A stretch of 64,000 bases of DNA, taken from Bradyrhizobium sp. Ghvi. Its GTDB lineage: Bacteria; Pseudomonadota; Alphaproteobacteria; Rhizobiales; Xanthobacteraceae. Every line of letters begins with the position of its first letter. The stretch's first letter is position 1. The translations under genes and the position numbers were made by a program. Of this stretch, positions 1 to 64,000 are shown in pieces. Location of the stretch: NCBI RefSeq assembly GCF_900115265.1, contig NZ_FOVU01000006.1, forward strand, positions 248,001-312,000, read 5' to 3'. The notes under the pieces were generated by a model. That model did not search any database and had not been told where the DNA came from. It saw only the letters and a list, made by a program, of their open reading frames with translations.

Positions 1-240
1 GTGGTGCTCAAGGTCGATCCCCTCATCGCCCAGCGATTCTCGAGGGGTTTTGCGACGCAGGCCCTGACGCTGTTGAACAAGGCGCTAGGCACTGACAGTG
101 TGATCGTCAATGCGGGCGGCCTGACCGTGGACACCGAAACCTTGCTCGAGACCTGCAAGCAATATTGGGGTGCCGGCCGGCCGGCCCAGGCGGACGATAC
201 GGTGGCCGCGGCTGAGACTGCGCCGGACCCGGTCAGCTAG
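1..240 (+). CDS. C-terminal part of an unrecognised protein (cut by window edge)
   Basis: An open frame runs in from the left edge and stops at 238-240, leaving 79 readable codons. The piece has a mixed hydrophilic/aliphatic core (FATQALTLLNKALG) and an Ala/Asp/Pro-rich tail, and I recognise no domain. The GTG at position 1 is simply the first codon in the window, so the true start is probably outside. The 255 bases to the next gene hold no obvious coding sequence and presumably contain its promoter. Confidence 0.5.
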   Translation: MVLKVDPLIAQRFSRGFATQALTLLNKALGTDSVIVNAGGLTVDTETLLETCKQYWGAGRPAQADDTVAAAETAPDPVS

Positions 241-495
241 AGTAGTGCGGAGCTTGCCGACGCCGACGAGGTTGTCGCGCTAGCGGTCGCGGCATAGACC
301 CAGGTTCATAAATGCGCTCGCGCCAGCCTTAGTCGCCGTCGGGCCAGGAAGGTTCAGCTTCTGCGGGTTTTTGGCGCGGAACCCCGCGCCGTTTTCAATA
401 ACGTTGTCGCGGTTGATCGATGTGATACTGTTCACAGGCAATCGCATTCTGGAGTCTTAAGCTGATCCGCCTTGTAAGTTTGTGGAGTCCCCGCT

Positions 496-2025
496 ATGGG
501 CGAAATTCGCAACTTCAGATCCGGAAATCACGGCGATCCGCCTCCACAGGGCTCAATGCCCCGGCGCCTTGCTGCAATCATCGTCGGTGACATCGCTTCC
601 TACAGTCGCTTGATGCAAGCCGACGAGGAGGGCACGCATGTCCGCGTCAAGCGGATCGAGCGGGACCTCATCGAGCCCAGCATCATCGAGCATCATGGCT
701 CGCTGGTGAAGACGACCGGCGACGGCTTCATCGCGATTTTCGACAGCCCTGTCGAGGCTGTCAGATGCAGCATCGTCATCCAGCAGAATCTCATCGGCCG
801 CAACGCCTCGCTGCCGCGGGAATCGCGGATCGAATATCGGATCGGCGTCAACCTGGGTGATGTGATCGTAGAGCCGGATGACATCTACGGCGACGGCGTC
901 AACATTGCCACCCGCATTGAGGGGATCGCCGAACCCGGTCAGGTCTACATTTCGGGTGCGATCTACGAGCAGATCAAGCACAAGGTCGTCTGCGGCTATG
1001 AGTCGCTCGGAGACCGGAAGGTCAAGAACATCACGGATCCTGTTCGCATCTATCGCGTCCTGCCCGACGCAGATGCGGTCGGAAGAACGCGCGGCCGGCG
1101 CGAGAACACGCTGATCTTGCTCCTCGGCCTCACGCTGCTCGTGATTGCCGGCGGCGTGCTGTGGTATCTGCTGATGCAGCAGGCGGGCAACACCGTCGAG
1201 CGGGCTGCCGCGCCGGCCGTCTCGCCGGTCGCATCCCCAAGTCCTCAACCGCCGCCACGCGAAACTGCAACGCAGACGCCGCAACCATCTCCGTCAGTGG
1301 CCGCATCAACTCCGTCACCCGCGCCGTCACCGAGCCCATCGGTGACGCCGGCCCGCGAACCGGAGATGATCACAATTCGCGGCGGCAGCTTCGCGATGGG
1401 AAGCAATGACGACCCGACCGAGCGGCCTATCCACCAGGTGACGATCAAGCCATTTTCAATCGGCAAGTATCCGGTGACCGTCGGTGAATGGAACGAATGC
1501 GCTGCCGCGAAGGCGTGCAGCTTCGTTGCCACCGGCAAGGACGATGCGCCCGTCACCAATGTGAGCTGGACGGACGCGCAGCAATACGCGGCCTGGCTCG
1601 CGCAAGCGTCCAAGAAACCTTATCGGCTTCCGAACGAAGCCGAATGGGAATATGCCGCTCGCGGCGGAACGCAGACCAAATACTGGTGGGGCGACAAGCT
1701 CCAGCCGGGCATGGCCGGATGCAAGGATTGCGGCGATCTCGCCGCCGAGCAGCCGGCGAAGGTCGGCAGCTTCAAGCCGAATCCATTCGGACTCCATGAT
1801 ATGGGCGGTGGTGTCGACCAATGGGTCGAGGACTGCTGGCACAGAACCTACCAGGGCGCGCCCGGCGATGGCTCGGCGTGGAACAGCGGGGACTGTACGT
1901 CGCATGTCTTGCGTTCAGGATCGTGGAAGAACGATTCGAGATATGTGAGGCCATCCAATCGCGATGGTTACGACACCAATGTTCGCTATCCGACGCATGG
2001 ATTCCGAATAGCGCTCAGTCCTTAA
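496..2025 (+). CDS. Class III adenylate/guanylate cyclase fused to a formylglycine-generating-enzyme (FGE)-like domain
   Basis: 509 aa. Residues 24-188 form a class III nucleotide cyclase domain: RRLAAIIVGDIASYSRLM carries the first metal Asp (D32) and TTGDGF the second (D76). One membrane helix follows (about 205-227), then a Pro/Ser/Thr-rich linker (about 233-288). Residues 290-509 are an FGE-sulfatase/SUMF1-like domain with the family marks IRGGSFAMGS, VSWTDAQQYAAWL, YRLPNEAEWEYAARGG and GFRIA. The layout predicts a cytoplasmic cyclase and a periplasmic FGE-like domain. The segment where true FGEs carry their catalytic Cys pair (between LRSGSW and HGFRIA) has no Cys, so the domain more likely binds a ligand than makes formylglycine. 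A GGAG lies 11 nt before the chosen ATG; an internal ATG at 556 is an alternative. The small exported protein gene follows after 15 nt. Confidence 0.85.
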   Translation: MGEIRNFRSGNHGDPPPQGSMPRRLAAIIVGDIASYSRLMQADEEGTHVRVKRIERDLIEPSIIEHHGSLVKTTGDGFIAIFDSPVEAVRCSIVIQQNLIGRNASLPRESRIEYRIGVNLGDVIVEPDDIYGDGVNIATRIEGIAEPGQVYISGAIYEQIKHKVVCGYESLGDRKVKNITDPVRIYRVLPDADAVGRTRGRRENTLILLLGLTLLVIAGGVLWYLLMQQAGNTVERAAAPAVSPVASPSPQPPPRETATQTPQPSPSVAASTPSPAPSPSPSVTPAREPEMITIRGGSFAMGSNDDPTERPIHQVTIKPFSIGKYPVTVGEWNECAAAKACSFVATGKDDAPVTNVSWTDAQQYAAWLAQASKKPYRLPNEAEWEYAARGGTQTKYWWGDKLQPGMAGCKDCGDLAAEQPAKVGSFKPNPFGLHDMGGGVDQWVEDCWHRTYQGAPGDGSAWNSGDCTSHVLRSGSWKNDSRYVRPSNRDGYDTNVRYPTHGFRIALSP

Positions 2026-2040
2026 GCAGGGGGAGGTTCG

Positions 2041-2487
2041 ATGCGAATCCTTCGTTGCATCGCGTTGTCGGCAGCGCTTGCGTTGCTTCCGGGCGCAGCC
2101 TTTGCGCAAGGCAAGACCGCTCCCAAGGATGCAAAGCTGTATTTCATTACCCCGTCTGACGGGGCAAGGGTGCGCGGCGGATTCTGGGTGCGGTTCGGCT
2201 TGCGCAATATGGGCGTGACGCATGCCGGTGATGATTACCAGAACGCCGGTCATCATCACTTGCTGGTCGACGTCAAAGACCCCATTGATCCGAAGGAGCC
2301 GATTCAGCAGGACAAGTCGCATCTGCACTTCGGCGCGGGACAGACCGAGACATTCCTGGAGCTCTCGCCCGGGAACCACACCCTTCAACTGGTGCTGGGC
2401 GATGCCAAGCACTATCCATTCGACCCACCCGTCGTGTCAGAGAAGGTCACGGTGCGTGTCAGGCAACCGCCGCAGCGCGGCAAGTGA
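2041..2487 (+). CDS. Exported DUF4399 protein
   Basis: 148 aa. A clear Sec signal peptide (MRILRC, then a hydrophobic core ending AAFAQG) is followed by a DUF4399 domain: FITPSDGARV, the His cluster NAGHHHLLVDV, SHLHFGAGQTET and LSPGNHTLQLVLGD. The His-rich beta-sandwich suggests a periplasmic protein, possibly metal-binding; no biochemical role is established for the family. It sits 15 nt after the cyclase-FGE gene with a GGGGGAGG ribosome site, so the two are probably co-transcribed. It converges tail to tail with the next operon: the stop codons are adjacent at 2487/2488 with no room for a separate terminator. Confidence 0.85.
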   Translation: MRILRCIALSAALALLPGAAFAQGKTAPKDAKLYFITPSDGARVRGGFWVRFGLRNMGVTHAGDDYQNAGHHHLLVDVKDPIDPKEPIQQDKSHLHFGAGQTETFLELSPGNHTLQLVLGDAKHYPFDPPVVSEKVTVRVRQPPQRGK

Positions 2488-3543
2488 TCATCGCAAACTG
2501 GCGTTGATCTTGTCCAGCACCGCCGACCCTGGGCAGAGCTTGTCCGCTTCCAGCGTGTTGAGCGGCGTCTCGACCGTGTTGAGATGGGCGTGCAGGTCTT
2601 CCGCGTCAGGATCGACGTAGAGCAGCCCGGTGACGATCTGTCCCTTGGCAGCATGCTTGGCGAGGAAGGTCTGGGCGCCCAGCCGGTCATGCGGATCGTA
2701 GTCGGCGTCGATCTTGCGCAGCGCGATCTTGCTGCCGTCATGCTGCTCGACCACCTGCACCGTACCGGGCGCGTAGTCCACCGCGATCGGGTCGCGGCCG
2801 ACCAGCACGTCGAGCCGGTTCACGGCGTCGTTGTGCTCGCGGACATAGTCGAAGCTCTTGGTCGAGCCGGCGTGATTGTTGAAGGCAATGCAGGGGCTGA
2901 TGACGTCGATGAAGGACGCGCCCTTGTGGCGGATCGCGGCCGCGATCAGCGGCACCAGCTGGGTCTTGTCGCCGGAGAACGAGCGCGCCACGAAGGTGGC
3001 GCCAAGCTGGAGCGCGATCGCGACGAGGTCGATCGCGTTGTCGGTGTTGGTCACGCCCTTCTTGCTCTTCGAGCCGCGGTCGGCGGTGGCCGAGAACTGG
3101 CCCTTGGTCAGGCCGTAGACGCCGTTGTTCTCGACGATATAGGTCATGTTGACGCCGCGCCGGATCGAATGCGCGAACTGGCCGAAGCCGATCGAGGCGG
3201 AATCGCCGTCGCCGGAGACGCCGAGATAGATCAGATCGCGGTTGGCGAGATTGGCGCCGGTGAGCACCGAGGGCATGCGGCCGTGCACGGAGTTGAAGCC
3301 GTGCGAATTGCCGAGGAAGTAATCCGGCGTCTTCGACGAGCACCCGATGCCCGAGATCTTCGCCACCCGATGCGGCTCGATCGAGAGCTCGTAGCAGGCC
3401 TCGATGATCGAGGCCGTGATCGAGTCATGACCGCAGCCGGCGCATAGTGTCGAGATTTTTCCCTCGTAGTCGCGGTGCGTATAGCCGAGGTCGTTCTTCT
3501 TCAGACCCGGATGATGGAATTTCGGCTTTGCGATGTAGGTCAT
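2488..3543 (-). CDS. korB: 2-oxoacid:ferredoxin oxidoreductase, beta (TPP-binding) subunit
   Basis: 351 aa, the usual length for this subunit. CAGCGHD near residue 32 gives the Cys ligands of a 4Fe-4S cluster. GIGCSSKTPDYF, GVSGDGDSASIGFGQF and IVENNGVYGLTKGQ form the thiamine-diphosphate/Mg site (GDG...N). It decarboxylates a 2-oxoacid with CoA and passes electrons to iron-sulfur centres together with the alpha subunit. An open frame continues upstream, but the ATG at 3543 is chosen because it overlaps the alpha-subunit stop by ATGA and opens at the conserved family start. It is last in the operon flavoprotein-alpha-beta. The substrate cannot be fixed from sequence; 2-oxoglutarate is favoured by analogy with the Thauera/Azoarcus KorABC enzymes. 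Confidence 0.88.
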   Translation of the reverse strand: MTYIAKPKFHHPGLKKNDLGYTHRDYEGKISTLCAGCGHDSITASIIEACYELSIEPHRVAKISGIGCSSKTPDYFLGNSHGFNSVHGRMPSVLTGANLANRDLIYLGVSGDGDSASIGFGQFAHSIRRGVNMTYIVENNGVYGLTKGQFSATADRGSKSKKGVTNTDNAIDLVAIALQLGATFVARSFSGDKTQLVPLIAAAIRHKGASFIDVISPCIAFNNHAGSTKSFDYVREHNDAVNRLDVLVGRDPIAVDYAPGTVQVVEQHDGSKIALRKIDADYDPHDRLGAQTFLAKHAAKGQIVTGLLYVDPDAEDLHAHLNTVETPLNTLEADKLCPGSAVLDKINASLR

Positions 3544-5387
3544 GATACGGCCTTGCGGAGCGGGGTCACCTTGAGATGATCCTGGTGGTCGCCGATGGCT
3601 TTCGCGATGAAGCGGGCGGTGATCGGGGTGCCGTCGTAATGCACGATCGGCACGAGCCGGACCGGATCGATGCCGTTCTCGTTGACGATGAGCTGACGGA
3701 GCTGACTGTCGCGGTTCTGCTCGACCACGTAGACGAAGTCGTGCTCGGCGAGGAAGCTCGCGACGCTGGAGTGGAACGGGAAGGCGCGGATGCGCAGGCG
3801 GTCGAGCTGGTGCCCGCGCGCCTCCAACAGGCCGATCGCCTCGTCCATCGCCGGCGAGGTCGAGCCGAAATAGATCACGCCATATTTGGTCGGCCGTTCG
3901 GCATTGGCCTGCAGCGGCCGCGGCACGAGATCCTGCGCGGTCTCGAACTTGCGGACCAGACGCTGCATGTTGTCGGCATAAACAGTGCCTTCCTCCGAAT
4001 AGCGTGCATAGCGGTCGCGCGAGGTGCCGCGGGTGAAATAGGAGCCCTTGGTCGGATGCGTGCCGGGATAGGTTCGGTAGGGGATGCCGTCGCCGTCGAC
4101 GTCGAGATAGCGGCCGAAGTCGCGGCCCTCTTCCAGCATCTCCGCTGTCATCACCTTGCCGCGGTCGTATTGCCGGGAATCGTCCCATTTCAGCGGGCGG
4201 CAGAGCCGGTGGTTCATGCCGATGTCGAGATCGAGCATCAGGAAGATCGTGGTCTGCAGCCGCTCGGCGAGATCAAAGGCGGCCGCCGCGAACTCGAACG
4301 CCTCGGCCGGGTCTTCGGGGAATAGCAGCACATGCTTGGTGTCGCCGTGCGAGGCATAGGCGCAAGCAATGATGTCGCATTGCTGGGTGCGCGTCGGCAT
4401 GCCCGTTGACGGGCCGGCGCGCTGGATGTTCATGATCACCGCCGGAATCTCGGCGAAGTAGGAGAGGCCGATGAACTCGGTCATCAGCGAGATGCCCGGG
4501 CCCGACGTCGCGGTGAAGGCGCGCGCGCCGTTCCAGGAGGCGCCGATCACGATGCCGATGGAGGCGAGCTCGTCCTCGCCCTGGACGATGGCGTACTTTG
4601 CTTTGCCGGTCTCGGGATCGTGGCGGTACTTCTTGCAATGCGCGGTGAAGGCTTCCGCCACCGACGAGGATGGCGTGATCGGATACCACGCGCACACGGT
4701 GGCGCCGCCATAGACGGCGCCGAGCGCGGCGGCGCTGTTACCCTCGATGAAGATGCGATCGCCGACCTTGTCGGACTTCTTCACCCTGAGACCAATCGGG
4801 CATTTCAGGTTCTGCAGCGCCCAGTCGCGCCCCAGATGCAGCGCGTGAACGTTGGAGGAGAGCAGCTTCTCCTTGCCCTTGTACTGCTCGCCGATCAGCT
4901 GCTCGATCAGCTTCGGGTCCATCTCGAGCAGCGCACTGAGCGCGCCGAGATAGATGATGTTCTTGAACAGCTGGCGCTGGCGCGGATCGGTATAGGTCGA
5001 ATTGGTGATCGCGGTCAGCGGCACGCCGATCACGGTGATGTCGTCGCGGAATTTGGTCGACGGCATCGGCTTGGTGGAATCGTAGAACAGGTAGCCGCCC
5101 GGCTCGATGCCGGCGACGTCCTTGTCCCAGGTCTGCGGGTTCATGGCGACCATCATGTCGACGCCGCCGCGGGCGCCGAGATGGCCGGCTTCGGTGACCC
5201 GCACCTCGTACCAGGTCGGCAGGCCCTGGATGTTGGAGGGGAAGATGTTGCGCGGAGAGACCGGCACGCCATGGCGCAGGATCGCGCGCGCGAACATCTC
5301 GTTGGCGCTGGCCGACCCTGAGCCGTTGACATTGGCGAAGCGGACGACGAAGTCGTTTACGCTGCTGAGCGGCTTTTTGTCGGACAT
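3540..5387 (-). CDS. korA: 2-oxoacid:ferredoxin oxidoreductase, fused gamma-alpha subunit
   Basis: 615 aa from the ATG at 5387 (MSDKKPLSS). The N-terminal third is the gamma-type domain that carries the CoA/electron-transfer fold (VRFANVNGSGSASANEMFARA, GARGGVDMMVAMN). From about residue 240 comes the pyrimidine-binding alpha domain (GNSAAALGAVYGGA, WYPITPSSSVAEAF, TSGPGISLMTEF), then the C-terminal domain (YGVIYFGSTSPAMDEA, VYVVEQNRDSQLRQL). This gamma-alpha fusion is typical of two-subunit archaeal/bacterial 2-oxoacid oxidoreductases. Its start lies 31 nt inside the upstream flavoprotein gene and its stop overlaps the beta-subunit start by 4 nt, so translation of the three genes is coupled. 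Confidence 0.9.
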   Translation of the reverse strand: MSDKKPLSSVNDFVVRFANVNGSGSASANEMFARAILRHGVPVSPRNIFPSNIQGLPTWYEVRVTEAGHLGARGGVDMMVAMNPQTWDKDVAGIEPGGYLFYDSTKPMPSTKFRDDITVIGVPLTAITNSTYTDPRQRQLFKNIIYLGALSALLEMDPKLIEQLIGEQYKGKEKLLSSNVHALHLGRDWALQNLKCPIGLRVKKSDKVGDRIFIEGNSAAALGAVYGGATVCAWYPITPSSSVAEAFTAHCKKYRHDPETGKAKYAIVQGEDELASIGIVIGASWNGARAFTATSGPGISLMTEFIGLSYFAEIPAVIMNIQRAGPSTGMPTRTQQCDIIACAYASHGDTKHVLLFPEDPAEAFEFAAAAFDLAERLQTTIFLMLDLDIGMNHRLCRPLKWDDSRQYDRGKVMTAEMLEEGRDFGRYLDVDGDGIPYRTYPGTHPTKGSYFTRGTSRDRYARYSEEGTVYADNMQRLVRKFETAQDLVPRPLQANAERPTKYGVIYFGSTSPAMDEAIGLLEARGHQLDRLRIRAFPFHSSVASFLAEHDFVYVVEQNRDSQLRQLIVNENGIDPVRLVPIVHYDGTPITARFIAKAIGDHQDHLKVTPLRKAVS

Positions 5388-7156
5388 GTCGAACCTGCGT
5401 GGGTCATCTCGATGAAGTATTTCTGCATGTCCCAGGCGCCGGTGGGACAGCGCTCGGCGCACAGCCCGCAATGCAGGCAGACGTCCTCGTCCTTGACCAT
5501 GACGCGGCCGGTCTTGAGATCGGAGGAGACGTAGAGATCCTGGTCCGGATGCGCCGAAGGCGCCTTCAGGCGATGGCGCAGATCGTCTTCCTCACCATTG
5601 GCGGTGAAGGTGATGCAATCCATCGGGCAGATGTCGGCGCAGGCATCGCACTCGATGCAGAGCGAGGTCGAGAACACCGTCTGGACATCGCAGTTCAGGC
5701 AACGATGCGCCTCGCCGAGCGCGAGTTTGACGTCGTAGCCGAGCTCGACCTCGGTGCGGATGTCCTTCAGCGCAACCACCTTGTCGCGATGCGGCACCTT
5801 GAAGCGCTTGTCGATGGAGACGTCGTTGTCATAGCTCCATTCGTGGATGCCCATCTTTTGCGAGGAGACATGCACCTCCGGCAGCGGCCGCTCGGTGATG
5901 TCCTCGCCCGACAGCATCTTGTGGATCGACAACGCGGCGTCGTGGCCCTGCGCCACCGCCCAGATGATGTTCTTCGGGCCGAACGCGGCGTCGCCGCCGA
6001 AGAAAACTTTGGGATTGGTCGAGACGAAGGTCTTCGGATCGACCTTGGGCATGTGCCATTTATCGAACTCGATGCCGCAGTCCTGCTCGATCCAGGGGAA
6101 GGCGTTCTCCTGGCCGACCGCGACCAGCACGTCGTCGCATTCGAAGGTCTGGTCCGGCTCGCCCGAGGGGACGAGATTGCGGCGGCCCTTGGCGTCGTAC
6201 TCGGCTTTCACCTTCTGGAAGGTGATGCCGGTGAGCTTGCCGTTCTCGTGGATGAAGGCGGTGGGGACGAGGAAGTTGAGGATGGGGATGTCCTCGTGGA
6301 TCGCGTCCTCCTTCTCCCAGGGCGAAGCCTTCATCTCCTCGAAGCCGGAGCGCACGATCACCTTGACGTCCTCGCCGCCGAGGCGGCGCGCGGTGCGGCA
6401 GCAATCCATCGCGGTGTTGCCGCCGCCGAGTACGATCACGCGCTTGCCGATCTTGTCGGTATGGCCGAACGACACGGACGACAGCCAGTCGATCCCGATA
6501 TGGATGTTGGCGGCGGCCTCTTTCCGGCCGGGAATGTCGAGCTCGCGGCCGCGCGGCGCGCCCGAGCCGACGAAGATTGCGTCGTATTTCTCCGCGAGCA
6601 GCGCCTTCATGCTCTCGATGCGGTGCCCACCCTTGAACTCGACGCCGAGACCCAGGATGTAGCCGGTCTCTTCGTCGATCACGGAATTGGGCAGGCGGAA
6701 TTTCGGAATCTGGGTGCGCATCATGCCGCCGGCTTCGGGATCGCCGTCGAACACGGTGCAGTGATAGCCGAGCGGCGCCAGATCGCGCGCCACGGTCAGC
6801 GAGGCAGGGCCGCCACCGACGAACGCGACGCGCTTGCCGTTCTTCGGCGTAGGCTTCGGCAGGCGCTGCCTGATGTCGTCCTTGAAATCGGCAGCGACGC
6901 GCTTGAGGCGGCAGATCGCCACCGGCGTCTCCTCGACGCGTCCGCGGCGGCACGCCGGTTCGCAGGGACGATCGCAGGTGCGCCCCAGGATTCCGGGAAA
7001 CACGTTCGATTTCCAATTGATCATGTAGGCGTCGCTGTAGCGGCCTTGTGCGATCAGTCGGATGTATTCGGGAACCGGGGTGTGTGCAGGACAGGCCCAT
7101 TGGCAATCGACCACTTTGTGAAAGTAGTCGGGGGCCGCAATATCAGTCGGTTTCAT
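5357..7156 (-). CDS. FAD/NAD(P)-dependent oxidoreductase with GltB-type and 2x4Fe-4S ferredoxin domains (KorC-like)
   Basis: 599 aa. Residues 1-100 are the iron-sulfur helical domain seen in glutamate synthase small subunits (CQWACPAHTPVPEYI, CDRPCEPACRRGRVEE). Then comes an FAD-binding fold (VAFVGGGPASLTVARDL), an NAD(P)-binding fold (VIVLGGGNTAMDCCRTARR) and the closing FAD motif FGGDAAFGPKNIIWAVAQGHDAA. The C terminus carries ferredoxin motifs CIECDACADICPMDC and CLHCGLCAERCP. It is the predicted partner that moves electrons between NAD(P)H and the 2-oxoacid oxidoreductase or ferredoxin. Thauera and Azoarcus encode a comparable third subunit (KorC) next to KorAB. It is the first gene of the operon; its stop lies within the alpha gene. 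Confidence 0.87.
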   Translation of the reverse strand: MKPTDIAAPDYFHKVVDCQWACPAHTPVPEYIRLIAQGRYSDAYMINWKSNVFPGILGRTCDRPCEPACRRGRVEETPVAICRLKRVAADFKDDIRQRLPKPTPKNGKRVAFVGGGPASLTVARDLAPLGYHCTVFDGDPEAGGMMRTQIPKFRLPNSVIDEETGYILGLGVEFKGGHRIESMKALLAEKYDAIFVGSGAPRGRELDIPGRKEAAANIHIGIDWLSSVSFGHTDKIGKRVIVLGGGNTAMDCCRTARRLGGEDVKVIVRSGFEEMKASPWEKEDAIHEDIPILNFLVPTAFIHENGKLTGITFQKVKAEYDAKGRRNLVPSGEPDQTFECDDVLVAVGQENAFPWIEQDCGIEFDKWHMPKVDPKTFVSTNPKVFFGGDAAFGPKNIIWAVAQGHDAALSIHKMLSGEDITERPLPEVHVSSQKMGIHEWSYDNDVSIDKRFKVPHRDKVVALKDIRTEVELGYDVKLALGEAHRCLNCDVQTVFSTSLCIECDACADICPMDCITFTANGEEDDLRHRLKAPSAHPDQDLYVSSDLKTGRVMVKDEDVCLHCGLCAERCPTGAWDMQKYFIEMTHAGSTCPTKSRSAA

Positions 7157-7380
7157 TCCTACCCTGTCCGCGCAGGCCCAAAGACCCGGCGGCCTTTTCG
7201 TGAGCTTGGCGAACGCTTAACGCGTCTCGATCTGGTTTCTGAATGACGTCATCAGGTTAGCTTATTAGAACCGGTCCGGAGTACAACGGCAAACTTGCGC
7301 GATCACGTGCTTTCATGGGAGCTGCGCGCGCACAGCATTAACAGACACGCGCGCTCATGCGGCGGTGCAGCATACCACTC

Positions 7381-7498
7381 TCCGTCATTCCGGGGCGCGC
7401 CGACAGGCGCGAGCCCGGAATCTATCGGGCCGCAAAGTCCATGGACAAATGGATTCCGGGTTCGTCGCTGCGCTCCGCCCCGGAATGACGAAAGACGG
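7381..7498. repeat. Dispersed intergenic palindrome pair (CATTCCGGGG family) in the 7157-7499 gap
   Basis: The 343-base gap between the divergent... flavoprotein start and the upstream minus-strand gene end holds an imperfect nested palindrome. CGTCATTCCGGGGCG at 7383-7397 pairs with CGCCCCGGAATGACG at 7476-7490, and AGCCCGGAATC near 7411 pairs with GATTCCGGGTT near 7452. A shorter relative of the same consensus lies at 15335-15414. The rest of the gap (7157-7380) must contain the promoter of the oxidoreductase operon; no gene is visible in it. Confidence 0.85.
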
Positions 7499-7499
7499 A

Positions 7500-8177
7500 T
7501 CAGCTCTGCGCGAGATCACTCTTCCCCAGGTCCCACATCAGGCAATAGGTGCCGACCGACACGGGAGGCGGGAAGGGCGATGCTGCGGGACCGGTGAAGC
7601 GCTCTGCGATCGCGGTCGAGACGGCGCTGACCTGGGTGCCGTCGATCAGCACGTACCAGTCGCGTGCGCCTTCATTGCTCACGGCCGGAATTTCAGGCGT
7701 TGCGCCCGACAATTCCGGCTCGCTCTCGAGCAGATGCATCGAGATGATGCCGTCGAGCTTTTCGGGCGCCAGTTTTTCCTGCAGTGCGTCACGCCATGCG
7801 CCGGCGTTGTCCGCTGTTGGGCGCAGCCGCACCAGGCCGAGTGCGGCGCCGCGTCCCGTGCCTTTGCTGATGGTGATGCGCGCGACGACGCGCAGCATGT
7901 CCTTGAAACGCGCCATGGTCTGCCGCGACCAGTCGGTCGGCTTGGCAAGCCGCGCCCGGTAGGCGGGGCTGTCGAGCACGGCGAGCGTCGCGGTGGAATA
8001 CAGGCAGAGATATTTGGGATTGGCGGCGTGCGCGATATAGCGCCGCGCTTCGAGAAAGCCATCGATCGCGACGCGCTCTTCCAGATGCTCGCGATCGTAC
8101 CAGCGGTTGAAGTCGGCCTCATCGCTTGCGTCGACGTTCATCGACGTCAGCAGCATGCCTTTCCCGGCGAGGGGCAT
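7500..8177 (-). CDS. Conserved protein of EthD/dimeric alpha-beta-barrel type, in the pqq operon
   Basis: 225 aa. The sequence looks like two tandem ferredoxin-like (alpha+beta barrel) halves: MLLTSMNV, FNRWYDREHLEERVAIDGFLEARRYIA in the first and a weaker repeat around LLESEPELSG and RDWYVLIDG in the second. The FNRWYDREHL...R motif is the mark of EthD-like small proteins that bind or modify hydrophobic substrates. It begins 12 nt after the proline iminopeptidase stop and is the last gene of a minus-strand run that starts at pqqA. No link with PQQ chemistry is established; position alone suggests one. Confidence 0.7.
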   Translation of the reverse strand: MPLAGKGMLLTSMNVDASDEADFNRWYDREHLEERVAIDGFLEARRYIAHAANPKYLCLYSTATLAVLDSPAYRARLAKPTDWSRQTMARFKDMLRVVARITISKGTGRGAALGLVRLRPTADNAGAWRDALQEKLAPEKLDGIISMHLLESEPELSGATPEIPAVSNEGARDWYVLIDGTQVSAVSTAIAERFTGPAASPFPPPVSVGTYCLMWDLGKSDLAQS

Positions 8178-8189
8178 TTTTGTGACCTC

Positions 8190-9176
8190 TTATCGCCCGA
8201 TCTTCGACGCGAGATCGGCGATCGACTTCATCACCGCATCCCGTACACCGGCGTCATAAAGCGAATGCCCGGCTTCTTCCACGATCCTGACCTCGGAACC
8301 CGGCCACACTTTCGCGAGCGCGTGGGATGTCTCCGGAGGACACAACAGATCATAGCGGCCTTGCACGATAATGCCGGGAATGCCTTCGAGCCGGCCCGCA
8401 TTCCGCAGCAACTGGTCTTCGTCCAGGAAGGAATTGTTGGCGAAATAATGCGCCTCCATGAACGGCGTGGCGGGCAGCGTGCGCCAGACGTTCAGGGACG
8501 CCAGATCGAGGCGTATCTTGGCTGCTTTACTCTCCGACAGAGCACGCTCCGTGTCGTGCCAGGCGCGCGAGGCGGGCCCGTGGACGGCGGGATCGGCATC
8601 GAGGATGCGGCGATAATAGGCTTCGACCGGCCGTTCGCGCTCCTGCGGCGGCAACACGCTCAGAAAATCCTCGTGCAACGCCGGATAGAATTGCGCCAGG
8701 CGCGAAGTGAAGGCGGTCTCGACCTCTGCCTGCGTGCCCAGGAAGGTCGCACGCAGGGCGATGCCGCAGACGCGCTCGGGATGGGCCTCTGCATAGGCCA
8801 GCGCCAGCGTCGCGCCCCAGGAGCCGCCGACCAGAAGCCAGCGATCGAAGCCGAACTTCTCGCGGATGGTCTCGATGTCCGTGATCAGATGCGCGGTCGT
8901 GTTGTGCGCACGTGAGCCCTTGGGGCGGCTGCGGCCGCAGCCGCGCTGATCGAACAGCACCGCATGCATCCGCTCGGGATCGAACAGCCGGCGGTGATCG
9001 GGCTGGCAGCCGCTGCCGGGCCCGCCATGCAGGTAGATCGCGGGGATGCCGCCTTCGCGGCCGACGCTCTCGACATAGAGCTCGTGACCGTCGCCGACGT
9101 CGAGCATGTCCGAGGTCAGTGGCGCAAAGGGATCGGCGCGTCTCGCCGCTATGCCTGCGTCGGCGTCAGGTCCCAT
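8190..9176 (-). CDS. pip: Proline iminopeptidase (alpha/beta hydrolase, S33)
   Basis: 328 aa. YLHGGPGSGCQPDHRRLFDP is the oxyanion-hole region, FDQRGCGRSRP follows, and the nucleophile elbow is GGSWG with S119; the acid and His lie near YDLLCPPE and EEAGHSLYD. All are classical proline iminopeptidase features, so release of N-terminal Pro from peptides is predicted, in the cytoplasm (no signal peptide). The gene start overlaps the end of pqqE by 11 nt, placing it in the pqq transcription unit. No pqqF/pqqG peptidase is visible in the window, so a part in processing the PqqA peptide can be considered but not shown. Confidence 0.88.
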   Translation of the reverse strand: MGPDADAGIAARRADPFAPLTSDMLDVGDGHELYVESVGREGGIPAIYLHGGPGSGCQPDHRRLFDPERMHAVLFDQRGCGRSRPKGSRAHNTTAHLITDIETIREKFGFDRWLLVGGSWGATLALAYAEAHPERVCGIALRATFLGTQAEVETAFTSRLAQFYPALHEDFLSVLPPQERERPVEAYYRRILDADPAVHGPASRAWHDTERALSESKAAKIRLDLASLNVWRTLPATPFMEAHYFANNSFLDEDQLLRNAGRLEGIPGIIVQGRYDLLCPPETSHALAKVWPGSEVRIVEEAGHSLYDAGVRDAVMKSIADLASKIGR

Positions 9177-10356
9177 TCTCGGATTCCAGGGTGCCGCCGG
9201 CGAAATTGCGATAGAGGAAGCGGTTGGTCTCCCCCTCGGCCTCGGCTTCCGCCTGCTTGAAGATGGTCTCGTGCAGCGGCGACAGTGCGCAGGCCGGATC
9301 GGTGTTGGCGGCGTCCCCCGTCAGCGCAAAGGCCTGGCAGCGGCAACCGCCGAAATCGATCTCGCGGAATTCGCAGGATTTGCACGGCTCCTTCATCCAG
9401 CCGGTGCCGCGATAGCGGTTGAAGGCCTCCGAGTTCTGCCAGATCCAGGCGATCGAATGGTTCGAGCGCACGGATTCGAATTCGAGCCCAGTGATGCTTT
9501 CGGCGGCATGGCAGGGCAGCACCTTGCCGGCCGGTGAGATGTTGAAGAACTGCCGGCCCCAGCCGCCCATGCATTTCTTCGGCCGCAGCGCGTAATAGTC
9601 CGGCACGACATAGTCGATTGCGAGCGTGCCTTTGAGCCGCTCGCGCGCCTCCTCGACAAGGCGGGTGCACTCGTCGAGTTGCGCCACCGTCGGCATCAGC
9701 GCGGCGCGGTTCTTCAGTGCCCAGCCGTAATATTGCACATTGGCGACCTCGAGCCGGTCGGCGTCGAGATCGATCGACATCTGGATGATGTCAGGGAGCT
9801 GGTGCAGGTTCTGCCGGTGCATCACCGCGTTCACGGTGAGCGGCAAATCGAGCTCGCGCGTCCATTTGGCGACCTCGAGTTTCTTGCGATGGCCGCCCTT
9901 GTAGCCGGCGACGCGATCGGCGAGGCCTTCCTCGATACCCTGGAACGAGATCTGGACGTGGCAGAGCCCGGCATCGGCGAGCTCGCCCAGCTTCTCGCGC
10001 GTCAGCAGCACGGCCGAGGTGATGAGGTTGGTGTAGAGCCCGACGTCGCTGGCATGCTTGACCAGCTCGACCAGATCCTTCCGCGCCGTCGGCTCGCCGC
10101 CGGAGAAATGCACCTGCAGCACGCCGATCTCGGCGAGCTCGCTCAAGACCTTCTTCCACTCGTCCGTCGTCAACTCCTTGCCCGCGCGGTCGAGCTCCAC
10201 CGGATTGGAGCAATAGGGACATTGCAGCGGGCAGCGGTGGGTGATCTCGAGCAGCACCGCGAGCGGGATGCCGAACGCCTCTGCCGTCGAGCGCTGTTTC
10301 TCCAGCACCGCGAGACTGTCGCTTGGCGGCGGCGGATTACCGAGCACGTCGGTCAT
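9166..10356 (-). CDS. pqqE: PqqA peptide cyclase PqqE (radical SAM)
   Basis: 396 aa. The radical SAM cluster motif is CPLQCPYCSNP (C42, C46, C49), followed by HFSGGEPTARKD. The C-terminal SPASM region supplies further iron-sulfur Cys (KKCMGGWG, LPCHAAE, CKSCEFREIDFGGCRCQA, DPAC). PqqE links the Glu and Tyr side chains of PqqA while PqqD holds the peptide, the first step of PQQ synthesis. It overlaps pqqD by ATGA, consistent with the two proteins working as a complex. Confidence 0.97.
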   Translation of the reverse strand: MTDVLGNPPPPSDSLAVLEKQRSTAEAFGIPLAVLLEITHRCPLQCPYCSNPVELDRAGKELTTDEWKKVLSELAEIGVLQVHFSGGEPTARKDLVELVKHASDVGLYTNLITSAVLLTREKLGELADAGLCHVQISFQGIEEGLADRVAGYKGGHRKKLEVAKWTRELDLPLTVNAVMHRQNLHQLPDIIQMSIDLDADRLEVANVQYYGWALKNRAALMPTVAQLDECTRLVEEARERLKGTLAIDYVVPDYYALRPKKCMGGWGRQFFNISPAGKVLPCHAAESITGLEFESVRSNHSIAWIWQNSEAFNRYRGTGWMKEPCKSCEFREIDFGGCRCQAFALTGDAANTDPACALSPLHETIFKQAEAEAEGETNRFLYRNFAGGTLESENGT

Positions 10357-10664
10357 GGCGTCTTCTCCCGCGCTTCGGTGAGAAAGCCCTTGTCGGCGAG
10401 ATCCTGCAGCATGGTGATGACGTCGGCCAGGATCGCCTCGCGGGGCGCGGCGTATTTCGCCGCCAGCTGATCGGAGACGTCGCCGACGCTACGCTCGCCG
10501 TTACAGAGCTGCAGGACCTCGACGGCGATCTCGTCCGGCGCCAGCACGCGCTCCGGCGCCAGGATCACCCAGACCTTGCGCGTCTCGTCATATTTCAGCT
10601 TGGCATGCCGCGGCAGCACCGGGCGGCTTGCCTCGTTGACGCTGATGTGACGCGGCCCGGCCAT
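10353..10664 (-). CDS. pqqD: PQQ biosynthesis peptide chaperone PqqD
   Basis: 103 aa, the normal size for PqqD. Family marks are RPVLPRHAKLKYDETRKVWV, LAPERVLAPDEIAVEVL, and the winged-helix-like stretch GERSVGDVSDQLAAKY ending in MLQDLADKGFL. PqqD binds PqqA and presents it to PqqE. It starts 12 nt after pqqC and ends inside the pqqE start codon. Confidence 0.96.
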   Translation of the reverse strand: MAGPRHISVNEASRPVLPRHAKLKYDETRKVWVILAPERVLAPDEIAVEVLQLCNGERSVGDVSDQLAAKYAAPREAILADVITMLQDLADKGFLTEAREKTP

Positions 10665-10676
10665 CGCTCTTGTTCC

Positions 10677-11456
10677 TCAGCTCGCTTTGGGCACGAACGC
10701 ACCCGGCGGAATGTTGCCCTCGACATAGGCGTAATAGAGCGCATCCAGCTGCACCCACAAGACGTTGGTCTTGAAGATCAGCGCATTGCAGACCGAGGCG
10801 CGCTCTTCGGGCGTCCGCGCATGCGTCCTGACATAGTCGAGCGCGAAATTGGCATCGCGCGGCGCCTGTGTCAGGCGACGCTTGAAGTAGCTCATGATGT
10901 CGGGGTTGACGAAGTCATAGTGCTGCAACATGCCGGCGATGCGCTCTTCGTGGATACCAGGCGCGAACAGCTCGGTGAGCGAGGAGGCGATCGCCTCCAG
11001 CGGGCTCTTCTCTCGGCAATAATGCACATAAGCTTCCACAGCGAAGCGCGTCGCCGGCAGGATACCTTCGGTCGATTCCACATAGGCCGTGTCGAGCCCG
11101 AGGCCTTCGGTCAGCTTGATCCAACGCTCGATGCCGCCTTCGCTGCCGACATCGCCGTCATGGTCCTCGATGCGGTGGCGCCATTCGAGGCGCGTGGCGC
11201 GGTCGCGGAAGCGCGAGATCACCACCGCGTCCTTGATCGGGATCGTGCTCTGGTAATAGTAGCGGTTCAGCGCCCAGGCCTGCACCTGGCCCTTGTTGAG
11301 CTTGCCGCCGTGCAGGAGCTTGTGGAACGGATGCAGGCTGTGATAGCGCGTCGCGCCGATATGGCGCAGCGTCGCCTCGAGCTCCTCGGCCGAGTTCAGC
11401 CTGATATCCTTGCCGATCGAGAGTGCGGTCATTCCAGTCATGGATGCGGCATTCAC
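10677..11456 (-). CDS. pqqC: Pyrroloquinoline-quinone synthase PqqC
   Basis: 259 aa from a GTG at 11456. This start overlaps the pqqB stop by 4 nt (GTGA) and gives VNAASMTGMTALSIG; ATG codons at 11441 and 11432 are alternatives. Family marks are RYHSLHPFHKLLHGG, WALNRYYYQSTIPIKDA, RHRIEDHDG and HYDFVNPDIMSYFKRRL. PqqC is a haem-oxygenase-fold, cofactorless oxidase that catalyses the final ring closure and oxidation to PQQ. Longer in-frame starts lie inside pqqB and are unlikely. Confidence 0.95.
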   Translation of the reverse strand: MNAASMTGMTALSIGKDIRLNSAEELEATLRHIGATRYHSLHPFHKLLHGGKLNKGQVQAWALNRYYYQSTIPIKDAVVISRFRDRATRLEWRHRIEDHDGDVGSEGGIERWIKLTEGLGLDTAYVESTEGILPATRFAVEAYVHYCREKSPLEAIASSLTELFAPGIHEERIAGMLQHYDFVNPDIMSYFKRRLTQAPRDANFALDYVRTHARTPEERASVCNALIFKTNVLWVQLDALYYAYVEGNIPPGAFVPKAS

Positions 11457-12382
11457 AGCACGATCTCCGTTCCATCGGCGGGAATCTGCCATCCCGCGTG
11501 TTCAGCAGTCTTTCGTTCAGGCGAGGCTGGCAGCAGCGCCGGGTTCGAGTTGTTGATATGCAGAAAGATCTTCCTGTCGATGTTGAGATCGGCGAGCCGC
11601 GCGATCGCGCCGTCCTCGCCCGACATCGCGACATGCCCCATGCTCTTGCCGGTTTTGTGGCCGAGCCCGGCCCTGATCATCTCATCGTCCTGCCAGACCG
11701 TGCCGTCGAAGAACACCAGCGCGGCGCCGTCGATCTCGGCCTTGAGCGCGTCGGTCACCTCGGCGCAAGCCGCGATGAAGTAGAAGCACTTGCCGGTCGA
11801 CTTGTCGGTGATCTTCAAGCCCAGCGTATCGCCGTCGCTGCTCTCCCCGCCGGGATGCACCTTGCCTTCCAGGTACCAGGCCGACTTGCCCGGCACCGCG
11901 AACGGCAGCACCTCGAGCCCTGAGCGCGCACCATCGGGCAATCGCGGCTCGAACGGCTCGCGGATAGCGATCGGCTGGCGTTTGACGTACTTCTCGTTCA
12001 GTACGTTGAAGATGCTGTTGCTCGCCAGGATCGCCAGCACTTTCTCATGCGCATAGACCGTGAACGGCGAACTCTCGCGCATCGAGAGCAGGCCTGCGAC
12101 CGCGTCGACTTCGCTGTTGGTCAGGATCACGCCTGCAACGGGCGTATGGCGCAGCGCGCCGGCCTTGGGATGCAATTGCGGGGTGGCGTTTAATTGCTGG
12201 CGCAGGTCGGGGGAAGCGTTGATCAGGAACCAGTGCTCGCTGTCACCGCTGAAGGCAACCGAGGCTTGGGTTCGATGAAGCTCATGTCCGTGGCTACGGG
12301 CTGCCCGGCAGCCCTCGCAGCCGCAATTCCACTGGGGAACTCCGCCGCCCGCTGCGGCACCCAGGACGACGACGCGAAGCAT
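11453..12382 (-). CDS. pqqB: PqqB, metallo-beta-lactamase-fold PQQ biosynthesis protein
   Basis: 309 aa. It opens with the family signature VVLGAAAGGGVPQWNCGCEGC, then SWxF-like HWFLINASPDLRQQL and ILTNSEVDAVAGLLSMRE, where the usual HxHxDH of the fold is replaced, as is normal for PqqB. PqqB is thought to hydroxylate or carry a PQQ intermediate. An AGGAGA lies 7 nt before the ATG. It is separated from pqqA by 129 nt, the only sizeable gap in the operon. Confidence 0.96.
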   Translation of the reverse strand: MLRVVVLGAAAGGGVPQWNCGCEGCRAARSHGHELHRTQASVAFSGDSEHWFLINASPDLRQQLNATPQLHPKAGALRHTPVAGVILTNSEVDAVAGLLSMRESSPFTVYAHEKVLAILASNSIFNVLNEKYVKRQPIAIREPFEPRLPDGARSGLEVLPFAVPGKSAWYLEGKVHPGGESSDGDTLGLKITDKSTGKCFYFIAACAEVTDALKAEIDGAALVFFDGTVWQDDEMIRAGLGHKTGKSMGHVAMSGEDGAIARLADLNIDRKIFLHINNSNPALLPASPERKTAEHAGWQIPADGTEIVL

Positions 12383-12511
12383 GATCCGTCTCCTGGAAGG
12401 AACACGCGCGGTGGATCTCAGGCCGACGCAGATGCCGACACAGATCCTCTCTTTCGGAAACGTGTCGTGACCGAAAAATCCACCGGCGCAGAGCGCGAGA
12501 TCGCCAGCCGC

Positions 12512-12592
12512 TTACTTGCGGGTGGCGCTCACATACATATTGATTTCCATGCCACAGGGCACTTCGACGATCTTCGGGGCTTTCCAGGCCAT
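12512..12592 (-). CDS. pqqA: PQQ precursor peptide PqqA
   Basis: 26 aa. The peptide contains the conserved Glu-x3-Tyr (E-I-N-M-Y) whose Glu and Tyr become the PQQ skeleton. It starts MAWKAPKIVEVPCG, typical of the family, and has a GGAGAG ribosome site 6 nt upstream. It is ribosomally made and cross-linked by PqqE. It heads the pqqABCDE-pip-unknown run; the promoter must lie in 12593-12856, which it shares with the divergent DUF6894 gene. Confidence 0.96.
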   Translation of the reverse strand: MAWKAPKIVEVPCGMEINMYVSATRK

Positions 12593-12856
12593 TTTGGCTC
12601 TCCATCTTTGCGAATTCGGACGTATCCGCCCACGCGCTAAGTTAGTGCCGGCGGAAAACTTCGCCAGTGAAATTTTCCCGGACATAGGTAGTAGATCGGC
12701 GGAATTGTTGCACTGCAAAGAGAGCGTATTACGGCCGCAAAGATGAGCGAATGACACGCGCAAGAGTGCCGATAGGTCGTGCTCCCTGCCGGGATAAACC
12801 AGTTGTGAGCATAAAACGGCTTCCAATCGGCTTCAGGCGACCCCATTGGATCAGGC

Positions 12857-13114
12857 ATGCCCAGATATTTTTTCAACACCCGTATCGGCGACGAATTGAT
12901 CGTGGATCCTGACGGTGAGGATCTGCGCAACCCTGATCGCGCCTGGGAGGTTGCCCGCCAGATGATCCTCGAGGTGGTGAAGTCCGAGGGCGCCCAGCCG
13001 GCCTTGCTTGAGGCGGTGATCGAGGTGACCGACGTCGCCGGCGAGATCGTTCTGGAGTTTCCTTTCAGCGAGGCGCTGCTGGACATGCCGGACGCGTCGG
13101 CAACGCGGCACTAG
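12857..13114 (+). CDS. DUF6894 small protein
   Basis: 85 aa, opening with MPRYFFNTRIGDELIVDPDGEDL, the hallmark of a family abundant in Bradyrhizobium and relatives. It is acidic, soluble and without a signal peptide or catalytic motif. The function is unknown. It is divergent from pqqA across 264 nt and stands about 80 nt before the amidase gene; whether it is co-transcribed with that gene cannot be told. Confidence 0.8.
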   Translation: MPRYFFNTRIGDELIVDPDGEDLRNPDRAWEVARQMILEVVKSEGAQPALLEAVIEVTDVAGEIVLEFPFSEALLDMPDASATRH

Positions 13115-13194
13115 CCCGCTCTTCTTCCTTGCGAAATCCGCATGGCTTTGCCGCGTTCCCGGCGCTAAAAGACGCCGGTCACACGGAGCACGTC

Positions 13195-14595
13195 ATGCAA
13201 GATCTCTGGCGCCTTTCGGCCGCCGACCTCGCCACCCTCGTCAAGACCAAAAAGGTGTCCGCCCGGGAGGCGGCCAAGGCCGGCCTCGACCGCCTGGACG
13301 CCGTCAATCCCAGGCTCAACGCCGTGATCGACCACCGGCCCGAGGACGTGCTCAAGCAGGCTGATGCCGTCGATGGCGCCATCGCGCGGGGCGAAGATCC
13401 CGGCGTGCTCGCCGGCGTGCCCGTCACCATCAAGGCCAATGTCGACCAGGAAGGCTTTGCCACCACCAACGGCCTCAAGCTGCAGCGCGATTTGATCGCG
13501 CGCGAGGACAATCCGGTCGTCGCCAATTTCCGCAAGGCCGGCGCCGTTCTGCTCGGACGTACCAACTGCCCCGCCTTCTCCTATCGCTGGTTCACCACCA
13601 ACCTCGTCCATGGCGACACCAAGAACCCGCGCGATGCCTCGCTGACGCCGGGCGGCTCGTCCGGCGGCGCCGGTTCGGCGGTCGCGGCCGGCATCGGCCA
13701 CATCGCCCACGGCACCGACATCGCCGGCTCGATCCGCTATCCCGCCTATGCCTGCGGCGTGCACGGCCTGCGCCCGACCTTGGGCCGCATCCCCGCCTTC
13801 AATCCGGCGCTACCGGAGCGTCCGATCGGGCCGCAGATCATGGCGGTCTCGGGCCCGCTGGCGCGCACGGTCAACGATCTCAGGATCTCGCTCGAAGCGA
13901 TGGCGGCCCGCGACATCCGCGACCCCTGGTATGTGCCGGTGCGGCTGCAAGGCCCCGCGCGCGAGAAGCGTGCCGCGCTCTGCCTCAACCCGGATGGTCT
14001 TGCCACCACGCCGGAGGTGAGGGCCGCGGTGAGCGATGCCGGCAAGCGGCTCGAGCGAGCGGGGTGGACTGTCGATGTGATTGAGAACACCCCGCCGATG
14101 CGCGAGGCAGTCGAGTGGCAGATCAAACTCTGGCTCGGCGACGGCTATGAGGCGCAGTTGGAGGCAGCGGAACGGGAAGGCGATCCTGGCGCACTGGCGT
14201 GCCTGCGCGGCAACCGCGCCAGGGTCACGCCGCTCGACCAGGCGACTTACGCCAAAGCCCTGACCCGCCGCGCCACGCTGACTCGTGAGTGGATGCTGTT
14301 CTTCGAGACATACGCCGTGCTGCTGACGCCTGTTTCCGGCGAACTGCCGTTCCCCGATCATCTCGATCGCAAGGACGATGCCTCCTTCAAGCGCGTCTGG
14401 GAAGCGCAGCTGCCGCAGATCGCGATTCCCTTCATGGGCCTGCCGGGCCTCGTGGTCTCCACCGGCCTCGTCGGCAAGGCGCCTGTCGGCGTGCACATCG
14501 TCTCCGGCCGCTATCGTGAGGATCTGTGCCTGCTCGCTGGCGAGGCGATCGAGGCGGGCGGCGTGCCGCCGTCGCCGATCGATCCCGTGGGTTAG
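13195..14595 (+). CDS. Amidase (amidase-signature family)
   Basis: 466 aa from the ATG at 13195 (MQDLWRLSAADLATLV), which is the normal family start; in-frame codons upstream to 13129 look non-coding. The Ser-cisSer-Lys triad is visible: K80 in PVTIKANVD, S155/S156 in the Gly/Ser-rich TPGGSSGGAGSAVAAG, and the nucleophile S179 in GTDIAGSIRYPA. It hydrolyses an amide, but the substrate is not evident. The product is cytoplasmic. It stands 2 nt before the glutathione peroxidase gene, so the two are probably in one unit with the DUF3297 gene. Confidence 0.9.
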   Translation: MQDLWRLSAADLATLVKTKKVSAREAAKAGLDRLDAVNPRLNAVIDHRPEDVLKQADAVDGAIARGEDPGVLAGVPVTIKANVDQEGFATTNGLKLQRDLIAREDNPVVANFRKAGAVLLGRTNCPAFSYRWFTTNLVHGDTKNPRDASLTPGGSSGGAGSAVAAGIGHIAHGTDIAGSIRYPAYACGVHGLRPTLGRIPAFNPALPERPIGPQIMAVSGPLARTVNDLRISLEAMAARDIRDPWYVPVRLQGPAREKRAALCLNPDGLATTPEVRAAVSDAGKRLERAGWTVDVIENTPPMREAVEWQIKLWLGDGYEAQLEAAEREGDPGALACLRGNRARVTPLDQATYAKALTRRATLTREWMLFFETYAVLLTPVSGELPFPDHLDRKDDASFKRVWEAQLPQIAIPFMGLPGLVVSTGLVGKAPVGVHIVSGRYREDLCLLAGEAIEAGGVPPSPIDPVG

Positions 14596-14597
14596 CG

Positions 14598-15070
<473 letters not shown>

Positions 15071-15074
<4 letters not shown>

Positions 15075-15328
15075 GCGAGACATCAATGAGCGACGAATTC
15101 CCGGACCGCCTGTCGGTCGATCCGAACAGCCCCTACTACAACGCGGACATCCTGTCGCGCGACGTCGGCATCCGCTTCAAGGGCATCGAGAAGACCAATG
15201 TCGAGGAGTACTGCATCAGCGAAGGCTGGGTCCGCGTCACCGCAGGGAACGCCAAGGACCGCTACGGCAACCCGCTGACCATCAAGGTGCACGGGCCGGT
15301 CGAGCCGTATTTCAGGGATAAGAAGTAA
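15071..15328 (+). CDS. DUF3297 family protein
   Basis: 85 aa from the ATG overlapping the peroxidase stop; an ATG at 15086 (MSDEFPDRLSVDPNSPYY) is the more usual family start and would give 80 aa. Conserved features are RDVGIRFKG, KTNVEEYCISEGW and DRYGNPLTIKVHGPVEPYF. The family is small, soluble and of unknown function, common in Proteobacteria. The coupling with glutathione peroxidase suggests joint expression. Confidence 0.88.
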
Positions 15329-15334
15329 GCCTTC

Positions 15335-15414
15335 GTGATTCCGGGGCGATGCGGAGCATCGAACCCGGAATCTCGAGACTCCGGGTTCGCGCTAACGCGC
15401 GCCCCGGAATGACG
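15335..15414. repeat. Dispersed intergenic palindrome (CATTCCGGGG family)
   Basis: About 80 bases fold as an imperfect inverted repeat: GTGATTCCGGGGCG at the left pairs with CGCCCCGGAATGACG at the right, with GAACCCGGAATCT / ACTCCGGGTTCGC nested inside. The same consensus occurs at 7381-7498. It fills nearly all of the space between the DUF3297 and tarD genes and could end or attenuate transcription, though no T-run follows it. Confidence 0.85.
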
Positions 15415-15433
15415 CCGAGAGAAAGCCACCGCC

Positions 15434-16603
15434 ATGTCCGTCCGCATCGTCGACGTCCGCGAGATCACCAAGCCGATCTCTTCGCCGATCCGCAACGCCT
15501 ATATCGACTTCACCAAGATGACGACGAGCCTCGTTGCCGTCGTCACCGACGTGGTGCGCGACGGCAAGCGCGTCGTCGGTTACGGCTTCAACTCCAACGG
15601 CCGGTACGGCCAGGGCGGGCTGATCCGCGAGCGCTTCGCCTCGCGCATCCTCGAATCCGATCCGAAGTCGCTGCTCGACGCGTCCGGCGACAATCTCGAC
15701 CCCGACAAGATCTGGGCCGCGATGATGACGAACGAGAAGCCGGGCGGCCATGGCGAGCGCTCGGTCGCGGTCGGCACCATCGACATGGCGGTGTGGGATG
15801 CGGTGGCGAAAATATCAGGCAAGCCGCTGTTCCGCCTGCTCGCCGAGCGTCACGGCCTCACCGCGAATCCGCGCGTGTTCGTCTACGCCGCCGGCGGCTA
15901 TTATTATCCCGGCAAGGATCTTGCGATGCTGCGGGCCGAGATGCGCGGCTATCTCGATCGCGGCTACAATGTCGTGAAGATGAAGATCGGCGGTGCTGAT
16001 ATCGACGAGGACCGCACTCGCATCGAGGCGGTGCTGAAGGAGATCGGCAAGGACGCGCAGCTCGCCGTCGACGCCAACGGCCGCTTCAACCTCGAGACCG
16101 GCATCGCCTACGCAAAAATGCTGCGCGATTATCCGCTGTTCTGGTACGAGGAAGTCGGCGATCCCCTCGACTACGCGCTGCAAGCCGCGCTGGCCGAATT
16201 TTATCCCGGCCCGATGGCGACAGGCGAAAATCTCTTCAGCCACCAGGACGCCCGCAATCTGATCCGCTACGGCGGCATGCGCCCCGACCGCGACTGGCTG
16301 CAATTCGATTGCGCGCTGTCCTACGGCCTGTGCGAATACCAGCGCACGCTGGAAGTCTTGAAGACCTACGGCTGGTCGCCCAGCCGCTGCATCCCGCACG
16401 GCGGCCACCAGATGTCGCTGAACATTGCCGCCGGTCTCGGCTTAGGGGGCAACGAAAGCTATCCGGACCTGTTCCAGCCCTACGGCGGCTTCCCGGACGG
16501 CGTCCGCGTCGAGAACGGTCACATCACCATGCCCGATCTCCCCGGCATCGGCTTCGAAGGCAAGTCCGATCTCTACAAGGAAATGAAGGCGCTGGCGGAG
16601 TAG
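15434..16603 (+). CDS. tarD: D-tartrate dehydratase (enolase superfamily, mandelate racemase subgroup)
   Basis: 389 aa. The family residues fall at the positions known for the B. japonicum enzyme: K182 and the base K184 in KMKIGG, metal ligands D213 (VDANG), E239 (WYEE) and E265 (TGEN), and H322 in IPHGGH. It dehydrates D-tartrate to oxaloacetate in the cytoplasm with Mg2+. Length and local motifs agree with my memory of the characterised B. japonicum protein, which makes this the most specific functional call in the window and a taxonomic marker. It runs tail to tail with the DUF418 gene, with only 1 nt between stops. Confidence 0.94.
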   Translation: MSVRIVDVREITKPISSPIRNAYIDFTKMTTSLVAVVTDVVRDGKRVVGYGFNSNGRYGQGGLIRERFASRILESDPKSLLDASGDNLDPDKIWAAMMTNEKPGGHGERSVAVGTIDMAVWDAVAKISGKPLFRLLAERHGLTANPRVFVYAAGGYYYPGKDLAMLRAEMRGYLDRGYNVVKMKIGGADIDEDRTRIEAVLKEIGKDAQLAVDANGRFNLETGIAYAKMLRDYPLFWYEEVGDPLDYALQAALAEFYPGPMATGENLFSHQDARNLIRYGGMRPDRDWLQFDCALSYGLCEYQRTLEVLKTYGWSPSRCIPHGGHQMSLNIAAGLGLGGNESYPDLFQPYGGFPDGVRVENGHITMPDLPGIGFEGKSDLYKEMKALAE

Positions 16604-16604
16604 G

Positions 16605-17741
16605 TTACGCCGCGACCGCTTTGCTCATCACCATCGGCTGCCGCTCGCCATACATCAACGACCGCCACAGCCATTCGAGCGGGCCGTAGCGGTAGTGGCG
16701 CAGCCACAAGGCGCTGAACAGCACCTGCGCGATGTAGACTGCGATGCCGATGGCGAGTGCCTCGGTGATGCCGAGCCGGCCGAACAGGCCGAGGCCGTAG
16801 CCGTAGAATATCCAGCCGAAGATGACGGATTGCGCGACGTAGTTGGTGAAAGCCATCCGTCCCAGCGGCGCGGCCCAACCGAGCAGCCGCTTGCCGCGTT
16901 TGAGGCTGGCGATGCCGAGAATGGCGGCGCCATAGCCCAGCGCCAGCACGATCGTGCCGAGCGGCTCCATGCCGCCATAGAGCAACGCTGCGCCGAGAGT
17001 GATCGCGGGAAGCGCGATGACGAGCAGGCCGCGCCCATTCTGAACAATGCCGCTGCGCCAGGCGAACGCACCGAGCAGAAACAGCCCGATCGTCCGCAAG
17101 AAAACGAAGGCGTGCAGCGACGCGATCAGAGGAAGTTCGTGCAGGCGAAACGCCAGCACGTCGAAGAAGTTGCCGGTCGCATAAATGCGATTGGCATCCA
17201 TGACATCGCGTGAGATCACGGTCCGGCTCGGGAACAGCCCCTCGGGCGGAAAGTCCTGCATCGCCAGATACAGCGCCAGGGACACCAATGCGGCAAGAAC
17301 GATCAGCCAGCGCGGACCAAACAGCAATGGCAGCACGATGAACCCGGCCAGCGCATATTCGGTGAGGATGTCGCCATTCCAGATCAGGCAAAGGTGAACG
17401 ATGCCGAACCCCAGCAGCACGGCGAGCCGGCGCACCAGCAGCATAGTGCGGCGCTCGCTATGGGCGAGCCGGTCGAACTGAATGGCAAGACCGGCGCCGA
17501 ACAGCAGCGAGAACAGCGCAAACGCCTTGAGCTCGATCGCCTGCGTCAGGACCGTCTCAACGGCGCGGTCGATGGGCGAGGCGAGCGTCTCCGGCGCAAG
17601 AAACTGCTCGAAGATCGAAACGCGAAATTCCATGACGAGGTTGATGGCCATGACGCCGAACAGCGCGATGCCGCGTAGCACGTCGACGGCGTCGATCCGC
17701 TCGGCAGATGGGATTGGAGTAGCTGCGCGATCGGAAGTCAT
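16605..17741 (-). CDS. DUF418 multi-pass membrane protein (YeiB-like)
   Basis: 378 aa with about ten hydrophobic segments. It opens with the family motif RIDAVDVLRGIALFGVMAINLV, followed by FSLLFGAGLAI, and closes with the DUF418 block GRMAFTNYVAQSVIFGWIFYGYGLGLFG and YGPLEWLWRSLMYGERQPM. It belongs to an inner-membrane acyltransferase-like family without a firm role. It starts 45 nt downstream of malonyl-CoA decarboxylase on the same strand, so read-through is possible. Confidence 0.88.
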   Translation of the reverse strand: MTSDRAATPIPSAERIDAVDVLRGIALFGVMAINLVMEFRVSIFEQFLAPETLASPIDRAVETVLTQAIELKAFALFSLLFGAGLAIQFDRLAHSERRTMLLVRRLAVLLGFGIVHLCLIWNGDILTEYALAGFIVLPLLFGPRWLIVLAALVSLALYLAMQDFPPEGLFPSRTVISRDVMDANRIYATGNFFDVLAFRLHELPLIASLHAFVFLRTIGLFLLGAFAWRSGIVQNGRGLLVIALPAITLGAALLYGGMEPLGTIVLALGYGAAILGIASLKRGKRLLGWAAPLGRMAFTNYVAQSVIFGWIFYGYGLGLFGRLGITEALAIGIAVYIAQVLFSALWLRHYRYGPLEWLWRSLMYGERQPMVMSKAVAA

Positions 17742-17786
17742 TGGGACATGAATTCCAAATTGCGCCTTGGCGGCTTCTCCGCGGCC

Positions 17787-19139
17787 CTACGACAACCGCA
17801 TGTCGAGCAGCCGTCGCCCTTCGCCCTTCAGCAGCTTCTTCACTGCGCTCGAGGCCACGACCTCGCCGTCATTGGCATAGGCTTCGTGGTTCTTCTCGAT
17901 GTCGTCGAGGCGATAGAGATAGTTGACCATCACGCCGGCCGACTCGCGCAGGCCCTTGGGCGAGAGGTCCCCCAGCCAGTTGATGCGCTCGAGGCGGGCG
18001 CCGTTGCCGAGGTGGAAGCGGGCGACGGAATCGATCAGGCGGCCCTTCGACGTTCGCGCCTTCAGGAAGTAGTGCGCGGCGAGCGGCTCGATGACGCTGC
18101 GCAGCTGCGCGGTCGTCTCGGGGTTCTCGAACCATTTGGGATCGTCGAGCCGCTTCAGCAGTTCGCGATCCTCGTCCGACAGCGGCAGGTCCTTGCCCTG
18201 CTTGATCCAGGGCATGAAGCCCGGCACCGGCGAAAGCGTCACGAAGGTGTCGAGCTTCGGCAGCTCGCGGCGCAGCTCCTCGACCACCTGCTTGATCAGG
18301 AAGCTCCCGAACGAGATGCCGCCGAGGCCGCGCTGGGTGTTGGAGATCGAATAGAACACGGCCGTGCGCGCCTTCTCGGTCGGCAGGTACTGGCGATCGA
18401 CCGCAAGCAGCGGCGCAATCGCGCCGGGAATCGTCTCAGTCAGCGCCACCTCGACGAAGATCAAGGGCTCGTCGACCATCGCGGGATGGAAGAACGCGTA
18501 GCAGCGGCGGTCGACCGGATCGATGCGGCGGCGCAGATCGTCCCAATCGCTGATCTCGTGCACGGCCTCATAGCGGATGATCTTTTCGAGGATGTTGGCC
18601 GGGGTCGACCAGTCAATCCGGCGCAGCACGAGAAACCCCCTGTTGAACCATGACGAGAGCAGATGCGAGATGTCGCGGTCGAGCGCGGCGAGATCGGTGT
18701 GTCCGTTCATCATGCCGAGCAGGTCGGCGCGCATGGCGACGAGATCGCCGGTGCCGCCCGGCGCACGGTTGAGGCGGCGGATCAGCTCCTGCCGCCGCGG
18801 TTCCGAGGCGAAATGCAGTGCGCTTGCGTCCTCGTCGTCAGGCTTGGTGCGCCATGCCTCGATGGCCTTGGTCAGGCGCTCGCGGTCCGGGCCGAAATCG
18901 CGCACCAGCCCTTCGAAGAAGGCGCGGCGTCCTGCCGCATCCAGCTCCCGGTAGATGTCGAGCACCTCGCGCGCCATGGCGGTGCCGGAGGCCTCGCCCC
19001 GCCCCGACAACAGCGCGCCGCAAAGCGCGATCAGCCCGTCGGCGTCCTGCTTGGTATCGGCGGCATCCCCCCGTCGCAGCAGCGTGCGGCCGCGCTCGGA
19101 GATGGTGGCAAGCAGGTCGGAGAAGAAGGCATTGGCCAT
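17787..19139 (-). CDS. Malonyl-CoA decarboxylase
   Basis: 450 aa, normal for bacterial MCD. The N-terminal helical domain (LLATISERGRTLLRRG ... MRADLLGMM) leads into a GNAT-like catalytic domain with CYAFFHPAMVDEPLIFVEVALT, TAVFYSISNTQRGLGGISFGSFLIKQV, TFVTLSPVPGFMPW and ARFHLGNGARLERINW, the last holding the catalytic His. It converts malonyl-CoA to acetyl-CoA. In rhizobia MCD usually accompanies malonate uptake and activation genes; none are next to it here, so the substrate source is not evident. Confidence 0.93.
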   Translation of the reverse strand: MANAFFSDLLATISERGRTLLRRGDAADTKQDADGLIALCGALLSGRGEASGTAMAREVLDIYRELDAAGRRAFFEGLVRDFGPDRERLTKAIEAWRTKPDDEDASALHFASEPRRQELIRRLNRAPGGTGDLVAMRADLLGMMNGHTDLAALDRDISHLLSSWFNRGFLVLRRIDWSTPANILEKIIRYEAVHEISDWDDLRRRIDPVDRRCYAFFHPAMVDEPLIFVEVALTETIPGAIAPLLAVDRQYLPTEKARTAVFYSISNTQRGLGGISFGSFLIKQVVEELRRELPKLDTFVTLSPVPGFMPWIKQGKDLPLSDEDRELLKRLDDPKWFENPETTAQLRSVIEPLAAHYFLKARTSKGRLIDSVARFHLGNGARLERINWLGDLSPKGLRESAGVMVNYLYRLDDIEKNHEAYANDGEVVASSAVKKLLKGEGRRLLDMRLS

Positions 19140-19260
19140 CTGGGCTTTTCGAATCCGGTTTGTGCGGTGCGGAAGCTTACACGGGATTTAGGCGGAAGCC
19201 GATCACAATCAAGCGGCGGAATTTTGTATCTTTAGTGGTGCCATGCCTCCCACGGCACAC

Positions 19261-19289
19261 TGTCATGCCCGCCTTCGCGGGCGATGACA
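19261..19289. repeat. Small intergenic hairpin (TGTCATGCCCGC family)
   Basis: TGTCATGCCCGC and GCGGGCGATGACA form a stem with one bulged G and a CTTC loop. The TGTCATGCCCGC-type repeat is common between genes in Bradyrhizobium. It lies between the AraC gene end (19321) and the malonyl-CoA decarboxylase start (19139), both on the minus strand, where it could separate the two units. Confidence 0.7.
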
Positions 19290-19320
19290 CCGAGGGTGGG
19301 GCGACGACGGCACGTTCGCC

Positions 19321-20145
19321 TCACATTTTCCCCGCAAACTCCGTCGGCGTCCGGCCGGTCACCTGGCGAAACGCCGCCGAGAAGGCCGGGACGCTGGCAT
19401 AGCCGAGCTGGCTCGCGAGCTGTTTCACCGAGACATTGGTATCGGTCGACAGAAGCTGGATCGCCGCGGCAATTCGCGCGCGCTGGCACCAGCTCTTGAA
19501 GCTGAGCTGCGTCTCGGTGGAGAACAATCGCGACAACGTCCGTGCGGAGGTTCCAACCTCCCGCGCCAGCGCGTCGATGTCGTGCAGACCCGTGGGATCG
19601 TCGAGCACGATCATCGCGGCGCGGCGGCAGCGTGGCTCGTGCGGAAGCGGCACGAACGTCGCGGAATCCTCGGCCTGGTGCAATTCCAGCATCACCAGGC
19701 GCACCAGGAGCTCGGTACGCTCTTCGGTGTTGCGCGAATCGAACAGCGCCAGGATCGCCTGGTTGAGCAGCGGCAACACCCGCACCACGAACTCCCTGGT
19801 CAGTCCCTCATAGCGCTGTTCGCGCTTCAGCCAGGCGAGGTCGAAATACAGCGTGCGCATCTCGATGTCGGCGAGCAGGTCGATGGCGTGCTGGAGCCCG
19901 GCCGGGACCCAGACCGCGCGGTCCGGCGGCACCAGCCAGCGCCCGCCTGGTGTCGTCACCTGCATCGTGCCCTTGGCAGCGTAGATCAACTGCGCCTCGC
20001 GGTGCATGTGCGGATCGATCCGCATGCCCCTGGGGTAATCGCGCGCGACCAGGTGCACGCCCGCCGGCGAGCGGTGATTGCTTCGGACCTCCCGCAGGAT
20101 CGGCGTTTCCAAGATTGGCGTTTCCAAGACAGTCATTGGCAGCAT
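19321..20145 (-). CDS. AraC-family regulator (NimR-like)
   Basis: 274 aa. An N-terminal cupin-like sensor domain (MRIDPHMHREAQLIYAAKGTMQV, LVPPDRAVWVPAGLQHAI) is followed by a C-terminal double helix-turn-helix from about 185 (LAREVGTSARTLSRLF, VKQLASQLGYASVPAFSAAFRQVTGRTPTEF). It is divergent from the MFS transporter gene across 51 nt and most likely controls it, as in other NimR/transporter pairs. The extreme N terminus has an imperfect 15-nt direct repeat (LETPI twice near residues 7-16), so the ATG at 20136 is as good a start as 20145. Confidence 0.88.
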   Translation of the reverse strand: MLPMTVLETPILETPILREVRSNHRSPAGVHLVARDYPRGMRIDPHMHREAQLIYAAKGTMQVTTPGGRWLVPPDRAVWVPAGLQHAIDLLADIEMRTLYFDLAWLKREQRYEGLTREFVVRVLPLLNQAILALFDSRNTEERTELLVRLVMLELHQAEDSATFVPLPHEPRCRRAAMIVLDDPTGLHDIDALAREVGTSARTLSRLFSTETQLSFKSWCQRARIAAAIQLLSTDTNVSVKQLASQLGYASVPAFSAAFRQVTGRTPTEFAGKM

Positions 20146-20196
20146 CCCGTCATGGCCATGACATATAACTCATTTCGGAGCAGGAGAGGATGCCGA

Positions 20197-21369
20197 ATGA
20201 ACAGCCCTGTCAGGGTCATCAGTTTCGTCAACGCAGGCCATTTCATCGACCATTATTCGATGCTGATCTTCGCCGCCGCCGTCATCATCATGGGGCCGGC
20301 GCTCGGCATGGCCTATTCGGAGCTGCTTCCCTACGCGACCCCGGGGTTCATCGCCTTCGGCGCCGGCTCGCTGCTCACCGGCTGGCTCGGGGACCGCTGG
20401 AGCCGCCGTCACATGATGCTGATCTTCTTCGTCGGCATCGGGACCTCCATGATTTCGGTCGGTTTCGTACAGACGCCCGTGCAACTCGGTGCCGCGCTGC
20501 TAGCGATCGGCGTATTCGCCTCGATCTATCATCCTGTTGGTACCGCGATGATCGTGTCCTATGCCGACAGGCTCGGACGCGAGATGGGCATCAACGGCGT
20601 CTGGGGCAATCTCGGCGTTGCCTCCTCCGCGCTGGTGACAGGCGTGATCGGCCAGTATCTCGGCTGGCGCTTCGCCTTCATCGTCCCTGGCATCGTCACC
20701 ATCCTGATCGGCATCGCCTTTGCGACGCTGGTCGTGCATGAGGATCGCAAGGGCAGCAAGCAGGCGGCAGCGCAGGCGCGGGTGGCAAAACAGGACATGT
20801 GGCGCGTGGTGTTGTCGCTGCTGATCGTGGTGATCGCGATCTCGACGACGTTCAACGCCGTCACCGTGGCGTTGCCGAAACTGTTCGCGGAGCGGCTCGC
20901 GGATCTGACCAGGAGCCCCGCGCTGCTCGGCGTCATTGCGGCCTGCGTCTACGTGTTCGGCGCGATGACGCAATACACGATCGGCCGGCTGCTCGACCGC
21001 TATTCGCTGAAGACGGTGGCCTTGCCGCTCTCCTTCATGCTGGCGCCGTTCCTCTATCTCGCGGCGAGCCTGAACAATCTGCCGCTGATCCTGGTGTCGA
21101 TCGGCATCGTCATGGGCGCGTTCGGCCAGGTCACGGTGAACGACGCCATGGTCGGCAAATACACCAGCGAGGAATGGCGCTCGCGCGCCTATGCGGTGCG
21201 CTATTTCATCGGCTTTACCGCGGCGGGCGCGTCGGTCGGCCTCGTCGCCTGGCTCTACGAGCAAGGCGGCTTCGTCACCATGCTGCACGCGTTTGCAGCG
21301 CTGTGCCTGCTGGCGATCGCGGCGGCGATCATCCTGCCGCGCGAGATCCGGACGCCGGCGGCGGCCTGA
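20197..21369 (+). CDS. MFS transporter
   Basis: 390 aa from the ATG at 20197 preceded by GGAGAGGA. Twelve hydrophobic segments are predictable; the MFS loop motif after helix 2 is GWLGDRWSRRHMM and its second-half counterpart GRLLDRYSLK. The middle loop (about 185-205) is basic and hydrophilic. The opening SFVNAGHFIDHYSMLIFAAAV resembles fosmidomycin-resistance-type drug exporters. The substrate is unknown; the divergent AraC gene suggests inducible export or uptake of an aromatic-type compound. Confidence 0.88.
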   Translation: MNSPVRVISFVNAGHFIDHYSMLIFAAAVIIMGPALGMAYSELLPYATPGFIAFGAGSLLTGWLGDRWSRRHMMLIFFVGIGTSMISVGFVQTPVQLGAALLAIGVFASIYHPVGTAMIVSYADRLGREMGINGVWGNLGVASSALVTGVIGQYLGWRFAFIVPGIVTILIGIAFATLVVHEDRKGSKQAAAQARVAKQDMWRVVLSLLIVVIAISTTFNAVTVALPKLFAERLADLTRSPALLGVIAACVYVFGAMTQYTIGRLLDRYSLKTVALPLSFMLAPFLYLAASLNNLPLILVSIGIVMGAFGQVTVNDAMVGKYTSEEWRSRAYAVRYFIGFTAAGASVGLVAWLYEQGGFVTMLHAFAALCLLAIAAAIILPREIRTPAAA

Positions 21370-21377
21370 GGGAAGCG

Positions 21378-22091
21378 CTAGGCGACTTCCCGCACCATCT
21401 CCTGCGGCGCGGCCAGGCATGATCTGACGCAGGCCTGTGCCAGTAGATCGGTAGGATCAAGCAAGGCCGCGCCGATATCGTTGTCGAGCGCGGCCAGCGC
21501 CAGGGGAATTTCCGTGCAGGCCATCGCGATGTGCGAGCAGCCTCTGGCAGCGAGCGCTTCTGCTTCGCGGCCAAGGATGACGGCCGCTTCGTCCGTGCGT
21601 CCTGCCTTGACGAGTCGGATCGCGCGCATGACCTCGGCTTGCGCCTTCGCGTCGGGGACCATGCAGATATGGCCACGTTCGGCAAGGCGCTGCTGGTAGA
21701 TTCCGGCGTGCAGCGTGCCGTCCGTCGCAAGCACGCCGAGGGTCGGGTTCGTCCGTTGCAGGGAAAGCGCATCGGCGACGGCGTCGACGATATGGATGAT
21801 CGGCACCGACGTCTCCGCCTGCAGCGCGCCATGCCAGTGGTGAGCGGTATTGCAGGGAATGGCGATGCGGGTCGCGCCAGACAGTTCGAGCCGGCGCAGG
21901 GCATTCAGCATGGCGGGAAAGGGATCAGCGCCCTGGCCGAGAATGGCGGCGGTGCGATCGGGCACCTCAGTAGCCGAGCACACGACCATCTGGATGTGGT
22001 CCTGGTCGCAGGATGCGGGCGTGTTCCGGACAATCTTGCCCATGAAATCCACGGTCGCCATCGGGCCCATGCCGCCCAGAATGCCAAGCAT
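21378..22091 (-). CDS. Aspartate/glutamate racemase family protein
   Basis: 237 aa from the ATG at 22091, preceded by AAGGAGACAAAG. It opens MLGILGGMGPMATVDFMGKI and carries the two catalytic Cys motifs: first PCNTAHHWHG, second MACTEIPLAL. Both acid/base Cys are present, so it should be active. It interconverts D- and L-aspartate (or a related amino acid) without cofactor. It lies 79 nt downstream of the LysR gene on the same strand and across from aspartate ammonia-lyase, suggesting a path D-Asp to L-Asp to fumarate. Confidence 0.9.
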   Translation of the reverse strand: MLGILGGMGPMATVDFMGKIVRNTPASCDQDHIQMVVCSATEVPDRTAAILGQGADPFPAMLNALRRLELSGATRIAIPCNTAHHWHGALQAETSVPIIHIVDAVADALSLQRTNPTLGVLATDGTLHAGIYQQRLAERGHICMVPDAKAQAEVMRAIRLVKAGRTDEAAVILGREAEALAARGCSHIAMACTEIPLALAALDNDIGAALLDPTDLLAQACVRSCLAAPQEMVREVA

Positions 22092-22170
22092 CTTTGTCTC
22101 CTTGTCGGAGGCATGGTGCATGGTCCGTTCGGCCAAATCCAATGCCTGTTCGGAACGGCATATGCGCCTT

Positions 22171-23055
22171 CTACATAGTTTTGAGCGCGGTTGCCTGCGC
22201 GGCGTTCCAGACCTTTTCCACGATCGGCCGGGTTCGTCGCGCGCTGCGATAGAGCCGGACTTCCAGAGGAATCTCCGGCCCGACGACGGTGAGGGTGCCC
22301 TCATCCAATTCCCGGGCAACGAGACTGCGTGGCAACCACGCCAGGCCATAGCCCTCCAGCGCCATGAACTTGAGCCCCTCGGCCATGGCGTTCTCGTTGG
22401 TATGGGTCACGTGTGCCGGGGGCGAGCCGGCCTGGGCTTGTGCGAAGGTGGCGACCCGCCCCAGGAAAGAGTTCGAGGCGTAGCTGAGCAGGGGAAGCGA
22501 AGCTGCATCGCTCGCTGCGAGCGTTGTGCTGCGGACGGCGATGAAACTGTCCATGCCGACGACGATATGGGGGTAGAGCTCGGGCTCGAGCAGGATCGCA
22601 ACGTTGGCGTGATGGAAGGTGAGCAGGAAGTCATAGCTGCCTTCGACGAGGGCCTGCAGGCAGCTGTGAAAATCGTCGGGCAGCAGGCGGCTGCCGATCG
22701 GCCCGACATCTTTCTCAATCGTCCGAAACCATCGCGGAAAGAAATGCAGCGACAGGGTGTGCAGAGCGGCGATCGAGACGACCTGCGTGCTCGGCCGTTT
22801 GCTCGCCTGAAGCGCGAGACGGCTCGCATACAGCATGCGCACCGTTTCTTCCGCGGTCTCCAGAAACTCGCGCCCCTCGGCGGTCAGCGTGGTCGGGTAG
22901 CTGCTGCGGTCAACGAGGGAGACGCCGAGCCAAAGCTCCAGGGCCTGGATCCTGCGGCTGAACGCAGATTGCGTCACGTGCCGCTCATCGGCGGCGCGCG
23001 AGAAGCTGCGGGTTCGCGCGAGGCTGAGAAAATCTTCCAGCCATTTCAATTCCAT
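22171..23055 (-). CDS. LysR-family transcriptional regulator
   Basis: 294 aa from the ATG at 23055 (MELKWLEDFLSLARTRSFSRAAD), the canonical LysR start; a longer open frame upstream lacks support. The winged helix is at 1-60 (RHVTQSAFSRRIQALELWLG), followed by the periplasmic-binding-like effector domain. It is divergent from the aspartate ammonia-lyase/symporter operon across 242 nt and directly upstream of the racemase gene, so it probably controls both sides in response to an amino or dicarboxylic acid. Confidence 0.92.
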   Translation of the reverse strand: MELKWLEDFLSLARTRSFSRAADERHVTQSAFSRRIQALELWLGVSLVDRSSYPTTLTAEGREFLETAEETVRMLYASRLALQASKRPSTQVVSIAALHTLSLHFFPRWFRTIEKDVGPIGSRLLPDDFHSCLQALVEGSYDFLLTFHHANVAILLEPELYPHIVVGMDSFIAVRSTTLAASDAASLPLLSYASNSFLGRVATFAQAQAGSPPAHVTHTNENAMAEGLKFMALEGYGLAWLPRSLVARELDEGTLTVVGPEIPLEVRLYRSARRTRPIVEKVWNAAQATALKTM

Positions 23056-23135
23056 CGTTCCCGCTCCGGTCTTCGCGAGTGCTCGGATTGGAGAGGCTCG
23101 CCCCTCAAGAAGATGCCCCGATCTTCCAGGGAAAT

Positions 23136-23154
23136 CTATGCAAAATCGGAATAG
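23136..23154. promoter_or_regulatory. Candidate LysR operator (CTAT-N11-ATAG)
   Basis: In the LysR/aspA intergenic region a 19-bp inverted repeat CTAT-N11-ATAG contains the T-N11-A core of LysR-type operators. It lies 81 bp upstream of the LysR ATG and about 140 bp before the aspA GTG, a usual place for an autoregulatory recognition site. It was found by eye; a chance match is possible. Confidence 0.45.
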
Positions 23155-23297
23155 AGCTTGCCGGCATAACATTGGACGACCCTCCGTCCCCGAGCGCATG
23201 CATCCCCGAGCGGCCGGAAGCCTCAACGCGATCAGTACGAGGCTCACGACCGGCGACACTGTCTCCGAACAACGGAGCTGACGAGCGGGAGATAAAC

Positions 23298-24731
23298 GTG
23301 CGGACGGAACATGACCTGCTGGGCGAGCGCGAGGTGCCCCTTGAGGCCTATTACGGCGTCCACACGATACGCGCCGTCGAGAATTTTTCGATCAGCGGCA
23401 TCGCGATATCGGGCTACCCCGAGTTGATCAATGCGCTCGCCGCCATCAAGCAGGCGGCGGCCCTGTCCAATATGGAGCTCGGTCTCCTCGACGAGCGGCG
23501 CGGACGGGCGATCGTGGCGGCCTGCGAGGAATTGCGCGCTGGCCGGCTTCACGATCAATTCGTGGTGGACGTCATCCAGGGCGGCGCCGGCACCTCCACC
23601 AATATGAACGCCAATGAGGTGATCGCAAATCGTGCGTTGGAGCTTCTCGGCCATGTCAGGGGCGAGTACGCCGCGCTCCATCCGAACGAGCACGTCAACA
23701 TGAGCCAGAGCACCAACGACGTGTACCCCACGGCGTTGAAGATCGCGACGTCTCACGGCTTGCAGAATCTCGCCATGGCCATGGACGTCCTGCGCGGCGC
23801 TTTCGCTGACAAGGCCGAGACGTTCAAAGATGTCCTGAAGATGGGACGGACCCAGTTGCAGGACGCGGTGCCGATGACGCTGGGGCAGGAGTTCAACACA
23901 TATGCCGTGATGATCGGTGAGGATCAGGAACGCTTGCGCGAAGCGGAGCGCCTGATTCACGAGATCAACATGGGCGCGACTGCCATCGGCACGGGCATCA
24001 ACGCCCACCCGGATTACGCGCGTCTTGTCTGCCGTCATCTGAACGCGATCACGCGATTGCCGCTGGTGACTGCGCCCGATCTGGTCGAGGCGACGCAGGA
24101 TTGCGGTGCGTTCGTCCAGATCTCGGGTGTGCTGAAACGCGTTGCGGTCAAGATCTCCAAAATCTGCAACGACCTCCGGCTGCTCTCGAGTGGGCCGCGG
24201 GCCGGGTTCGGCGAGATCAACCTTCCCCCCGTCCAGGCCGGCTCCTCGATCATGCCCGGAAAGGTCAATCCGGTGATCCCGGAGGTGGTGAACCAGGTCG
24301 CCTTCGAGGTGATCGGCAACGACGTCACGGTGACGATGGCCGCCGAAGCCGGTCAATTGCAGCTCAATGCGTTCGAGCCGATCATTGCGCACAGCCTGTT
24401 CAAGAGCATCAGCCATCTCAGCCGGGCTTGCCTGACGTTGCAGCGGAGCTGCGTCGCGGGCATCACGGCCAATCGCGACCGTCTTCGGGCCGATGTCGAG
24501 AACTCGATCGGCCTGGTGACGGCGCTCAATCCCTATATCGGCTATGCCGCCGCGACGGCCATCGCCGTGGAGGCTCATGCCTCCGGCCGCGGCGTTGCCG
24601 AGCTCGTGCGCGAGCGGGGGCTGCTCACCGAGGCCACGCTTGCGGCGATCCTCAAGCCCGAGATGCTGACGCGGCCGCAAAGTCTGGCCGTTGCCGACCG
24701 GGGCGGCCGCCAGCCACAGCCAGTCTGCTGA
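23298..24731 (+). CDS. aspA: Aspartate ammonia-lyase
   Basis: 477 aa from a GTG at 23298 (VRTEHDLLGEREVPLEAYYGVHT), with GGGAGA upstream; a longer frame in from 23079 overlaps the LysR gene and is not credible. Superfamily marks are QGGAGTSTNMNANEV, NMSQSTNDVYPTA, GRTQLQDAVPMTLGQE and the flexible active-site loop GSSIMPGKVNP. The Thr-rich TSTNMN and the AYYGVHT opening favour aspartase over fumarase. It deaminates L-aspartate to fumarate. It is followed after 86 nt by the symporter gene in the same direction. Confidence 0.92.
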   Translation: MRTEHDLLGEREVPLEAYYGVHTIRAVENFSISGIAISGYPELINALAAIKQAAALSNMELGLLDERRGRAIVAACEELRAGRLHDQFVVDVIQGGAGTSTNMNANEVIANRALELLGHVRGEYAALHPNEHVNMSQSTNDVYPTALKIATSHGLQNLAMAMDVLRGAFADKAETFKDVLKMGRTQLQDAVPMTLGQEFNTYAVMIGEDQERLREAERLIHEINMGATAIGTGINAHPDYARLVCRHLNAITRLPLVTAPDLVEATQDCGAFVQISGVLKRVAVKISKICNDLRLLSSGPRAGFGEINLPPVQAGSSIMPGKVNPVIPEVVNQVAFEVIGNDVTVTMAAEAGQLQLNAFEPIIAHSLFKSISHLSRACLTLQRSCVAGITANRDRLRADVENSIGLVTALNPYIGYAAATAIAVEAHASGRGVAELVRERGLLTEATLAAILKPEMLTRPQSLAVADRGGRQPQPVC

Positions 24732-24817
24732 AGCGATCACAGACACAAGCACGCCAATTGGGCCGCGGGGGCGTGACCCTATCGTGAACCTACGCAGCCA
24801 AGGGAGGTAACAGATAA

Positions 24818-26143
24818 ATGACGATAAGTGCCGACAATTCACCTGCGCGATCCAACCGCCTCACCAATGCTCTCGTTGTCAGCCTTCTGCTCGGTATCCT
24901 GGCGGGCTACGCTTGTCATGAGCTGGCGCCGACACCAGAGATGGCTAAGACCATTTCCGGCTATTTTTCGATCGTCACCGACGTGTTCCTGCGCATGATC
25001 AAGATGATCATTGCGCCGCTTGTCTTCGCCACGATCGTGTCGGGCATCACCAGCCTCGGCTCTGAAGGGGGAGCGGTCGGCCGCATTGCCGCCAGATCCA
25101 TGGGCTGGTTCGTCTCGGCTTCTCTCGTCTCTCTCGGTCTCGGTATGGTTTTTGCCAACCTGTTCGCGCCAGGGCACGGCTTGCAGCTGCCGCTTCCCAA
25201 TGCAGATGCCTCCGTCAACCTGCAGACCGCCGGCTTCAATCTGAAAGACTTCATCACGCATGTTTTTCCGACCAGCATCGCCCAGGCCATGTCGACGAAC
25301 GAGATCCTGCAGATCCTCGTCTTCGCCGTGTTCTTCGGGCTGGCGCTCAGCAGGCTGAAGACGAGCCATGCCAGGACCATCGCTGCGTCCGTCGATGAGC
25401 TGGTCCACATCATGCTGCAGATCACCAACTTCGTGATGCAATTCGCGCCGCTCGGCGTGTTCGCGGCCATTGCGGCTGTCATCACCACGCAGGGACTTGG
25501 CGTGCTCCTGACCTACGGCAAGTTCATCGCGACCTTCTATTTCAGCCTCGCGGTGCTCTGGAGTGTTCTCGTGCTCGCAGGTCTCGTGGCCCTCGGCCGG
25601 CCCGTTCTTCATCTCATCGGCCTGTTGCGCCAGCCGATGCTGCTCGCCTTCTCCACTGCGAGCAGCGAGGCCGCCTATCCCAAGATGATCGAGCAATTGA
25701 CGAAGTTCGGTATCAGCGAGCGTATCTCGGGCTTCGTGCTGCCGTTGGGCTATTCGTTCAACCTCGACGGTTCGATGATCTACCAGGCCTTCGCGGCCTT
25801 GTTCATCGCCCAGGCCTATGGCATCGAGCTGAGCTTCACGCAGCAACTCGTCATGCTGTTGGTGATGATGGTCACCAGCAAAGGGATCGCCGGCGTGCCG
25901 CGCGCCGGGCTCGTGGTCGTTGCCGCGACCCTGCCGATGTTCAACCTGCCCGTGGGCGGCATGCTACTCATCATGGGCATCGACCAGTTTCTCGACATGG
26001 GCCGAACCATGACGAACGTCATCGGCAACGGCATCGCGACGGCTGCCGTGGCCAGGTGGGAAGACAAGCGAGGCGTGATCGAAGAGGGGGCATCCGAGAC
26101 AGCAGTGCCTGGTGTCGTCGTGGTCGGAGCGACTGGCAGATGA
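24818..26143 (+). CDS. Dicarboxylate/amino acid:cation symporter (DAACS, GltP/DctA family)
   Basis: 441 aa with about eight membrane helices and two re-entrant loops. Family marks are FLRMIKMIIAPLVFATIVSGI, the hairpin serine motif AFSTASSEAAYPKM, PLGYSFNLDGSMIY and GMLLIMGIDQFLDMGRTMTNVIGNG. It imports aspartate, glutamate or C4-dicarboxylates with H+ or Na+. With aspartase and racemase alongside, aspartate is the likely substrate. A GGGAGG lies 9 nt before the ATG. Confidence 0.92.
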   Translation: MTISADNSPARSNRLTNALVVSLLLGILAGYACHELAPTPEMAKTISGYFSIVTDVFLRMIKMIIAPLVFATIVSGITSLGSEGGAVGRIAARSMGWFVSASLVSLGLGMVFANLFAPGHGLQLPLPNADASVNLQTAGFNLKDFITHVFPTSIAQAMSTNEILQILVFAVFFGLALSRLKTSHARTIAASVDELVHIMLQITNFVMQFAPLGVFAAIAAVITTQGLGVLLTYGKFIATFYFSLAVLWSVLVLAGLVALGRPVLHLIGLLRQPMLLAFSTASSEAAYPKMIEQLTKFGISERISGFVLPLGYSFNLDGSMIYQAFAALFIAQAYGIELSFTQQLVMLLVMMVTSKGIAGVPRAGLVVVAATLPMFNLPVGGMLLIMGIDQFLDMGRTMTNVIGNGIATAAVARWEDKRGVIEEGASETAVPGVVVVGATGR

Positions 26144-26187
26144 ACCGGTCGGTTAGCCCACTCTCTAGAAAATTCTGCGCGTGAGCC

Positions 26188-26218
26188 AAAGGCCCCGGGA
26201 GATGTCCCCGGGGCCTTT
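26188..26218 (+). terminator. Rho-independent-type hairpin after the symporter gene
   Basis: AAAGGCCCCGGG at 26188-26199 pairs perfectly with CCCGGGGCCTTT at 26207-26218 around a 7-nt loop, giving a 12-bp G+C-rich stem flanked by A and T runs. It sits 45 nt after the symporter stop. The short T-run and symmetric flanks allow it to act in both directions, though the SDR gene on the other strand stops 78 nt away. Confidence 0.8.
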
Positions 26219-26295
26219 CAACTCAACGCCGGCGTATCCATAGATCATTGCACAGCCACATCAGAGCACCATCAGGCTGCTGAAAGGCTGTGCGC

Positions 26296-27150
26296 TCACC
26301 GTTTCGGGTCGCGCCCGCGGATGTGGTCAAAGCCTTGCTTGATTGCGGCGAAGCGCGCCTCGACGATGGGCTCGAATTCGAGGTCGGTGAAGATATAGGG
26401 CCAGTCGTTTTCGACGCCTTCGCGGACGAGTTCACCGACATAGAGGGGATCGATGCCCTGAGAGACGCGTTCGCGAATCTGACTGATCCGCTCGGCAATC
26501 GGGCCCGACGTCGGCGGGGCTCGGACTCCCCCCTCGAATCGCTTGGGCAGGTTGCGGCTTGAGTTCATGATTTGCGTGCGGATGAATCCGGGACACAGCA
26601 CCGATACGCCAATCCCGCGGGGCGCGAGTTCCTGCCGCAGTCCCTCGGACAGCGCGACAACTCCATATTTTGAGACGTTGTATGCGGTGCTTCCCCCTGA
26701 AATGAGGCCGGCGATCGAGGCGGTGGAGACGATATGTCCGCCCTCGCCATGCTGCTCGATCAACGGCCCGAAAATCTCGATTCCCCAGATGGTCGCCATC
26801 AGATTGACGCCCAGGGTCCAATTCCACGACGCCTCGGTCCAGGTGCCGTAGGGCCCGCCGCCGCCGACGCCCGCATTGTTGACGAGGATATGCACCTTGC
26901 CGTAGCGAGCAGTCGTGGCTTCGGCGGCTGCCACGAGTTCGGCCCTGAGCGAGACATCGGCTTTTACGCCCTCGACATCGACATTGGTGAGCTTCAGATG
27001 CTTGATCGCTGCGGACAAAGCCTCTTCTTCAATATCGCAAAGCATCACTTTCGCCCCTGCCTGGGCGAAAGCGGTCGCGATCCCCAGGCCAATGCCTGAC
27101 GCTGCACCGGTCACGAACGCGGTCTTTCCAGCGAGTTCTTTCACGTGCAC
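26296..27150 (-). CDS. Short-chain dehydrogenase/reductase
   Basis: 284 aa, classical SDR. The cofactor motif is TGAASGIGLGIA near residue 14, LVNNAGVGGGG follows, the catalytic Ser is in STASIAG and the Tyr/Lys pair in YNVSKYG. Asp at the end of beta-2 (LCDIEEE) suggests NAD+. The C-terminal extension (about 200-284, MNSSRNLPKRFEG ... WPYIFTD) is longer than in minimal SDRs. The substrate is unknown. It stands alone, convergent with the symporter operon. Confidence 0.9.
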   Translation of the reverse strand: MHVKELAGKTAFVTGAASGIGLGIATAFAQAGAKVMLCDIEEEALSAAIKHLKLTNVDVEGVKADVSLRAELVAAAEATTARYGKVHILVNNAGVGGGGPYGTWTEASWNWTLGVNLMATIWGIEIFGPLIEQHGEGGHIVSTASIAGLISGGSTAYNVSKYGVVALSEGLRQELAPRGIGVSVLCPGFIRTQIMNSSRNLPKRFEGGVRAPPTSGPIAERISQIRERVSQGIDPLYVGELVREGVENDWPYIFTDLEFEPIVEARFAAIKQGFDHIRGRDPKR

Positions 27151-27587
27151 TCTCCTCCGGCAAGCCGAGACTCTTGCGTCTAAACTTCAAGTTGTTCCCG
27201 GACGGCATATGATCGCACTTTCGAGGAATTTGGAAGCCCGCCGGATGTCCGCGTCTGCGCAGGGTTTCCTATGCCGGCCGCTTGATCGATGGCGCGGCAT
27301 ATTCAAGCGGCCAGCATCCGATTGCCCCGCTGCCAGCCGCTTCTAGTCCACACTCGATAGCCGACGATTGGGCGAGCATCGAGCTAAGCAGCATCGGGCC
27401 GGAAGGGACTAAGAGGCTTTAAGGGCGCTTGGGCAGGCGCAGGCCAGAAATTGCAATTTCAGCCAGTGTAGATGCAGCTCTTACGCGCGTAAAGACCGCC
27501 CACAGCTCAACGCCTATGCTTATCTCTCGCTTGACGATCAACATGGCGCGAATGACCCTCCACGCAACTCGACTTATCTGGAAGTGC
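27151..27587. other. 437-base gap between the SDR and aldo-keto reductase genes
   Basis: I see no convincing gene, RNA or palindrome here. The SDR promoter must lie at its left side and the aldo-keto reductase promoter at its right. The stretch 27429-27587 is open in the reductase frame, but its translation (Arg/Thr/Met-rich) does not look like the family's N terminus. Confidence 0.6.
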
Positions 27588-28463
27588 ATGGGAGGGGCGG
27601 AGGTGCCGGTGAAACAGTCATCGCTCAAGGATGCAGCGCTTGCAGGAAAGATTGACATCGGCGACCTGAAGGTTAACCGATTGGGCTTCGGTGCGATGCG
27701 TCTGTTGGGAGATTATGCCTGGGGAAGACCGAGGGATGGACAGCACGTCAATCGGGTTTTGCATCGAGTGGTCGAGCTTGGCATAAATTTCATTGACACT
27801 GCGGACAGTTATGGTCCCGAAGTAGATGAGTTATTGATTTCGCAAGCATTGTATCCCTATCCGCCGGATTTGGTTATTGCCACGAAAGGCGGGTTGGTGA
27901 GACCGAGACGCGCGGCTTGGATATCAAACGGTCACCCCGACCATTTGCGGCGGGCGCTTGAAGGCAGTTTGCAGCGGTTGCGGTTGGATCGGATCGACTT
28001 GTACCAACTCCATGCGCCTGACCCTAACGTCCCATTCCTGGAGTCAGTTGGAGCGCTGGCGGATTTGCAGCGCGTGGGCAAAATTCGCCACATAGGCCTC
28101 TCGAATGTCACGGTCGCCCAGCTAGAGGCCGCACGCTCCATCGCACCAATCGTGTCGGTTCAGAACGAGTACAATCTGCGAAACAAAACAAGCGAAGATG
28201 TACTCTCCGCCTGTGAGCGGCTCGGAATCGCTTTTCTGCCTTGGTACCCCTTGGGCGGGAAGCGTGGCTTGAAGGCACAAAAGATAAAGGAGGTCGCCTC
28301 TCGTCTCGGTCTCTCACACGCTGCCCTGTCCCTCGCGTGGTTACTCGCTAAATCACCTGTCATGTTGCCAATCCCGGGCACTCGATCCATCGATCATCTG
28401 GAAGATAATGTGCTTGCGGCCGCCCAAAACCTTGGGCCCAAGGAACTCCACGATTTGGGATGA
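27588..28463 (+). CDS. Aldo/keto reductase
   Basis: 291 aa from the ATG at 27588; a GTG at 27609 directly after GGAGG is an equally good start (284 aa). The barrel marks are LGFGAMRLLG, the catalytic Asp and Tyr in FIDTADSYGPEVDELL, Lys in IATKGG and His in YQLHAPDP; the cofactor end is PIPGTRSIDHLEDNV. It is an NADP-dependent carbonyl reductase of unknown substrate. Its codon use is visibly more A+T-rich (for example TTATTGATTTCG) than that of its neighbours. Confidence 0.87.
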   Translation: MGGAEVPVKQSSLKDAALAGKIDIGDLKVNRLGFGAMRLLGDYAWGRPRDGQHVNRVLHRVVELGINFIDTADSYGPEVDELLISQALYPYPPDLVIATKGGLVRPRRAAWISNGHPDHLRRALEGSLQRLRLDRIDLYQLHAPDPNVPFLESVGALADLQRVGKIRHIGLSNVTVAQLEAARSIAPIVSVQNEYNLRNKTSEDVLSACERLGIAFLPWYPLGGKRGLKAQKIKEVASRLGLSHAALSLAWLLAKSPVMLPIPGTRSIDHLEDNVLAAAQNLGPKELHDLG

Positions 28464-28722
28464 AGCCGCGGTGATGTCTGCTTGGCCATCAGCAGCCGAC
28501 GTTGTCTTTGTCTGCTCCAATGGCTTCTTCTCGCCGAAGCGCGGCCTCGGCCCTTCGTTGCGGCCGGCATGACCATCTCGCTTCGATGCAAGATGCGACT
28601 GGCCGATGCAAATTACGCATAACATTTTGCGCATGGCGTCGCGTTCGGCGCCATCAATGAAAGTCCTCGTCAAGCTTTCGATCGCAAGCTTCGGCATTCA
28701 TTGCAACACCTGGGGATTTCGC

Positions 28723-30417
28723 ATGAAGAAGATCAAGATTGCATGGCGGCTGGGCCTGCTCACGCTCGGCAGTGTTCTCGCGATGATGGTTCTCGTTGGC
28801 GTGTCCCTGGTCCAGCTGCGCGATCAGATGGAAGCCGAGAGAACGCGGGCGCTGCGTGGCGCCGTCGATGTGGTCGCATCGCAGATCTCCGCCTATCAGC
28901 AGGAGGTGCTGTCAGGCCGCATGAGCCGCGACGAGATGATTGCGAGGATCAGGGAGATCGTCGCGAAATCGCGGTATGACGGCAACAACTACTTCTTTGT
29001 CTATGATTGGGACGGGCTCAATCTCGCCGATGGCGGCACGCCTGAAAACGTCGGCAAGAACCTGATCGACAAGGGCGACGTCGTTGGGCACTTGTTCCGG
29101 CGCGACATCGTCGAACTCGCGCATAGCGCGGGCGCCGGCACCGTCACCTATTATTTTCCCCGCAGCGGCCAGCCGGAGCCATTGCGCAAAAGGGCCTTCG
29201 TCAGGGCGCTTCCGGACCTCGAGTTGATGGTCATCAGTGGAATGTATGTCGACGATCTCGACCTGTCGTTCAAGGCCGCGGCGCTGCGGCTCGGCGGTCT
29301 CGCCCTGCTGGTCGTGCTCATGAGCGTTGCGTTTGCGGTTTTGATTGCGGGAACGATCTCCCGGCCGCTGCGGCGTCTCGAGGAGCGCCTGCGCGAGATC
29401 GTGTCGGGTGAGATCGAAGGGCAGATTCCGGGGGTGGACCGGCGGGATGAGATTGGTGCCATGGCCGCGGCCGTTGCCGTCTTGCGTGACCATTCGGCGG
29501 ATCGATTGTCGCTTCAGGCCTCCCAGGCGAAGCTCAAGATGGAGGCGGAAAGCGAGCTGAGGGATGTTCTCGCGCGTGCGACTTCGTCCTTCGAGGAGTC
29601 GGTCGTCGGGTCCGTGGATGAGGTCGTTGCGGCGGCAGGGCACATTGCCGATGCGATCCAGGAACTGGAGCGGTTCAACGCGGACAACATGCTGTGCAGC
29701 CGCACGGCGTCGGCGTCCGCAGGGGGCATTGCCGGCAGCGTGCAGGCCATGGCTGCCGGGGTCGAGCAGCTCGATGCCTCGACGCGAAACATCAACGGGC
29801 GGGCCCAGGAAGCAAGCCAGGTGGCTGATATTGCCAGCGGCCGCGCGACCCAGGCCGGATTGATGGTGGAGAGCATGGTGCAAGCCGCGACAAGAATTGG
29901 AAGCGTCGTGGAATTGATCAGCGATATCGCCGGCCAGACCAACCTGCTGGCCCTCAATGCGACCATCGAGGCGGCGCGGGCGGGTGAAGCGGGCCGCGGC
30001 TTTGCGGTCGTGGCGGCGGAGGTCAAGACGCTTGCGACGCAAACCGCGCGAGCGACGGAAGACATCTCCTCCCAGGTGCTCGGCATCCAGTCGGCGACGC
30101 AGGCTGCGGCAAGCGAAATCGCTGCGATCGTCGATGTCATCAGGGACATTCGCGAGCAGAGCGCGACGATTGCCAGGGAGGTTCAGGAACAGAGCGGCGC
30201 CACGAGCGACATCAATCGTGCGGCCAGGTGCGCCGCAGAGGGGGCCGAGCATCTCCAGAAGTCGGTCGAGGACGTTTGTTCAAAGGCTGTCATGGGTCAA
30301 TCGATTGCCCAGGGCGCGGGCACGCGTGCAGAGGCGCTGAGAAGCAGATTTGGCGATTTGAACGAAGCGGCGTTGGGATTCGTCCGCAGACTTCAGGCCC
30401 TCCAGTCGGCGGCGTAG
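28723..30417 (+). CDS. Methyl-accepting chemotaxis protein with single Cache domain
   Basis: 564 aa from the ATG at 28723 ([11 protein letters not shown]), just before the first membrane helix. A periplasmic sCache-type sensor follows ([39 protein letters not shown]), then a second helix (about 190-212), a HAMP linker ([15 protein letters not shown]) and the signalling hairpin with the conserved tip [40 protein letters not shown]. It senses a small molecule, perhaps a carboxylate, and signals through CheA/CheW. It is a solitary receptor gene with no che genes in the window. Confidence 0.93.
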
Positions 30418-30440
30418 AATTTTCGCCGCCCGGCCTGCGT

Positions 30441-30550
30441 CCATGATGCCATTATGCCGGTGTTTTGCCCGACGGCGCAACCGATTTCGGCTTGAGCGAA
30501 ATTTGTCGAGCTCCTTCAAGCCGATCTCTACTGTGCATGGGATTGTTTTC
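30441..30550 (+). repeat. Dispersed ~110-bp intergenic element, copy 1
   Basis: The stretch from CCATGATGCCATTATGCCGG to CTACTGTGCATGGGATTGTT recurs at 44682-44790 with the same order of blocks: ATTATGCCGGTGTTTTGCCC, GACGGCGCAACCG, a variable middle, TCAAxCCGAT and CTACTGTGCATGGG. It sits between the chemoreceptor and the antiporter genes. Conserved ends around a divergent middle suggest a mobile or structured element; I cannot name the family. Confidence 0.8.
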
Positions 30551-30666
30551 GAATTCGCTTCCCCCGGCCCGGCGCCAGCGGCGGGAACCCGCTCCACCTT
30601 TCGCGGGTTCTACCCCTGCAGCCCCCGGCACCTTGCCGGGGCTGGTGAAGGGGGAAAGACACCTGC

Positions 30667-32940
30667 ATGTGCATGCAGTGGAGCCTGCTCCGATCGATCG
30701 GCCTTGTCGCAGCGGCGCTTGTCCTCACCACCTTTGCGGCCAGCGCTGAAGGCGGCAGCTCGGCGGGGCCATCCGAATTCCTGCTGGTGACGCAGATCGT
30801 GCTGCTGATCGCAATGGGCCGCGGTCTCGGCGAGATCATGCAGCGGATCGGCCAGCCCTCGGTGATCGGCGAATTGCTCGCGGGCATCTTGCTCGGGCCG
30901 TCGCTGTTCGGCTGGCTCTGGCCCGAGGCGCAAGCTGCGATCTTTCCCAAGACACCCGAGCAGAAGGCGATGCTCGACGGCATCGCCCAATTCGGCATCC
31001 TGCTGCTGCTCCTGCTCACCGGCATGGAGACCGACCTCAAGCTGGTCAGGAAGATCGGCAAGGCCGCGATCGCGATCTCGATCGCCGGCATCCTCCTGCC
31101 CTTTGCCTGCGGCTTCACGCTCGGCGAGTTCCTGCCCGAGGCGCTGCTGCCGAAGCCGGAGCAGCGCCTCGTTGCATCGCTGTTCATGGGGACGGCGCTG
31201 TCGATCTCCTCGGTGAAGATCGTCGCGGTGGTCGTTCGCGAGATGAACTTCATGCGCCGCAATGTCGGCCAGATCATCGTCGCGACCGCCGTGATCGACG
31301 ACACCATCGGCTGGATCATCATCGCCGTCATCTTCAGCCTCGCCTCGCAGGGCACGCTGGACATCGCCTCGGTGGCGAAGGCGGTGCTGGGCACGCTTGT
31401 CTTTCTCGCCGTCAGCTTCACCATCGGCCGCCGGCTGGTATTTCAGCTCATTCGCTGGGCCAACGACAACCTCGTCAGCACGGCCGCGGTGATCACCGTG
31501 ATCCTGCTGTTGATGGGCGTGATGGCGTTGATCACGCATGCGATCGGCGTCCACACCGTGCTCGGGGCCTTCGTCGCCGGCATCCTGGTCGGCGAGTCCC
31601 CGATCCTGACGCGGCAGATCGACGAGCGTCTGCGCGGGCTGATCTCCAGCTTCTTCATGCCGGTGTTCTTCGGCCTTGCCGGCCTCAGCGCCGATCTGTC
31701 GGTGCTGCGCGATCCCAATCTCCTGATGCTCACCGGGCTGCTGGTGGTGATCGCCAGCGTCGGCAAGTTCGGCGGCGCCTTTGTCGGCGGCACCGTCGGC
31801 GGTCTGAGCACGCGGGAGTCGCTCGCGCTTGCGAGCGGGATGAACGCGCGCGGCTCGACGGAGGTGATCATCGCCACCATCGGCCTATCGATCGGCGTGC
31901 TCAGCCAGGTCATGTTCACGATGATCGTCACGATGGCGATCGTGACCACGATGGCGATGCCGCCGATGCTGCGCGCGGCGCTGGCCGGCCTGCCGATGAA
32001 CAAGGACGAGAAGGAACGACTGGAGCGTGAGGAGTTCGAAAAGCGCGGCTTCGTCGCCAATCTCGAACGTCCGCTGCTGGCAGTCGACGAGAGCGTCAAC
32101 GCCACATTCGCTTCGCACGTCATCGGCCTGATCGCCGGCATGCGCGGCCTGCCGATCACCGTGCTGCATATCGGCAAGCGCGCCATGGAGCAGGAGAGGG
32201 GCCGCGACGAGAAGGAGAGCCACGAAGCCGTGGTGAAGAAGGCCGCCGAAACCGTTTCAGCCAATGGCGACGGCGAGGCCGGCGGGGTCGATGTCGTCAC
32301 CCGTGCCAGGCGCGCCGAACTCGGAGAGACCATCGCCGACGAGGCACGCAAGGGCTTTGATCTCCTCGTCGTCGGCATCGACAAAGTCGCCGCCGCCAAG
32401 GATCGCTTCGACCCGAAGATCGAGGATATCGCCGCAAGGTTCGAGGGCCCGCTCGCGATCGTGGCGGCCAAGGGCAAGCATCTGAAGCAACCGATGCCGG
32501 ATGCGCTCAACATCCTCGTTCCGGTCTCCGGCAGCGGCATCTCCAAGCGTGGCGCCGAGGTCGCGGTCGCGCTGGCGCAGGCCGGATCAGGTTCGCTTCG
32601 CGTGATCTATGTCGCGACGACGCGGGACAAGGGCGCGCAGCGCGGCGCCTCTCGCGGCCTGAGCCAGGAGGCCGGCATCCTCAAGGACGCCAGCGATCTC
32701 GCCGCCCGCTACGACGTCGATATCACCACCACGTTGCGGGTGAACCGGGCGCCGGAATCCGCGATCCTGCGCGAGATCGATACCACCGACGTCGATCTCG
32801 TCGTCATGGGCGTCGACCGCATCCAGGCCGATCACCTCTCCTTCGGCGGCGTCGCCGACGCCGTGCTCAGGCAATCGAAGGTGTCGGTGCTGCTGGTGTC
32901 GAGCGGTGAGGCGGGGCGGACGCCTGCCGAGAAGGCCTGA
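30667..32940 (+). CDS. CPA2 cation:proton antiporter with two universal-stress-type domains
   Basis: 757 aa. After a signal-like first helix ending FAASAEGG come about twelve membrane helices of a Kef/NapA-type exchanger, with the ion-binding Asp pair in ATAVIDDTIGWIIIAV and the RGSTEVIIATIGLSIG block. From about residue 460 the protein is cytoplasmic and holds two UspA-like halves: RPLLAVDESVNATFASHVIGLIA ... LLVVGIDK and ALNILVPVSGSGISKRGAEVAVALAQ ... LVVMGVDRIQADHLSFGGVADAVLRQSKVSVLLV. These probably gate exchange by nucleotide or stress. It ends 17 nt from the convergent toxin-like gene. Confidence 0.9.
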   Translation: MCMQWSLLRSIGLVAAALVLTTFAASAEGGSSAGPSEFLLVTQIVLLIAMGRGLGEIMQRIGQPSVIGELLAGILLGPSLFGWLWPEAQAAIFPKTPEQKAMLDGIAQFGILLLLLLTGMETDLKLVRKIGKAAIAISIAGILLPFACGFTLGEFLPEALLPKPEQRLVASLFMGTALSISSVKIVAVVVREMNFMRRNVGQIIVATAVIDDTIGWIIIAVIFSLASQGTLDIASVAKAVLGTLVFLAVSFTIGRRLVFQLIRWANDNLVSTAAVITVILLLMGVMALITHAIGVHTVLGAFVAGILVGESPILTRQIDERLRGLISSFFMPVFFGLAGLSADLSVLRDPNLLMLTGLLVVIASVGKFGGAFVGGTVGGLSTRESLALASGMNARGSTEVIIATIGLSIGVLSQVMFTMIVTMAIVTTMAMPPMLRAALAGLPMNKDEKERLEREEFEKRGFVANLERPLLAVDESVNATFASHVIGLIAGMRGLPITVLHIGKRAMEQERGRDEKESHEAVVKKAAETVSANGDGEAGGVDVVTRARRAELGETIADEARKGFDLLVVGIDKVAAAKDRFDPKIEDIAARFEGPLAIVAAKGKHLKQPMPDALNILVPVSGSGISKRGAEVAVALAQAGSGSLRVIYVATTRDKGAQRGASRGLSQEAGILKDASDLAARYDVDITTTLRVNRAPESAILREIDTTDVDLVVMGVDRIQADHLSFGGVADAVLRQSKVSVLLVSSGEAGRTPAEKA

Positions 32941-32957
32941 CAGCCACCAGTTCGTCG

Positions 32958-35900
32958 TCATCCAGCTCTTGCATGAAGCAGCGAGGCGACGTCGGCTCCG
33001 AGCAAGGGCACGGCTGTCGCAACGGGAGCGAGTATCGGCGCCGTCGTCCCCGCCGATGCGCCCGGTCCCGCAGCCATCGCGCCGACGAGCTGATCGCGCG
33101 CGGCGTTGACGTCGGGTGCAAAAGCGAGCGCCACGTCGGCCAACCGGCCGCTGCGGCCGTCGGTGCGGCTGAACGAGCCCTGACCGTAGATCGTCGAGCC
33201 ATCCGGCAGGCGGCTCTGCACGCCATCGGAGGCGAGCGAGATTGCATTCACGCCGGCTTCGACCAGCGAGCTAAGCTCGCCGGGGTCGCTGATGCCATTG
33301 CCATTGGCGTCGCGCCACACGCCGAAGCGGCCGAAGTCCTTGTCCGGCGCATCGAGTGCACCGTCATGATTGGTGTCGAAAGTGGCGAGGCCCTGAAGAT
33401 CGGTCTGGGCGCCGGGTGTCCATTGTCGCAGCGCCAGTTCGCTGGTCTGGTCGACGGTGCCCGAACCGTTGGCGTCGAATACGAGCAGGCCTTCGTCAGG
33501 CGTTGTCCAGGCAATCCGGTTCGGCACGCCGTTACTGTCGGCATCGAACGCGGCGTGGGAATCGGTGAGGCCGGTGATCCGAATGCCTTGTCCGGAAAGA
33601 TCGAGCACCACCGGCCCCATGTCGCCACCGACCGAGCCGCTGCTGAAGGAGTCGCCGCCCAAGCTGTTGTCGCCGAAATCGCTGAAGCTCGATGAAGAAC
33701 CGAGACCGCTGTCGAGGCCCGAGCCGAGGCTGCTGTTGAGCCCGGAGTTGAAACTGCCGTCGAGGCCAGAATTGAGGTTGCTGTCGAGGCCCGAATTGAA
33801 GCTGTTGTCGAGGCCCGAGCCCAGGCTGCTGTTGATTCCCGAGCTGAAACCGCTGTCGATCCCGGAATTCAAATCGGGGAGGGTGCTGCCAGTCACGCCC
33901 GACGTCAGGCCGGTGTTGAGATTGGAGCTCAGGCCAAGGTTCGAATTCAGCCCGGTGTCGAAAGAACCGAGGGTTGGATCGATCCCACTGTTCAAGCTGA
34001 CGCCGAGCGAGAGGCTGCTCGTGTCCGGTGACGGCGGCGAAGCCGGCGTGGTCACGCCTCCGAGATTGCCGGGAAGACCAATGGAGGTCGGAGTGAGCGC
34101 GTTGATATCGTCCGGAGTGGCGTTCAACGGCGCAGTGGACGAGCCGGTATTGGCAGGCGGCGTATCCAGCGGCGCCGCCGGTGCGGGCTCGCTCGGCGCC
34201 GCAGGAGGTGGGCTCGTCGTCGGATCGGCAGGCGGCGCGCTGGGGTCAACGCTGGGCATCAGCTTCAATGTATCGAGCATCTGCTGGCCCTGCGCCTGTT
34301 GATCCGCCATCTTGGAATCGACATAGGCTTGCCGGCGCGCATCGTAATCGGCCTGGCTCTCGGTTTGGAAGCCGGTCATCGGATCGCTGGACGGGCCGCC
34401 GCCATTGTTGCGATCGAATTCGGCGGCGAACTGATCCGGCCAGGCCGGTGTCGGCGCCGCTGCAGCGGCCGGCGGCTGATAGCCGGTGAGGCTGTCGTAG
34501 AGCGACTTCACGCCCTTGTCGCCGAGGATGGCGCCGCCAATGCCGCCGACGATCGCCCCGCCCAATGCGCCCCACGGCCCGCCGAGGGCGCCGGCTTCGC
34601 CGAGCAGATAGGCGCCGGTCAGCGAGCCGCCGAGACGACCGCCGAAGCCGGCAACTTCATGGCCTGCTCCCAGCGTGTCGCCCTGATTGTACATTTGATA
34701 GGCGTTGTAGCCGGTCATGCCGGCGTCAGCCGCGAGACCGGCCGCTCCCAGCACGCCGGCGCCGGTGAAGATTTTCGAGGCTGTCGGCGATTGCCCGATC
34801 ACACCGACGAAATTCGGCGTGAACGTTCCGGTCGCGGTGCCGGTGAATTCGGTGGGGGATTCGGGCGCCGGCGTCGGGGCTGAAAGGTCGGACGCCGGTG
34901 CCCGCGGCACGTCCGCGACATCAGCTGCTTCGCCCACCGCCGTCGTGCTCGACGGAAGCGCCGATGGTGCGGTGGTCTCAGGCGGTGCCACACTCAGCTC
35001 CGGCGCCTGGGCGATGCCGGGAGCGCGCGTCTCCGGCAGTTCGGTGGTGGTAGTCCCTGTCGGCGCCTGGTTGTCCTGGACAACAGGGTTCTGAACAACG
35101 GGGTTCTGGACAACAGGATTGTCCGGGATCACGGGATTGTCCGGGACGGCTGGAATGGTGGAGGCGTCACCGATGTTGGGCGACAGCGCAGGCTGCCCGG
35201 TATCTGGCAGCTCGGTCTGCGGCAGCGTCGCCACGTCGCGCGGCGTCGCAGTGTCGAGCGGCGCAGGCCCCGACGAGCCGATCGTTCCGAAGCTTTCCGG
35301 CGCGGCAAGGTTTTCCGGCGCGCTCAGTCCCGTGGCAAAGGATCGCCCGGTCGCATCCTCGACCCCTTGCAGCAGTTGCGGACTGGCACCATTGGATTGT
35401 GTCGCCCCGCCCAATGTGTAGCGACTGCGTCCTGCGTCGTTCAGCTGGCTGACGAGATCGGTCCTGCCGCTGGCATCGAGCGAGGCGCGGACGTCATCGA
35501 CATTGCGCGCAAGTTCGCTTCGTTGCGTTGCCGTCAGATTCGGATTGAACGCGTCCGCCTGGTTGAGCAGTTCGTAGCGCGTAAAATCAACGAGCCCGTC
35601 GAGGCTCTCCGGTGTTGTGAAGCCCTTGCTCTGCAGCTCCGCTCGCAAGTCATTGAAAAATGCCCTGACCTCGGCCGGGTCACCCGATGAAATCATCGGA
35701 TCCCGCGCGTTCAACGGCACCCGTCCACCCGGCGCGACGTTCGAATCCGGAAGCAGGCCGGACAGCGCCATCCGCGAATAGGCCTGGATCGCGTTGACGC
35801 GGCCGGCAAGATCGGTGATTTCCGCGGGCGATAGAGGCGTTTTGACATAATATTTTTTCGTCGCGGTGTCGACGAGGGACTGAATGAAGTCGGTGTAAGC

Positions 35901-36119
35901 GGGATGCGAGCCAAGATGAGTGGTCTGGCCTCCGGCCAAGGCGGTCGCCACGTCTTCTGGCAGCGCAATGCCGTTGGTGCCAAAGTCCTTGAAATCGACC
36001 GCCCCGCCGAGCTGCTTCAGGAACGAGTTGTCGAGCAATTGCTGGGGAATCAAGTGATGGGCCTGATAGCCGGTGGGGATGTCGACCAGACCGTTAAAAC
36101 CACTTACGGATTTGAGCAT
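32958..36119 (-). CDS. Putative type I-secreted polymorphic toxin: N-terminal AHH nuclease, glycine zipper, repeat stalk, C-terminal export tail
   Basis: 1053 aa, no N-terminal signal peptide. Residues 17-80 match the AHH HNH-type nuclease fold: GYQAHHLIP (H21, H22), TNGIALP (N49) and THLGSHPAY (H68, H72). A helical stretch (80-235) leads to a Pro/Thr/Val-rich linker with tandem PVVQN/PVIPDN repeats (326-350). Residues 452-535 are Gly-rich with many GxxxG (GAIVGGIGGAILG), a glycine-zipper pattern able to enter membranes. Residues 700-810 repeat NSGLD/NSGID-like units; 836-985 is an Asp/Asn/Gly-rich EF-hand-like module (DANGSGTVD, DTNHDGALD, DANGNGISD). The last 58 residues resemble the tail of the protein at 39654-40814. 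The ATG lies 2 nt after the Imm11 stop. The toxin role is inferred from domain content and neighbours. Confidence 0.8.
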   Translation of the reverse strand: MLKSVSGFNGLVDIPTGYQAHHLIPQQLLDNSFLKQLGGAVDFKDFGTNGIALPEDVATALAGGQTTHLGSHPAYTDFIQSLVDTATKKYYVKTPLSPAEITDLAGRVNAIQAYSRMALSGLLPDSNVAPGGRVPLNARDPMISSGDPAEVRAFFNDLRAELQSKGFTTPESLDGLVDFTRYELLNQADAFNPNLTATQRSELARNVDDVRASLDASGRTDLVSQLNDAGRSRYTLGGATQSNGASPQLLQGVEDATGRSFATGLSAPENLAAPESFGTIGSSGPAPLDTATPRDVATLPQTELPDTGQPALSPNIGDASTIPAVPDNPVIPDNPVVQNPVVQNPVVQDNQAPTGTTTTELPETRAPGIAQAPELSVAPPETTAPSALPSSTTAVGEAADVADVPRAPASDLSAPTPAPESPTEFTGTATGTFTPNFVGVIGQSPTASKIFTGAGVLGAAGLAADAGMTGYNAYQMYNQGDTLGAGHEVAGFGGRLGGSLTGAYLLGEAGALGGPWGALGGAIVGGIGGAILGDKGVKSLYDSLTGYQPPAAAAAPTPAWPDQFAAEFDRNNGGGPSSDPMTGFQTESQADYDARRQAYVDSKMADQQAQGQQMLDTLKLMPSVDPSAPPADPTTSPPPAAPSEPAPAAPLDTPPANTGSSTAPLNATPDDINALTPTSIGLPGNLGGVTTPASPPSPDTSSLSLGVSLNSGIDPTLGSFDTGLNSNLGLSSNLNTGLTSGVTGSTLPDLNSGIDSGFSSGINSSLGSGLDNSFNSGLDSNLNSGLDGSFNSGLNSSLGSGLDSGLGSSSSFSDFGDNSLGGDSFSSGSVGGDMGPVVLDLSGQGIRITGLTDSHAAFDADSNGVPNRIAWTTPDEGLLVFDANGSGTVDQTSELALRQWTPGAQTDLQGLATFDTNHDGALDAPDKDFGRFGVWRDANGNGISDPGELSSLVEAGVNAISLASDGVQSRLPDGSTIYGQGSFSRTDGRSGRLADVALAFAPDVNAARDQLVGAMAAGPGASAGTTAPILAPVATAVPLLGADVASLLHARAG

Positions 36120-36167
36120 GATCAGGCCTCCGTTTTGGTGGACGGTTTTTCAGGTTTCAGGCCGGCC
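36101..36167 (-). repeat. Toxin-start/immunity-end repeat, copy 1 (functional copy)
   Basis: This stretch spans the last codons of the immunity gene and the first codons of the toxin gene. It recurs at 36981-37046 and 37933-37999, nearly identical. Key differences: here the immunity stop is TGA, whereas the other two copies read CGA; copy 2 also lacks one T in a T-run. The three copies mark the joints of a duplicated immunity-toxin cassette. Confidence 0.9.
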
Positions 36168-36865
36168 AACTTCGCCTTGTCGCGAATCTCTGCGAGCGTC
36201 GGAAGCGGCTCTTCGCGGGTGCCGAGCCGTTCCGCCTGCAATCCGCGAATCTTGGCGCGTTTGAATGCGGCGAGCAGCTTGTCGGTGACGAAAATCGATG
36301 CGGGATGCCATCTCGGCCGCCAGATGTGCGCGCCGTCTATGGTCGCGAGGTCGACGTATTTCGGGCCCAGCATCTCATTGATGTAACCCTCGCGCAGCCA
36401 GTATTCCTCCGCGCTCATCGGGTCGGTTCGCTTGTGGTGCAGCGATTTCTCCACCGCCACCGGATCCGGTGGCTCCATTCCCATCGCGGCGTAGTCGAAA
36501 CAGTCGATGCGCCTGAGGAGATTGCATAAGTGCCATTCCCCCGGCACCGCCGTGCGGTCCTCCCACTGCAGGGTGAAGGGACGGAATTCGCTCTCGCCGG
36601 GAGCCTCCTGCTCCAGCACCGCTTTGATTCCGGCGCTGACCAGCGGCGTCCTGTCACCGGTCAGGATTAACTCCGGAATCTGCTTGCGCGGCTTGCAGAG
36701 CAGGCGTGCCTCGGTGGGAAGAGGCTTGCCGTCCCAGCGCTCGACCGCCGCGAAATCGACCGACGTCGTCAGTGCTGGGTCCCCGCCGGCCACGTCCATC
36801 ACCACCCGCGTGCCGAATGGCCAGGCCGGCTTGATCTCGTAAACTCGTGGTGGTGCTTTCGCCAT
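36122..36865 (-). CDS. Imm11-family (DUF1629) immunity protein, copy 1
   Basis: 247 aa, cytoplasmic. It fits the Imm11/DUF1629 pattern: PLVSAGIKAVLEQEAPGESEFRPF, EWHLCNLLRRIDCFDYAAMG and the closing ASIFVTDKLLAAFKRAKIRGLQAERL. Proteins of this family neutralise nuclease-type polymorphic toxins and often stand beside AHH toxins. The gene ends 2 nt before the toxin ATG, so the two are translationally linked, with immunity made first. AGGAG stands 10 nt before the ATG (a GTG 3 nt earlier would have better spacing). A close paralogue lies at 37936-38685. Confidence 0.8.
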   Translation of the reverse strand: MAKAPPRVYEIKPAWPFGTRVVMDVAGGDPALTTSVDFAAVERWDGKPLPTEARLLCKPRKQIPELILTGDRTPLVSAGIKAVLEQEAPGESEFRPFTLQWEDRTAVPGEWHLCNLLRRIDCFDYAAMGMEPPDPVAVEKSLHHKRTDPMSAEEYWLREGYINEMLGPKYVDLATIDGAHIWRPRWHPASIFVTDKLLAAFKRAKIRGLQAERLGTREEPLPTLAEIRDKAKLAGLKPEKPSTKTEA

Positions 36866-36903
36866 CACTGATATTCTCCTAAGCCGCGGCGGGTATGGTG
36901 GCC
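36861..36903 (-). repeat. Immunity-start/DUF4261-end junction repeat, copy 1
   Basis: This 43-base block holds, read on the minus strand, the last codons of a DUF4261 gene (ATIPAAA and stop), an AGGAG and the immunity start. It matches 38681-38723 at nearly every position, exactly 1820 bases away, and a worn version lies at 37565-37602. Here the DUF4261 gene body is missing: only its tail survives, joined to a toxin fragment. Confidence 0.88.
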
Positions 36904-36999
36904 GGGTTGTCGAATAATCGCTGGGGAATCAAGCGATGGGCCTGATAGCCCGTGGGGGATGTCGAGCTGCCCGTTAAAGCCACTTACGGATTTGAGCAT
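36904..36999 (-). pseudogene. Frameshifted N-terminal fragment of the AHH toxin
   Basis: Starting at an ATG at 36999, the DNA parallels the first 31 codons of the full toxin (MLKSVSGFNG). An extra base near codon 14 shifts the frame, so the AHH stretch is no longer read; in the restored frame the second catalytic His is Arg (AHR in place of AHH). The fragment then joins the DUF4261 tail at about 36903. It is a dead remnant. Confidence 0.85.
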
Positions 37000-37002
37000 G
37001 AT

Positions 37003-37118
37003 CGGGCCTCCGTTTTGGTGGACGGTTTTCAGGTTTCAGGCCGGCCAACTTCGCCTTCTCGCGGATCTCTTCCAGTGTCGGCAGCGGTTCTTCGCGCGTG
37101 CCGAGTGGTTCTGTTGGC
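37003..37118 (-). pseudogene. C-terminal fragment of an Imm11 gene
   Basis: The minus-strand DNA encodes LGTREEPLPTLEEIREKAKLAGLKPE, matching the end of both intact immunity proteins. A T missing from a T-run breaks the frame before the stop. The piece runs straight into the toxin fragment start at 36999, so the immunity-toxin order is kept, but at its upstream end it joins unrelated sequence. Confidence 0.82.
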
Positions 37119-37569
37119 GCGTTTGGCTCTGCTAAGCGCGCTTTCCGTCATAGAAGATCCGACGTCTATCTCGTCGTCGCGCCGGGCATCGCGGTCATGG
37201 AAGGCAAACAGCAATTTACGGTCGTGCTGGAACGCGGCCTTGAGGATTTCGGCAATGGCGCGCTTTTCCGCTTCGTTGAAATGGTTCGACGGCGTCCCGC
37301 GATATCGGCCTTCGCCGCGGCCGCCCAACGCATTGATGTTGATGTGCAGACGTTTAATCCGGCCATCCGATTTTTCGGCCTGATGAACTGCAGTGACGAA
37401 CAGCACCCGCAGCGTCGTGGCAAACCGGTAATAGCCGATATAGTCCTGATCGGGCGAGAGCATGTCCGGCCGAGACTCGCCAGCATAGTGATCGATCGTG
37501 AAACTCTTCAGATCGTCGCCGACGACCTGTGTCGCGTCGGACCCATCGGTGCCTTGGCGCGTTCGCCAT
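37119..37569 (-). pseudogene. Remnant of an unrecognised gene in the immunity position
   Basis: An ATG at 37569 follows a worn copy of the DUF4261-tail/AGGAG junction and begins MANAPR, like MAKAPR of the immunity genes, but the frame then breaks. In the adjoining frame about 130 codons read as a plausible protein: QVVGDDLKSFTIDHYAGES, GYYRFATTLRVLFVTAVHQA, IKRLHININALGG and AAFQHDRKLLFAFHDRD. I do not recognise the family. Its place, where immunity genes begin, suggests a different immunity gene captured and then lost. Confidence 0.6.
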
Positions 37570-37601
37570 CTGATACTCCTGCTCCAGGCCGCGGCGGGCA
37601 C

Positions 37602-37706
37602 GTATTCCTCCGCGCTCATCGGGTCGGTTCGCTTGTGGTGCAGCGATTTCTCCACAACCACCGGATCGGGTGGCTCCATTCCCATCGCGGCGTAGTCGAA
37701 GCAGTC
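37602..37706 (-). pseudogene. Internal fragment of an Imm11 gene
   Basis: The minus strand encodes CFDYAAMGMEPPDP then VVVEKSLHHKRTDPMSAEEY, nearly identical to residues in the middle of immunity copy 1 (VAVEKS there). The fragment is joined at 37706 to the toxin-like piece, inside a short shared GTTGAC, and at 37602 to a worn DUF4261 tail (VPAAA). Both ends are abrupt, as expected of deletions between repeats. Confidence 0.85.
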
Positions 37707-37951
37707 AACGGCACGCGTCCGCTCGAAGTAACGTTCGAATCCGGCAGCAGACCGGACAGTGCCATCCGCAAATAGGCCTGGATCGAATTGAGACGGCTGG
37801 CAAGCTCGGTGGTTTCCGCGGGCGTTAGAGGCGTGTTGACATCATGTTTTTTCGTCGCAGTTTCGATCAGGTACCGGATAAAATTGGCGTAGGCCGGATG
37901 GCCGGCGGGGATATCGAGCAGTCCATTAAAGCCACTCACGGATTTGAGCAT
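37707..37951 (-). pseudogene. Toxin N-terminal remnant lacking the AHH nuclease core
   Basis: From the ATG at 37951 it encodes MLKSVSGFNGLLDIPAG, then jumps in frame to HPAYANFIRYLIETATKK and runs parallel to the full toxin to about residue 136 (GRVPLTA). Compared with the intact toxin, residues 18-71 are missing in frame, which removes H21, H22, N49 and H68. It then fuses out of frame with an immunity fragment. Only about 85 toxin-like codons remain, with no repeat stalk and no export tail. Confidence 0.85.
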
Positions 37952-38685
37952 GATCGGGCCTCCGTTTTGGTGGACGGTTTTTCAGGTTTCAGGACGGCCA
38001 ACTTCGCCTTCTCGCGGATTTCTTCCAGGGTCGGCAGCGGCTCTTCGCGCGTGCCGAGCCGTTCCGCCTGCACGCCTCGAACCTTGGCGGCGAGCAGCTT
38101 GTCGGTGACGAAGACCGATGCGGGATGCCATCTCGGCCGCCAGATGTGCGCGCCGTCTATGGACGCGAGGTTGACGTACATCGCACCCATCATGCGGTTG
38201 ATGTAGCCCTCACGCAGCCAGTATTCCTCGGCGCTCATCGGGTCGTTGCGCTTTTGATGCAGCGTTTTCTCGACTTCTTTCGGATCCGGCTGCTGAATTC
38301 CCATCGCGGCAAAGTCGAAACAGTCAATGCGCTTGAGCAAGTTGCACAGGTGCCATTCGCCCGGCACCGCCGTGCCGTCCTCCCACTGCAGCGTGAAGGG
38401 ACGGAATTCGCTCTCGCCGGGAGCCTCCTGCTCCAGCACCGCTTTCATGCCGGCGCTGACCACCGGCGCGTCAGCACCAGTCAGGATCAATTCCGGGATC
38501 TGCTTGCGCGGCTTGCAGAGCAGGCGTGCCTCGGTGGGAAGAGGCTTGTCGTACCAGCGCTCGACCGCCGCGAAATCGACCGATGTCGTCAGCGCCGCAT
38601 TCCAGCCGGCCACCTCCACTACCACCGGCGTGCCGAATGGCCATGCTGGGGTGATTTCGTAAACCCGTCGCGGTGCTTTCGCCAT
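37936..38685 (-). CDS. Imm11-family (DUF1629) immunity protein, copy 2
   Basis: 249 aa, intact and closely similar to copy 1 over its whole length, with differences clustered in MGIQQPDPKEVEKTLHQKRND and YINRMMGAMYVNLASID. The original TGA stop has become CGA, so translation runs six codons further (RSCSNP) into the toxin remnant and overlaps its start. It lacks the AFKR insert present in copy 1. It begins 13 nt after the DUF4261 stop with AGGAG 10 nt upstream. With no intact toxin attached, it is an orphan immunity gene that may protect against related toxins. Confidence 0.8.
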   Translation of the reverse strand: MAKAPRRVYEITPAWPFGTPVVVEVAGWNAALTTSVDFAAVERWYDKPLPTEARLLCKPRKQIPELILTGADAPVVSAGMKAVLEQEAPGESEFRPFTLQWEDGTAVPGEWHLCNLLKRIDCFDFAAMGIQQPDPKEVEKTLHQKRNDPMSAEEYWLREGYINRMMGAMYVNLASIDGAHIWRPRWHPASVFVTDKLLAAKVRGVQAERLGTREEPLPTLEEIREKAKLAVLKPEKPSTKTEARSCSNP

Positions 38686-38723
38686 CGCCGATACTCTCCT
38701 AAGCCGCGGCAGGTATGGTGGCC
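38681..38723 (-). repeat. Immunity-start/DUF4261-end junction repeat, copy 2
   Basis: The intact version of the block at 36861-36903: the end of the complete DUF4261 gene, an AGGAG and the start of immunity copy 2. Its match 1820 bases away shows that a unit of DUF4261-immunity-toxin was duplicated in tandem and then partly deleted. Confidence 0.88.
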
Positions 38724-39478
38724 TGCAGCACCGGCAGCCCCTGAACACGGCGCGAGACGACGTGGTGGATCCGGATGCGATCGGACTCGCCGGCGCCGAA
38801 CGTATCGCCGTCGCGCAGCACGGCGCCATGTTCGAGCACATAGACGATGAGGCCGGCGACCTTGGTCACGATCGCGTTCGTGTCTGCGCCTTTGCCTTCG
38901 AACTCGATCTCGCGGCCGCCGAACGGCGTCAGACCAAATGTGATCGCGCCGATGATGGGGCCGTCGCGGAAGGGATGGATGCTGACCCACAGCGGAAACG
39001 GAATGCGTGGATAGCCGGCGAACGTCTCGCGCGACAGCTGTTCCCAACGATCGGCAGAATGGGCGACAAGCCCGTCCCACAAGACCGCTGCGGCGGGAAT
39101 CGTCGCGATCAAACCGCCGGTGACGGCGGTCACGGCCCGCGCGGCCTGCAGCTGCTGTGCAGGCGTTTCGGCTTGCCCAACCGTCGTGACAACGACGTGG
39201 CAGGCATGCCGGCCGAGGACCTCGATCGCTGCCGGCCAGGTTGCGACGGCACGCCGGCCGGGCAATTCCCAGCTCTCGCGCGGGACTGGCATCGGCATGA
39301 CCATCAACAGGACGTTCATGCCGCCGCAGCGGATCACAGGCGCTTCCGTTCCCGGCGCCGCCTCCGGCAGGTCAATCTCGATTCCGGGATGTCGTTTGCG
39401 CAAGACATCGACGATCGCTGCGAGATCGAGGACGACGGGCCGTTCGAACAGAGCGAAGGCGAGATGACGATCCGTCAT
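38699..39478 (-). CDS. DUF4261 protein
   Basis: 259 aa, soluble. The DUF4261 marks are LAFALFERPVVLDLAAIVDVL at the start, a MPMPVPRESWE motif, WPAAIEVLGRHACHVVVTTVG, AAAVLWDGLVAHSADRWEQL and FPLWVSIHPFRD. The function is unknown; proteins of this family occur near polymorphic toxin immunity genes, which fits here. It is the first gene of the immunity-toxin run and its tail (ATIPAAA) is also found, without the body, in front of immunity copy 1, so it belonged to the duplicated unit. Confidence 0.72.
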   Translation of the reverse strand: MTDRHLAFALFERPVVLDLAAIVDVLRKRHPGIEIDLPEAAPGTEAPVIRCGGMNVLLMVMPMPVPRESWELPGRRAVATWPAAIEVLGRHACHVVVTTVGQAETPAQQLQAARAVTAVTGGLIATIPAAAVLWDGLVAHSADRWEQLSRETFAGYPRIPFPLWVSIHPFRDGPIIGAITFGLTPFGGREIEFEGKGADTNAIVTKVAGLIVYVLEHGAVLRDGDTFGAGESDRIRIHHVVSRRVQGLPVLQATIPAAA

Positions 39479-39653
39479 ATTTCACGTCCTCATTGCTTCC
39501 CGTGAAGGGAATTGCCAGGAGGCTTGCGATCGGAAACCGCAGGCACCGGCCATTTATGCCATGAACGATGGCTGAGGTTGAGCCTTATCTTGTCACGAGC
39601 GGAACGGCCTGAGTTTGCGATCCCGCTCGATCGGTTGCTTGAACATCGTTCGC

Positions 39654-40814
39654 CTAGGCGGCATGTTTCTGTAGCGGGTGCATGTCGCTGCCAAGCGTCG
39701 GGATGATTGCGCCCGTGATCTGAGACGTCGGCAATGTGGTGGTTGCCGCAGCTTCCGGTGTCGCAGTCGCAATTGCCGAAGCAAGCTGGTCACGCGCACC
39801 CAGGACCTCAGGACTGAACGCCACGGTTGCATGAGCGGTCGAATGGATGTGGCCTGGCGCAGCGCCGAGCACGAAGTCGGCGGCACTGGCGTGCGGCCCG
39901 ATCCGGTTTGGCGAATCGTCCGTTGCCCGCAGGATCGCCTTGGTGCCGGCTTCGACCAGTTCGCCGGTGGATGTCACAGCCGCCTGCGCTTGATGAATCG
40001 TTGCACCGTCGGCAGCCAAGCCGCCTGCGGCGGAGCTTGTTGCATCGCCGGGATGGGCGGTGACGTGATCGGCGGATTTGGATGTGCCATCGATCTCTAG
40101 GGGATCGGCAGGCTTCGACATGTCGGGCTGCGGGCCGCCATCATTCGCGGGCGCCTTGTGATGATCAGCTGCCGTCGAATTGTGATGCCGGGCTGGATCA
40201 ATGATGTCATCGAGCGGGAGGACGTCGAGCGTTGAAGAGATGAGATGATCGGCCTGCTGCGACGCGTCGGGCGCCGCGGCTGATCCTGAATCATGGCTGA
40301 CGTTGTCGCCCTGCGAGGACGCGCCGTTGTGATGCGTTCCCAAGCCGGCGTCGCGCCAAGGTTCCGGCGCACGCGGCTCCAAGACGTCATCCGCCGCCAT
40401 CGCGCGATTGGCAAGGGAAGGTGATGTCGGCGGGGCCCGCGAATCGTCGGAATCTGGTGGGGCGAGGGCATTCGATTGCAGCATGTCGCCAAGGTGCGAC
40501 GTCGGGGGCTCGGTTGTCGTCAAGCCGCGATCGGCGGTGGCGTCAAATGATGACACCGCGTCGCCTGCCGCGCGCAGCTCGGGCGCGCCTGGCGCCGCGG
40601 CGCGCAAGGCAATCGCGTCACTGTTGCCATTGCTCGAGAGCAACGGACTGCCAGCGTCGGCGGACGAAGCCGTCAAGATTCTGTCATCAAACGAGTCGTG
40701 GCCATCAGACTTGTCCTGTTGCGATAGCAGTCGCAACTGGCCGGCTGAAGCTCGCGCACTGATCGTGGATAGCTCCTGCCCGGAAGTGTTTGAACCATCG
40801 CTCACTTCATCCAT
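39654..40814 (-). CDS. Low-complexity putative type I secretion substrate sharing the toxin's C-terminal tail
   Basis: 386 aa, rich in Ala, Ser, Asp, Thr and His, with no signal peptide and probably disordered. No catalytic domain is visible. Residues from about 330 read ATVAFSPEVLGARDQLASAI, then a Thr/Ala stretch, IPTLGSD and the end KHAA; the big toxin has VALAFAPDVNAARDQLVGAM, PLLGAD and the end ARAG in the same order and distance from the C terminus. It lies 168 nt downstream of the hlyD gene on the same strand. The best reading is a second exported protein of the same secretion system; whether toxin, adhesin or helper is open. Confidence 0.65.
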   Translation of the reverse strand: MDEVSDGSNTSGQELSTISARASAGQLRLLSQQDKSDGHDSFDDRILTASSADAGSPLLSSNGNSDAIALRAAAPGAPELRAAGDAVSSFDATADRGLTTTEPPTSHLGDMLQSNALAPPDSDDSRAPPTSPSLANRAMAADDVLEPRAPEPWRDAGLGTHHNGASSQGDNVSHDSGSAAAPDASQQADHLISSTLDVLPLDDIIDPARHHNSTAADHHKAPANDGGPQPDMSKPADPLEIDGTSKSADHVTAHPGDATSSAAGGLAADGATIHQAQAAVTSTGELVEAGTKAILRATDDSPNRIGPHASAADFVLGAAPGHIHSTAHATVAFSPEVLGARDQLASAIATATPEAAATTTLPTSQITGAIIPTLGSDMHPLQKHAA

Positions 40815-40982
40815 TGCCTTTCTCCCACCGCCACATGCCGCTATCGCGCGGATTGTTGATCAAACGTCCTGGTTGAGCGACTTGGCTGATGAACGCGGAG
40901 AATGAAGGGCGGTTTCGTGAAAATCACGATCTGCATGGAAGCCATGAGTTCATCGCGGTTCCCGCGGGGATCGTCAATCGAG

Positions 40983-42341
40983 TCAGCGTTCGTGCCCGGC
41001 ACCGTGCAATGTCTCCTTGATTGGTGCGAGAACGAAGTCGAGCACGGTGCGCCGCCCGGTCTTGATCTCGACGGCTGCGCTCATGCCGGGCATCAGAGGA
41101 CGCAGTTCGCCGTTGATCGGAATCTCCATGCTGGCCGGAACGAGGCGCGCTGGAAACCGCAAGCCCTTGCCGTTCTCTTCCACCGCGTCCTTGCCGATCT
41201 GATCAAGCCTGGCCTCCACGGTTCCGTAGCGCGTGAACGGATAGGCATCGATCTTCACGGCTGCCGCCTGTCCTTCGCGAACGAATCCAATGTCGCGGTT
41301 CTCGACAAAGGCTTCGATCATAACGGGTGTTCCGTCCGGCACGATGATCATGAGCTTGTCGGCAGTCGTGACCACCGCACCGACGGTGTGAGTTTTGAGT
41401 TCCTGCACCGTGCCGCTGACCGGTGAAACCAGACGCCGGCGATCGTCCCGCATCTCTTCCTTGGCAATCTGTTGCTCCAGTTCAGTTGCGCGTTGCAGCG
41501 CCTTGAGACGCCGATCGGAAGCGCTGGCGCGGAATTGGGTGAGTGTCCCGCGGGCGGTCGCCTGCAATGCGACGAGGTCGGCCTGTCCTTGCTGTTCCTG
41601 TTGCTGAAGACTGATCAGATTGCCCTTCTTCTCGGTCAATTCCTGTTGCACGGCGAGCACCGGCGGCTTCGGACCGTTGCCGCGCTCGAACAATCCCTTG
41701 AGCGCCTCGTAACGCTCGGTGAGCAGTGGAATGACCTCCGCCAGGACATCCTGCTGCGCGCGGGCGGAGCGGATGGCCGCCTCGCGTTGCAGACGTTGCG
41801 CATCGATCGCCCCCATCGAGGCGTCGAAACGGGCGAGCTCCTCGCGGGTCTGGTCCTGCACCGCGGCGGCGAGCACCGGGTTCGCGCCCTCGGGCGCGGT
41901 GAACCCTTCGACACCGCCGCCCGCCAACAGGATTCGCGCGGCTTCAGCATCGAGCAGCGCCTGGCTTCGATCGTAGCGCAGACTGCCGAGATTGGCCGAC
42001 GTGTCTGTGGGGTCCAGCTCGATCAGGGTGTCGCCGAGACGGACATGAGTCCCTTCCTCGACATGGATCGCCTTCACCACGGCGGTTTCCAGCGGCTGCA
42101 CCACCTTGACCTGGCCGACCGGAACGAATTTTCCCTCGGCCACGGCGATGATGTCCATGTGACTTAGTCCAGCCCAGAATAAAGAGCCGGCGAGAAATCC
42201 GACAATCACCAGGCCGGTGACGCGCCAGGTCGGCGACGGCGGTGTCTCGACGATTTCCAGTGCCGCCGGCAGGAAGGCGCGCTCCAGCGCGTCGCGGCGC
42301 CCCGGCCGCTCCAGTCGGCGGGCGAGCCACTGCAATTTCAT
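40983..42341 (-). CDS. Type I secretion membrane-fusion protein (HlyD family)
   Basis: 452 aa. A short cytoplasmic start is followed by one membrane helix (about 41-62), the first lipoyl half (GKFVPVGQVKVVQPLETAVVKAIHVEEGTHVRLGDTLIELDPTD), a long alpha-helical hairpin (about 125-315, Gln/Glu/Ala-rich) and the second lipoyl half (LVSPVSGTVQELKTHTVGAVVT), then the C-terminal RLVPASMEIPING ... PLMPGMSAAVEIKTGRRTVLDFVLAPI. It bridges the ABC transporter to an outer-membrane TolC-type channel, which is not encoded in the window. It overlaps the ABC gene by ATGA. Confidence 0.93.
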   Translation of the reverse strand: MKLQWLARRLERPGRRDALERAFLPAALEIVETPPSPTWRVTGLVIVGFLAGSLFWAGLSHMDIIAVAEGKFVPVGQVKVVQPLETAVVKAIHVEEGTHVRLGDTLIELDPTDTSANLGSLRYDRSQALLDAEAARILLAGGGVEGFTAPEGANPVLAAAVQDQTREELARFDASMGAIDAQRLQREAAIRSARAQQDVLAEVIPLLTERYEALKGLFERGNGPKPPVLAVQQELTEKKGNLISLQQQEQQGQADLVALQATARGTLTQFRASASDRRLKALQRATELEQQIAKEEMRDDRRRLVSPVSGTVQELKTHTVGAVVTTADKLMIIVPDGTPVMIEAFVENRDIGFVREGQAAAVKIDAYPFTRYGTVEARLDQIGKDAVEENGKGLRFPARLVPASMEIPINGELRPLMPGMSAAVEIKTGRRTVLDFVLAPIKETLHGAGHER

Positions 42342-44518
42342 GCGGCCTGTCCTCCTTGTTCATCGCCACGGTCCGCCGCCGCCTGACGGACCAGCCCGGC
42401 ATAGAAGCCGACCTGTCGCAACAGCTCCTCATGGGTGCCCTGCTCGACACAGCGGCCGCGATCCATCACCACGATGCGGTCGGCGTTGCGCACCGCCGAC
42501 AGCCGGTGCGCAACGATGAGGACGGTGCGGCCGCGGCACATCGCGCGCATGTTGGCTTGGATGATGCGCTCGCTCTCGTAGTCGAGGGCCGAAGTCGCCT
42601 CGTCGAAGACCAGGATGCGTGGGTCGGTGGCGAGCGCACGGGCAATCGCTATGCGCTGACGCTGTCCGCCGGACAGGTTGGCGCCGCGCTCGTCCAATAC
42701 GGTGTCATAGGCATGCGGAAGCTCGAGAATGAAATCATGCGCGCCGGCGAGCTTGGCAACCTGGATGACCCGCTCCAGCGACATCGCGGGATTGGCAAGC
42801 GCGATGTTCTCGCGCACCGTCCGATTGAACAGAACGTTTTCCTGAAGCACCACGCCGATCTGACGCCGCAGCCATGCCGGATCGATCAATGCCACGTCGA
42901 CGCCATCGACCAGCACCTTGCCTGCCTCGGGGATATGAAAGCGCTGCACCAGCTTCATCAGTGTCGATTTGCCGGAGCCGGAGCGGCCGACGACGCCAAT
43001 GACCTCTCCCGGCGAGATCCTCAGCGAGACGTCCTCGAGCGCCGGCGGCGTGGCCGGCCGGTAGCGGAACACGACGTGCTCGAAGCGGATGTCACCGCGC
43101 AGCGGCGGCAGATCATGGCGGACACTGGCTCGCACCGTCTCGGCGGGCGTGTCGATGATGTCGCCGAGCCGCTCGATCGAGATGCGAAATTGCTGGAAAT
43201 CCTGCCACATCTGCGCGAGCCGGATGATCGGCTGGCTGACCTGGCCTGCCAGCATGTTGAAAGCGACGAGTTGGCCGATCGTCAGGCTGCCGTCCATCAC
43301 GGCGGAGGCGCCGAGCCACAGGATCAACGCCATCGACATCCTGTTGATCAGCGCCACGCTCTGCGAGCCGACGGTGCCGAGACTGACGGTGCGAAACGAG
43401 GCGGTGATATAACCCGCGAGCTGCCGTTCCCAGCGGCGGCGCGCCTGAGGCTCGATCGCCATCGCCTTCACCGTTTCCATTCCGGTCAGCATCTCGACCA
43501 GCAGAGACTGGTTCTGCGCCCCGCGCGCAAAGCGTTCCTGAATCCGGGCTCTGAGAATCGGCGTCACCACGATCGAAACCAGGATGTAAAGCGGAATGGC
43601 GGCGAGCGGAATCAGTGTGAGGAGAGGTGCGATCATTGCCATCACCGCGAAGAACACCACGGTGAAGACGATATCGATGATCAGCATCAGGCCGGAGCTG
43701 GTCAGGAACTGGCGGATGTTCTCGAGTTCGCGGACCCGCGCCACCGTCTGGCCCACCGGACGGGATTCGAAATAGGCGATCGGCAGCCCGACCAGGTGCC
43801 GAAACAGCTTGGCGCCGAGAATTGCGTCAATCCTGCTGGTGGTATGGGCAAACAGGTAGGTGCGGATGCCACTGAGCGTGACTTCGAGCACGGCTAGCCC
43901 CGCCAGCGCCATCATCACCACGGTCAGGGTGCTGACGCCTTTGTGGACCAGCACCTTGTCGATGATGACCTGGAAGAACAGTGGCGTTGCGAGTGCTGCG
44001 ATCTGCATGAACAGCGAGACCAGCAGCACTTCACCGAACACCCGCCTGAAGCGGACGATCACCGGCAAGAACCAGGTCATGCCGAAGCGGGCAAATCCGC
44101 CGTCGGCAGCTACGCGCAAGGTGACGACGATGAGTCCGCCGCTCCAGCGTGACGCCAGCTCCGCCTCGGTCCAATGCGCCGGCGGACGGCCGACTTCCTG
44201 CACCAGCACGCCGTCCGGGTCGACGCGCGCCAGAATGAAGAAACCGCCATCGGCCGCTTCGGCGATCGCCGGCAGTGGCGAACGCGCAAGCCGGGCAAAG
44301 TTGGTCGCGATGTAACGCGCCTTGAATCCTTCGCCCTTCGCCGCTCGCAGCAGATCATCGCGGCCGGCGAACGCCCCAGGCTCGACGTATTCGCGCCTGA
44401 TCTCCTCGACATCGATGGGCTTTTCGTGGACCGCGGCAAGGATGGCCAGCGCGACGATGCCGGTATCGATCACCGGCTTGAAGTCGGCGGCTTCGGCAAG
44501 ATTGGCAGGGTCAGACAT
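42338..44518 (-). CDS. Type I secretion ABC transporter with C39-like domain (HlyB family)
   Basis: 726 aa from the ATG at 44518. Residues 1-125 form a C39-peptidase-like domain without the catalytic Cys (the position reads DTGIVALAIL), typical of exporters of uncleaved RTX-type substrates. Six membrane helices follow, then the ATPase: Walker A GRSGSGKST, Q-loop GVVLQENVLFN, signature LSGGQRQRIAIARAL, Walker B ILVFDEATSALD and switch His in IVAHRLS. It exports proteins with a C-terminal signal straight to the outside. It is the first gene of the minus-strand run leading to the shared-tail proteins and the toxin. Confidence 0.94.
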   Translation of the reverse strand: MSDPANLAEAADFKPVIDTGIVALAILAAVHEKPIDVEEIRREYVEPGAFAGRDDLLRAAKGEGFKARYIATNFARLARSPLPAIAEAADGGFFILARVDPDGVLVQEVGRPPAHWTEAELASRWSGGLIVVTLRVAADGGFARFGMTWFLPVIVRFRRVFGEVLLVSLFMQIAALATPLFFQVIIDKVLVHKGVSTLTVVMMALAGLAVLEVTLSGIRTYLFAHTTSRIDAILGAKLFRHLVGLPIAYFESRPVGQTVARVRELENIRQFLTSSGLMLIIDIVFTVVFFAVMAMIAPLLTLIPLAAIPLYILVSIVVTPILRARIQERFARGAQNQSLLVEMLTGMETVKAMAIEPQARRRWERQLAGYITASFRTVSLGTVGSQSVALINRMSMALILWLGASAVMDGSLTIGQLVAFNMLAGQVSQPIIRLAQMWQDFQQFRISIERLGDIIDTPAETVRASVRHDLPPLRGDIRFEHVVFRYRPATPPALEDVSLRISPGEVIGVVGRSGSGKSTLMKLVQRFHIPEAGKVLVDGVDVALIDPAWLRRQIGVVLQENVLFNRTVRENIALANPAMSLERVIQVAKLAGAHDFILELPHAYDTVLDERGANLSGGQRQRIAIARALATDPRILVFDEATSALDYESERIIQANMRAMCRGRTVLIVAHRLSAVRNADRIVVMDRGRCVEQGTHEELLRQVGFYAGLVRQAAADRGDEQGGQAA

Positions 44519-44681
44519 AAGCGCTCCAGAATCGGCGCACAGAAATACACCCAACGCGTGCGGAGCGTTCTGGTTCGCGTTCCGGACGAATTTTGTGAAA
44601 CACCCCTGACGGCGCAGATGTGACAATCGTATTTTGGCGCGGCGCTGTGCGCGGGGGAGAACGGCACGTCACGCATGCCGC

Positions 44682-44790
44682 CCATGATGGCATTATGCCG
44701 GTGTTTTGCCCGACGGCGCAACCGTTTTTCTGGAAAATCGAATGTTTCGAGCCTTTTCAACCCGATGTCTACTGTGCATGGGGTTGTTTC
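44682..44790 (+). repeat. Dispersed ~110-bp intergenic element, copy 2
   Basis: Same blocks as 30441-30550 in the same order (CCATGATGG, ATTATGCCGGTGTTTTGCCC, GACGGCGCAACCG, CTACTGTGCATGGG). Its right end falls on the stop codon of the RND pump gene (44789-44791). It fills half of the 270-base gap upstream of the type I exporter operon and so may influence that promoter or end RND transcription. Confidence 0.8.
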
Positions 44791-47700
44791 AGGATTTCAC
44801 CTCCGCGACCGGCTGCGCTTTGGGCGCCTTCTTCGAGGCCCGCCAGTTCTCGAACCGCTGCACCACCACGAAGAACGCCGGAACGAACAGCACCGCAAGG
44901 CAGGTCGAGGCCAGCATGCCCGAGAACACGGTGATGCCGATCGACTTGCGCGCGCTGGCACCGGCGCCGGTCGCGAGCACCAGCGGCACCACGCCGAGGA
45001 TGAAGGCGAACGAGGTCATCAGGATCGGACGGAAGCGGGCGCGTGCCGCCTCGATCGCGGAGTCGATGATCGGCTTGCCGTCGCGGCCGTGCAGCTCGAG
45101 CCCGACCTCGACGATCAGGATCGCGTTCTTGGCCGACAGCGCAATCAGGAGGATCAGGCCGATCTGGCAATAGAGGTTGTTGTCGATCTTGAGGCCGGAG
45201 AGGATCAGCATCGGCCCCAGCAGCGACAAGGGCACCGCGAGGATCACCGAGATCGGCGCATACCAGCTCTCATACTGGCCGGCGAGCACGAGGTAGACCA
45301 GCAGCATCGCAAGGCCGAACACCCAGTAGATCTGGTTCGAGACGGCCTTCTCCTGGTAGGACATCGCGGTCCATTCATAGCCGGTGCCCGGCGGCAGCGT
45401 CTTGTCCGCGATGTCCTCCATCAGCTCGAGCGACTGGCCGGAGGAATAGCCCTGTGCCGGCAGGCCGATCACGGTGGAAGAGGGATAGAGGTTATAGAGG
45501 CTGATCAGCGAGGGACCGGTAGCCGGCGTGATGGTGGCGACGGTGCCGATCGGGATCATGTCGCCGTTCGAGTTGCGCACCATCATGTTGGCGATGTCGC
45601 GTTCGGTGATGCGGAAGGCAGGATCGGCCTGGGTGTAGACCTGGAACACGCGGCCGAATTTGTTGAACTGGTTGACGAAGGACGAGCCGAGATAGGTCGA
45701 CAGCGCCGCGAACACCTGGTCGGTCGTTACATGCAGCGTCTGGGTCTTGATGCGGTCGATCTCGACATTGAACTGCGGCACCGACGAGCGGAACGAGGAC
45801 TGCACGCGCTGGAGCGCACTCTGGCTTTGACCGTTGCTGACCATCGCCCCGGTGATGGCCTGGAGTTTCGCGAAATCGCTGTTGCCGTCGCGCAGCTCGA
45901 CCTGCATCGAGAAGCCGGCGGCGTTACCGATGCCTTGAATGGGCGGCGGCGGCAGCACCAAGGTGCGCGCCTCCATGATATCAGCGACCTTGTCGTTGAG
46001 GCCGTAGACCAGCGAGCGCAGATCCTCGCCTTTGCCGCGCGCCTCCCAATCCTTCAGGATGATGTAGGCGACGCCGGCGTTGGCGAGGCTGGCGCTGTTG
46101 TCCAGCGCAGAGATGCCGGCGATGGTGATGACCTGCTGGACGCCGGGCGTGTCCTTGATGATATCGGCAGCCTTGTCGAGCACCTTCTGGGTCCGCTCAA
46201 GCGAGGCGCCGTCGGGCAGCTGCACGGCCGCGATCAGATAGCCCTGGTCCTCGATCGGCAGGAAGCCGGTCGGCACCCGCGACAGGCCGTAGCCGCTGGC
46301 CCCGATCACGAGCAATGCAAACGCGACCGAGACGGTGGCGTGCTTCACCAGGAACGTGATCAGCCTTGTATAGCCGCGCTCGACGCGGTCATAGACCGCG
46401 TTGAAGCCGCGGTAGAAGAAATTGCGCTGCTCCGGCGGTACCGCCGGTCGCAGCCACAACGCGCATTGCGTCGGCTTCAGCGTCGCCGCGTTGATGGCAG
46501 ACAGCAGCGCGGTCGCCGCGATGACGAGCGCGAATTGCGAATAGATCCGCCCGGTGAGGCCGGCGAGGAACGAGGCCGGCAAAAACACCGAGATCAGCAC
46601 CAGCGTGATGCCAACGATCGGCGCGAACAGCTGGTCCATCGCACTGATCGCGGCGTCGTGGCCGTTCATGCCCTTCTCGATGTTGTGGGCCGCACCTTCG
46701 ACCACGACGATGGCGTCGTCGACGACGATGCCGATCGCCAACACGATCGCAAACAGCGTCGACATGTTGATGGTGAAGCCGAGCGCTGCCATCGCGGCGA
46801 AGGCACCGATGATGGTCACAGGCACGGTCGTCGCCGGCACCAACATCGCGCGCCAGTCCTGCAGGAACACCAGGATCACGACCAGCACCAAGAGGCCGGC
46901 CTCGATGAGGGTCATATAGACTTCGTGGACCGAGGCGTTCACGAATTTCGTGGTGTCGAACGGCGTGTCGTATTTGATGCCTTCCGGAAAGCGCTTGGCG
47001 AGCTCCACCATCTTCTTCTCGACGGCCTGTTCGACCTGGAGCGCGTTGGCGCCGGGCGACTGGAATACGCCGATGCCGGTCGCGGGCTGCTTGTTCAGCG
47101 AGAAGATCTGGCTGTAGGTCTGCGCGCCGAGCTCGACCCAGCCGACGTCGCGCACCCGCGTAACGTCGCCGCTGGTGCCCGATTTGACGACGATGTTCTC
47201 GAACTGGCTGGTGTCGTCGAGCCGGCCGTTGACGTTGAGCGTGTACTGGAATGCCTGGCCCGGCGGCGTTGGCGGCGCACCGACCTGTCCGGCCGAGACC
47301 TGCTGGCTCTGCTGCTGGATCGCGTTGATGACGTCCTGCGGCACGAGACCGCGGACCTGGAGCTTGTTCGGATCGAGCCAGACCCGCATCGAATACTGCC
47401 CGGCGCCGAATACGGTGACGTTGCCGACGCCGGGCAGGCGGGAGAGCTCGTCGCGGATATTGATGGTGGCGTAGTTGCTCAAGTAAAGGCTGTCGAAGGT
47501 CTTGTCGGGCGATGTCAGCGTCACGAACAGCAGGATCGAGGTCGACCGCTTCTGCACCGTGACGCCCTGGTTCTGGACGGCGGACGGCAGCTGCGAGAGC
47601 GCGCTGGAGACGCGGTTCTGCACCAGCACCTGCGCGAAGTTGAGATCGGTGCCGATCTTGAAGGTTACTGTCAGCGTATAGGTGCCGTCGGAGCCGCTGT

Positions 47701-47944
47701 AGGACTGCATGTAGAGCATGTCCTCGACGCCGTTGACCTGCTGCTCGATCGGCAGCGCCACCGTGTCGATCACGGTCTTGGCGCTGGCGCCGGGATAGCG
47801 CGTCGTCACCTGCACCGTGGGGGGCACCACGTCAGGATATTGCGCGATCGCGAGGTTGAACAGCGCGACGCCGCCGATCAGGATCATCAAGAGCGCGATG
47901 ACGTTGGAGAGGACCGGCCGCTCGATGAAGAATTTTGAGATCAT
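44789..47944 (-). CDS. RND multidrug efflux transporter (HAE1/AcrB-MexF type)
   Basis: 1051 aa, full length, with twelve membrane helices in two halves separated by large periplasmic loops. The start MISKFFIERPVLSNVIALLMILIGG is typical, the proton-relay Asp pair is in AIGIVVDDAIVVVE, and the second-half Lys is in LLIALSAKNAILIVE. PPTVQVTTRYPGASAKTV and the Pro-rich PPPPIQGIG loop are pore-domain marks. It pumps drugs or solvents through the adaptor and a TolC-type channel. It starts 12 nt after the adaptor gene; no outer-membrane gene or TetR repressor is adjacent. Confidence 0.95.
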   Translation of the reverse strand: MISKFFIERPVLSNVIALLMILIGGVALFNLAIAQYPDVVPPTVQVTTRYPGASAKTVIDTVALPIEQQVNGVEDMLYMQSYSGSDGTYTLTVTFKIGTDLNFAQVLVQNRVSSALSQLPSAVQNQGVTVQKRSTSILLFVTLTSPDKTFDSLYLSNYATINIRDELSRLPGVGNVTVFGAGQYSMRVWLDPNKLQVRGLVPQDVINAIQQQSQQVSAGQVGAPPTPPGQAFQYTLNVNGRLDDTSQFENIVVKSGTSGDVTRVRDVGWVELGAQTYSQIFSLNKQPATGIGVFQSPGANALQVEQAVEKKMVELAKRFPEGIKYDTPFDTTKFVNASVHEVYMTLIEAGLLVLVVILVFLQDWRAMLVPATTVPVTIIGAFAAMAALGFTINMSTLFAIVLAIGIVVDDAIVVVEGAAHNIEKGMNGHDAAISAMDQLFAPIVGITLVLISVFLPASFLAGLTGRIYSQFALVIAATALLSAINAATLKPTQCALWLRPAVPPEQRNFFYRGFNAVYDRVERGYTRLITFLVKHATVSVAFALLVIGASGYGLSRVPTGFLPIEDQGYLIAAVQLPDGASLERTQKVLDKAADIIKDTPGVQQVITIAGISALDNSASLANAGVAYIILKDWEARGKGEDLRSLVYGLNDKVADIMEARTLVLPPPPIQGIGNAAGFSMQVELRDGNSDFAKLQAITGAMVSNGQSQSALQRVQSSFRSSVPQFNVEIDRIKTQTLHVTTDQVFAALSTYLGSSFVNQFNKFGRVFQVYTQADPAFRITERDIANMMVRNSNGDMIPIGTVATITPATGPSLISLYNLYPSSTVIGLPAQGYSSGQSLELMEDIADKTLPPGTGYEWTAMSYQEKAVSNQIYWVFGLAMLLVYLVLAGQYESWYAPISVILAVPLSLLGPMLILSGLKIDNNLYCQIGLILLIALSAKNAILIVEVGLELHGRDGKPIIDSAIEAARARFRPILMTSFAFILGVVPLVLATGAGASARKSIGITVFSGMLASTCLAVLFVPAFFVVVQRFENWRASKKAPKAQPVAEVKS

Positions 47945-47956
47945 GGCTGCCAGCCC

Positions 47957-49150
47957 CTACTTGCTCGCGGCCTGCGGCTGCTCGATCTTTCTCGGCTGCG
48001 GGTCGATCTTCTGGCCCGGAATCACGCGCAGCAGCCCCGACGTAACCACGCGGTCGTCGGGTTTGAGGCCGCTTTCGATCACGCGCAGCCCGTTATCGGT
48101 GGGCCCGATCTGCACCTTGCGCTGCTCGATCACATTGTCCTTGTTGGCGACCAGCAGATAGCGTCCGCCCTGATCGCTGCCGAGCGCGGTATCGGGGACG
48201 AGGAGGGCGTCCTTCTCCTGGGTGAAGGGCACGCGGACGCGAACGAAATAACCAGGGAGCAGCACCCTCTTGTCGTTGGGCACGAGGCCGCGCACGGCAA
48301 GCGTGCCGGTCGATGAATTGAGGGTCGGCGCGACGTAGTCGAGCTTGCCCTCATGCGGATAGCCGGTCTCGGTCTGGAGGCCGATTTCGATCGGGAATTG
48401 CTTGAGGTCGGCCGCGGTCAGTCCGCGGCGTGCGGCCTCGGCGCGGATGCGCAGCACGTCCTGCTCGTTGACGGTGAAGTTCACGTAAATCGGATCCATC
48501 GCGACGATGGTTGCGAGCTGGGTCGGGGAGGAGACGCCGACGAGCTCCCCGACCGAGACCATGTGCGCGCTGACGATGCCATCGAACGGGGCGGTCACTT
48601 TGGTGTAGCCGTAATTGACTTCGGCGAGCTTGGTGTTGGCCTGGGCCTGCTGGAGGTTGGCCTGGGCGTTGTCGCGGGTCGAGGTCGAGGTGTCCAGGGT
48701 CGCTTGCGAGACCGCCTGCCGCTGTACGAGATCGCTTTGTCGCTTGAAATCGGCTTCGGCCTGTCGGAGCGAGGCCTGTGCGCCGGCCTCGGCCGCCTGC
48801 GCCTGCTCGAGCTTGAGCTTGTAGGTCTCGGGCTCGATCGTGAACAGCTGGGTACCTTGCTTGACGAAGGTGCCATCGCTGTAGTCGATCGTTTGCAGAA
48901 AACCCTGCACGCGTGCGACCAGATCGACACTCTTGATCGGCGCGGTGTTGCCGGTGGCCTCGACATAGCGCGTGACCGGACGCTGCACCGGGGTTGCGAC
49001 ATCCACCTTCGGCGGCGGTGGCGCGACGAACGTGTTCTTGTCCTCGCAGCCGGTGAGTGCAACCACGGTTGCCGCGGCGGCCAAGGCCCGTCCGATATGC
49101 CTCCGCGCGCCATGGAATTGTGTGGAATCGGCGGGATTCGCTGCGGTCAT
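47957..49150 (-). CDS. RND efflux periplasmic adaptor, lipoprotein
   Basis: 397 aa. A lipobox LTGC (Cys35) ends the signal peptide. The lipoyl halves are NTAPIKSVDLVARVQGFLQTIDYSDGTFVKQGTQLFTIEPE and VTAPFDGIVSAHMVSVGELVG, separated by an Ala/Gln-rich helical hairpin; the beta-barrel region includes MDPIYVNFTVNEQDVLRI. It is anchored in the inner membrane by lipid and links the RND pump to the outer-membrane channel. It is the first gene of the pump operon; the regulator is not obvious. Confidence 0.94.
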   Translation of the reverse strand: MTAANPADSTQFHGARRHIGRALAAAATVVALTGCEDKNTFVAPPPPKVDVATPVQRPVTRYVEATGNTAPIKSVDLVARVQGFLQTIDYSDGTFVKQGTQLFTIEPETYKLKLEQAQAAEAGAQASLRQAEADFKRQSDLVQRQAVSQATLDTSTSTRDNAQANLQQAQANTKLAEVNYGYTKVTAPFDGIVSAHMVSVGELVGVSSPTQLATIVAMDPIYVNFTVNEQDVLRIRAEAARRGLTAADLKQFPIEIGLQTETGYPHEGKLDYVAPTLNSSTGTLAVRGLVPNDKRVLLPGYFVRVRVPFTQEKDALLVPDTALGSDQGGRYLLVANKDNVIEQRKVQIGPTDNGLRVIESGLKPDDRVVTSGLLRVIPGQKIDPQPRKIEQPQAASK

Positions 49151-49337
49151 TCGGTGGCCCCGATGATTGTCTGTCGGTTCGGCACGCTACCAACAAATGC
49201 CGGGTCGTGAAACACCATAGCCATGGCAGTCGCAGCCCTTGCACTGCAAACAGTGACGTGACCTTCGACAGGTTTGTCATGATAAATCGCTTTTCACCGC
49301 GTGCACGGTCGACCAGGATTGTGTCAAAGGCAGCGTG

Positions 49338-49967
49338 ATGCAGACCATCCCGCCGCATTGGATTTCGACTTGCGGGCACATGCTTGGACGTTGGCTTGCA
49401 ACCTCAATGGTGTCGCTGATGCTGATGATGCAGAGCGCCCAGGCCCAACCCCTGACGGTCGATCCGGAAACCATCGTCCCGTTGCCGCCCCGGTTCGAGA
49501 TGGAGCCGCCGGCAGCTGACGTGCCGCCGGAGATCGCGCGCTTCCAGGGCGCGTGGATCGGGACTTGGCAAGACGACCGGCACATCCTCGTGGTTGAGCG
49601 CGTCAGGGCTGACGGGCATGCGGACCTCGTATTCGCCCGGTCGGACTCGGCCTTCAACGGAATGAATCGCGAATGGTGGCGGGACCAGGCGACCGTCGTC
49701 GATGGCGTCTTGACCATGACGGGCTTTCGCATCTTCCGTTATGCCTTCGATGGTCCTGATCGGTTGTACATGACGGCGACACTTAAGAATGGGGTCGTGA
49801 CGTCCGGAGCGTTGGTCCGCGCCGATCCGGTGCGTCTGGCTGCGGGTGATCGACCGAACGAATGGCTGTGGCCCGGCGAGCGTGTCCGGATTCCGCATCT
49901 CACGGTTCGAACGCCCGATGGCACGCGACCGACCGCCGACCAGTTCCCCGCCTCGCTGGATCGGTGA
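49338..49967 (+). CDS. Exported protein of unknown function
   Basis: 209 aa from the ATG at 49338; an ATG at 49380 (MLGRWLATSMVSLMLMMQSAQAQP) would give a neater Sec signal peptide and 195 aa. The mature part opens with a Pro-rich stretch (DPETIVPLPPRFEMEPP), then RFQGAWIGTWQDDRHILVVERV and later TMTGFRIFRYAFDGPDRLYMTATL, a pattern of beta strands with Trp that suggests a small lipocalin-like barrel. I do not recognise the family. It is divergent from the pump operon and convergent with the beta-propeller gene, 4 nt away. Confidence 0.65.
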   Translation: MQTIPPHWISTCGHMLGRWLATSMVSLMLMMQSAQAQPLTVDPETIVPLPPRFEMEPPAADVPPEIARFQGAWIGTWQDDRHILVVERVRADGHADLVFARSDSAFNGMNREWWRDQATVVDGVLTMTGFRIFRYAFDGPDRLYMTATLKNGVVTSGALVRADPVRLAAGDRPNEWLWPGERVRIPHLTVRTPDGTRPTADQFPASLDR

Positions 49968-49971
49968 GCGC

Positions 49972-51129
49972 TTACGGCTCAGCCGTGCGGATGCCGGCGG
50001 GGCTCACCTGCATCTTGAGCGTGGAAGTCCTGGCCAGCGCCTTGCCGTCGAATGAGAACGCGATGAGTTCGCTTTCGACCATGCACTCGGTCACGAGATA
50101 TTTGGAGTCCTTCGACCACACCATGCCCTGGCACCAATGGCCGATTTTCGCGTCTGCCACCGGTGCGAGCTCGGTCCCGGAAATCTTGTAGACCTTCAGC
50201 AAGCCGAAATCGTTGAAGAAGGGCGAGGCGGCTGGCTTGTTCGAGCCATTCATGACGGTGATGGCGACGTAATTGCCGTCCGGCGAAATCTTCACGCCTT
50301 CCGGAGTCTGTCCAACGCTGATCGTGTTGACCACGCGGATCGGCTTCGCATTCATGTCGATCAGGCTGATCGTGTCGGTGTCTCCGCCGCCGGCGCCGAC
50401 ATTGCCGACGACGGCGGTCGCACCGGCGGTGAGGTCGATGTCGTAGGGGCGCACGCCGGAATAGAGGTCGCGCTTGGCATACTCGACCTTGTTGCCGTCT
50501 ACGGTCAGCAGCGAGATCCGGCTGTCGCCGTCGCGAGTCACCAGGGCGGTCGTTCCATCATGCGAGAAGACGGCGTGGCTCGGGCCCGACTTGGCATCGC
50601 CAAGCGGGATCTTGCCCGCTGATGTCAGCGTGTTGCCGTTGATGGTGAAGACCGAGACGGTGCCCTCGCTGCGGTTCGCGACCAGCGCCAGCGTGCCTGC
50701 GCGGTTGATCGAGACCCCGGCTGCGCCGGCGCCTGCCTGCAACGTCGCGAGCACCTTGGGCGGGGAGGATTTCAGGTCGAGCACGGAGAGCTTGTCGTCG
50801 GGCACCGTCTTGGTCGCATCGGCCGGATCGACCTTCATCGCGCCCGTGACCAGGGCAAAGGAGCCGTCCGGCGCGATTGCCACGCTCGGGGGCGGACCGA
50901 CGACACTGGCGGGGGCCGGCACCTCGCCAAGGATTTTGAGCGCGCCGTCGGTGAAGTCAATGACGCTGACGGTGTCGGGAAGGGGCTGCTTGCGCACCAC
51001 TGCGCTGCCGTTCTCCAGCACCATCTTGCCATCATTGGCGGTGACGACGATCTCGGCATGGCTCGCTGTGATCGCAAGGCCGGCGAACGACGTTGCGACC
51101 AATGCCGAGGCGATGTGGCGTGCTCTCAT
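49972..51129 (-). CDS. Exported YncE/lactonase-type beta-propeller protein
   Basis: 385 aa with a signal peptide ending TASHAEI. The mature protein is a run of propeller blades with recurring patterns such as PPSVAIAPDGSFALVTGA, GVSINRAGTLALVANRSEGTVSVF, HAVFSHDGTTALVTRDGDSRISLL and GVKISPDGNYVAITVMNG, as in YncE and lactonase-like propellers. It probably binds a ligand or surface in the periplasm. It follows the hydrolase remnant by 2 nt on the same strand. Confidence 0.85.
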   Translation of the reverse strand: MRARHIASALVATSFAGLAITASHAEIVVTANDGKMVLENGSAVVRKQPLPDTVSVIDFTDGALKILGEVPAPASVVGPPPSVAIAPDGSFALVTGAMKVDPADATKTVPDDKLSVLDLKSSPPKVLATLQAGAGAAGVSINRAGTLALVANRSEGTVSVFTINGNTLTSAGKIPLGDAKSGPSHAVFSHDGTTALVTRDGDSRISLLTVDGNKVEYAKRDLYSGVRPYDIDLTAGATAVVGNVGAGGGDTDTISLIDMNAKPIRVVNTISVGQTPEGVKISPDGNYVAITVMNGSNKPAASPFFNDFGLLKVYKISGTELAPVADAKIGHWCQGMVWSKDSKYLVTECMVESELIAFSFDGKALARTSTLKMQVSPAGIRTAEP

Positions 51130-51131
51130 AT

Positions 51132-51374
51132 TCAGCCTCCCGTTTCAGATATCGCCGTCACCATCAGGATGGCGTTGGAGTTGTCGGCGTCAAGGGTGCC
51201 GTGGGTCACATAGGAGATCGAAAAATCCTTGATCGCCTCACCGCTCTCCAGCTTGAGGTCACCCTCGCCAAAGAGCTGGTGCGGCGGCTGCTGCGGCGTG
51301 TGCGCTGCGGCAGGCGCGGACATGAGCAGGCTCAGGGCGGCAATGCGGATGATGCCGAGGCCGGAATCGATCAT
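51132..51374 (-). pseudogene. N-terminal remnant of an exported MetX-like alpha/beta hydrolase
   Basis: 80 codons from an ATG at 51374: a signal peptide (ending SAPAAAHTPQQ) followed by FGEGDLKLESGEAIKDFSISYVTHGTLDADNSNAILMVTAI, the start of the homoserine-acetyltransferase-like hydrolase family. It then stops after SETGG, where a full enzyme would go on for more than 250 residues to its Ser-Asp-His triad. The stop lies 2 nt before the propeller start, so a deletion has probably removed the catalytic part. It could also survive as a small exported peptide. Confidence 0.65.
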
Positions 51375-51524
51375 GTAAAACCCCACTTCGACGGGCGCTC
51401 TTCGTGAGGCCTTCGCCCTGTTTCGCCTAGCTAAAAGCACCCCGACGATTTCTGCAACCGTTTGAACGCCGCGATTTTTGTGCGCGGCCACGGAATAAGC
51501 GACGTTGCCACGGCCCGGACCGCG

Positions 51525-52613
51525 CTAGCGCCCCTTGATCTCCGCATATTTCACGATCGCCTTGTCGAACTTCCGCTTGAACAGCCACATCGCGGCGAGA
51601 ATCTCGCGGAAGCTCGCTGAGCTCCGCGCCCGGTCGGTCTTGCCGAAGGCGAAGATGCTGTTGTTGCGCAGGTGCTTCATGACGGTGGGATTGGACACCC
51701 TGTAGTTCAGGAAGTCGCCCGAGCTCAGCGCGGAGCGCGTCGGAGTCGGGATGATCTGGATCAGCTCGAACAGCTTCATCTGTTCGATCGGATCGGGTAG
51801 CGTCTTCACGATTGCGGGGATCTCGCGGAACAGATCGGCGTGCGCGTTCATGAGCCCGTCGCGCACGTTGGTCCAGTGATTGAAGCGGCGATCGGTGCCG
51901 CGGGAGCGCGCCTCCTCCTTGTCGTCACGGGCGTTCAATGCAGGATCGAGCGTCGCGATCGTGCCCTTGATGGCCTCCCATTTGCGCTGACCGTTGCGGT
52001 CCTCTGACGGGCCGGTCTGGAAGCTGCCCATATAGGTGTTTGAGCGCGCATTGCGGACGTTTTGCTTGCCGTTGGTCTCCGCATAGAACAGCCCGAGGCT
52101 GATGCGGCCTGCGGCGTTGGCGTCTTTAGATCCAAGCCCCTTGGCGCGCGCAATCGCGGTGCCGAGATCGACGACGTCCTTGAACGGTGTTGCCGAGTTC
52201 TGCGCGTCCGCGGGCGGCGCCTCCATGACCTCGAAGATGTCAGCATATTCGTCGACCAGCGGCTCGATCGCGGCATCGAAATAAGCCGGGGGAATCCCGA
52301 ACTTGTTCGGCTTGCCGATCCGCGACGGCATGGCGTCGGTGAGATCCTTGTAGGTGCTGATGACAGCGACGCGCGCCAGGTAAAGCGTCTGGCCCGGCAG
52401 GTTCGGCAGCGGCTGTTTCGCTTCGATCTGATGGCGCCTTTCGGCGAGGATCGACTTGAAATCGGCAAGCGCCCGATCGTAGGCGGCTTGCGCGTCCGAT
52501 TGCGCCGGCGTCAGCGCTTGCGCCCGGCTTGTGGCGGGCATCATGAGCAGCAGCCCAATCACCGCCACGGCTGCTGCGGCGTGACATCGTCGTCCCATGG
52601 CAGGTTCCCACAT
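51525..52613 (-). CDS. Exported protein, unknown function
   Basis: 362 aa; an ATG 15 nt inside (52598, MGRRCHAAAAV) is an equal start. The signal peptide ends TSRAQALTP. The mature part is helical, with QSDAQAAYDRALADFKSILAERRHQ and then a block around residue 175: LGLFYAETNGKQNVRNARSNTYMGSFQTG. That block faintly recalls the Glu and Ser/Gly-Phe-Gln motif of lysozyme-like transglycosylases, but the rest does not confirm it. Otherwise unrecognised. It is separated by about 150 nt from the hydrolase remnant downstream. Confidence 0.65.
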   Translation of the reverse strand: MWEPAMGRRCHAAAAVAVIGLLLMMPATSRAQALTPAQSDAQAAYDRALADFKSILAERRHQIEAKQPLPNLPGQTLYLARVAVISTYKDLTDAMPSRIGKPNKFGIPPAYFDAAIEPLVDEYADIFEVMEAPPADAQNSATPFKDVVDLGTAIARAKGLGSKDANAAGRISLGLFYAETNGKQNVRNARSNTYMGSFQTGPSEDRNGQRKWEAIKGTIATLDPALNARDDKEEARSRGTDRRFNHWTNVRDGLMNAHADLFREIPAIVKTLPDPIEQMKLFELIQIIPTPTRSALSSGDFLNYRVSNPTVMKHLRNNSIFAFGKTDRARSSASFREILAAMWLFKRKFDKAIVKYAEIKGR

Positions 52614-52689
52614 CCCGGAGATTCGTCCGTCATGGGATCGTAAACTTCAAACGCGCAGCGTGGCGAGTTTCAAATCGAGTTCTCCGATC

Positions 52690-54183
52690 TCATCCCGTCG
52701 CCCGATATTCCGGCGCCGAAGCCAGGAACTTGGCGTAGGCATCCGCATCGGGCGGCTGGAAACGCCCGGCGAGCCCGCCGCGCTTTTGCTGCTTCGTGCC
52801 GATGTCGGCCATCAGCTCGTCGAAATGACGGTAGTGATACGGCGCGACGCACAGGCCGCCATAGACGCCGGCGGCCGGCCGCTCGACGCGCTTGAAGTGC
52901 AGCATCATCTCGATGTTGTCGTGCATCTGCTGCGCCGTCGGCTGGTTTTTGAGTTGCCCGTCGGCATAGCGGACCAGCCAGTTGGCCGCGAGATCGGCAC
53001 AGAGCACGGTGCAGAACGAGGAGTTGAAGCCGACGAAGCCAAGATCGGGCAGGTCAGGATTGGCGATCAGGCGATAGAGCCGGTACTGCCCGTCCGCATC
53101 GACCAGCTTTTGCTGATAGGCCTCGGGGAGGAACGGGACGCCGAGCTTGTAGCCGATTGCGAGCACGGCGACATCGGCACCGACGCGCTCGCCGCCGCTC
53201 ATCACGATCGTGTCGCCTTCATAATGATCGAACGTACCGAACACCGCCTTGATGCGGCCGTCGGCGACCATCGGATAGAAGCCCGGCGTTGCGATCGGCA
53301 CCGAGCAGTTGACGCCGTCCTCGATCCGCTCCTTCGGCACCATCTTGCACTTGTTGAGCTTGAGCTGCGCCTTGAGCAGGCTCTCCAGCCCGCGCCAGTT
53401 CGCCCACGCCAGCGGCGCGGTGATGCGGTGCGCGAGCCGCGTCAGAGGGCTCGCATCCCAGCCCTGAAACATCTCCTCCTGCGCGCGGATGTAGAGGATG
53501 CGCTTGAAGTTGACGAGCCCGCCGATGAAATAGGGGATCCGCCACACCGGCTCGCGCATCACGATGGTGACCTCGCGCGCACCCGACTTCACCGCGTTCA
53601 CGGCAATGTCGGTCGCCGACTTCGAGCCACCGAGCACGACGACGCGGCGTCCTTTCGCAAGTGCCGGATCGCCGTATTTCGACGAGTGCAGGATCTGCCC
53701 ACCCTGCGCCAGGAAACCGTCTTCGCCGTGGCAATGCAGCTCGCGCGGCTCGTTGAACTGCCCGATGCAGACCGCGACGAAATCGAAATCCTCGTTCGTG
53801 CTCGCGCCCTCCGTGGTCGTCAGCGTCAGCGTCCAGCCCGGCTTGCCGTCGGCGCGCCGCGCCATGCCCGTGACCGACGTGTTGAGGCGCAGCATGTGGA
53901 CGAGACCGAAGCTTTTGGCGTAGTCGACGAGATAGGCATGGACCTGCGGCCCGGTCGGCCATTCCGGATAGGTGTCCGGCATGGCCCGGTCGGTGTACCG
54001 GTAGAGATCCTTCGGGCTTTGCGTCTGCACGTCGGGATAGGAGCGTGCGGGCTCCCAGACGCCGCCGAGGTCGCCGCTGCGCTCGACGATGGTGACGCGG
54101 TGGCCGCGGGCGGAGAATGCTTTTGCGGTAGCGAGGCCGGAGACGCCGGCACCGATCACGCAGACACGCTTGGAGCTGACCAT
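52690..54183 (-). CDS. Flavin-containing monooxygenase (FMO/BVMO-like)
   Basis: 497 aa from the ATG at 54183. The FAD motif VCVIGAGVSGLATAKAF opens the protein, GGVWEPARSYPDVQTQSPKDLY follows, and the NADPH fold is VVVLGGSKSATDIAVNAV. An identifying FMO-like stretch lies just before it (GQILHSSKYGDP, compare FxGxxxHxxx). Conserved ATPGFYPMVADGRIKAV and FNSSFCTVLCADLAANWL complete the fold. It oxygenates a small organic molecule with NADPH and O2; the substrate is unknown. It lies 104 nt downstream of the cupin gene on the same strand. Confidence 0.87.
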   Translation of the reverse strand: MVSSKRVCVIGAGVSGLATAKAFSARGHRVTIVERSGDLGGVWEPARSYPDVQTQSPKDLYRYTDRAMPDTYPEWPTGPQVHAYLVDYAKSFGLVHMLRLNTSVTGMARRADGKPGWTLTLTTTEGASTNEDFDFVAVCIGQFNEPRELHCHGEDGFLAQGGQILHSSKYGDPALAKGRRVVVLGGSKSATDIAVNAVKSGAREVTIVMREPVWRIPYFIGGLVNFKRILYIRAQEEMFQGWDASPLTRLAHRITAPLAWANWRGLESLLKAQLKLNKCKMVPKERIEDGVNCSVPIATPGFYPMVADGRIKAVFGTFDHYEGDTIVMSGGERVGADVAVLAIGYKLGVPFLPEAYQQKLVDADGQYRLYRLIANPDLPDLGFVGFNSSFCTVLCADLAANWLVRYADGQLKNQPTAQQMHDNIEMMLHFKRVERPAAGVYGGLCVAPYHYRHFDELMADIGTKQQKRGGLAGRFQPPDADAYAKFLASAPEYRATG

Positions 54184-54287
54184 GGGATGGCTCGCAATCA
54201 GGATGTTTCGCGCGCAAGCAACAACGTTCGGCCGCAAGGCGCGGCCCGCGGAGCTGCAAGCAGATGAAAGTGGATTAGGCGGGATGC

Positions 54288-54737
54288 CTAGTCGTTGGCC
54301 TCGGGCGGCAGGAAGTCGACCTCGTGCAGCGCCGAGATGCGCACGACTTCTGCCGGGTCGGTCAGATTGTGGAGCTGGTTGAACAGCGCCTCCAGCTTCT
54401 GCATTGGCGAGACCCAGAACAGCGCGCGGCACGGCTTGTCGGACTTGTTGAAATAGCCGTGCGGGATGCCGCGGGGCATGCGCACGAGATCGCCGGCATG
54501 GGCCTTGACCCAGACGCCGTCGAGCTTGAGGTCGAGCGTGCCTTCCTGCACGAGGATGAATTCGTCCTGGGTCGGATGAATGTGCACCGGCACGAACTGG
54601 CCGGGATCGCTATTGGTCTCGAACGCAAAGGTGGAGTCGGTGACGGCCTTTGGGAAATAGACCTGGCCAAGAATGTTCCAGCTCTTGCCGCCATAGCCCG
54701 TGCCGTTTGCGGTAATGCCCTTTTCGAGTGCAGTCAT
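54288..54737 (-). CDS. Single-domain cupin protein
   Basis: 149 aa. The cupin metal motif is HIHPTQDEFILVQEGTLDLKLDG with the second His in PRGIPHGYFN, so a complete 3-His/1-Glu set is present and a metal site is likely. The protein may be an oxygenase, isomerase or small-molecule binder. It is the first gene of a cupin-monooxygenase unit, divergent from an AraC regulator across 183 nt. Confidence 0.87.
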   Translation of the reverse strand: MTALEKGITANGTGYGGKSWNILGQVYFPKAVTDSTFAFETNSDPGQFVPVHIHPTQDEFILVQEGTLDLKLDGVWVKAHAGDLVRMPRGIPHGYFNKSDKPCRALFWVSPMQKLEALFNQLHNLTDPAEVVRISALHEVDFLPPEAND

Positions 54738-54920
54738 GGCTTGCTCCTGATGGATTCCGGCGGGGACAGAGCTTCGGCCAGCTATGGGGTGCCTGTCTAT
54801 CCGCTAAACGAATCCCGGCGCGCTGTTGCCATGCAGCACGACGATTTCGCCAGATGGCCCTTTTCGGCTTCCGGCAACTATTATAGGCTTAAAGCAATTC
54901 CGTGACGCCATGCGTGGTCG

Positions 54921-55949
54921 ATGATGTCCGCAGCCGTGCAGGAAATGAGCGCAAGGGTGTCTCAAGCCGGGCGGCTTGCGGCCTTTGCCCGCGTCGCCAC
55001 CGATGATGTCGATGAAGCGGCCGAACAGATCGGGCGCATCTTCTGTCCGCATGATCTCAAGCCGGCAAAGCCCCGCGCGGCCGGGTTCTCCGCGCGGCAC
55101 AATTGCGCTGTTTTCGACGGCTTTTCCATCAACTACGTTGCTTATGGCGGATCGGTCAACATCGACCCCGGCTGCCTCGATCGCTTCTTCCTGGTGCAGA
55201 TCCCACTCTCGGGCACAGCTCACATTCGTGTCGGCGCAGGCGAAGTCGATGCTGCCCCTGGCCGGACCGCCTCGCTGCTGTCGCCGACCATCCCGACCCG
55301 GATGGTTTGGAGCAACTGTGCGCAGGCGATCCTGCTGCTCGATCGTCGCATGCTCGAGCAACGTGCCGCGGCGCTGTCGGGCTCGGCAGCCGGCGCGGTC
55401 GAGTTCGATCCCGCGGTCGACCTGGACAAGCCGTCGGGCCAGGCCTTGCGATTCAGTGTTGCGGAGTTGATGACGCTCGCCGAACGTCTCGGACCATCCG
55501 GCCTGATGTCGCCCGTCGCGATGGCCGATTGGCGCGAGGTGCTGCTCGATCGCCTCCTCAGCGGCTTGCCGCATAGCCGGTCGGATGCGATCAAGATGTT
55601 CTCGGGGCGGGCCGAGCGCTTGCCGCGCGCGCTCCGCGCCGCGCGAGACCATCTTGCCGACAATGCCGGCGAGCCGCTCGATCTCGCACAGCTTGCCCGC
55701 GCGGCGGGAATCGGCATCCGCGCGCTCCAGCTCGGCTTCCGCCGTCACTTCGGGCTATCGATCTCGGAGATGCTGCTCGACTTGCGCCTCGCTGGTCTGC
55801 ACAGGCGGCTCGCGCAGGCCTCGCCGGGCGCGTCGATCACCGACATCGCCTTCGATCTCGGCTTTACCCATCTCGGCCGCATGGCCGGCGCCTATCGCGC
55901 AAAATTCGGCGAGACGCCGTCGGCGACGCTGCGGCGGCGGATGAGCTGA
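54921..55949 (+). CDS. AraC-family regulator with AraC_binding_2-type sensor
   Basis: 342 aa; the ATG at 54924 directly after is also possible. The N-terminal two-thirds hold a ligand-binding domain (RHNCAVFDGFSINYVAYGG, FLVQIPLSGTAHIRVG, RTASLLSPTIPTRMVW). The C-terminal third is the double helix-turn-helix (LAQLARAAGIGIRALQLGFRRHFGLSISEMLLDLRL and ITDIAFDLGFTHLGRMAGAYRAKFGETPSATLRR). It is divergent from the cupin-monooxygenase pair, which it most likely controls. This sensor type is common in regulators of aromatic and other xenobiotic degradation. Confidence 0.9.
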   Translation: MMSAAVQEMSARVSQAGRLAAFARVATDDVDEAAEQIGRIFCPHDLKPAKPRAAGFSARHNCAVFDGFSINYVAYGGSVNIDPGCLDRFFLVQIPLSGTAHIRVGAGEVDAAPGRTASLLSPTIPTRMVWSNCAQAILLLDRRMLEQRAAALSGSAAGAVEFDPAVDLDKPSGQALRFSVAELMTLAERLGPSGLMSPVAMADWREVLLDRLLSGLPHSRSDAIKMFSGRAERLPRALRAARDHLADNAGEPLDLAQLARAAGIGIRALQLGFRRHFGLSISEMLLDLRLAGLHRRLAQASPGASITDIAFDLGFTHLGRMAGAYRAKFGETPSATLRRRMS

Positions 55950-56319
55950 AATTGACGAAGCCAGGCTCCAGCGGCCGCCCCTGCCAGCCTCAGGCGTCCT
56001 CAGGAAATTGTGACCGGATCGACTAACCGGGAACAGCGGTCTGTGAACCGCTTCATAATCCCTCCCTCACGTTTTGAACTACCACTCCCGCAAGAAATTG
56101 CCGCACCCGGCGCTTGCTGACGAACACGGGTGAGTTGCAATATCTGCGCAGCCGCGTGCTCGCAGCTTTGGGTTGGCTCTCGCCTTCGCGAGCAAGTCAG
56201 CCCCATCACTCAGCACTGATCTTTCTGAAATTGGAATCAAGGGCCATCGAGAACCGCGTCCCGGCAGATTCTACTCGGGGTCGGCAGTAGGCTGCCAATT
56301 GCTCAGAAGGAGCCCCCAA
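55950..56319. other. 370-base gap before a small membrane-protein gene
   Basis: Nothing firm is visible. On the minus strand a GGGAGGGATT stands before an 18-codon frame (MKRFTDRCSRLVDPVTIS) at 56000-56056, with no gene downstream of it on that strand. A partly open frame from 56173 runs into the next gene but lacks a ribosome site. The right end must hold the promoter of the gene at 56320. Confidence 0.55.
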
Positions 56320-56820
56320 ATGAAGATAAGCAGCGCAATTTCCCTCACACGTCACCTGAGCGGTCTTGGGATCGCCCGTTCCAGTCTGATCAAATCGGTC
56401 CATATTCTCGAAAGAATTGGGCTGGCGGCCGTCGGAGCATCATGCGGCCTCTACGTGGGTGCGACCCTGTTGCGTCAGAAAGACGGACTGTTTGAAAGCG
56501 GCTGGATCGTGCTGATTACAATGCTCTACGGAGCTCTCAGCTATTATGTCGGAATTGACTTGTCCGGCAGTGTCGGACGGCGGCAGTCGAGCATCTCGGA
56601 AGAATGGAGCGGTTCCGAGCCGGCTGAAATCATGAGTGCGGCCGGAACGTTCGGCGCGGCGATTGCGGCAACTCTGTCCGTCAGTATTCTTGTCCTTGAT
56701 CAAAATCTGTCCAACGCTATGACAGGCTTTGTGGCCGGCTGTTGGGCGGTTGGTTCTTCGCTTCAGGTTGCGGCGGGCACGATGGCTCGCAGCCACGAGG
56801 CGCCGACGAACGAGCAATGA
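56320..56820 (+). CDS. Small membrane protein of unknown function
   Basis: 166 aa from the ATG at 56320, chosen for the AGAAGGAG ribosome site. About four hydrophobic segments can be drawn: LAAVGASCGLYVGATLL, WIVLITMLYGALSYYVGI, AAGTFGAAIAATLSVSILVL and MTGFVAGCWAVGSSLQVAAG. The hydrophilic middle (GRRQSSISEEWSGSEPAEI) and the ends face the cytoplasm or periplasm. I do not recognise the family. It stands alone, 312 nt before the large cyclase gene. Confidence 0.65.
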   Translation: MKISSAISLTRHLSGLGIARSSLIKSVHILERIGLAAVGASCGLYVGATLLRQKDGLFESGWIVLITMLYGALSYYVGIDLSGSVGRRQSSISEEWSGSEPAEIMSAAGTFGAAIAATLSVSILVLDQNLSNAMTGFVAGCWAVGSSLQVAAGTMARSHEAPTNEQ

Positions 56821-57132
56821 AGGTATTGTGCGCTCACGGAGAATGTTCTTTTGACATTGTCTGTGAGCACAAGCCGCTGTGTTGGTCGGATTCAGACATG
56901 GAGTGAGGCGTGAGGACTCATCGCCGCCCCTGCCGTCCAACTCCGCACGCCAGGGATGCTTGATAGCGCAGCCGTTCGTATCGAACTGTGCCCGCCCAAA
57001 GCATCGTCGATCACGAGTGACCAAATTGTCGCAGAACAAAACAAGGCGTGCCATCGCGGCGCCGTTGACATATTGTCTCGTCGCGGCCGTGGTCCAAGAG
57101 TCTGTAATCGCCAGCCATGAGATGGGTGAGCC
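56821..57132. other. 312-base gap upstream of the SAM-cyclase gene
   Basis: No gene or strong palindrome is seen. A TTGACA lies at 56852-56857, but I could not pair it with a convincing -10 element. The stretch presumably carries the promoter of the cyclase gene. Confidence 0.5.
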
Positions 57133-60100
57133 ATGCAGATTGCGGAGTGGCTCGGGAAGCTGGGGCTTGGGCAATACGCGGAGCGTTTTGCCCAAAATGG
57201 GATCGATGTGGATGTCCTCCCCGAGCTGATGGATGAGGACTTTGACAAGCTTGGAGTTCTGCTCGGTCATCGTCGCAAAATGCTGCGTGCCATTGCCGAC
57301 CTCGATCCGGCCGCATTGATCGCATCGCCGACTCCTGCTCACGACGCCGAGCGGCGCCATCTCACCATCATGTTTTGCGATCTGGTCGGCTCGACTGCAC
57401 TCACGGCGCGTCTCGATCCCGAGGATATGTGGGAAGTGATCCGGACCTACCGCGCCGCATGCGCGCGCGTCATTGCCGCTTACGACGGCAAGATAGTCAG
57501 GTTCGTCGGTGACGGAATACTCGTCTATTTCGGCTATCCGCGAGCCCATGAAGACGATGCGGAGCGCGCCGTGCGTACGGGCCTCGACATCATCTCCGCA
57601 ATTCGTCAGCTCAAAACAGGCGCCGGCGAACTGGTTGAGCTGCGGATCGCAATTGCGACCGGGCTTGTGGTGGTCGGCGATCTCATCAGTGGAGAAGCGT
57701 CAGAGGAGCACGCGACCGTGGGCGATACGCCAAACCTCGCTGCTCGGCTTCAGAGCATTGCCGAGCCGGGGGTGGTCGTCGTTGCGTCATCGACGCGCCG
57801 GCTGCTTGGGGATCTCTTCACTTTTCGCAATCTCGGCCGCCGCGAAGTTAAGGGGATAGGCGAGCCCATTGCGGTGTGGGCGGTGGAAGGGGCGACCGCA
57901 TCCGAGAGCCGCTTCGAGGCGGTCCGTGCCGCGCGCTCGATCGGCTTTGTGGGCCGCAAGGATGAGATCGAATTCATTCTGTCGCGGCAGCGGGAGGCAT
58001 GGCAGGGCCGGGGCCAGATCGTACTGATTTCCGGTGAAGCAGGCATCGGCAAGTCGCGTATCGTCGCAACGCTGTCCGAAAGCCCCTCGTTGGGGACGCA
58101 CCGCCGAGTCCGATATCAGTGTTCGCCTTACCATACCAACAGCGCGCTTCATCCGTTTGTCGCCCAGCTCGAACGCGCCGCCGGAATCCGCTCGCTCGAT
58201 ACGCCCGAACAAAAGCTCGATAAGCTCGAGGCAATGCTTGCGCTTGGAACCCAGCAGGTCGCCCAGGCAACATCGCTCATTGCGGCTCTGCTTTCGATTC
58301 CAACCGGCGACCATCGCGCGCCCCTTGGCTTGAGTCCGGCGCAGCAGCGGCGACAGACATTTGCCGTCCTTCTCGATCAGCTCGAGGGCTTGGCGCGAGA
58401 TCAGCCCCTGCTGATCATCTGCGAGGATTTGCATTGGGCCGACGCCACGACCCTGGAGCTGCTTGACCTCGCGGTCGATCGGATCAGAGCGCTGCCGATA
58501 CTCGTGCTCATGACATCTCGGCCGGAGTTCGAGCCGTCCTGGTCGGGCCTTTCCAATGTCGGCCTGTTGCGGCTCGACCGGCTCGATCGGCAGGACACGC
58601 GCGCGCTCGTCGAACAGGTGGTTGTCGGTCGCCAGTTGCCACGCGAGTTGATGAAGCAGATCATCGACAAGACCGATGGCGTCCCGCTATTCGTCGAGGA
58701 ATTGACCAAGATGGTGCTGGAATCCGGCCTTCTGGTCGAAGATGCCGGGCGCTATCGCTTGAATAGTCCGCTTCCGCCGCTTGCTATCCCCGCCACGCTG
58801 CAGGATTCGCTGATGGCGCGGCTCGACCGGCTCGCTCCGGTCAAAGAGGTGGCGCAGATCGGCGCCGCAATCGGCCGCGACTTCTCATACGTCCTGTTGA
58901 AGTACGTGGCGGGGCGCGACGATCTCACCCTGAGCGCTGCGCTAGAACAACTAGAAGAGGCCGAATTGCTGCTTCGCCGTGGGTCCCCTCCCGACGCAAA
59001 CTATAGTTTCAAGCACGCCCTTGTTCAGGAAGCGGCCTACGGGAGTCTGCTCAAGAGCAAGCGGCAGCTGCTTCACACGAGAATTGGCGAGGTGCTGCGT
59101 GAGAAGTTTCCAGTCGTCGCCGAAACTGAGCCGGAAGTTCTGGCGCATCATTTCACCGAGGCGGGCCTGTGCGAGGTCGCTCTCGAATGGTGGCGCAAGG
59201 CGGGCCAGCTGGCGCTGAAACGCTCTGCCTATTCCGAAGCGGTCGCGCATCTCGGCAAGGCCGTTGCGACGGCAGACGAACTGGCTGACGGGTCCCGCCT
59301 GATGATGACGAGACTGCATCTTCAAATCTCATATGGCCGTGCACTCAGGGGCCGTCTCGGGCACAGCGCCCCCGAAACGATCGCGGCATGGACTCGTGCG
59401 CGCCAGTTCGCCGCCGACATCGATGATCCCGTTGAACTTGCGCCTGTTCATTCGGGGCTCTTCAACGCCTGCCTGACGCAGGGCGAACTCGCTCCGATGC
59501 AGGAGCTGGCGGATGCTATCAGGGGCGCCGCCGACCGATGGCCGGACTCCCCGGTGGCCGCCGTCGTTGCCCATTGGACGGGCGGCGTCACCTGCTGGTT
59601 CGCAGGCGATTACGTCAATGCGCGAACGCATCTCGAGCGGGCGCTGGCCATCTATGGTGCCGAACCGGATCCCGCGACATTCAGGGCGTCGGCGCTGGAT
59701 CTGCCGTTCGTGATCATGAGATTCCTTGCCCTGGTGCTCTGGCCGCTCGGCATTACCGCTCGTGCGCGCAGGCTCGCCGCCGAAGCGGTGGGTGCGCCTG
59801 GGGAGACACGGGCGCTTTCCCGGGCCAATGCGCTGGTTCATCGCGCGGTGTTCGATGGGGTCTGCGGGGGCATGTTGCAGCAGACAGAGACGATCCTGGC
59901 GCTCGGTCTCGCGCGCGACCACACGATGCCGCTGTATGTCGCCGCGGGCACCTACCTGAATGGCCTCGCCAAGTGGCGTGCCGGTGACCGCACGGCTGGA
60001 CTTGCGGACATGCGTCACGGCTGGACCTTGCTGCACGAGAACGATTGTTACCTCTGCGAACCGTTTTGGGGGATGCATGTCGCCGTGGCGAATGCAGAGG

Positions 60101-60462
60101 CGGGCGAGGTCGAAACGGGGCTGGAAATCCTGAGCGACGTGATCGCCCGGACCGCACAGTCCGGTCAGCATTGGCTTGATGCCGAGCTGCATCGTGTCCG
60201 CGGAAGGCTTCTGTCGCGCCATGGTTCTTCGGACGAATCCAGTGCCGAAGACGACCTCAAGCGAGCGCTGGAAATCGCGCGGCACCAACAGACGAAGACC
60301 TTCGAGCTGCGCAGTGCGCTTGGACTTGCCCACCTGCACAAGGCAAATGGCCGAGCAGGTGCGGCATCCGAAGTGCTCGCACCCATCCTCGCTGAATTCG
60401 AGGCGGAGCGTGATCTTCCCGAAGTTGCGGAAGCGAAGGAGCTGCTTGGGGATGGGCGTTAG
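57133..60462 (+). CDS. Large signalling protein: SAM domain, class III cyclase, AAA ATPase, TPR-like C terminus
   Basis: 1109 aa. Residues 1-58 are a SAM domain (IAEWLGKLGLGQYAERFAQNGID). A class III cyclase follows (75-250) with metal Asp D83 in IMFCDLVGSTAL and D127 in RFVGDGILVYFGYP. From 268 comes an AAA_16-type ATPase: P-loop GEAGIGKSR at 301-309 and Walker B LLIICEDLHWADATTLELLDL. The remainder (about 600-1109) is helical, TPR-like (AVAHLGKAVATADELADG, ARTHLERALAIYG). This architecture is common in Bradyrhizobium and suggests cyclic-nucleotide synthesis tuned by protein contacts. No membrane segment is seen. Confidence 0.9.
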   Translation: MQIAEWLGKLGLGQYAERFAQNGIDVDVLPELMDEDFDKLGVLLGHRRKMLRAIADLDPAALIASPTPAHDAERRHLTIMFCDLVGSTALTARLDPEDMWEVIRTYRAACARVIAAYDGKIVRFVGDGILVYFGYPRAHEDDAERAVRTGLDIISAIRQLKTGAGELVELRIAIATGLVVVGDLISGEASEEHATVGDTPNLAARLQSIAEPGVVVVASSTRRLLGDLFTFRNLGRREVKGIGEPIAVWAVEGATASESRFEAVRAARSIGFVGRKDEIEFILSRQREAWQGRGQIVLISGEAGIGKSRIVATLSESPSLGTHRRVRYQCSPYHTNSALHPFVAQLERAAGIRSLDTPEQKLDKLEAMLALGTQQVAQATSLIAALLSIPTGDHRAPLGLSPAQQRRQTFAVLLDQLEGLARDQPLLIICEDLHWADATTLELLDLAVDRIRALPILVLMTSRPEFEPSWSGLSNVGLLRLDRLDRQDTRALVEQVVVGRQLPRELMKQIIDKTDGVPLFVEELTKMVLESGLLVEDAGRYRLNSPLPPLAIPATLQDSLMARLDRLAPVKEVAQIGAAIGRDFSYVLLKYVAGRDDLTLSAALEQLEEAELLLRRGSPPDANYSFKHALVQEAAYGSLLKSKRQLLHTRIGEVLREKFPVVAETEPEVLAHHFTEAGLCEVALEWWRKAGQLALKRSAYSEAVAHLGKAVATADELADGSRLMMTRLHLQISYGRALRGRLGHSAPETIAAWTRARQFAADIDDPVELAPVHSGLFNACLTQGELAPMQELADAIRGAADRWPDSPVAAVVAHWTGGVTCWFAGDYVNARTHLERALAIYGAEPDPATFRASALDLPFVIMRFLALVLWPLGITARARRLAAEAVGAPGETRALSRANALVHRAVFDGVCGGMLQQTETILALGLARDHTMPLYVAAGTYLNGLAKWRAGDRTAGLADMRHGWTLLHENDCYLCEPFWGMHVAVANAEAGEVETGLEILSDVIARTAQSGQHWLDAELHRVRGRLLSRHGSSDESSAEDDLKRALEIARHQQTKTFELRSALGLAHLHKANGRAGAASEVLAPILAEFEAERDLPEVAEAKELLGDGR

Positions 60463-60775
60463 CCGCGCCGCCATTCGCTCGCGACAAGCGCCGCGCCGAC
60501 TTCAAGCCAGAACAGGTCGGCATCTTATTCCTCGATTCCGCAGCCGTAGTTCTCCGGTTTTGACACGCCATAACCTGTTGTGGTGAAACCTGGATATGCT
60601 TCTCGTGGTTGCGAGGGCGAGTCTGGCGGCGAATCCTGATTTCGGCTCAGCAATGTTGCCGGATTGCTCGTTGCCTCAAGGCTCAGACTTCGTTCCGACG
60701 CCAGGGCCATGTGGCGATTGGCTTGTCTTCGCAAGGGGCAGGCGGAGCGAACAAAGCCCATTTGGAGGTTCAGTC
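60463..60775. other. 313-base gap upstream of the polysaccharide secretion pair
   Basis: No gene or hairpin recognised. The frame of the next gene is open from 60596, but the translation there (SLPQGSDFVPTPGPCGDW) does not resemble a membrane-fusion protein, and no ribosome site precedes it. A promoter for the pair is expected here. Confidence 0.5.
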
Positions 60776-62056
60776 GTGGTTCGCTTGCATGTCGAACGTC
60801 TCATTCGCAGCCGGATCGCTCGGCGGTCGCTGGCGCTCGGGATCATCGCTCTCAGCGGATGGGCCCTGTTGCCGTATGTGACCTACCGTGTCGCTCCCTC
60901 CGCCTATGTCAATGCCGAGCTCATGCGGGTGACTGCGCCGATTGCGGGTCAGCTCTCGTCCGATCTTCCACGCAAGGGCGAATATTTCGAGCACGCCCGG
61001 ATGGTGCCGCTGGTCGAGGCGCGTTCGCCGGATCGCCGGCACTTCATGGACCTTGATCAGCAGCTTGCCGTGTCCACCAAACGCGCCGAGCTCGCACGTC
61101 GGCAACTCGAGGAGATCGCCGAGCTCGATCGCAAACTCCGCGAGCGCAGCGAGGACTATCGTTCGGGGATGGTCGCGCGCCTGAGCCACGAGATCGGCGA
61201 AACGGAAGTTGAAAAAGGCGGCTGTCTCGCTGAGGCGCGGCAGCGCATCGATGTCGCGGGCCGGATGGAGAGGCTCGTGAAGCTCGGCATCAGTTCGCAG
61301 ATCCGCTCCGGTGAGGCCCAGGCCTCGCAGGAGGCAACCGCAACGCGGTGCCAGATGGCCGATGAACGCCTGCAGCGCCTCAGGACGGAATTGGGGGCGG
61401 CCGAGAAGGGCATTTATCTTCGTGGCGATGCCAATGACGTGCCCTATTCTCAGCAGCAGCGCGAGCGGCTTGTCCTCCGCCGCCAGGAGCTCGAGACGGA
61501 CCTGTTGCAGAACAGCTCACGTGCCGCGCAGCTGGCCGCGGAAATCGCAGAGGAACGCACTCGACTTGATCGTCTCGACCACTACGACCTTTCCTTGCCC
61601 GCAGCCCATGTGGTCTGGTCAGTCGCGGCCAGCCCGGGCTCGGTGGTCACGGAAGGGCAGTCGGTCTTCGATTTCGCAGATTGCGAACGCCGGTTTATCG
61701 TTGTTGAACTACCCGAGCGCGATTTCGAGAAGATCAAGGCCGGAGATGCGGCTACCGTCCGTCTGATTGGGAGCCGCGAATGGAAGACCGGCCAGATCCG
61801 GCAGGTCCGCGGATCGGCGGCGTACGGCGATGATCGGCTGCTTGCGGCTCGGGTGCCGCGGCCTGATCCGGGCAACATTACCGTTGAGATATCGCTTCCG
61901 CCCAATGAGACGTCGGCCGACCGCAACGGCTCCTGCGATATCGGACGGTTGGCTGAGGTGCGCTTCGAGCGCAGAGCCGACGGCCTGCTACGATTGGTCA
62001 GCTCGAGGTTAAAATGGCTGACCGCTCGCCTGGAACTCGACCAATCGCCCCTGTGA
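60776..62056 (+). CDS. HlyD-like membrane-fusion protein paired with a glucan synthase (BgsB-like)
   Basis: 426 aa from the GTG at 60776, which has GGAGG 7 nt upstream. A basic start (VVRLHVERLIRSRIARRS) leads to one membrane helix (about 19-40), then a lipoyl-type half (AYVNAELMRVTAPIAGQLSSDLP), a long coiled-coil hairpin (about 95-275, with TKRAELARRQLEEIAELDRKLRERSEDY) and the second half (AAHVVWSVAASPGSVVTEGQSVFDFADC). It would connect the inner-membrane synthase to the periplasm or outer membrane. It is 12 nt before the glycosyltransferase gene. Sinorhizobium bgsB, next to bgsA, has the same arrangement. Confidence 0.75.
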   Translation: MVRLHVERLIRSRIARRSLALGIIALSGWALLPYVTYRVAPSAYVNAELMRVTAPIAGQLSSDLPRKGEYFEHARMVPLVEARSPDRRHFMDLDQQLAVSTKRAELARRQLEEIAELDRKLRERSEDYRSGMVARLSHEIGETEVEKGGCLAEARQRIDVAGRMERLVKLGISSQIRSGEAQASQEATATRCQMADERLQRLRTELGAAEKGIYLRGDANDVPYSQQQRERLVLRRQELETDLLQNSSRAAQLAAEIAEERTRLDRLDHYDLSLPAAHVVWSVAASPGSVVTEGQSVFDFADCERRFIVVELPERDFEKIKAGDAATVRLIGSREWKTGQIRQVRGSAAYGDDRLLAARVPRPDPGNITVEISLPPNETSADRNGSCDIGRLAEVRFERRADGLLRLVSSRLKWLTARLELDQSPL

Positions 62057-62068
62057 GCGAGATGTTCC

Positions 62069-64000
62069 ATGCAAGCCATGACTCTGCCTCTCTCTCAGCT
62101 GTTCGCGCCGATGCTGGGCATATTTGCTGCGATGTACCTGTTGGCGCCGACCTTCCAAGTCGCGCGCCCTTGGGCGCGTGGCGCGGTCTTTGTCGCGGTT
62201 TGGCTTGTGGTCGCGCGCTATCTCGAGTGGCGTATTTTTACCACCGTGTTGCCGGCGAGCGGGACCTGGTATCAGGTCGGCTGGATCTGGTTCTGTCTGT
62301 TCGTCGAACTCCTGACCTTCACAGATCAGTTCATTCTTTATCTGACGTTCCTTCGCAGGACCGATCGCCGAAGCGAAGCAGATCAGCACGAGCGTCGGCT
62401 TCGCAGCCTGCCGGATGATGAGCTGCCCTCGGTCGATGTCTTTATTCCGACCTATGACGAGCCATTCGAAGTGCTGGAAAAGACGATCACGGGCGCGCTG
62501 TGTCTGGACTATCCAAATCTCCAGGTCTGGGTCTTGGATGATGGTCGCAGGCCTTGGCTCAGGACACTCTGCACGCAAAAGGGCGCCGGCTATCTCACGC
62601 GCGCCGACAACTTGAATGCCAAGGCCGGCAATATCAATCATGCCCTGACCAAGACGAACGGCGAGTTCTTTGCGATCTTTGATGCGGACTTCGTGCCGCA
62701 ACGCAATTTCCTGATGCGTGCGATGGGCTTCTTCGTTGATCCAAGGATCGGAATCGTCCAGATCCCGCACGCCTTCTACAATGAGGACCCGATGCAGGCG
62801 AATCTCGGCCTGCACAGGGGACTGCCGGACGAACAACGGTTCTTCTTCGATTCCATTATGCCCGCGCGCGACGGCTGGGATGGTGCCTTTTGTTGTGGTT
62901 CCAACTCCGTCACGCGTCGCGCAGCACTTCGCGAGGTGGGCGATGCCTTGCCGACGCAATCCATTACGGAAGACATCCTGCTGACGCTCGTCCTGCTGCG
63001 CAAGGGATACGTCACCCGTTATCTCTGCGAACCGCTGGCGATTGGACTGGCGCCGGAAAGCCTGGATGCCTTTTTCGTGCAACGGCAACGCTGGGCGCGT
63101 GGTGCGATCCAGACGCTATACCTCGCCGCCGGCCCGCTCGGCCCCGGACTGAGCTTGATGCATCGGCTCCTCTTCTTTCCGACGCATTGGCTCTCATTGG
63201 GCGTGCGGGCGCTCATGGTCGTGGTGGTTCCGATCGTCTTCATGTGGACCGGCTTGGCGCCCGTCGTCGACGTCACCCCCGAATCGGTGTTCTACTACTT
63301 GTTCCCCGCGATCCTGGCGCTCAACGGCGGCATCTCCTGGTTCGCGCCGCATGCGCATTTTCCGCTCGCCGCTCAGGTGTCGGCGACGATCCAGAGCTTC
63401 AAGCTCCTGCCGACGGTGCTGGGGACTCTCGTCAAGCCGACAGGACATGCGTTCAGGGTGACGCCCAAGGGCGCTGCCGCGCGGCGCGCGAGTTACGCCG
63501 CGGAGATATTCTGGCCGTCGGCGGTCCTGATGGCGTTGACAGTTGTCGGTGTGGTTCTGAACACGATCCCGGAATGGCGGGTCATCGATCATCCGGCGGC
63601 TCTACCGATGGTTGCGTTTTGGTCGGTCGTGAACATCGTCGTGCTTTTCTTCGTCTGCATGACCTCGCTGCAGGCGCGGATGGGACGTACCGAGGAGCGT
63701 TTCGACATCGACGAAACTATATTGATCGAGACCGGGACCGGCGAGCAGCTTACTGGGCGCGTGAGCAACATCTCCCTCTCTGGCGCGGGCGTTCTGCTTG
63801 GCTCCGGCATTGACTGTCCTCGCGCCGGAGAACAGCTCCGCGTGCACATCATGCAGGTGGGATGGGTCGATGCGGTGATTGCGCAACGCAGGGACCGGCT
63901 CATCGGGGTGCAGTTCAAATTGCCGCAGTCGCTTGAACGAGACCTGCTGATCCGCAAGCTCTTCACCGTCGCCCGTCTGAAGGGGAACGGTGTCGTCGCG
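62069..64000 (+). CDS. Cellulose/beta-glucan synthase-like glycosyltransferase 2 with PilZ-like end (BgsA/CrdS/BcsA-like), cut by window edge
   Basis: 644 codons readable, no stop before 64000. Four membrane segments flank a GT2 domain with all processive-synthase marks: DDG (D157, D158), FDADF (D205, D207), ITED (D302) and QRQRW (338-342), plus NLNAKAGNINHAL. Further helices follow (about 380-530). At the C terminus RTEER (540-544) and NISLSGAG (567-574) fit the RxxxR...NxSxxG c-di-GMP motif of PilZ domains. It should polymerise a UDP- or similar sugar and translocate the chain, probably under c-di-GMP control. With an HlyD-like partner it resembles the mixed-linkage glucan synthase of Sinorhizobium more than a bcs cellulose operon. 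Confidence 0.82.
   Translation, partial: MQAMTLPLSQLFAPMLGIFAAMYLLAPTFQVARPWARGAVFVAVWLVVARYLEWRIFTTVLPASGTWYQVGWIWFCLFVELLTFTDQFILYLTFLRRTDRRSEADQHERRLRSLPDDELPSVDVFIPTYDEPFEVLEKTITGALCLDYPNLQVWVLDDGRRPWLRTLCTQKGAGYLTRADNLNAKAGNINHALTKTNGEFFAIFDADFVPQRNFLMRAMGFFVDPRIGIVQIPHAFYNEDPMQANLGLHRGLPDEQRFFFDSIMPARDGWDGAFCCGSNSVTRRAALREVGDALPTQSITEDILLTLVLLRKGYVTRYLCEPLAIGLAPESLDAFFVQRQRWARGAIQTLYLAAGPLGPGLSLMHRLLFFPTHWLSLGVRALMVVVVPIVFMWTGLAPVVDVTPESVFYYLFPAILALNGGISWFAPHAHFPLAAQVSATIQSFKLLPTVLGTLVKPTGHAFRVTPKGAAARRASYAAEIFWPSAVLMALTVVGVVLNTIPEWRVIDHPAALPMVAFWSVVNIVVLFFVCMTSLQARMGRTEERFDIDETILIETGTGEQLTGRVSNISLSGAGVLLGSGIDCPRAGEQLRVHIMQVGWVDAVIAQRRDRLIGVQFKLPQSLERDLLIRKLFTVARLKGNGVVA

Follow-up and report, generated by a model that had tools for sequence, protein, structure and literature searches.

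A probable c-di-GMP-controlled polysaccharide unit of three genes in Bradyrhizobium, with a BgsA-related synthase that carries a PilZ domain

The window, the whole 64,000-nucleotide stretch of Bradyrhizobium sp. Ghvi DNA analysed here, ends within a gene for a processive synthase, and this locus raises the question of which polysaccharide system it represents and how c-di-GMP would act on it. We consider it probable that three genes form here a Bradyrhizobium polysaccharide unit under c-di-GMP control, in which the synthase is a close relative of Sinorhizobium BgsA with the ancestral PilZ site, and that the C-terminal domain of BgsA has the same fold, on which the original site was lost and a new one arose around R599 and H615. 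The features are as follows.

60776..62056, + strand: HlyD-type membrane-fusion/periplasmic adaptor (BgsB-like), 426 aa from GTG, by PF13437
62069..64000 in the window, + strand: processive GT2 beta-glucan synthase, BgsA relative, by domains, motifs and catalytic-core trees
62537..62542, + strand: catalytic DD (D157 D158), read in the protein, invariant in 35/35 aligned sequences
62681..62689, + strand: DxD (DAD, 205-207), read in the protein, D205 and D207 invariant in the same alignment
62966..62974, + strand: TED (300-302), catalytic base motif, read in the protein, E301 and D302 invariant there
63056..63058, + strand: E330, in the same column as E327 of S. meliloti BgsA, invariant in a 37-row alignment
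63080..63094, + strand: QxxRW motif (QRQRW, 338-342), Q338, R339, R341 and W342 invariant in the 35 sequences
63452..63469, + strand: gating loop FxVTxK (FRVTPK, 462-467), read in the protein and aligned, F462, T465 and K467 invariant in the 35 sequences
63686..63964, + strand: PilZ domain (aa 540-632), PF07238 above cut-off
63686..63700, + strand: PilZ motif 1, RxxxR (RTEER, 540-544), both Arg in 24/24 orthologues
63767..63784, + strand: PilZ motif 2, [DN]xSxxG (NISLSG, 567-572), kept in 24/24 orthologues

The synthase gene starts at ATG 62069 and stops at 64258 on the same contig, 258 bases beyond the window edge; the protein has 729 residues, 644 of which are encoded inside the window. The earlier note had claimed a full set of processive synthase motifs and a membrane-fusion gene 12 nt upstream, and both claims held: DD, DAD, TED, QRQRW and FRVTPK were all read in the protein, and an HlyD-type ORF stops 12 nt before the synthase ATG. 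E327 of S. meliloti BgsA, with which E330 aligned, was suggested as a possible counterpart of E371 of R. sphaeroides BcsA, the residue that forms an autoinhibitory salt bridge with the first PilZ Arg (PMC5567048). The adaptor matched HlyD_3 (PF13437) with 37.2 bits (cut-off 22.2) and was 28-29% identical (E ~1e-40) to the HlyD proteins encoded beside three bgsA genes of Sinorhizobium. Its ORF stops at 62056, and the GTG at 60776 is a plausible start, the length from it being exactly that of the longest adaptor ORF (426 aa) in two relatives, L177 and L191; the frame is also open up to ATG 60596, so that a longer ORF is possible.

bcsB/bcsC/bcsZ-type genes directly downstream had been named in the earlier note as evidence against its reading. 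In the 13 kb beyond the window end, the next gene instead encoded a dCache-PAS-GGDEF diguanylate cyclase (379 to 2283 bases past the window end; L009:7379-9283), and the ORFs scanned after it contained no bcs genes. The models for BcsB (PF03170), the BcsC C-terminus (PF05420) and the GH8/BcsZ family (PF01270) gave zero matches in the whole genome, with positive E. coli controls. Cellulose production from a bcs locus was excluded on these grounds. The synthase was carried by 24 of 265 Bradyrhizobium genomes; the adaptor and both PilZ motifs were present at all 24 loci and the cyclase followed downstream at 19. Among the 24 orthologues, purifying selection was observed on the adaptor (dN/dS 0.13), the catalytic core (0.098) and the PilZ part. 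The cyclase gene belongs to the same unit as the adaptor and the synthase.

The earlier note had likened this arrangement to bgsBA rather than to a bcs operon. Trees of the catalytic core united the window synthase, the Thalassospira and Terasakiella sequences and BgsA, with a support of 0.998 by FastTree (95 of 115 aligned sequences, after removal of 20 near-duplicates) and a UFBoot value of 100 in a tree of 47 of those 95; L031, a partial match, was excluded. When five relatives, L199-L203, were added (43-sequence set), the UFBoot value of the window + BgsA node was 19 (34 with L085), and the other large clade took in all but one of the five; in this tree L199 grouped with the window clade at 100, and BgsA with Thalassospira at 86. 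At the channel entrance, six positions (298, 299, 302, 309, 412 and 465 in R. sphaeroides numbering) had the BgsA residue in the window synthase and not the one most frequent in BcsA. Position 276 was His as in BcsA, against Gln in BgsA, and positions 477 and 480 matched neither; the product of the window enzyme could therefore differ from that of BgsA. Of 37 core positions by which BgsA and BcsA can be told apart, 18 were BgsA-like in the window synthase, 5 were BcsA-like and 14 resembled neither. The likeness to bgsBA stood on the core trees, less firmly as sequences were added, and on the channel-entrance residues. It did not extend to the sensor end: the Sinorhizobium BgsA proteins are without PilZ motifs, so the window enzyme is related to BgsA but has another ligand site, and is no BgsA proper.

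We regard it as rather unlikely that the locus encodes a cellulose synthase with an HlyD partner, similar to XcsA-XcsB-TolC of cyanobacteria, whose PilZ-controlled product would be plain (1,4)-beta-glucan. XcsA (Tll0007), with its PilZ domain and HlyD-like XcsB, is a described precedent (PMC12430437), His at position 276 is shared with BcsA, and CelA was the best NCBIfam model. However, the score against this model (TIGR03030) was 409.8, far under the cut-off of 699.1 and similar to that of S. meliloti BgsA (407.5), the cyanobacterial sequences formed their own clade (FastTree 0.999; UFBoot 100), and the six BgsA-like channel-entrance positions and the lack of BcsB in the genome also argue against it.

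The earlier note had further described a PilZ-like RTEER...NISLSG end, and this was confirmed: PF07238 matched residues 540-632 with 37.6 bits (cut-off 22.5, E 2.9e-9), the top of 11 PilZ matches genome-wide, and both motifs were intact. Chance motifs were ruled out, as the five motif residues were conserved in all 24 orthologues, one position being either N or D. For two orthologues, a plain pattern search overlooked one of the motifs; both were found in the aligned columns. Such an end is common on synthases of this kind. Of the best 80 of at least 585 relatives, 57 had a same-strand HlyD gene no more than 3 kb away, and 25 of the same 80 had an HlyD neighbour and a PilZ motif together; the absence of an HlyD gene at L081 is uninformative, since that locus begins within the synthase.

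Motifs do not guarantee binding, since the PilZ domain of RiGT2 from Romboutsia has both of them and yet bound no c-di-GMP (PMC10374906). The PilZ domain of the window synthase might likewise be structural, with control by expression or another input; the RiGT2 domain was still required for activity (PMC10374906), and the dN/dS of the PilZ domain was 0.275, roughly threefold the core value. Nevertheless, the conservation of the five motif residues and the retention of an adjoining cyclase gene at 19 of 24 loci make a structural role improbable.

The C-terminal domain of BgsA, which binds c-di-GMP, has been described as different from PilZ, and BLAST failed to link the two (PMC5567048). A literature search, for which subscription papers were mostly out of reach, did not find it stated to be a PilZ fold. 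From the models, the non-PilZ label looks wrong at the level of the fold. The domain, modelled from BgsA rows only, was predicted to form six strands and a helix, as in a PilZ barrel, although only the best of the five AlphaFold models was good (68 versus 31-47). When this model was compared with the PDB, the best 33 rows had Z scores from 11.0 to 7.2 and the next row 5.4. At least 32 of the 33 are PilZ proteins, and the remaining row, 4q63, is titled uncharacterised. Foldseek on the same model gave a best E of only 1e-3, with serine proteases from rank 22. Five models of full-length BgsA had pLDDT values of 85.6-89.7, and the overlay on E. coli BcsA covered 630 residues at 2.7 Å, including the PilZ region.

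In profile comparisons by hhalign, the BgsA C-region matched the PilZ ends of window-type relatives with Prob 97.4 (E 9e-12). Against single groups, the Prob of the full region was 85 for the window clade, 94 for Thalassospira + Terasakiella, 36 for the Bradyrhizobium 36% group and 1.8 for the beta/gamma group; the comparison of the barrel only failed for all four. The barrel alone was also not significant against the whole set of 41 PilZ ends (E 0.013, with 0.005 for the best shuffle), but reached E 7e-6 against L199-L203, where the best of 200 shuffles was 7e-3. As only L199-L203 lifted the barrel above the shuffles, much of the earlier signal lay in the flanks, namely the membrane-side segment and the C-terminal helix. 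Against the PilZ ends of BcsA the Prob was 0.3, in agreement with the published BLAST failure. An HMM built from 47 PilZ ends with flanks detected all 12 BgsA C-regions at 26.8-32.6 bits, and the best of 2400 shuffled copies, among the 2063 matches listed, scored 9.3 bits. That the BgsA domain is unrelated and that the two synthases share the catalytic core only, with one tail swapped, is the published view (PMC5567048) and would accord with the silence of Pfam PilZ on the four BgsA proteins scanned and with the null results against BcsA and the 41 ends, but the modelled fold, the full-region match, the barrel match to L199-L203 and the HMM scores make it very improbable.

If the BgsA domain is a PilZ fold, its ligand site differs from the usual one. 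Binding of c-di-GMP by BgsA needs R599 and H615, and R536A and R535A/R536A had no effect in S. meliloti (PMC5567048); the latter result fits a PilZ fold and an unrelated domain alike. R599 and H615 were invariant in 12 of 12 BgsA proteins, and the pair was never seen in a protein with PilZ motifs. Among the best 80 of at least 585 relatives, xR[DN]SG occurred in 28 (24 with both Arg), R599 + H615 in 6, both in none and neither in 46; with Ala permitted for Ser, as in PMC5567048, L116 and L122 would leave the 46. L199, L200, L202 and L203 combined the PilZ motifs with the His of the BgsA site, where L201 has Asn (His in 4/5). Parsimony gave an ancestor with an intact PilZ, and the ancestor of Thalassospira + BgsA alone was ambiguous. 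Sequences and models together suggest that the rhizobial BgsA sensor may be a remodelled version of the standard PilZ sensor, and the fold match and the motif distribution point to the window enzyme as a BgsA relative with ancestral PilZ control.

An evenly balanced proposal is that the site moved on one PilZ scaffold in HlyD-partnered glucan synthases. The ancestor would have bound c-di-GMP through RxxxR + [DN]xSxxG, proteins such as L199, L200, L202 and L203 would have retained these motifs with the His of the later site already present, and BgsA would have acquired an Arg-rich hairpin insertion (R599 to D608) while its original motifs disappeared, with the window enzyme left unremodelled. 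The output of BgsA would then be unchanged but governed by a new pocket. If so, a swap of tails between the window enzyme and BgsA should transfer the ligand mode and leave the polymer unchanged.

Here, we propose a model of the unit. The membrane dCache-PAS-GGDEF enzyme would make c-di-GMP once its sensor domains are triggered. c-di-GMP would then bind the PilZ end of the synthase, where the domain and motifs were seen, via RTEER and NISLSG. As has been described for BcsA of R. sphaeroides, this would break a salt bridge, here R540-E330, and free the FRVTPK gating loop. The motifs and phylogeny point to polymerisation of UDP-glucose to a linear beta-glucan that most likely has mixed linkages, as in the product of BgsA, and that passes through the synthase's own membrane channel. 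The HlyD-type protein would stand in for BcsB and take the chain across the periplasm.

The BgsA domain was published as a new kind of c-di-GMP-binding domain, and the window enzyme and its relatives tie it to PilZ. A puzzle of receptor diversity would thereby become one of rebuilding a ligand site while the fold stays the same, for which matched enzymes are available. The probable c-di-GMP-controlled glucan makers are extended to bradyrhizobia, where a sensor cyclase encoded next to the synthase points to a signal circuit private to the unit.

Among known systems, RiGT2, the mixed-linkage glucan synthase of Romboutsia ilealis, shares by its published description the GT2 domain and the motifs RTSER and NLSEKG, but its host is Gram-positive and its PilZ showed no c-di-GMP binding (PMC10374906). 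XcsA-XcsB(-TolC) of cyanobacteria likewise pairs a PilZ-annotated synthase with an HlyD-like partner (PMC12430437), whereas the cyanobacterial sequences are a separate clade, and in the Thermosynechococcus relative PilZ scored 14.8 bits, under the cut-off of 22.5, with RxxxR lost in the aligned columns. BcsA-BcsB of R. sphaeroides and E. coli has the same GT2 core, gating loop, salt-bridge pair and PilZ end with the same motifs; the window synthase, however, lies outside the BcsA clades, has an HlyD partner, and its genome is without BcsB, BcsC and GH8. BgsB-BgsA, the mixed-linkage beta-glucan synthase of S. meliloti, differs in that BgsA is without RxxxR and [DN]xSxxG, whereas the window synthase has Val and Gly in the columns of R599 and H615 and is without the hairpin insertion around 599-608. 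In S. meliloti, as at the present locus, an HlyD-type gene lies immediately 5' of the GT2 gene, and a diguanylate cyclase gene adjoins the pair, there divergently. The three Sinorhizobium BgsA synthases are 41-43% identical to the window synthase, with channel-entrance residues in common and a C-terminal fold that is equal by model.

The window occupies positions 248001-312000 of a 402-kb contig in a 7.9-Mb genome, and the downstream context was extended by 13 kb beyond its edge. ORF reading and domain matches gave the following features.

Stop at 62056, + strand: HlyD-type gene (ORF reading)
62069-64258, + strand: synthase gene (ORF reading), starting 12 nt after the HlyD-type stop
64379-66283, same strand as the synthase: dCache-PAS-GGDEF ORF (domain matches), with GGEEF preceded by RPAD

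These coordinates bear out the membrane-fusion gene that the earlier note had placed 12 nt upstream of the synthase. Nine further ORFs were scanned downstream of the cyclase: seven had matches (PHB depolymerase, GST, AraC-type regulator, SMP-30 protein, acetyltransferase, GMC oxidoreductase, and AAA ATPase), two had none, and bcsB, bcsC, and bcsZ were not among the nine. The cyclase stands immediately downstream, where the note had taken bcs-type genes as grounds for refutation. Models of BcsB, the BcsC C-terminus, and GH8 matched nowhere in the genome; the same models matched in E. coli as a control. With a threshold of E 1e-10, the synthase had only one other match in the genome, 29% identical and in a frame of 925 aa. 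Upstream on the same strand, a large ORF (57133-60462) has SAM, class III nucleotide cyclase, and AAA ATPase domains by Pfam; 313 nt separate its end from the HlyD gene's GTG.

The synthase carries the full set of processive-synthase motifs with the PilZ-like RTEER...NISLSG end, as had been read from the sequence: its key catalytic residues were invariant in a 35-sequence alignment, and PF07238 (PilZ) matched residues 540-632 with 37.6 bits, exceeding the cut-off. All solved structures related to it by sequence were cellulose synthase subunits (six distinct sequences). E330 aligned to S. meliloti BgsA E327 and to a Glu in Cereibacter BcsA; PMC5567048 suggests E327 as a possible equivalent of E371 in R. 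sphaeroides BcsA, which forms a salt bridge with the first Arg of PilZ. RiGT2 of Romboutsia ilealis, as described in PMC10374906, has a PilZ domain with both motifs and failed to bind c-di-GMP, so that both motifs do not guarantee binding.

Orthologues were searched in 265 Bradyrhizobium species genomes at a threshold of E 1e-200. The synthase was found in 24, its own genome included. The HlyD gene adjoined it and both PilZ motifs were kept in all 24 loci, and the cyclase lay downstream in 19. By region, dN/dS came to 0.098 (core), 0.275 (PilZ), 0.50 (last 69 residues), 0.13 (HlyD), and 0.16 (cyclase). From this occurrence and these values, the HlyD-synthase-cyclase unit is patchy across species yet constrained where it occurs. 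The synthase of Bradyrhizobium nanningense was 90% identical to that of the window. One Bradyrhizobium genome (G154, L197) has a second synthase ORF about 60 kb from the full unit, matching residues 294-704 at 77%. In Bradyrhizobium diazoefficiens and B. elkanii (L065, L066), plasmids typed as conjugative by PLSDB carry a second HlyD-GT2-PilZ pair, whose synthase shares about 37% identity with that of the window.

Named relatives were drawn from plasmid and genome collections. Among the best 80 named loci of at least 585 relatives, 57 had the HlyD plus GT2 pair and 25 had the pair together with the xR[DN]SG PilZ pattern, in hosts including Bradyrhizobium, Cupriavidus, Pandoraea, Pseudomonas, Dyella, Azospirillum, and Thalassospira; the pair is widespread. 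In two core trees, from which the C-terminal region was left out, the window clade grouped with Thalassospira, Terasakiella, L085 (a gammaproteobacterial MAG protein without the PilZ motif), and Rhizobiaceae BgsA (FastTree 0.998, UFBoot 100). When five further relatives (L199-L203) were added, the window plus BgsA node fell to UFBoot 34, and to 19 with L085 removed; four of the five were placed in the other large clade, L199 joined the window clade at 100, and Thalassospira joined BgsA at 86. The proposal of a bgsBA-like rather than a bcs system stood as to the lack of bcs genes and the core grouping in the first trees, but that node weakened with enlarged sampling. Parsimony on the two earlier trees placed an intact PilZ motif at the window/BgsA ancestor and at the ancestor of the HlyD-type members tested, and was ambiguous for the Thalassospira plus BgsA ancestor. 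A diguanylate cyclase gene lies divergently beside S. meliloti bgsBA (L064, 2415-3440), and one lies immediately 3' of the Terasakiella pair (L077, 7914-11051).

The c-di-GMP-binding C-terminal domain of BgsA was published as not PilZ (PMC5567048), and Pfam PilZ did not match any of the four BgsA scanned. Despite this, four kinds of evidence point to a PilZ fold for this domain. First, hhalign of 12 BgsA C-regions against 41 intact PilZ ends of relatives gave Prob 97.4 and E 9.3e-12 (best E 0.029 among 100 permuted controls, with the columns shuffled 99 times and reversed once). The BgsA C-regions did not match BcsA PilZ, but the relatives' PilZ ends did (Prob 97.4); the relatives thus form a bridge. 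Second, the BgsA barrel alone matched L199-L203 at E 7.1e-6, with 200 shuffles reaching 7.4e-3 at best, and was not significant against the 41 PilZ ends. Third, AlphaFold with BgsA rows only predicted six strands and a helix for the C-domain, one of five models being good (pLDDT 85-91 at residues 21-70, 63-85 at 71-100). The top Foldseek match of this model in the PDB was a PilZ protein (E 1e-3), with serine proteases from rank 22. In VIA-align, Z ran from 11.0 to 7.2 over the top 33 rows, and a different fold first came up at 5.4; 32 of the 33 are PilZ proteins, and the other, 4q63, is titled uncharacterised. Fourth, all five models of full-length BgsA (39 rows, PilZ relatives among them) averaged pLDDT 85.6-89.7, and the full-length model could be overlaid on BcsA of E. 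coli at 2.7 A across 630 residues. The model's sole stretch of at least 3 residues under pLDDT 50 was an insertion at 600-608, which starts next to R599 and contains R605 and D608.

The published BgsA residue letters agreed with the S. meliloti sequence at all 10 positions checked. R599 and H615, the published c-di-GMP-binding residues, were invariant in 12/12 BgsA, and among 115 aligned sequences the pair occurred in exactly these 12; both were missing in 7/7 window-clade, Thalassospira, and Terasakiella sequences. L199, L200, L202, and L203 lack R599 but combine intact PilZ motifs with a His aligned to H615, a combination that we infer to be an intermediate state; given the tree placement of L199-L203, this His may be old or may have arisen repeatedly. 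In HlyD-GT2 pairs of Rhodobacterales and Agrobacterium (L067, L068, and loci from Rhodobacterales), the C-domain lacks the site residues of both PilZ and BgsA (EASTT or similar). These may be additional cases in which the site was independently lost or rebuilt, and two of the pairs have an annotated cache-domain gene as a neighbour.

PMC6821405 discusses R. sphaeroides positions that differ from one class of glucan synthase to another. Among these, the window synthase agreed with BgsA at 298, 299, 302, 309, 412, and 465. It agreed with BcsA at 276 and with neither at 477 and 480, and of the groups compared only that of window and BgsA had Pro at 412. The six matches, Pro 412 among them, favour a BgsA-like product, whose linkage could still differ. 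Gene order, domains, motifs, conservation, the absence of BcsB, BcsC, and GH8, and the relation to BgsA are shown by the sequence, and the PilZ fold of BgsA is a model prediction; c-di-GMP binding, activation, the export path, and the polymer are what we infer for the window system.

XcsA-like loci of cyanobacteria (L143, L093, L095, and others) mostly have Trp for the second Arg of RxxxR (xWxSG), and one Thermosynechococcus relative scored 14.8 bits for PilZ, under the cut-off; such synthases are described as PilZ-bearing in PMC12430437. Cyanobacterial XcsA-XcsB, a precedent described there, resembles the window system in joining an HlyD-type partner to a PilZ synthase, so this architecture alone is not new. 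In contrast to Sinorhizobium BgsA, which has R599 and H615, the window synthase is without both and keeps RTEER and NISLSG.
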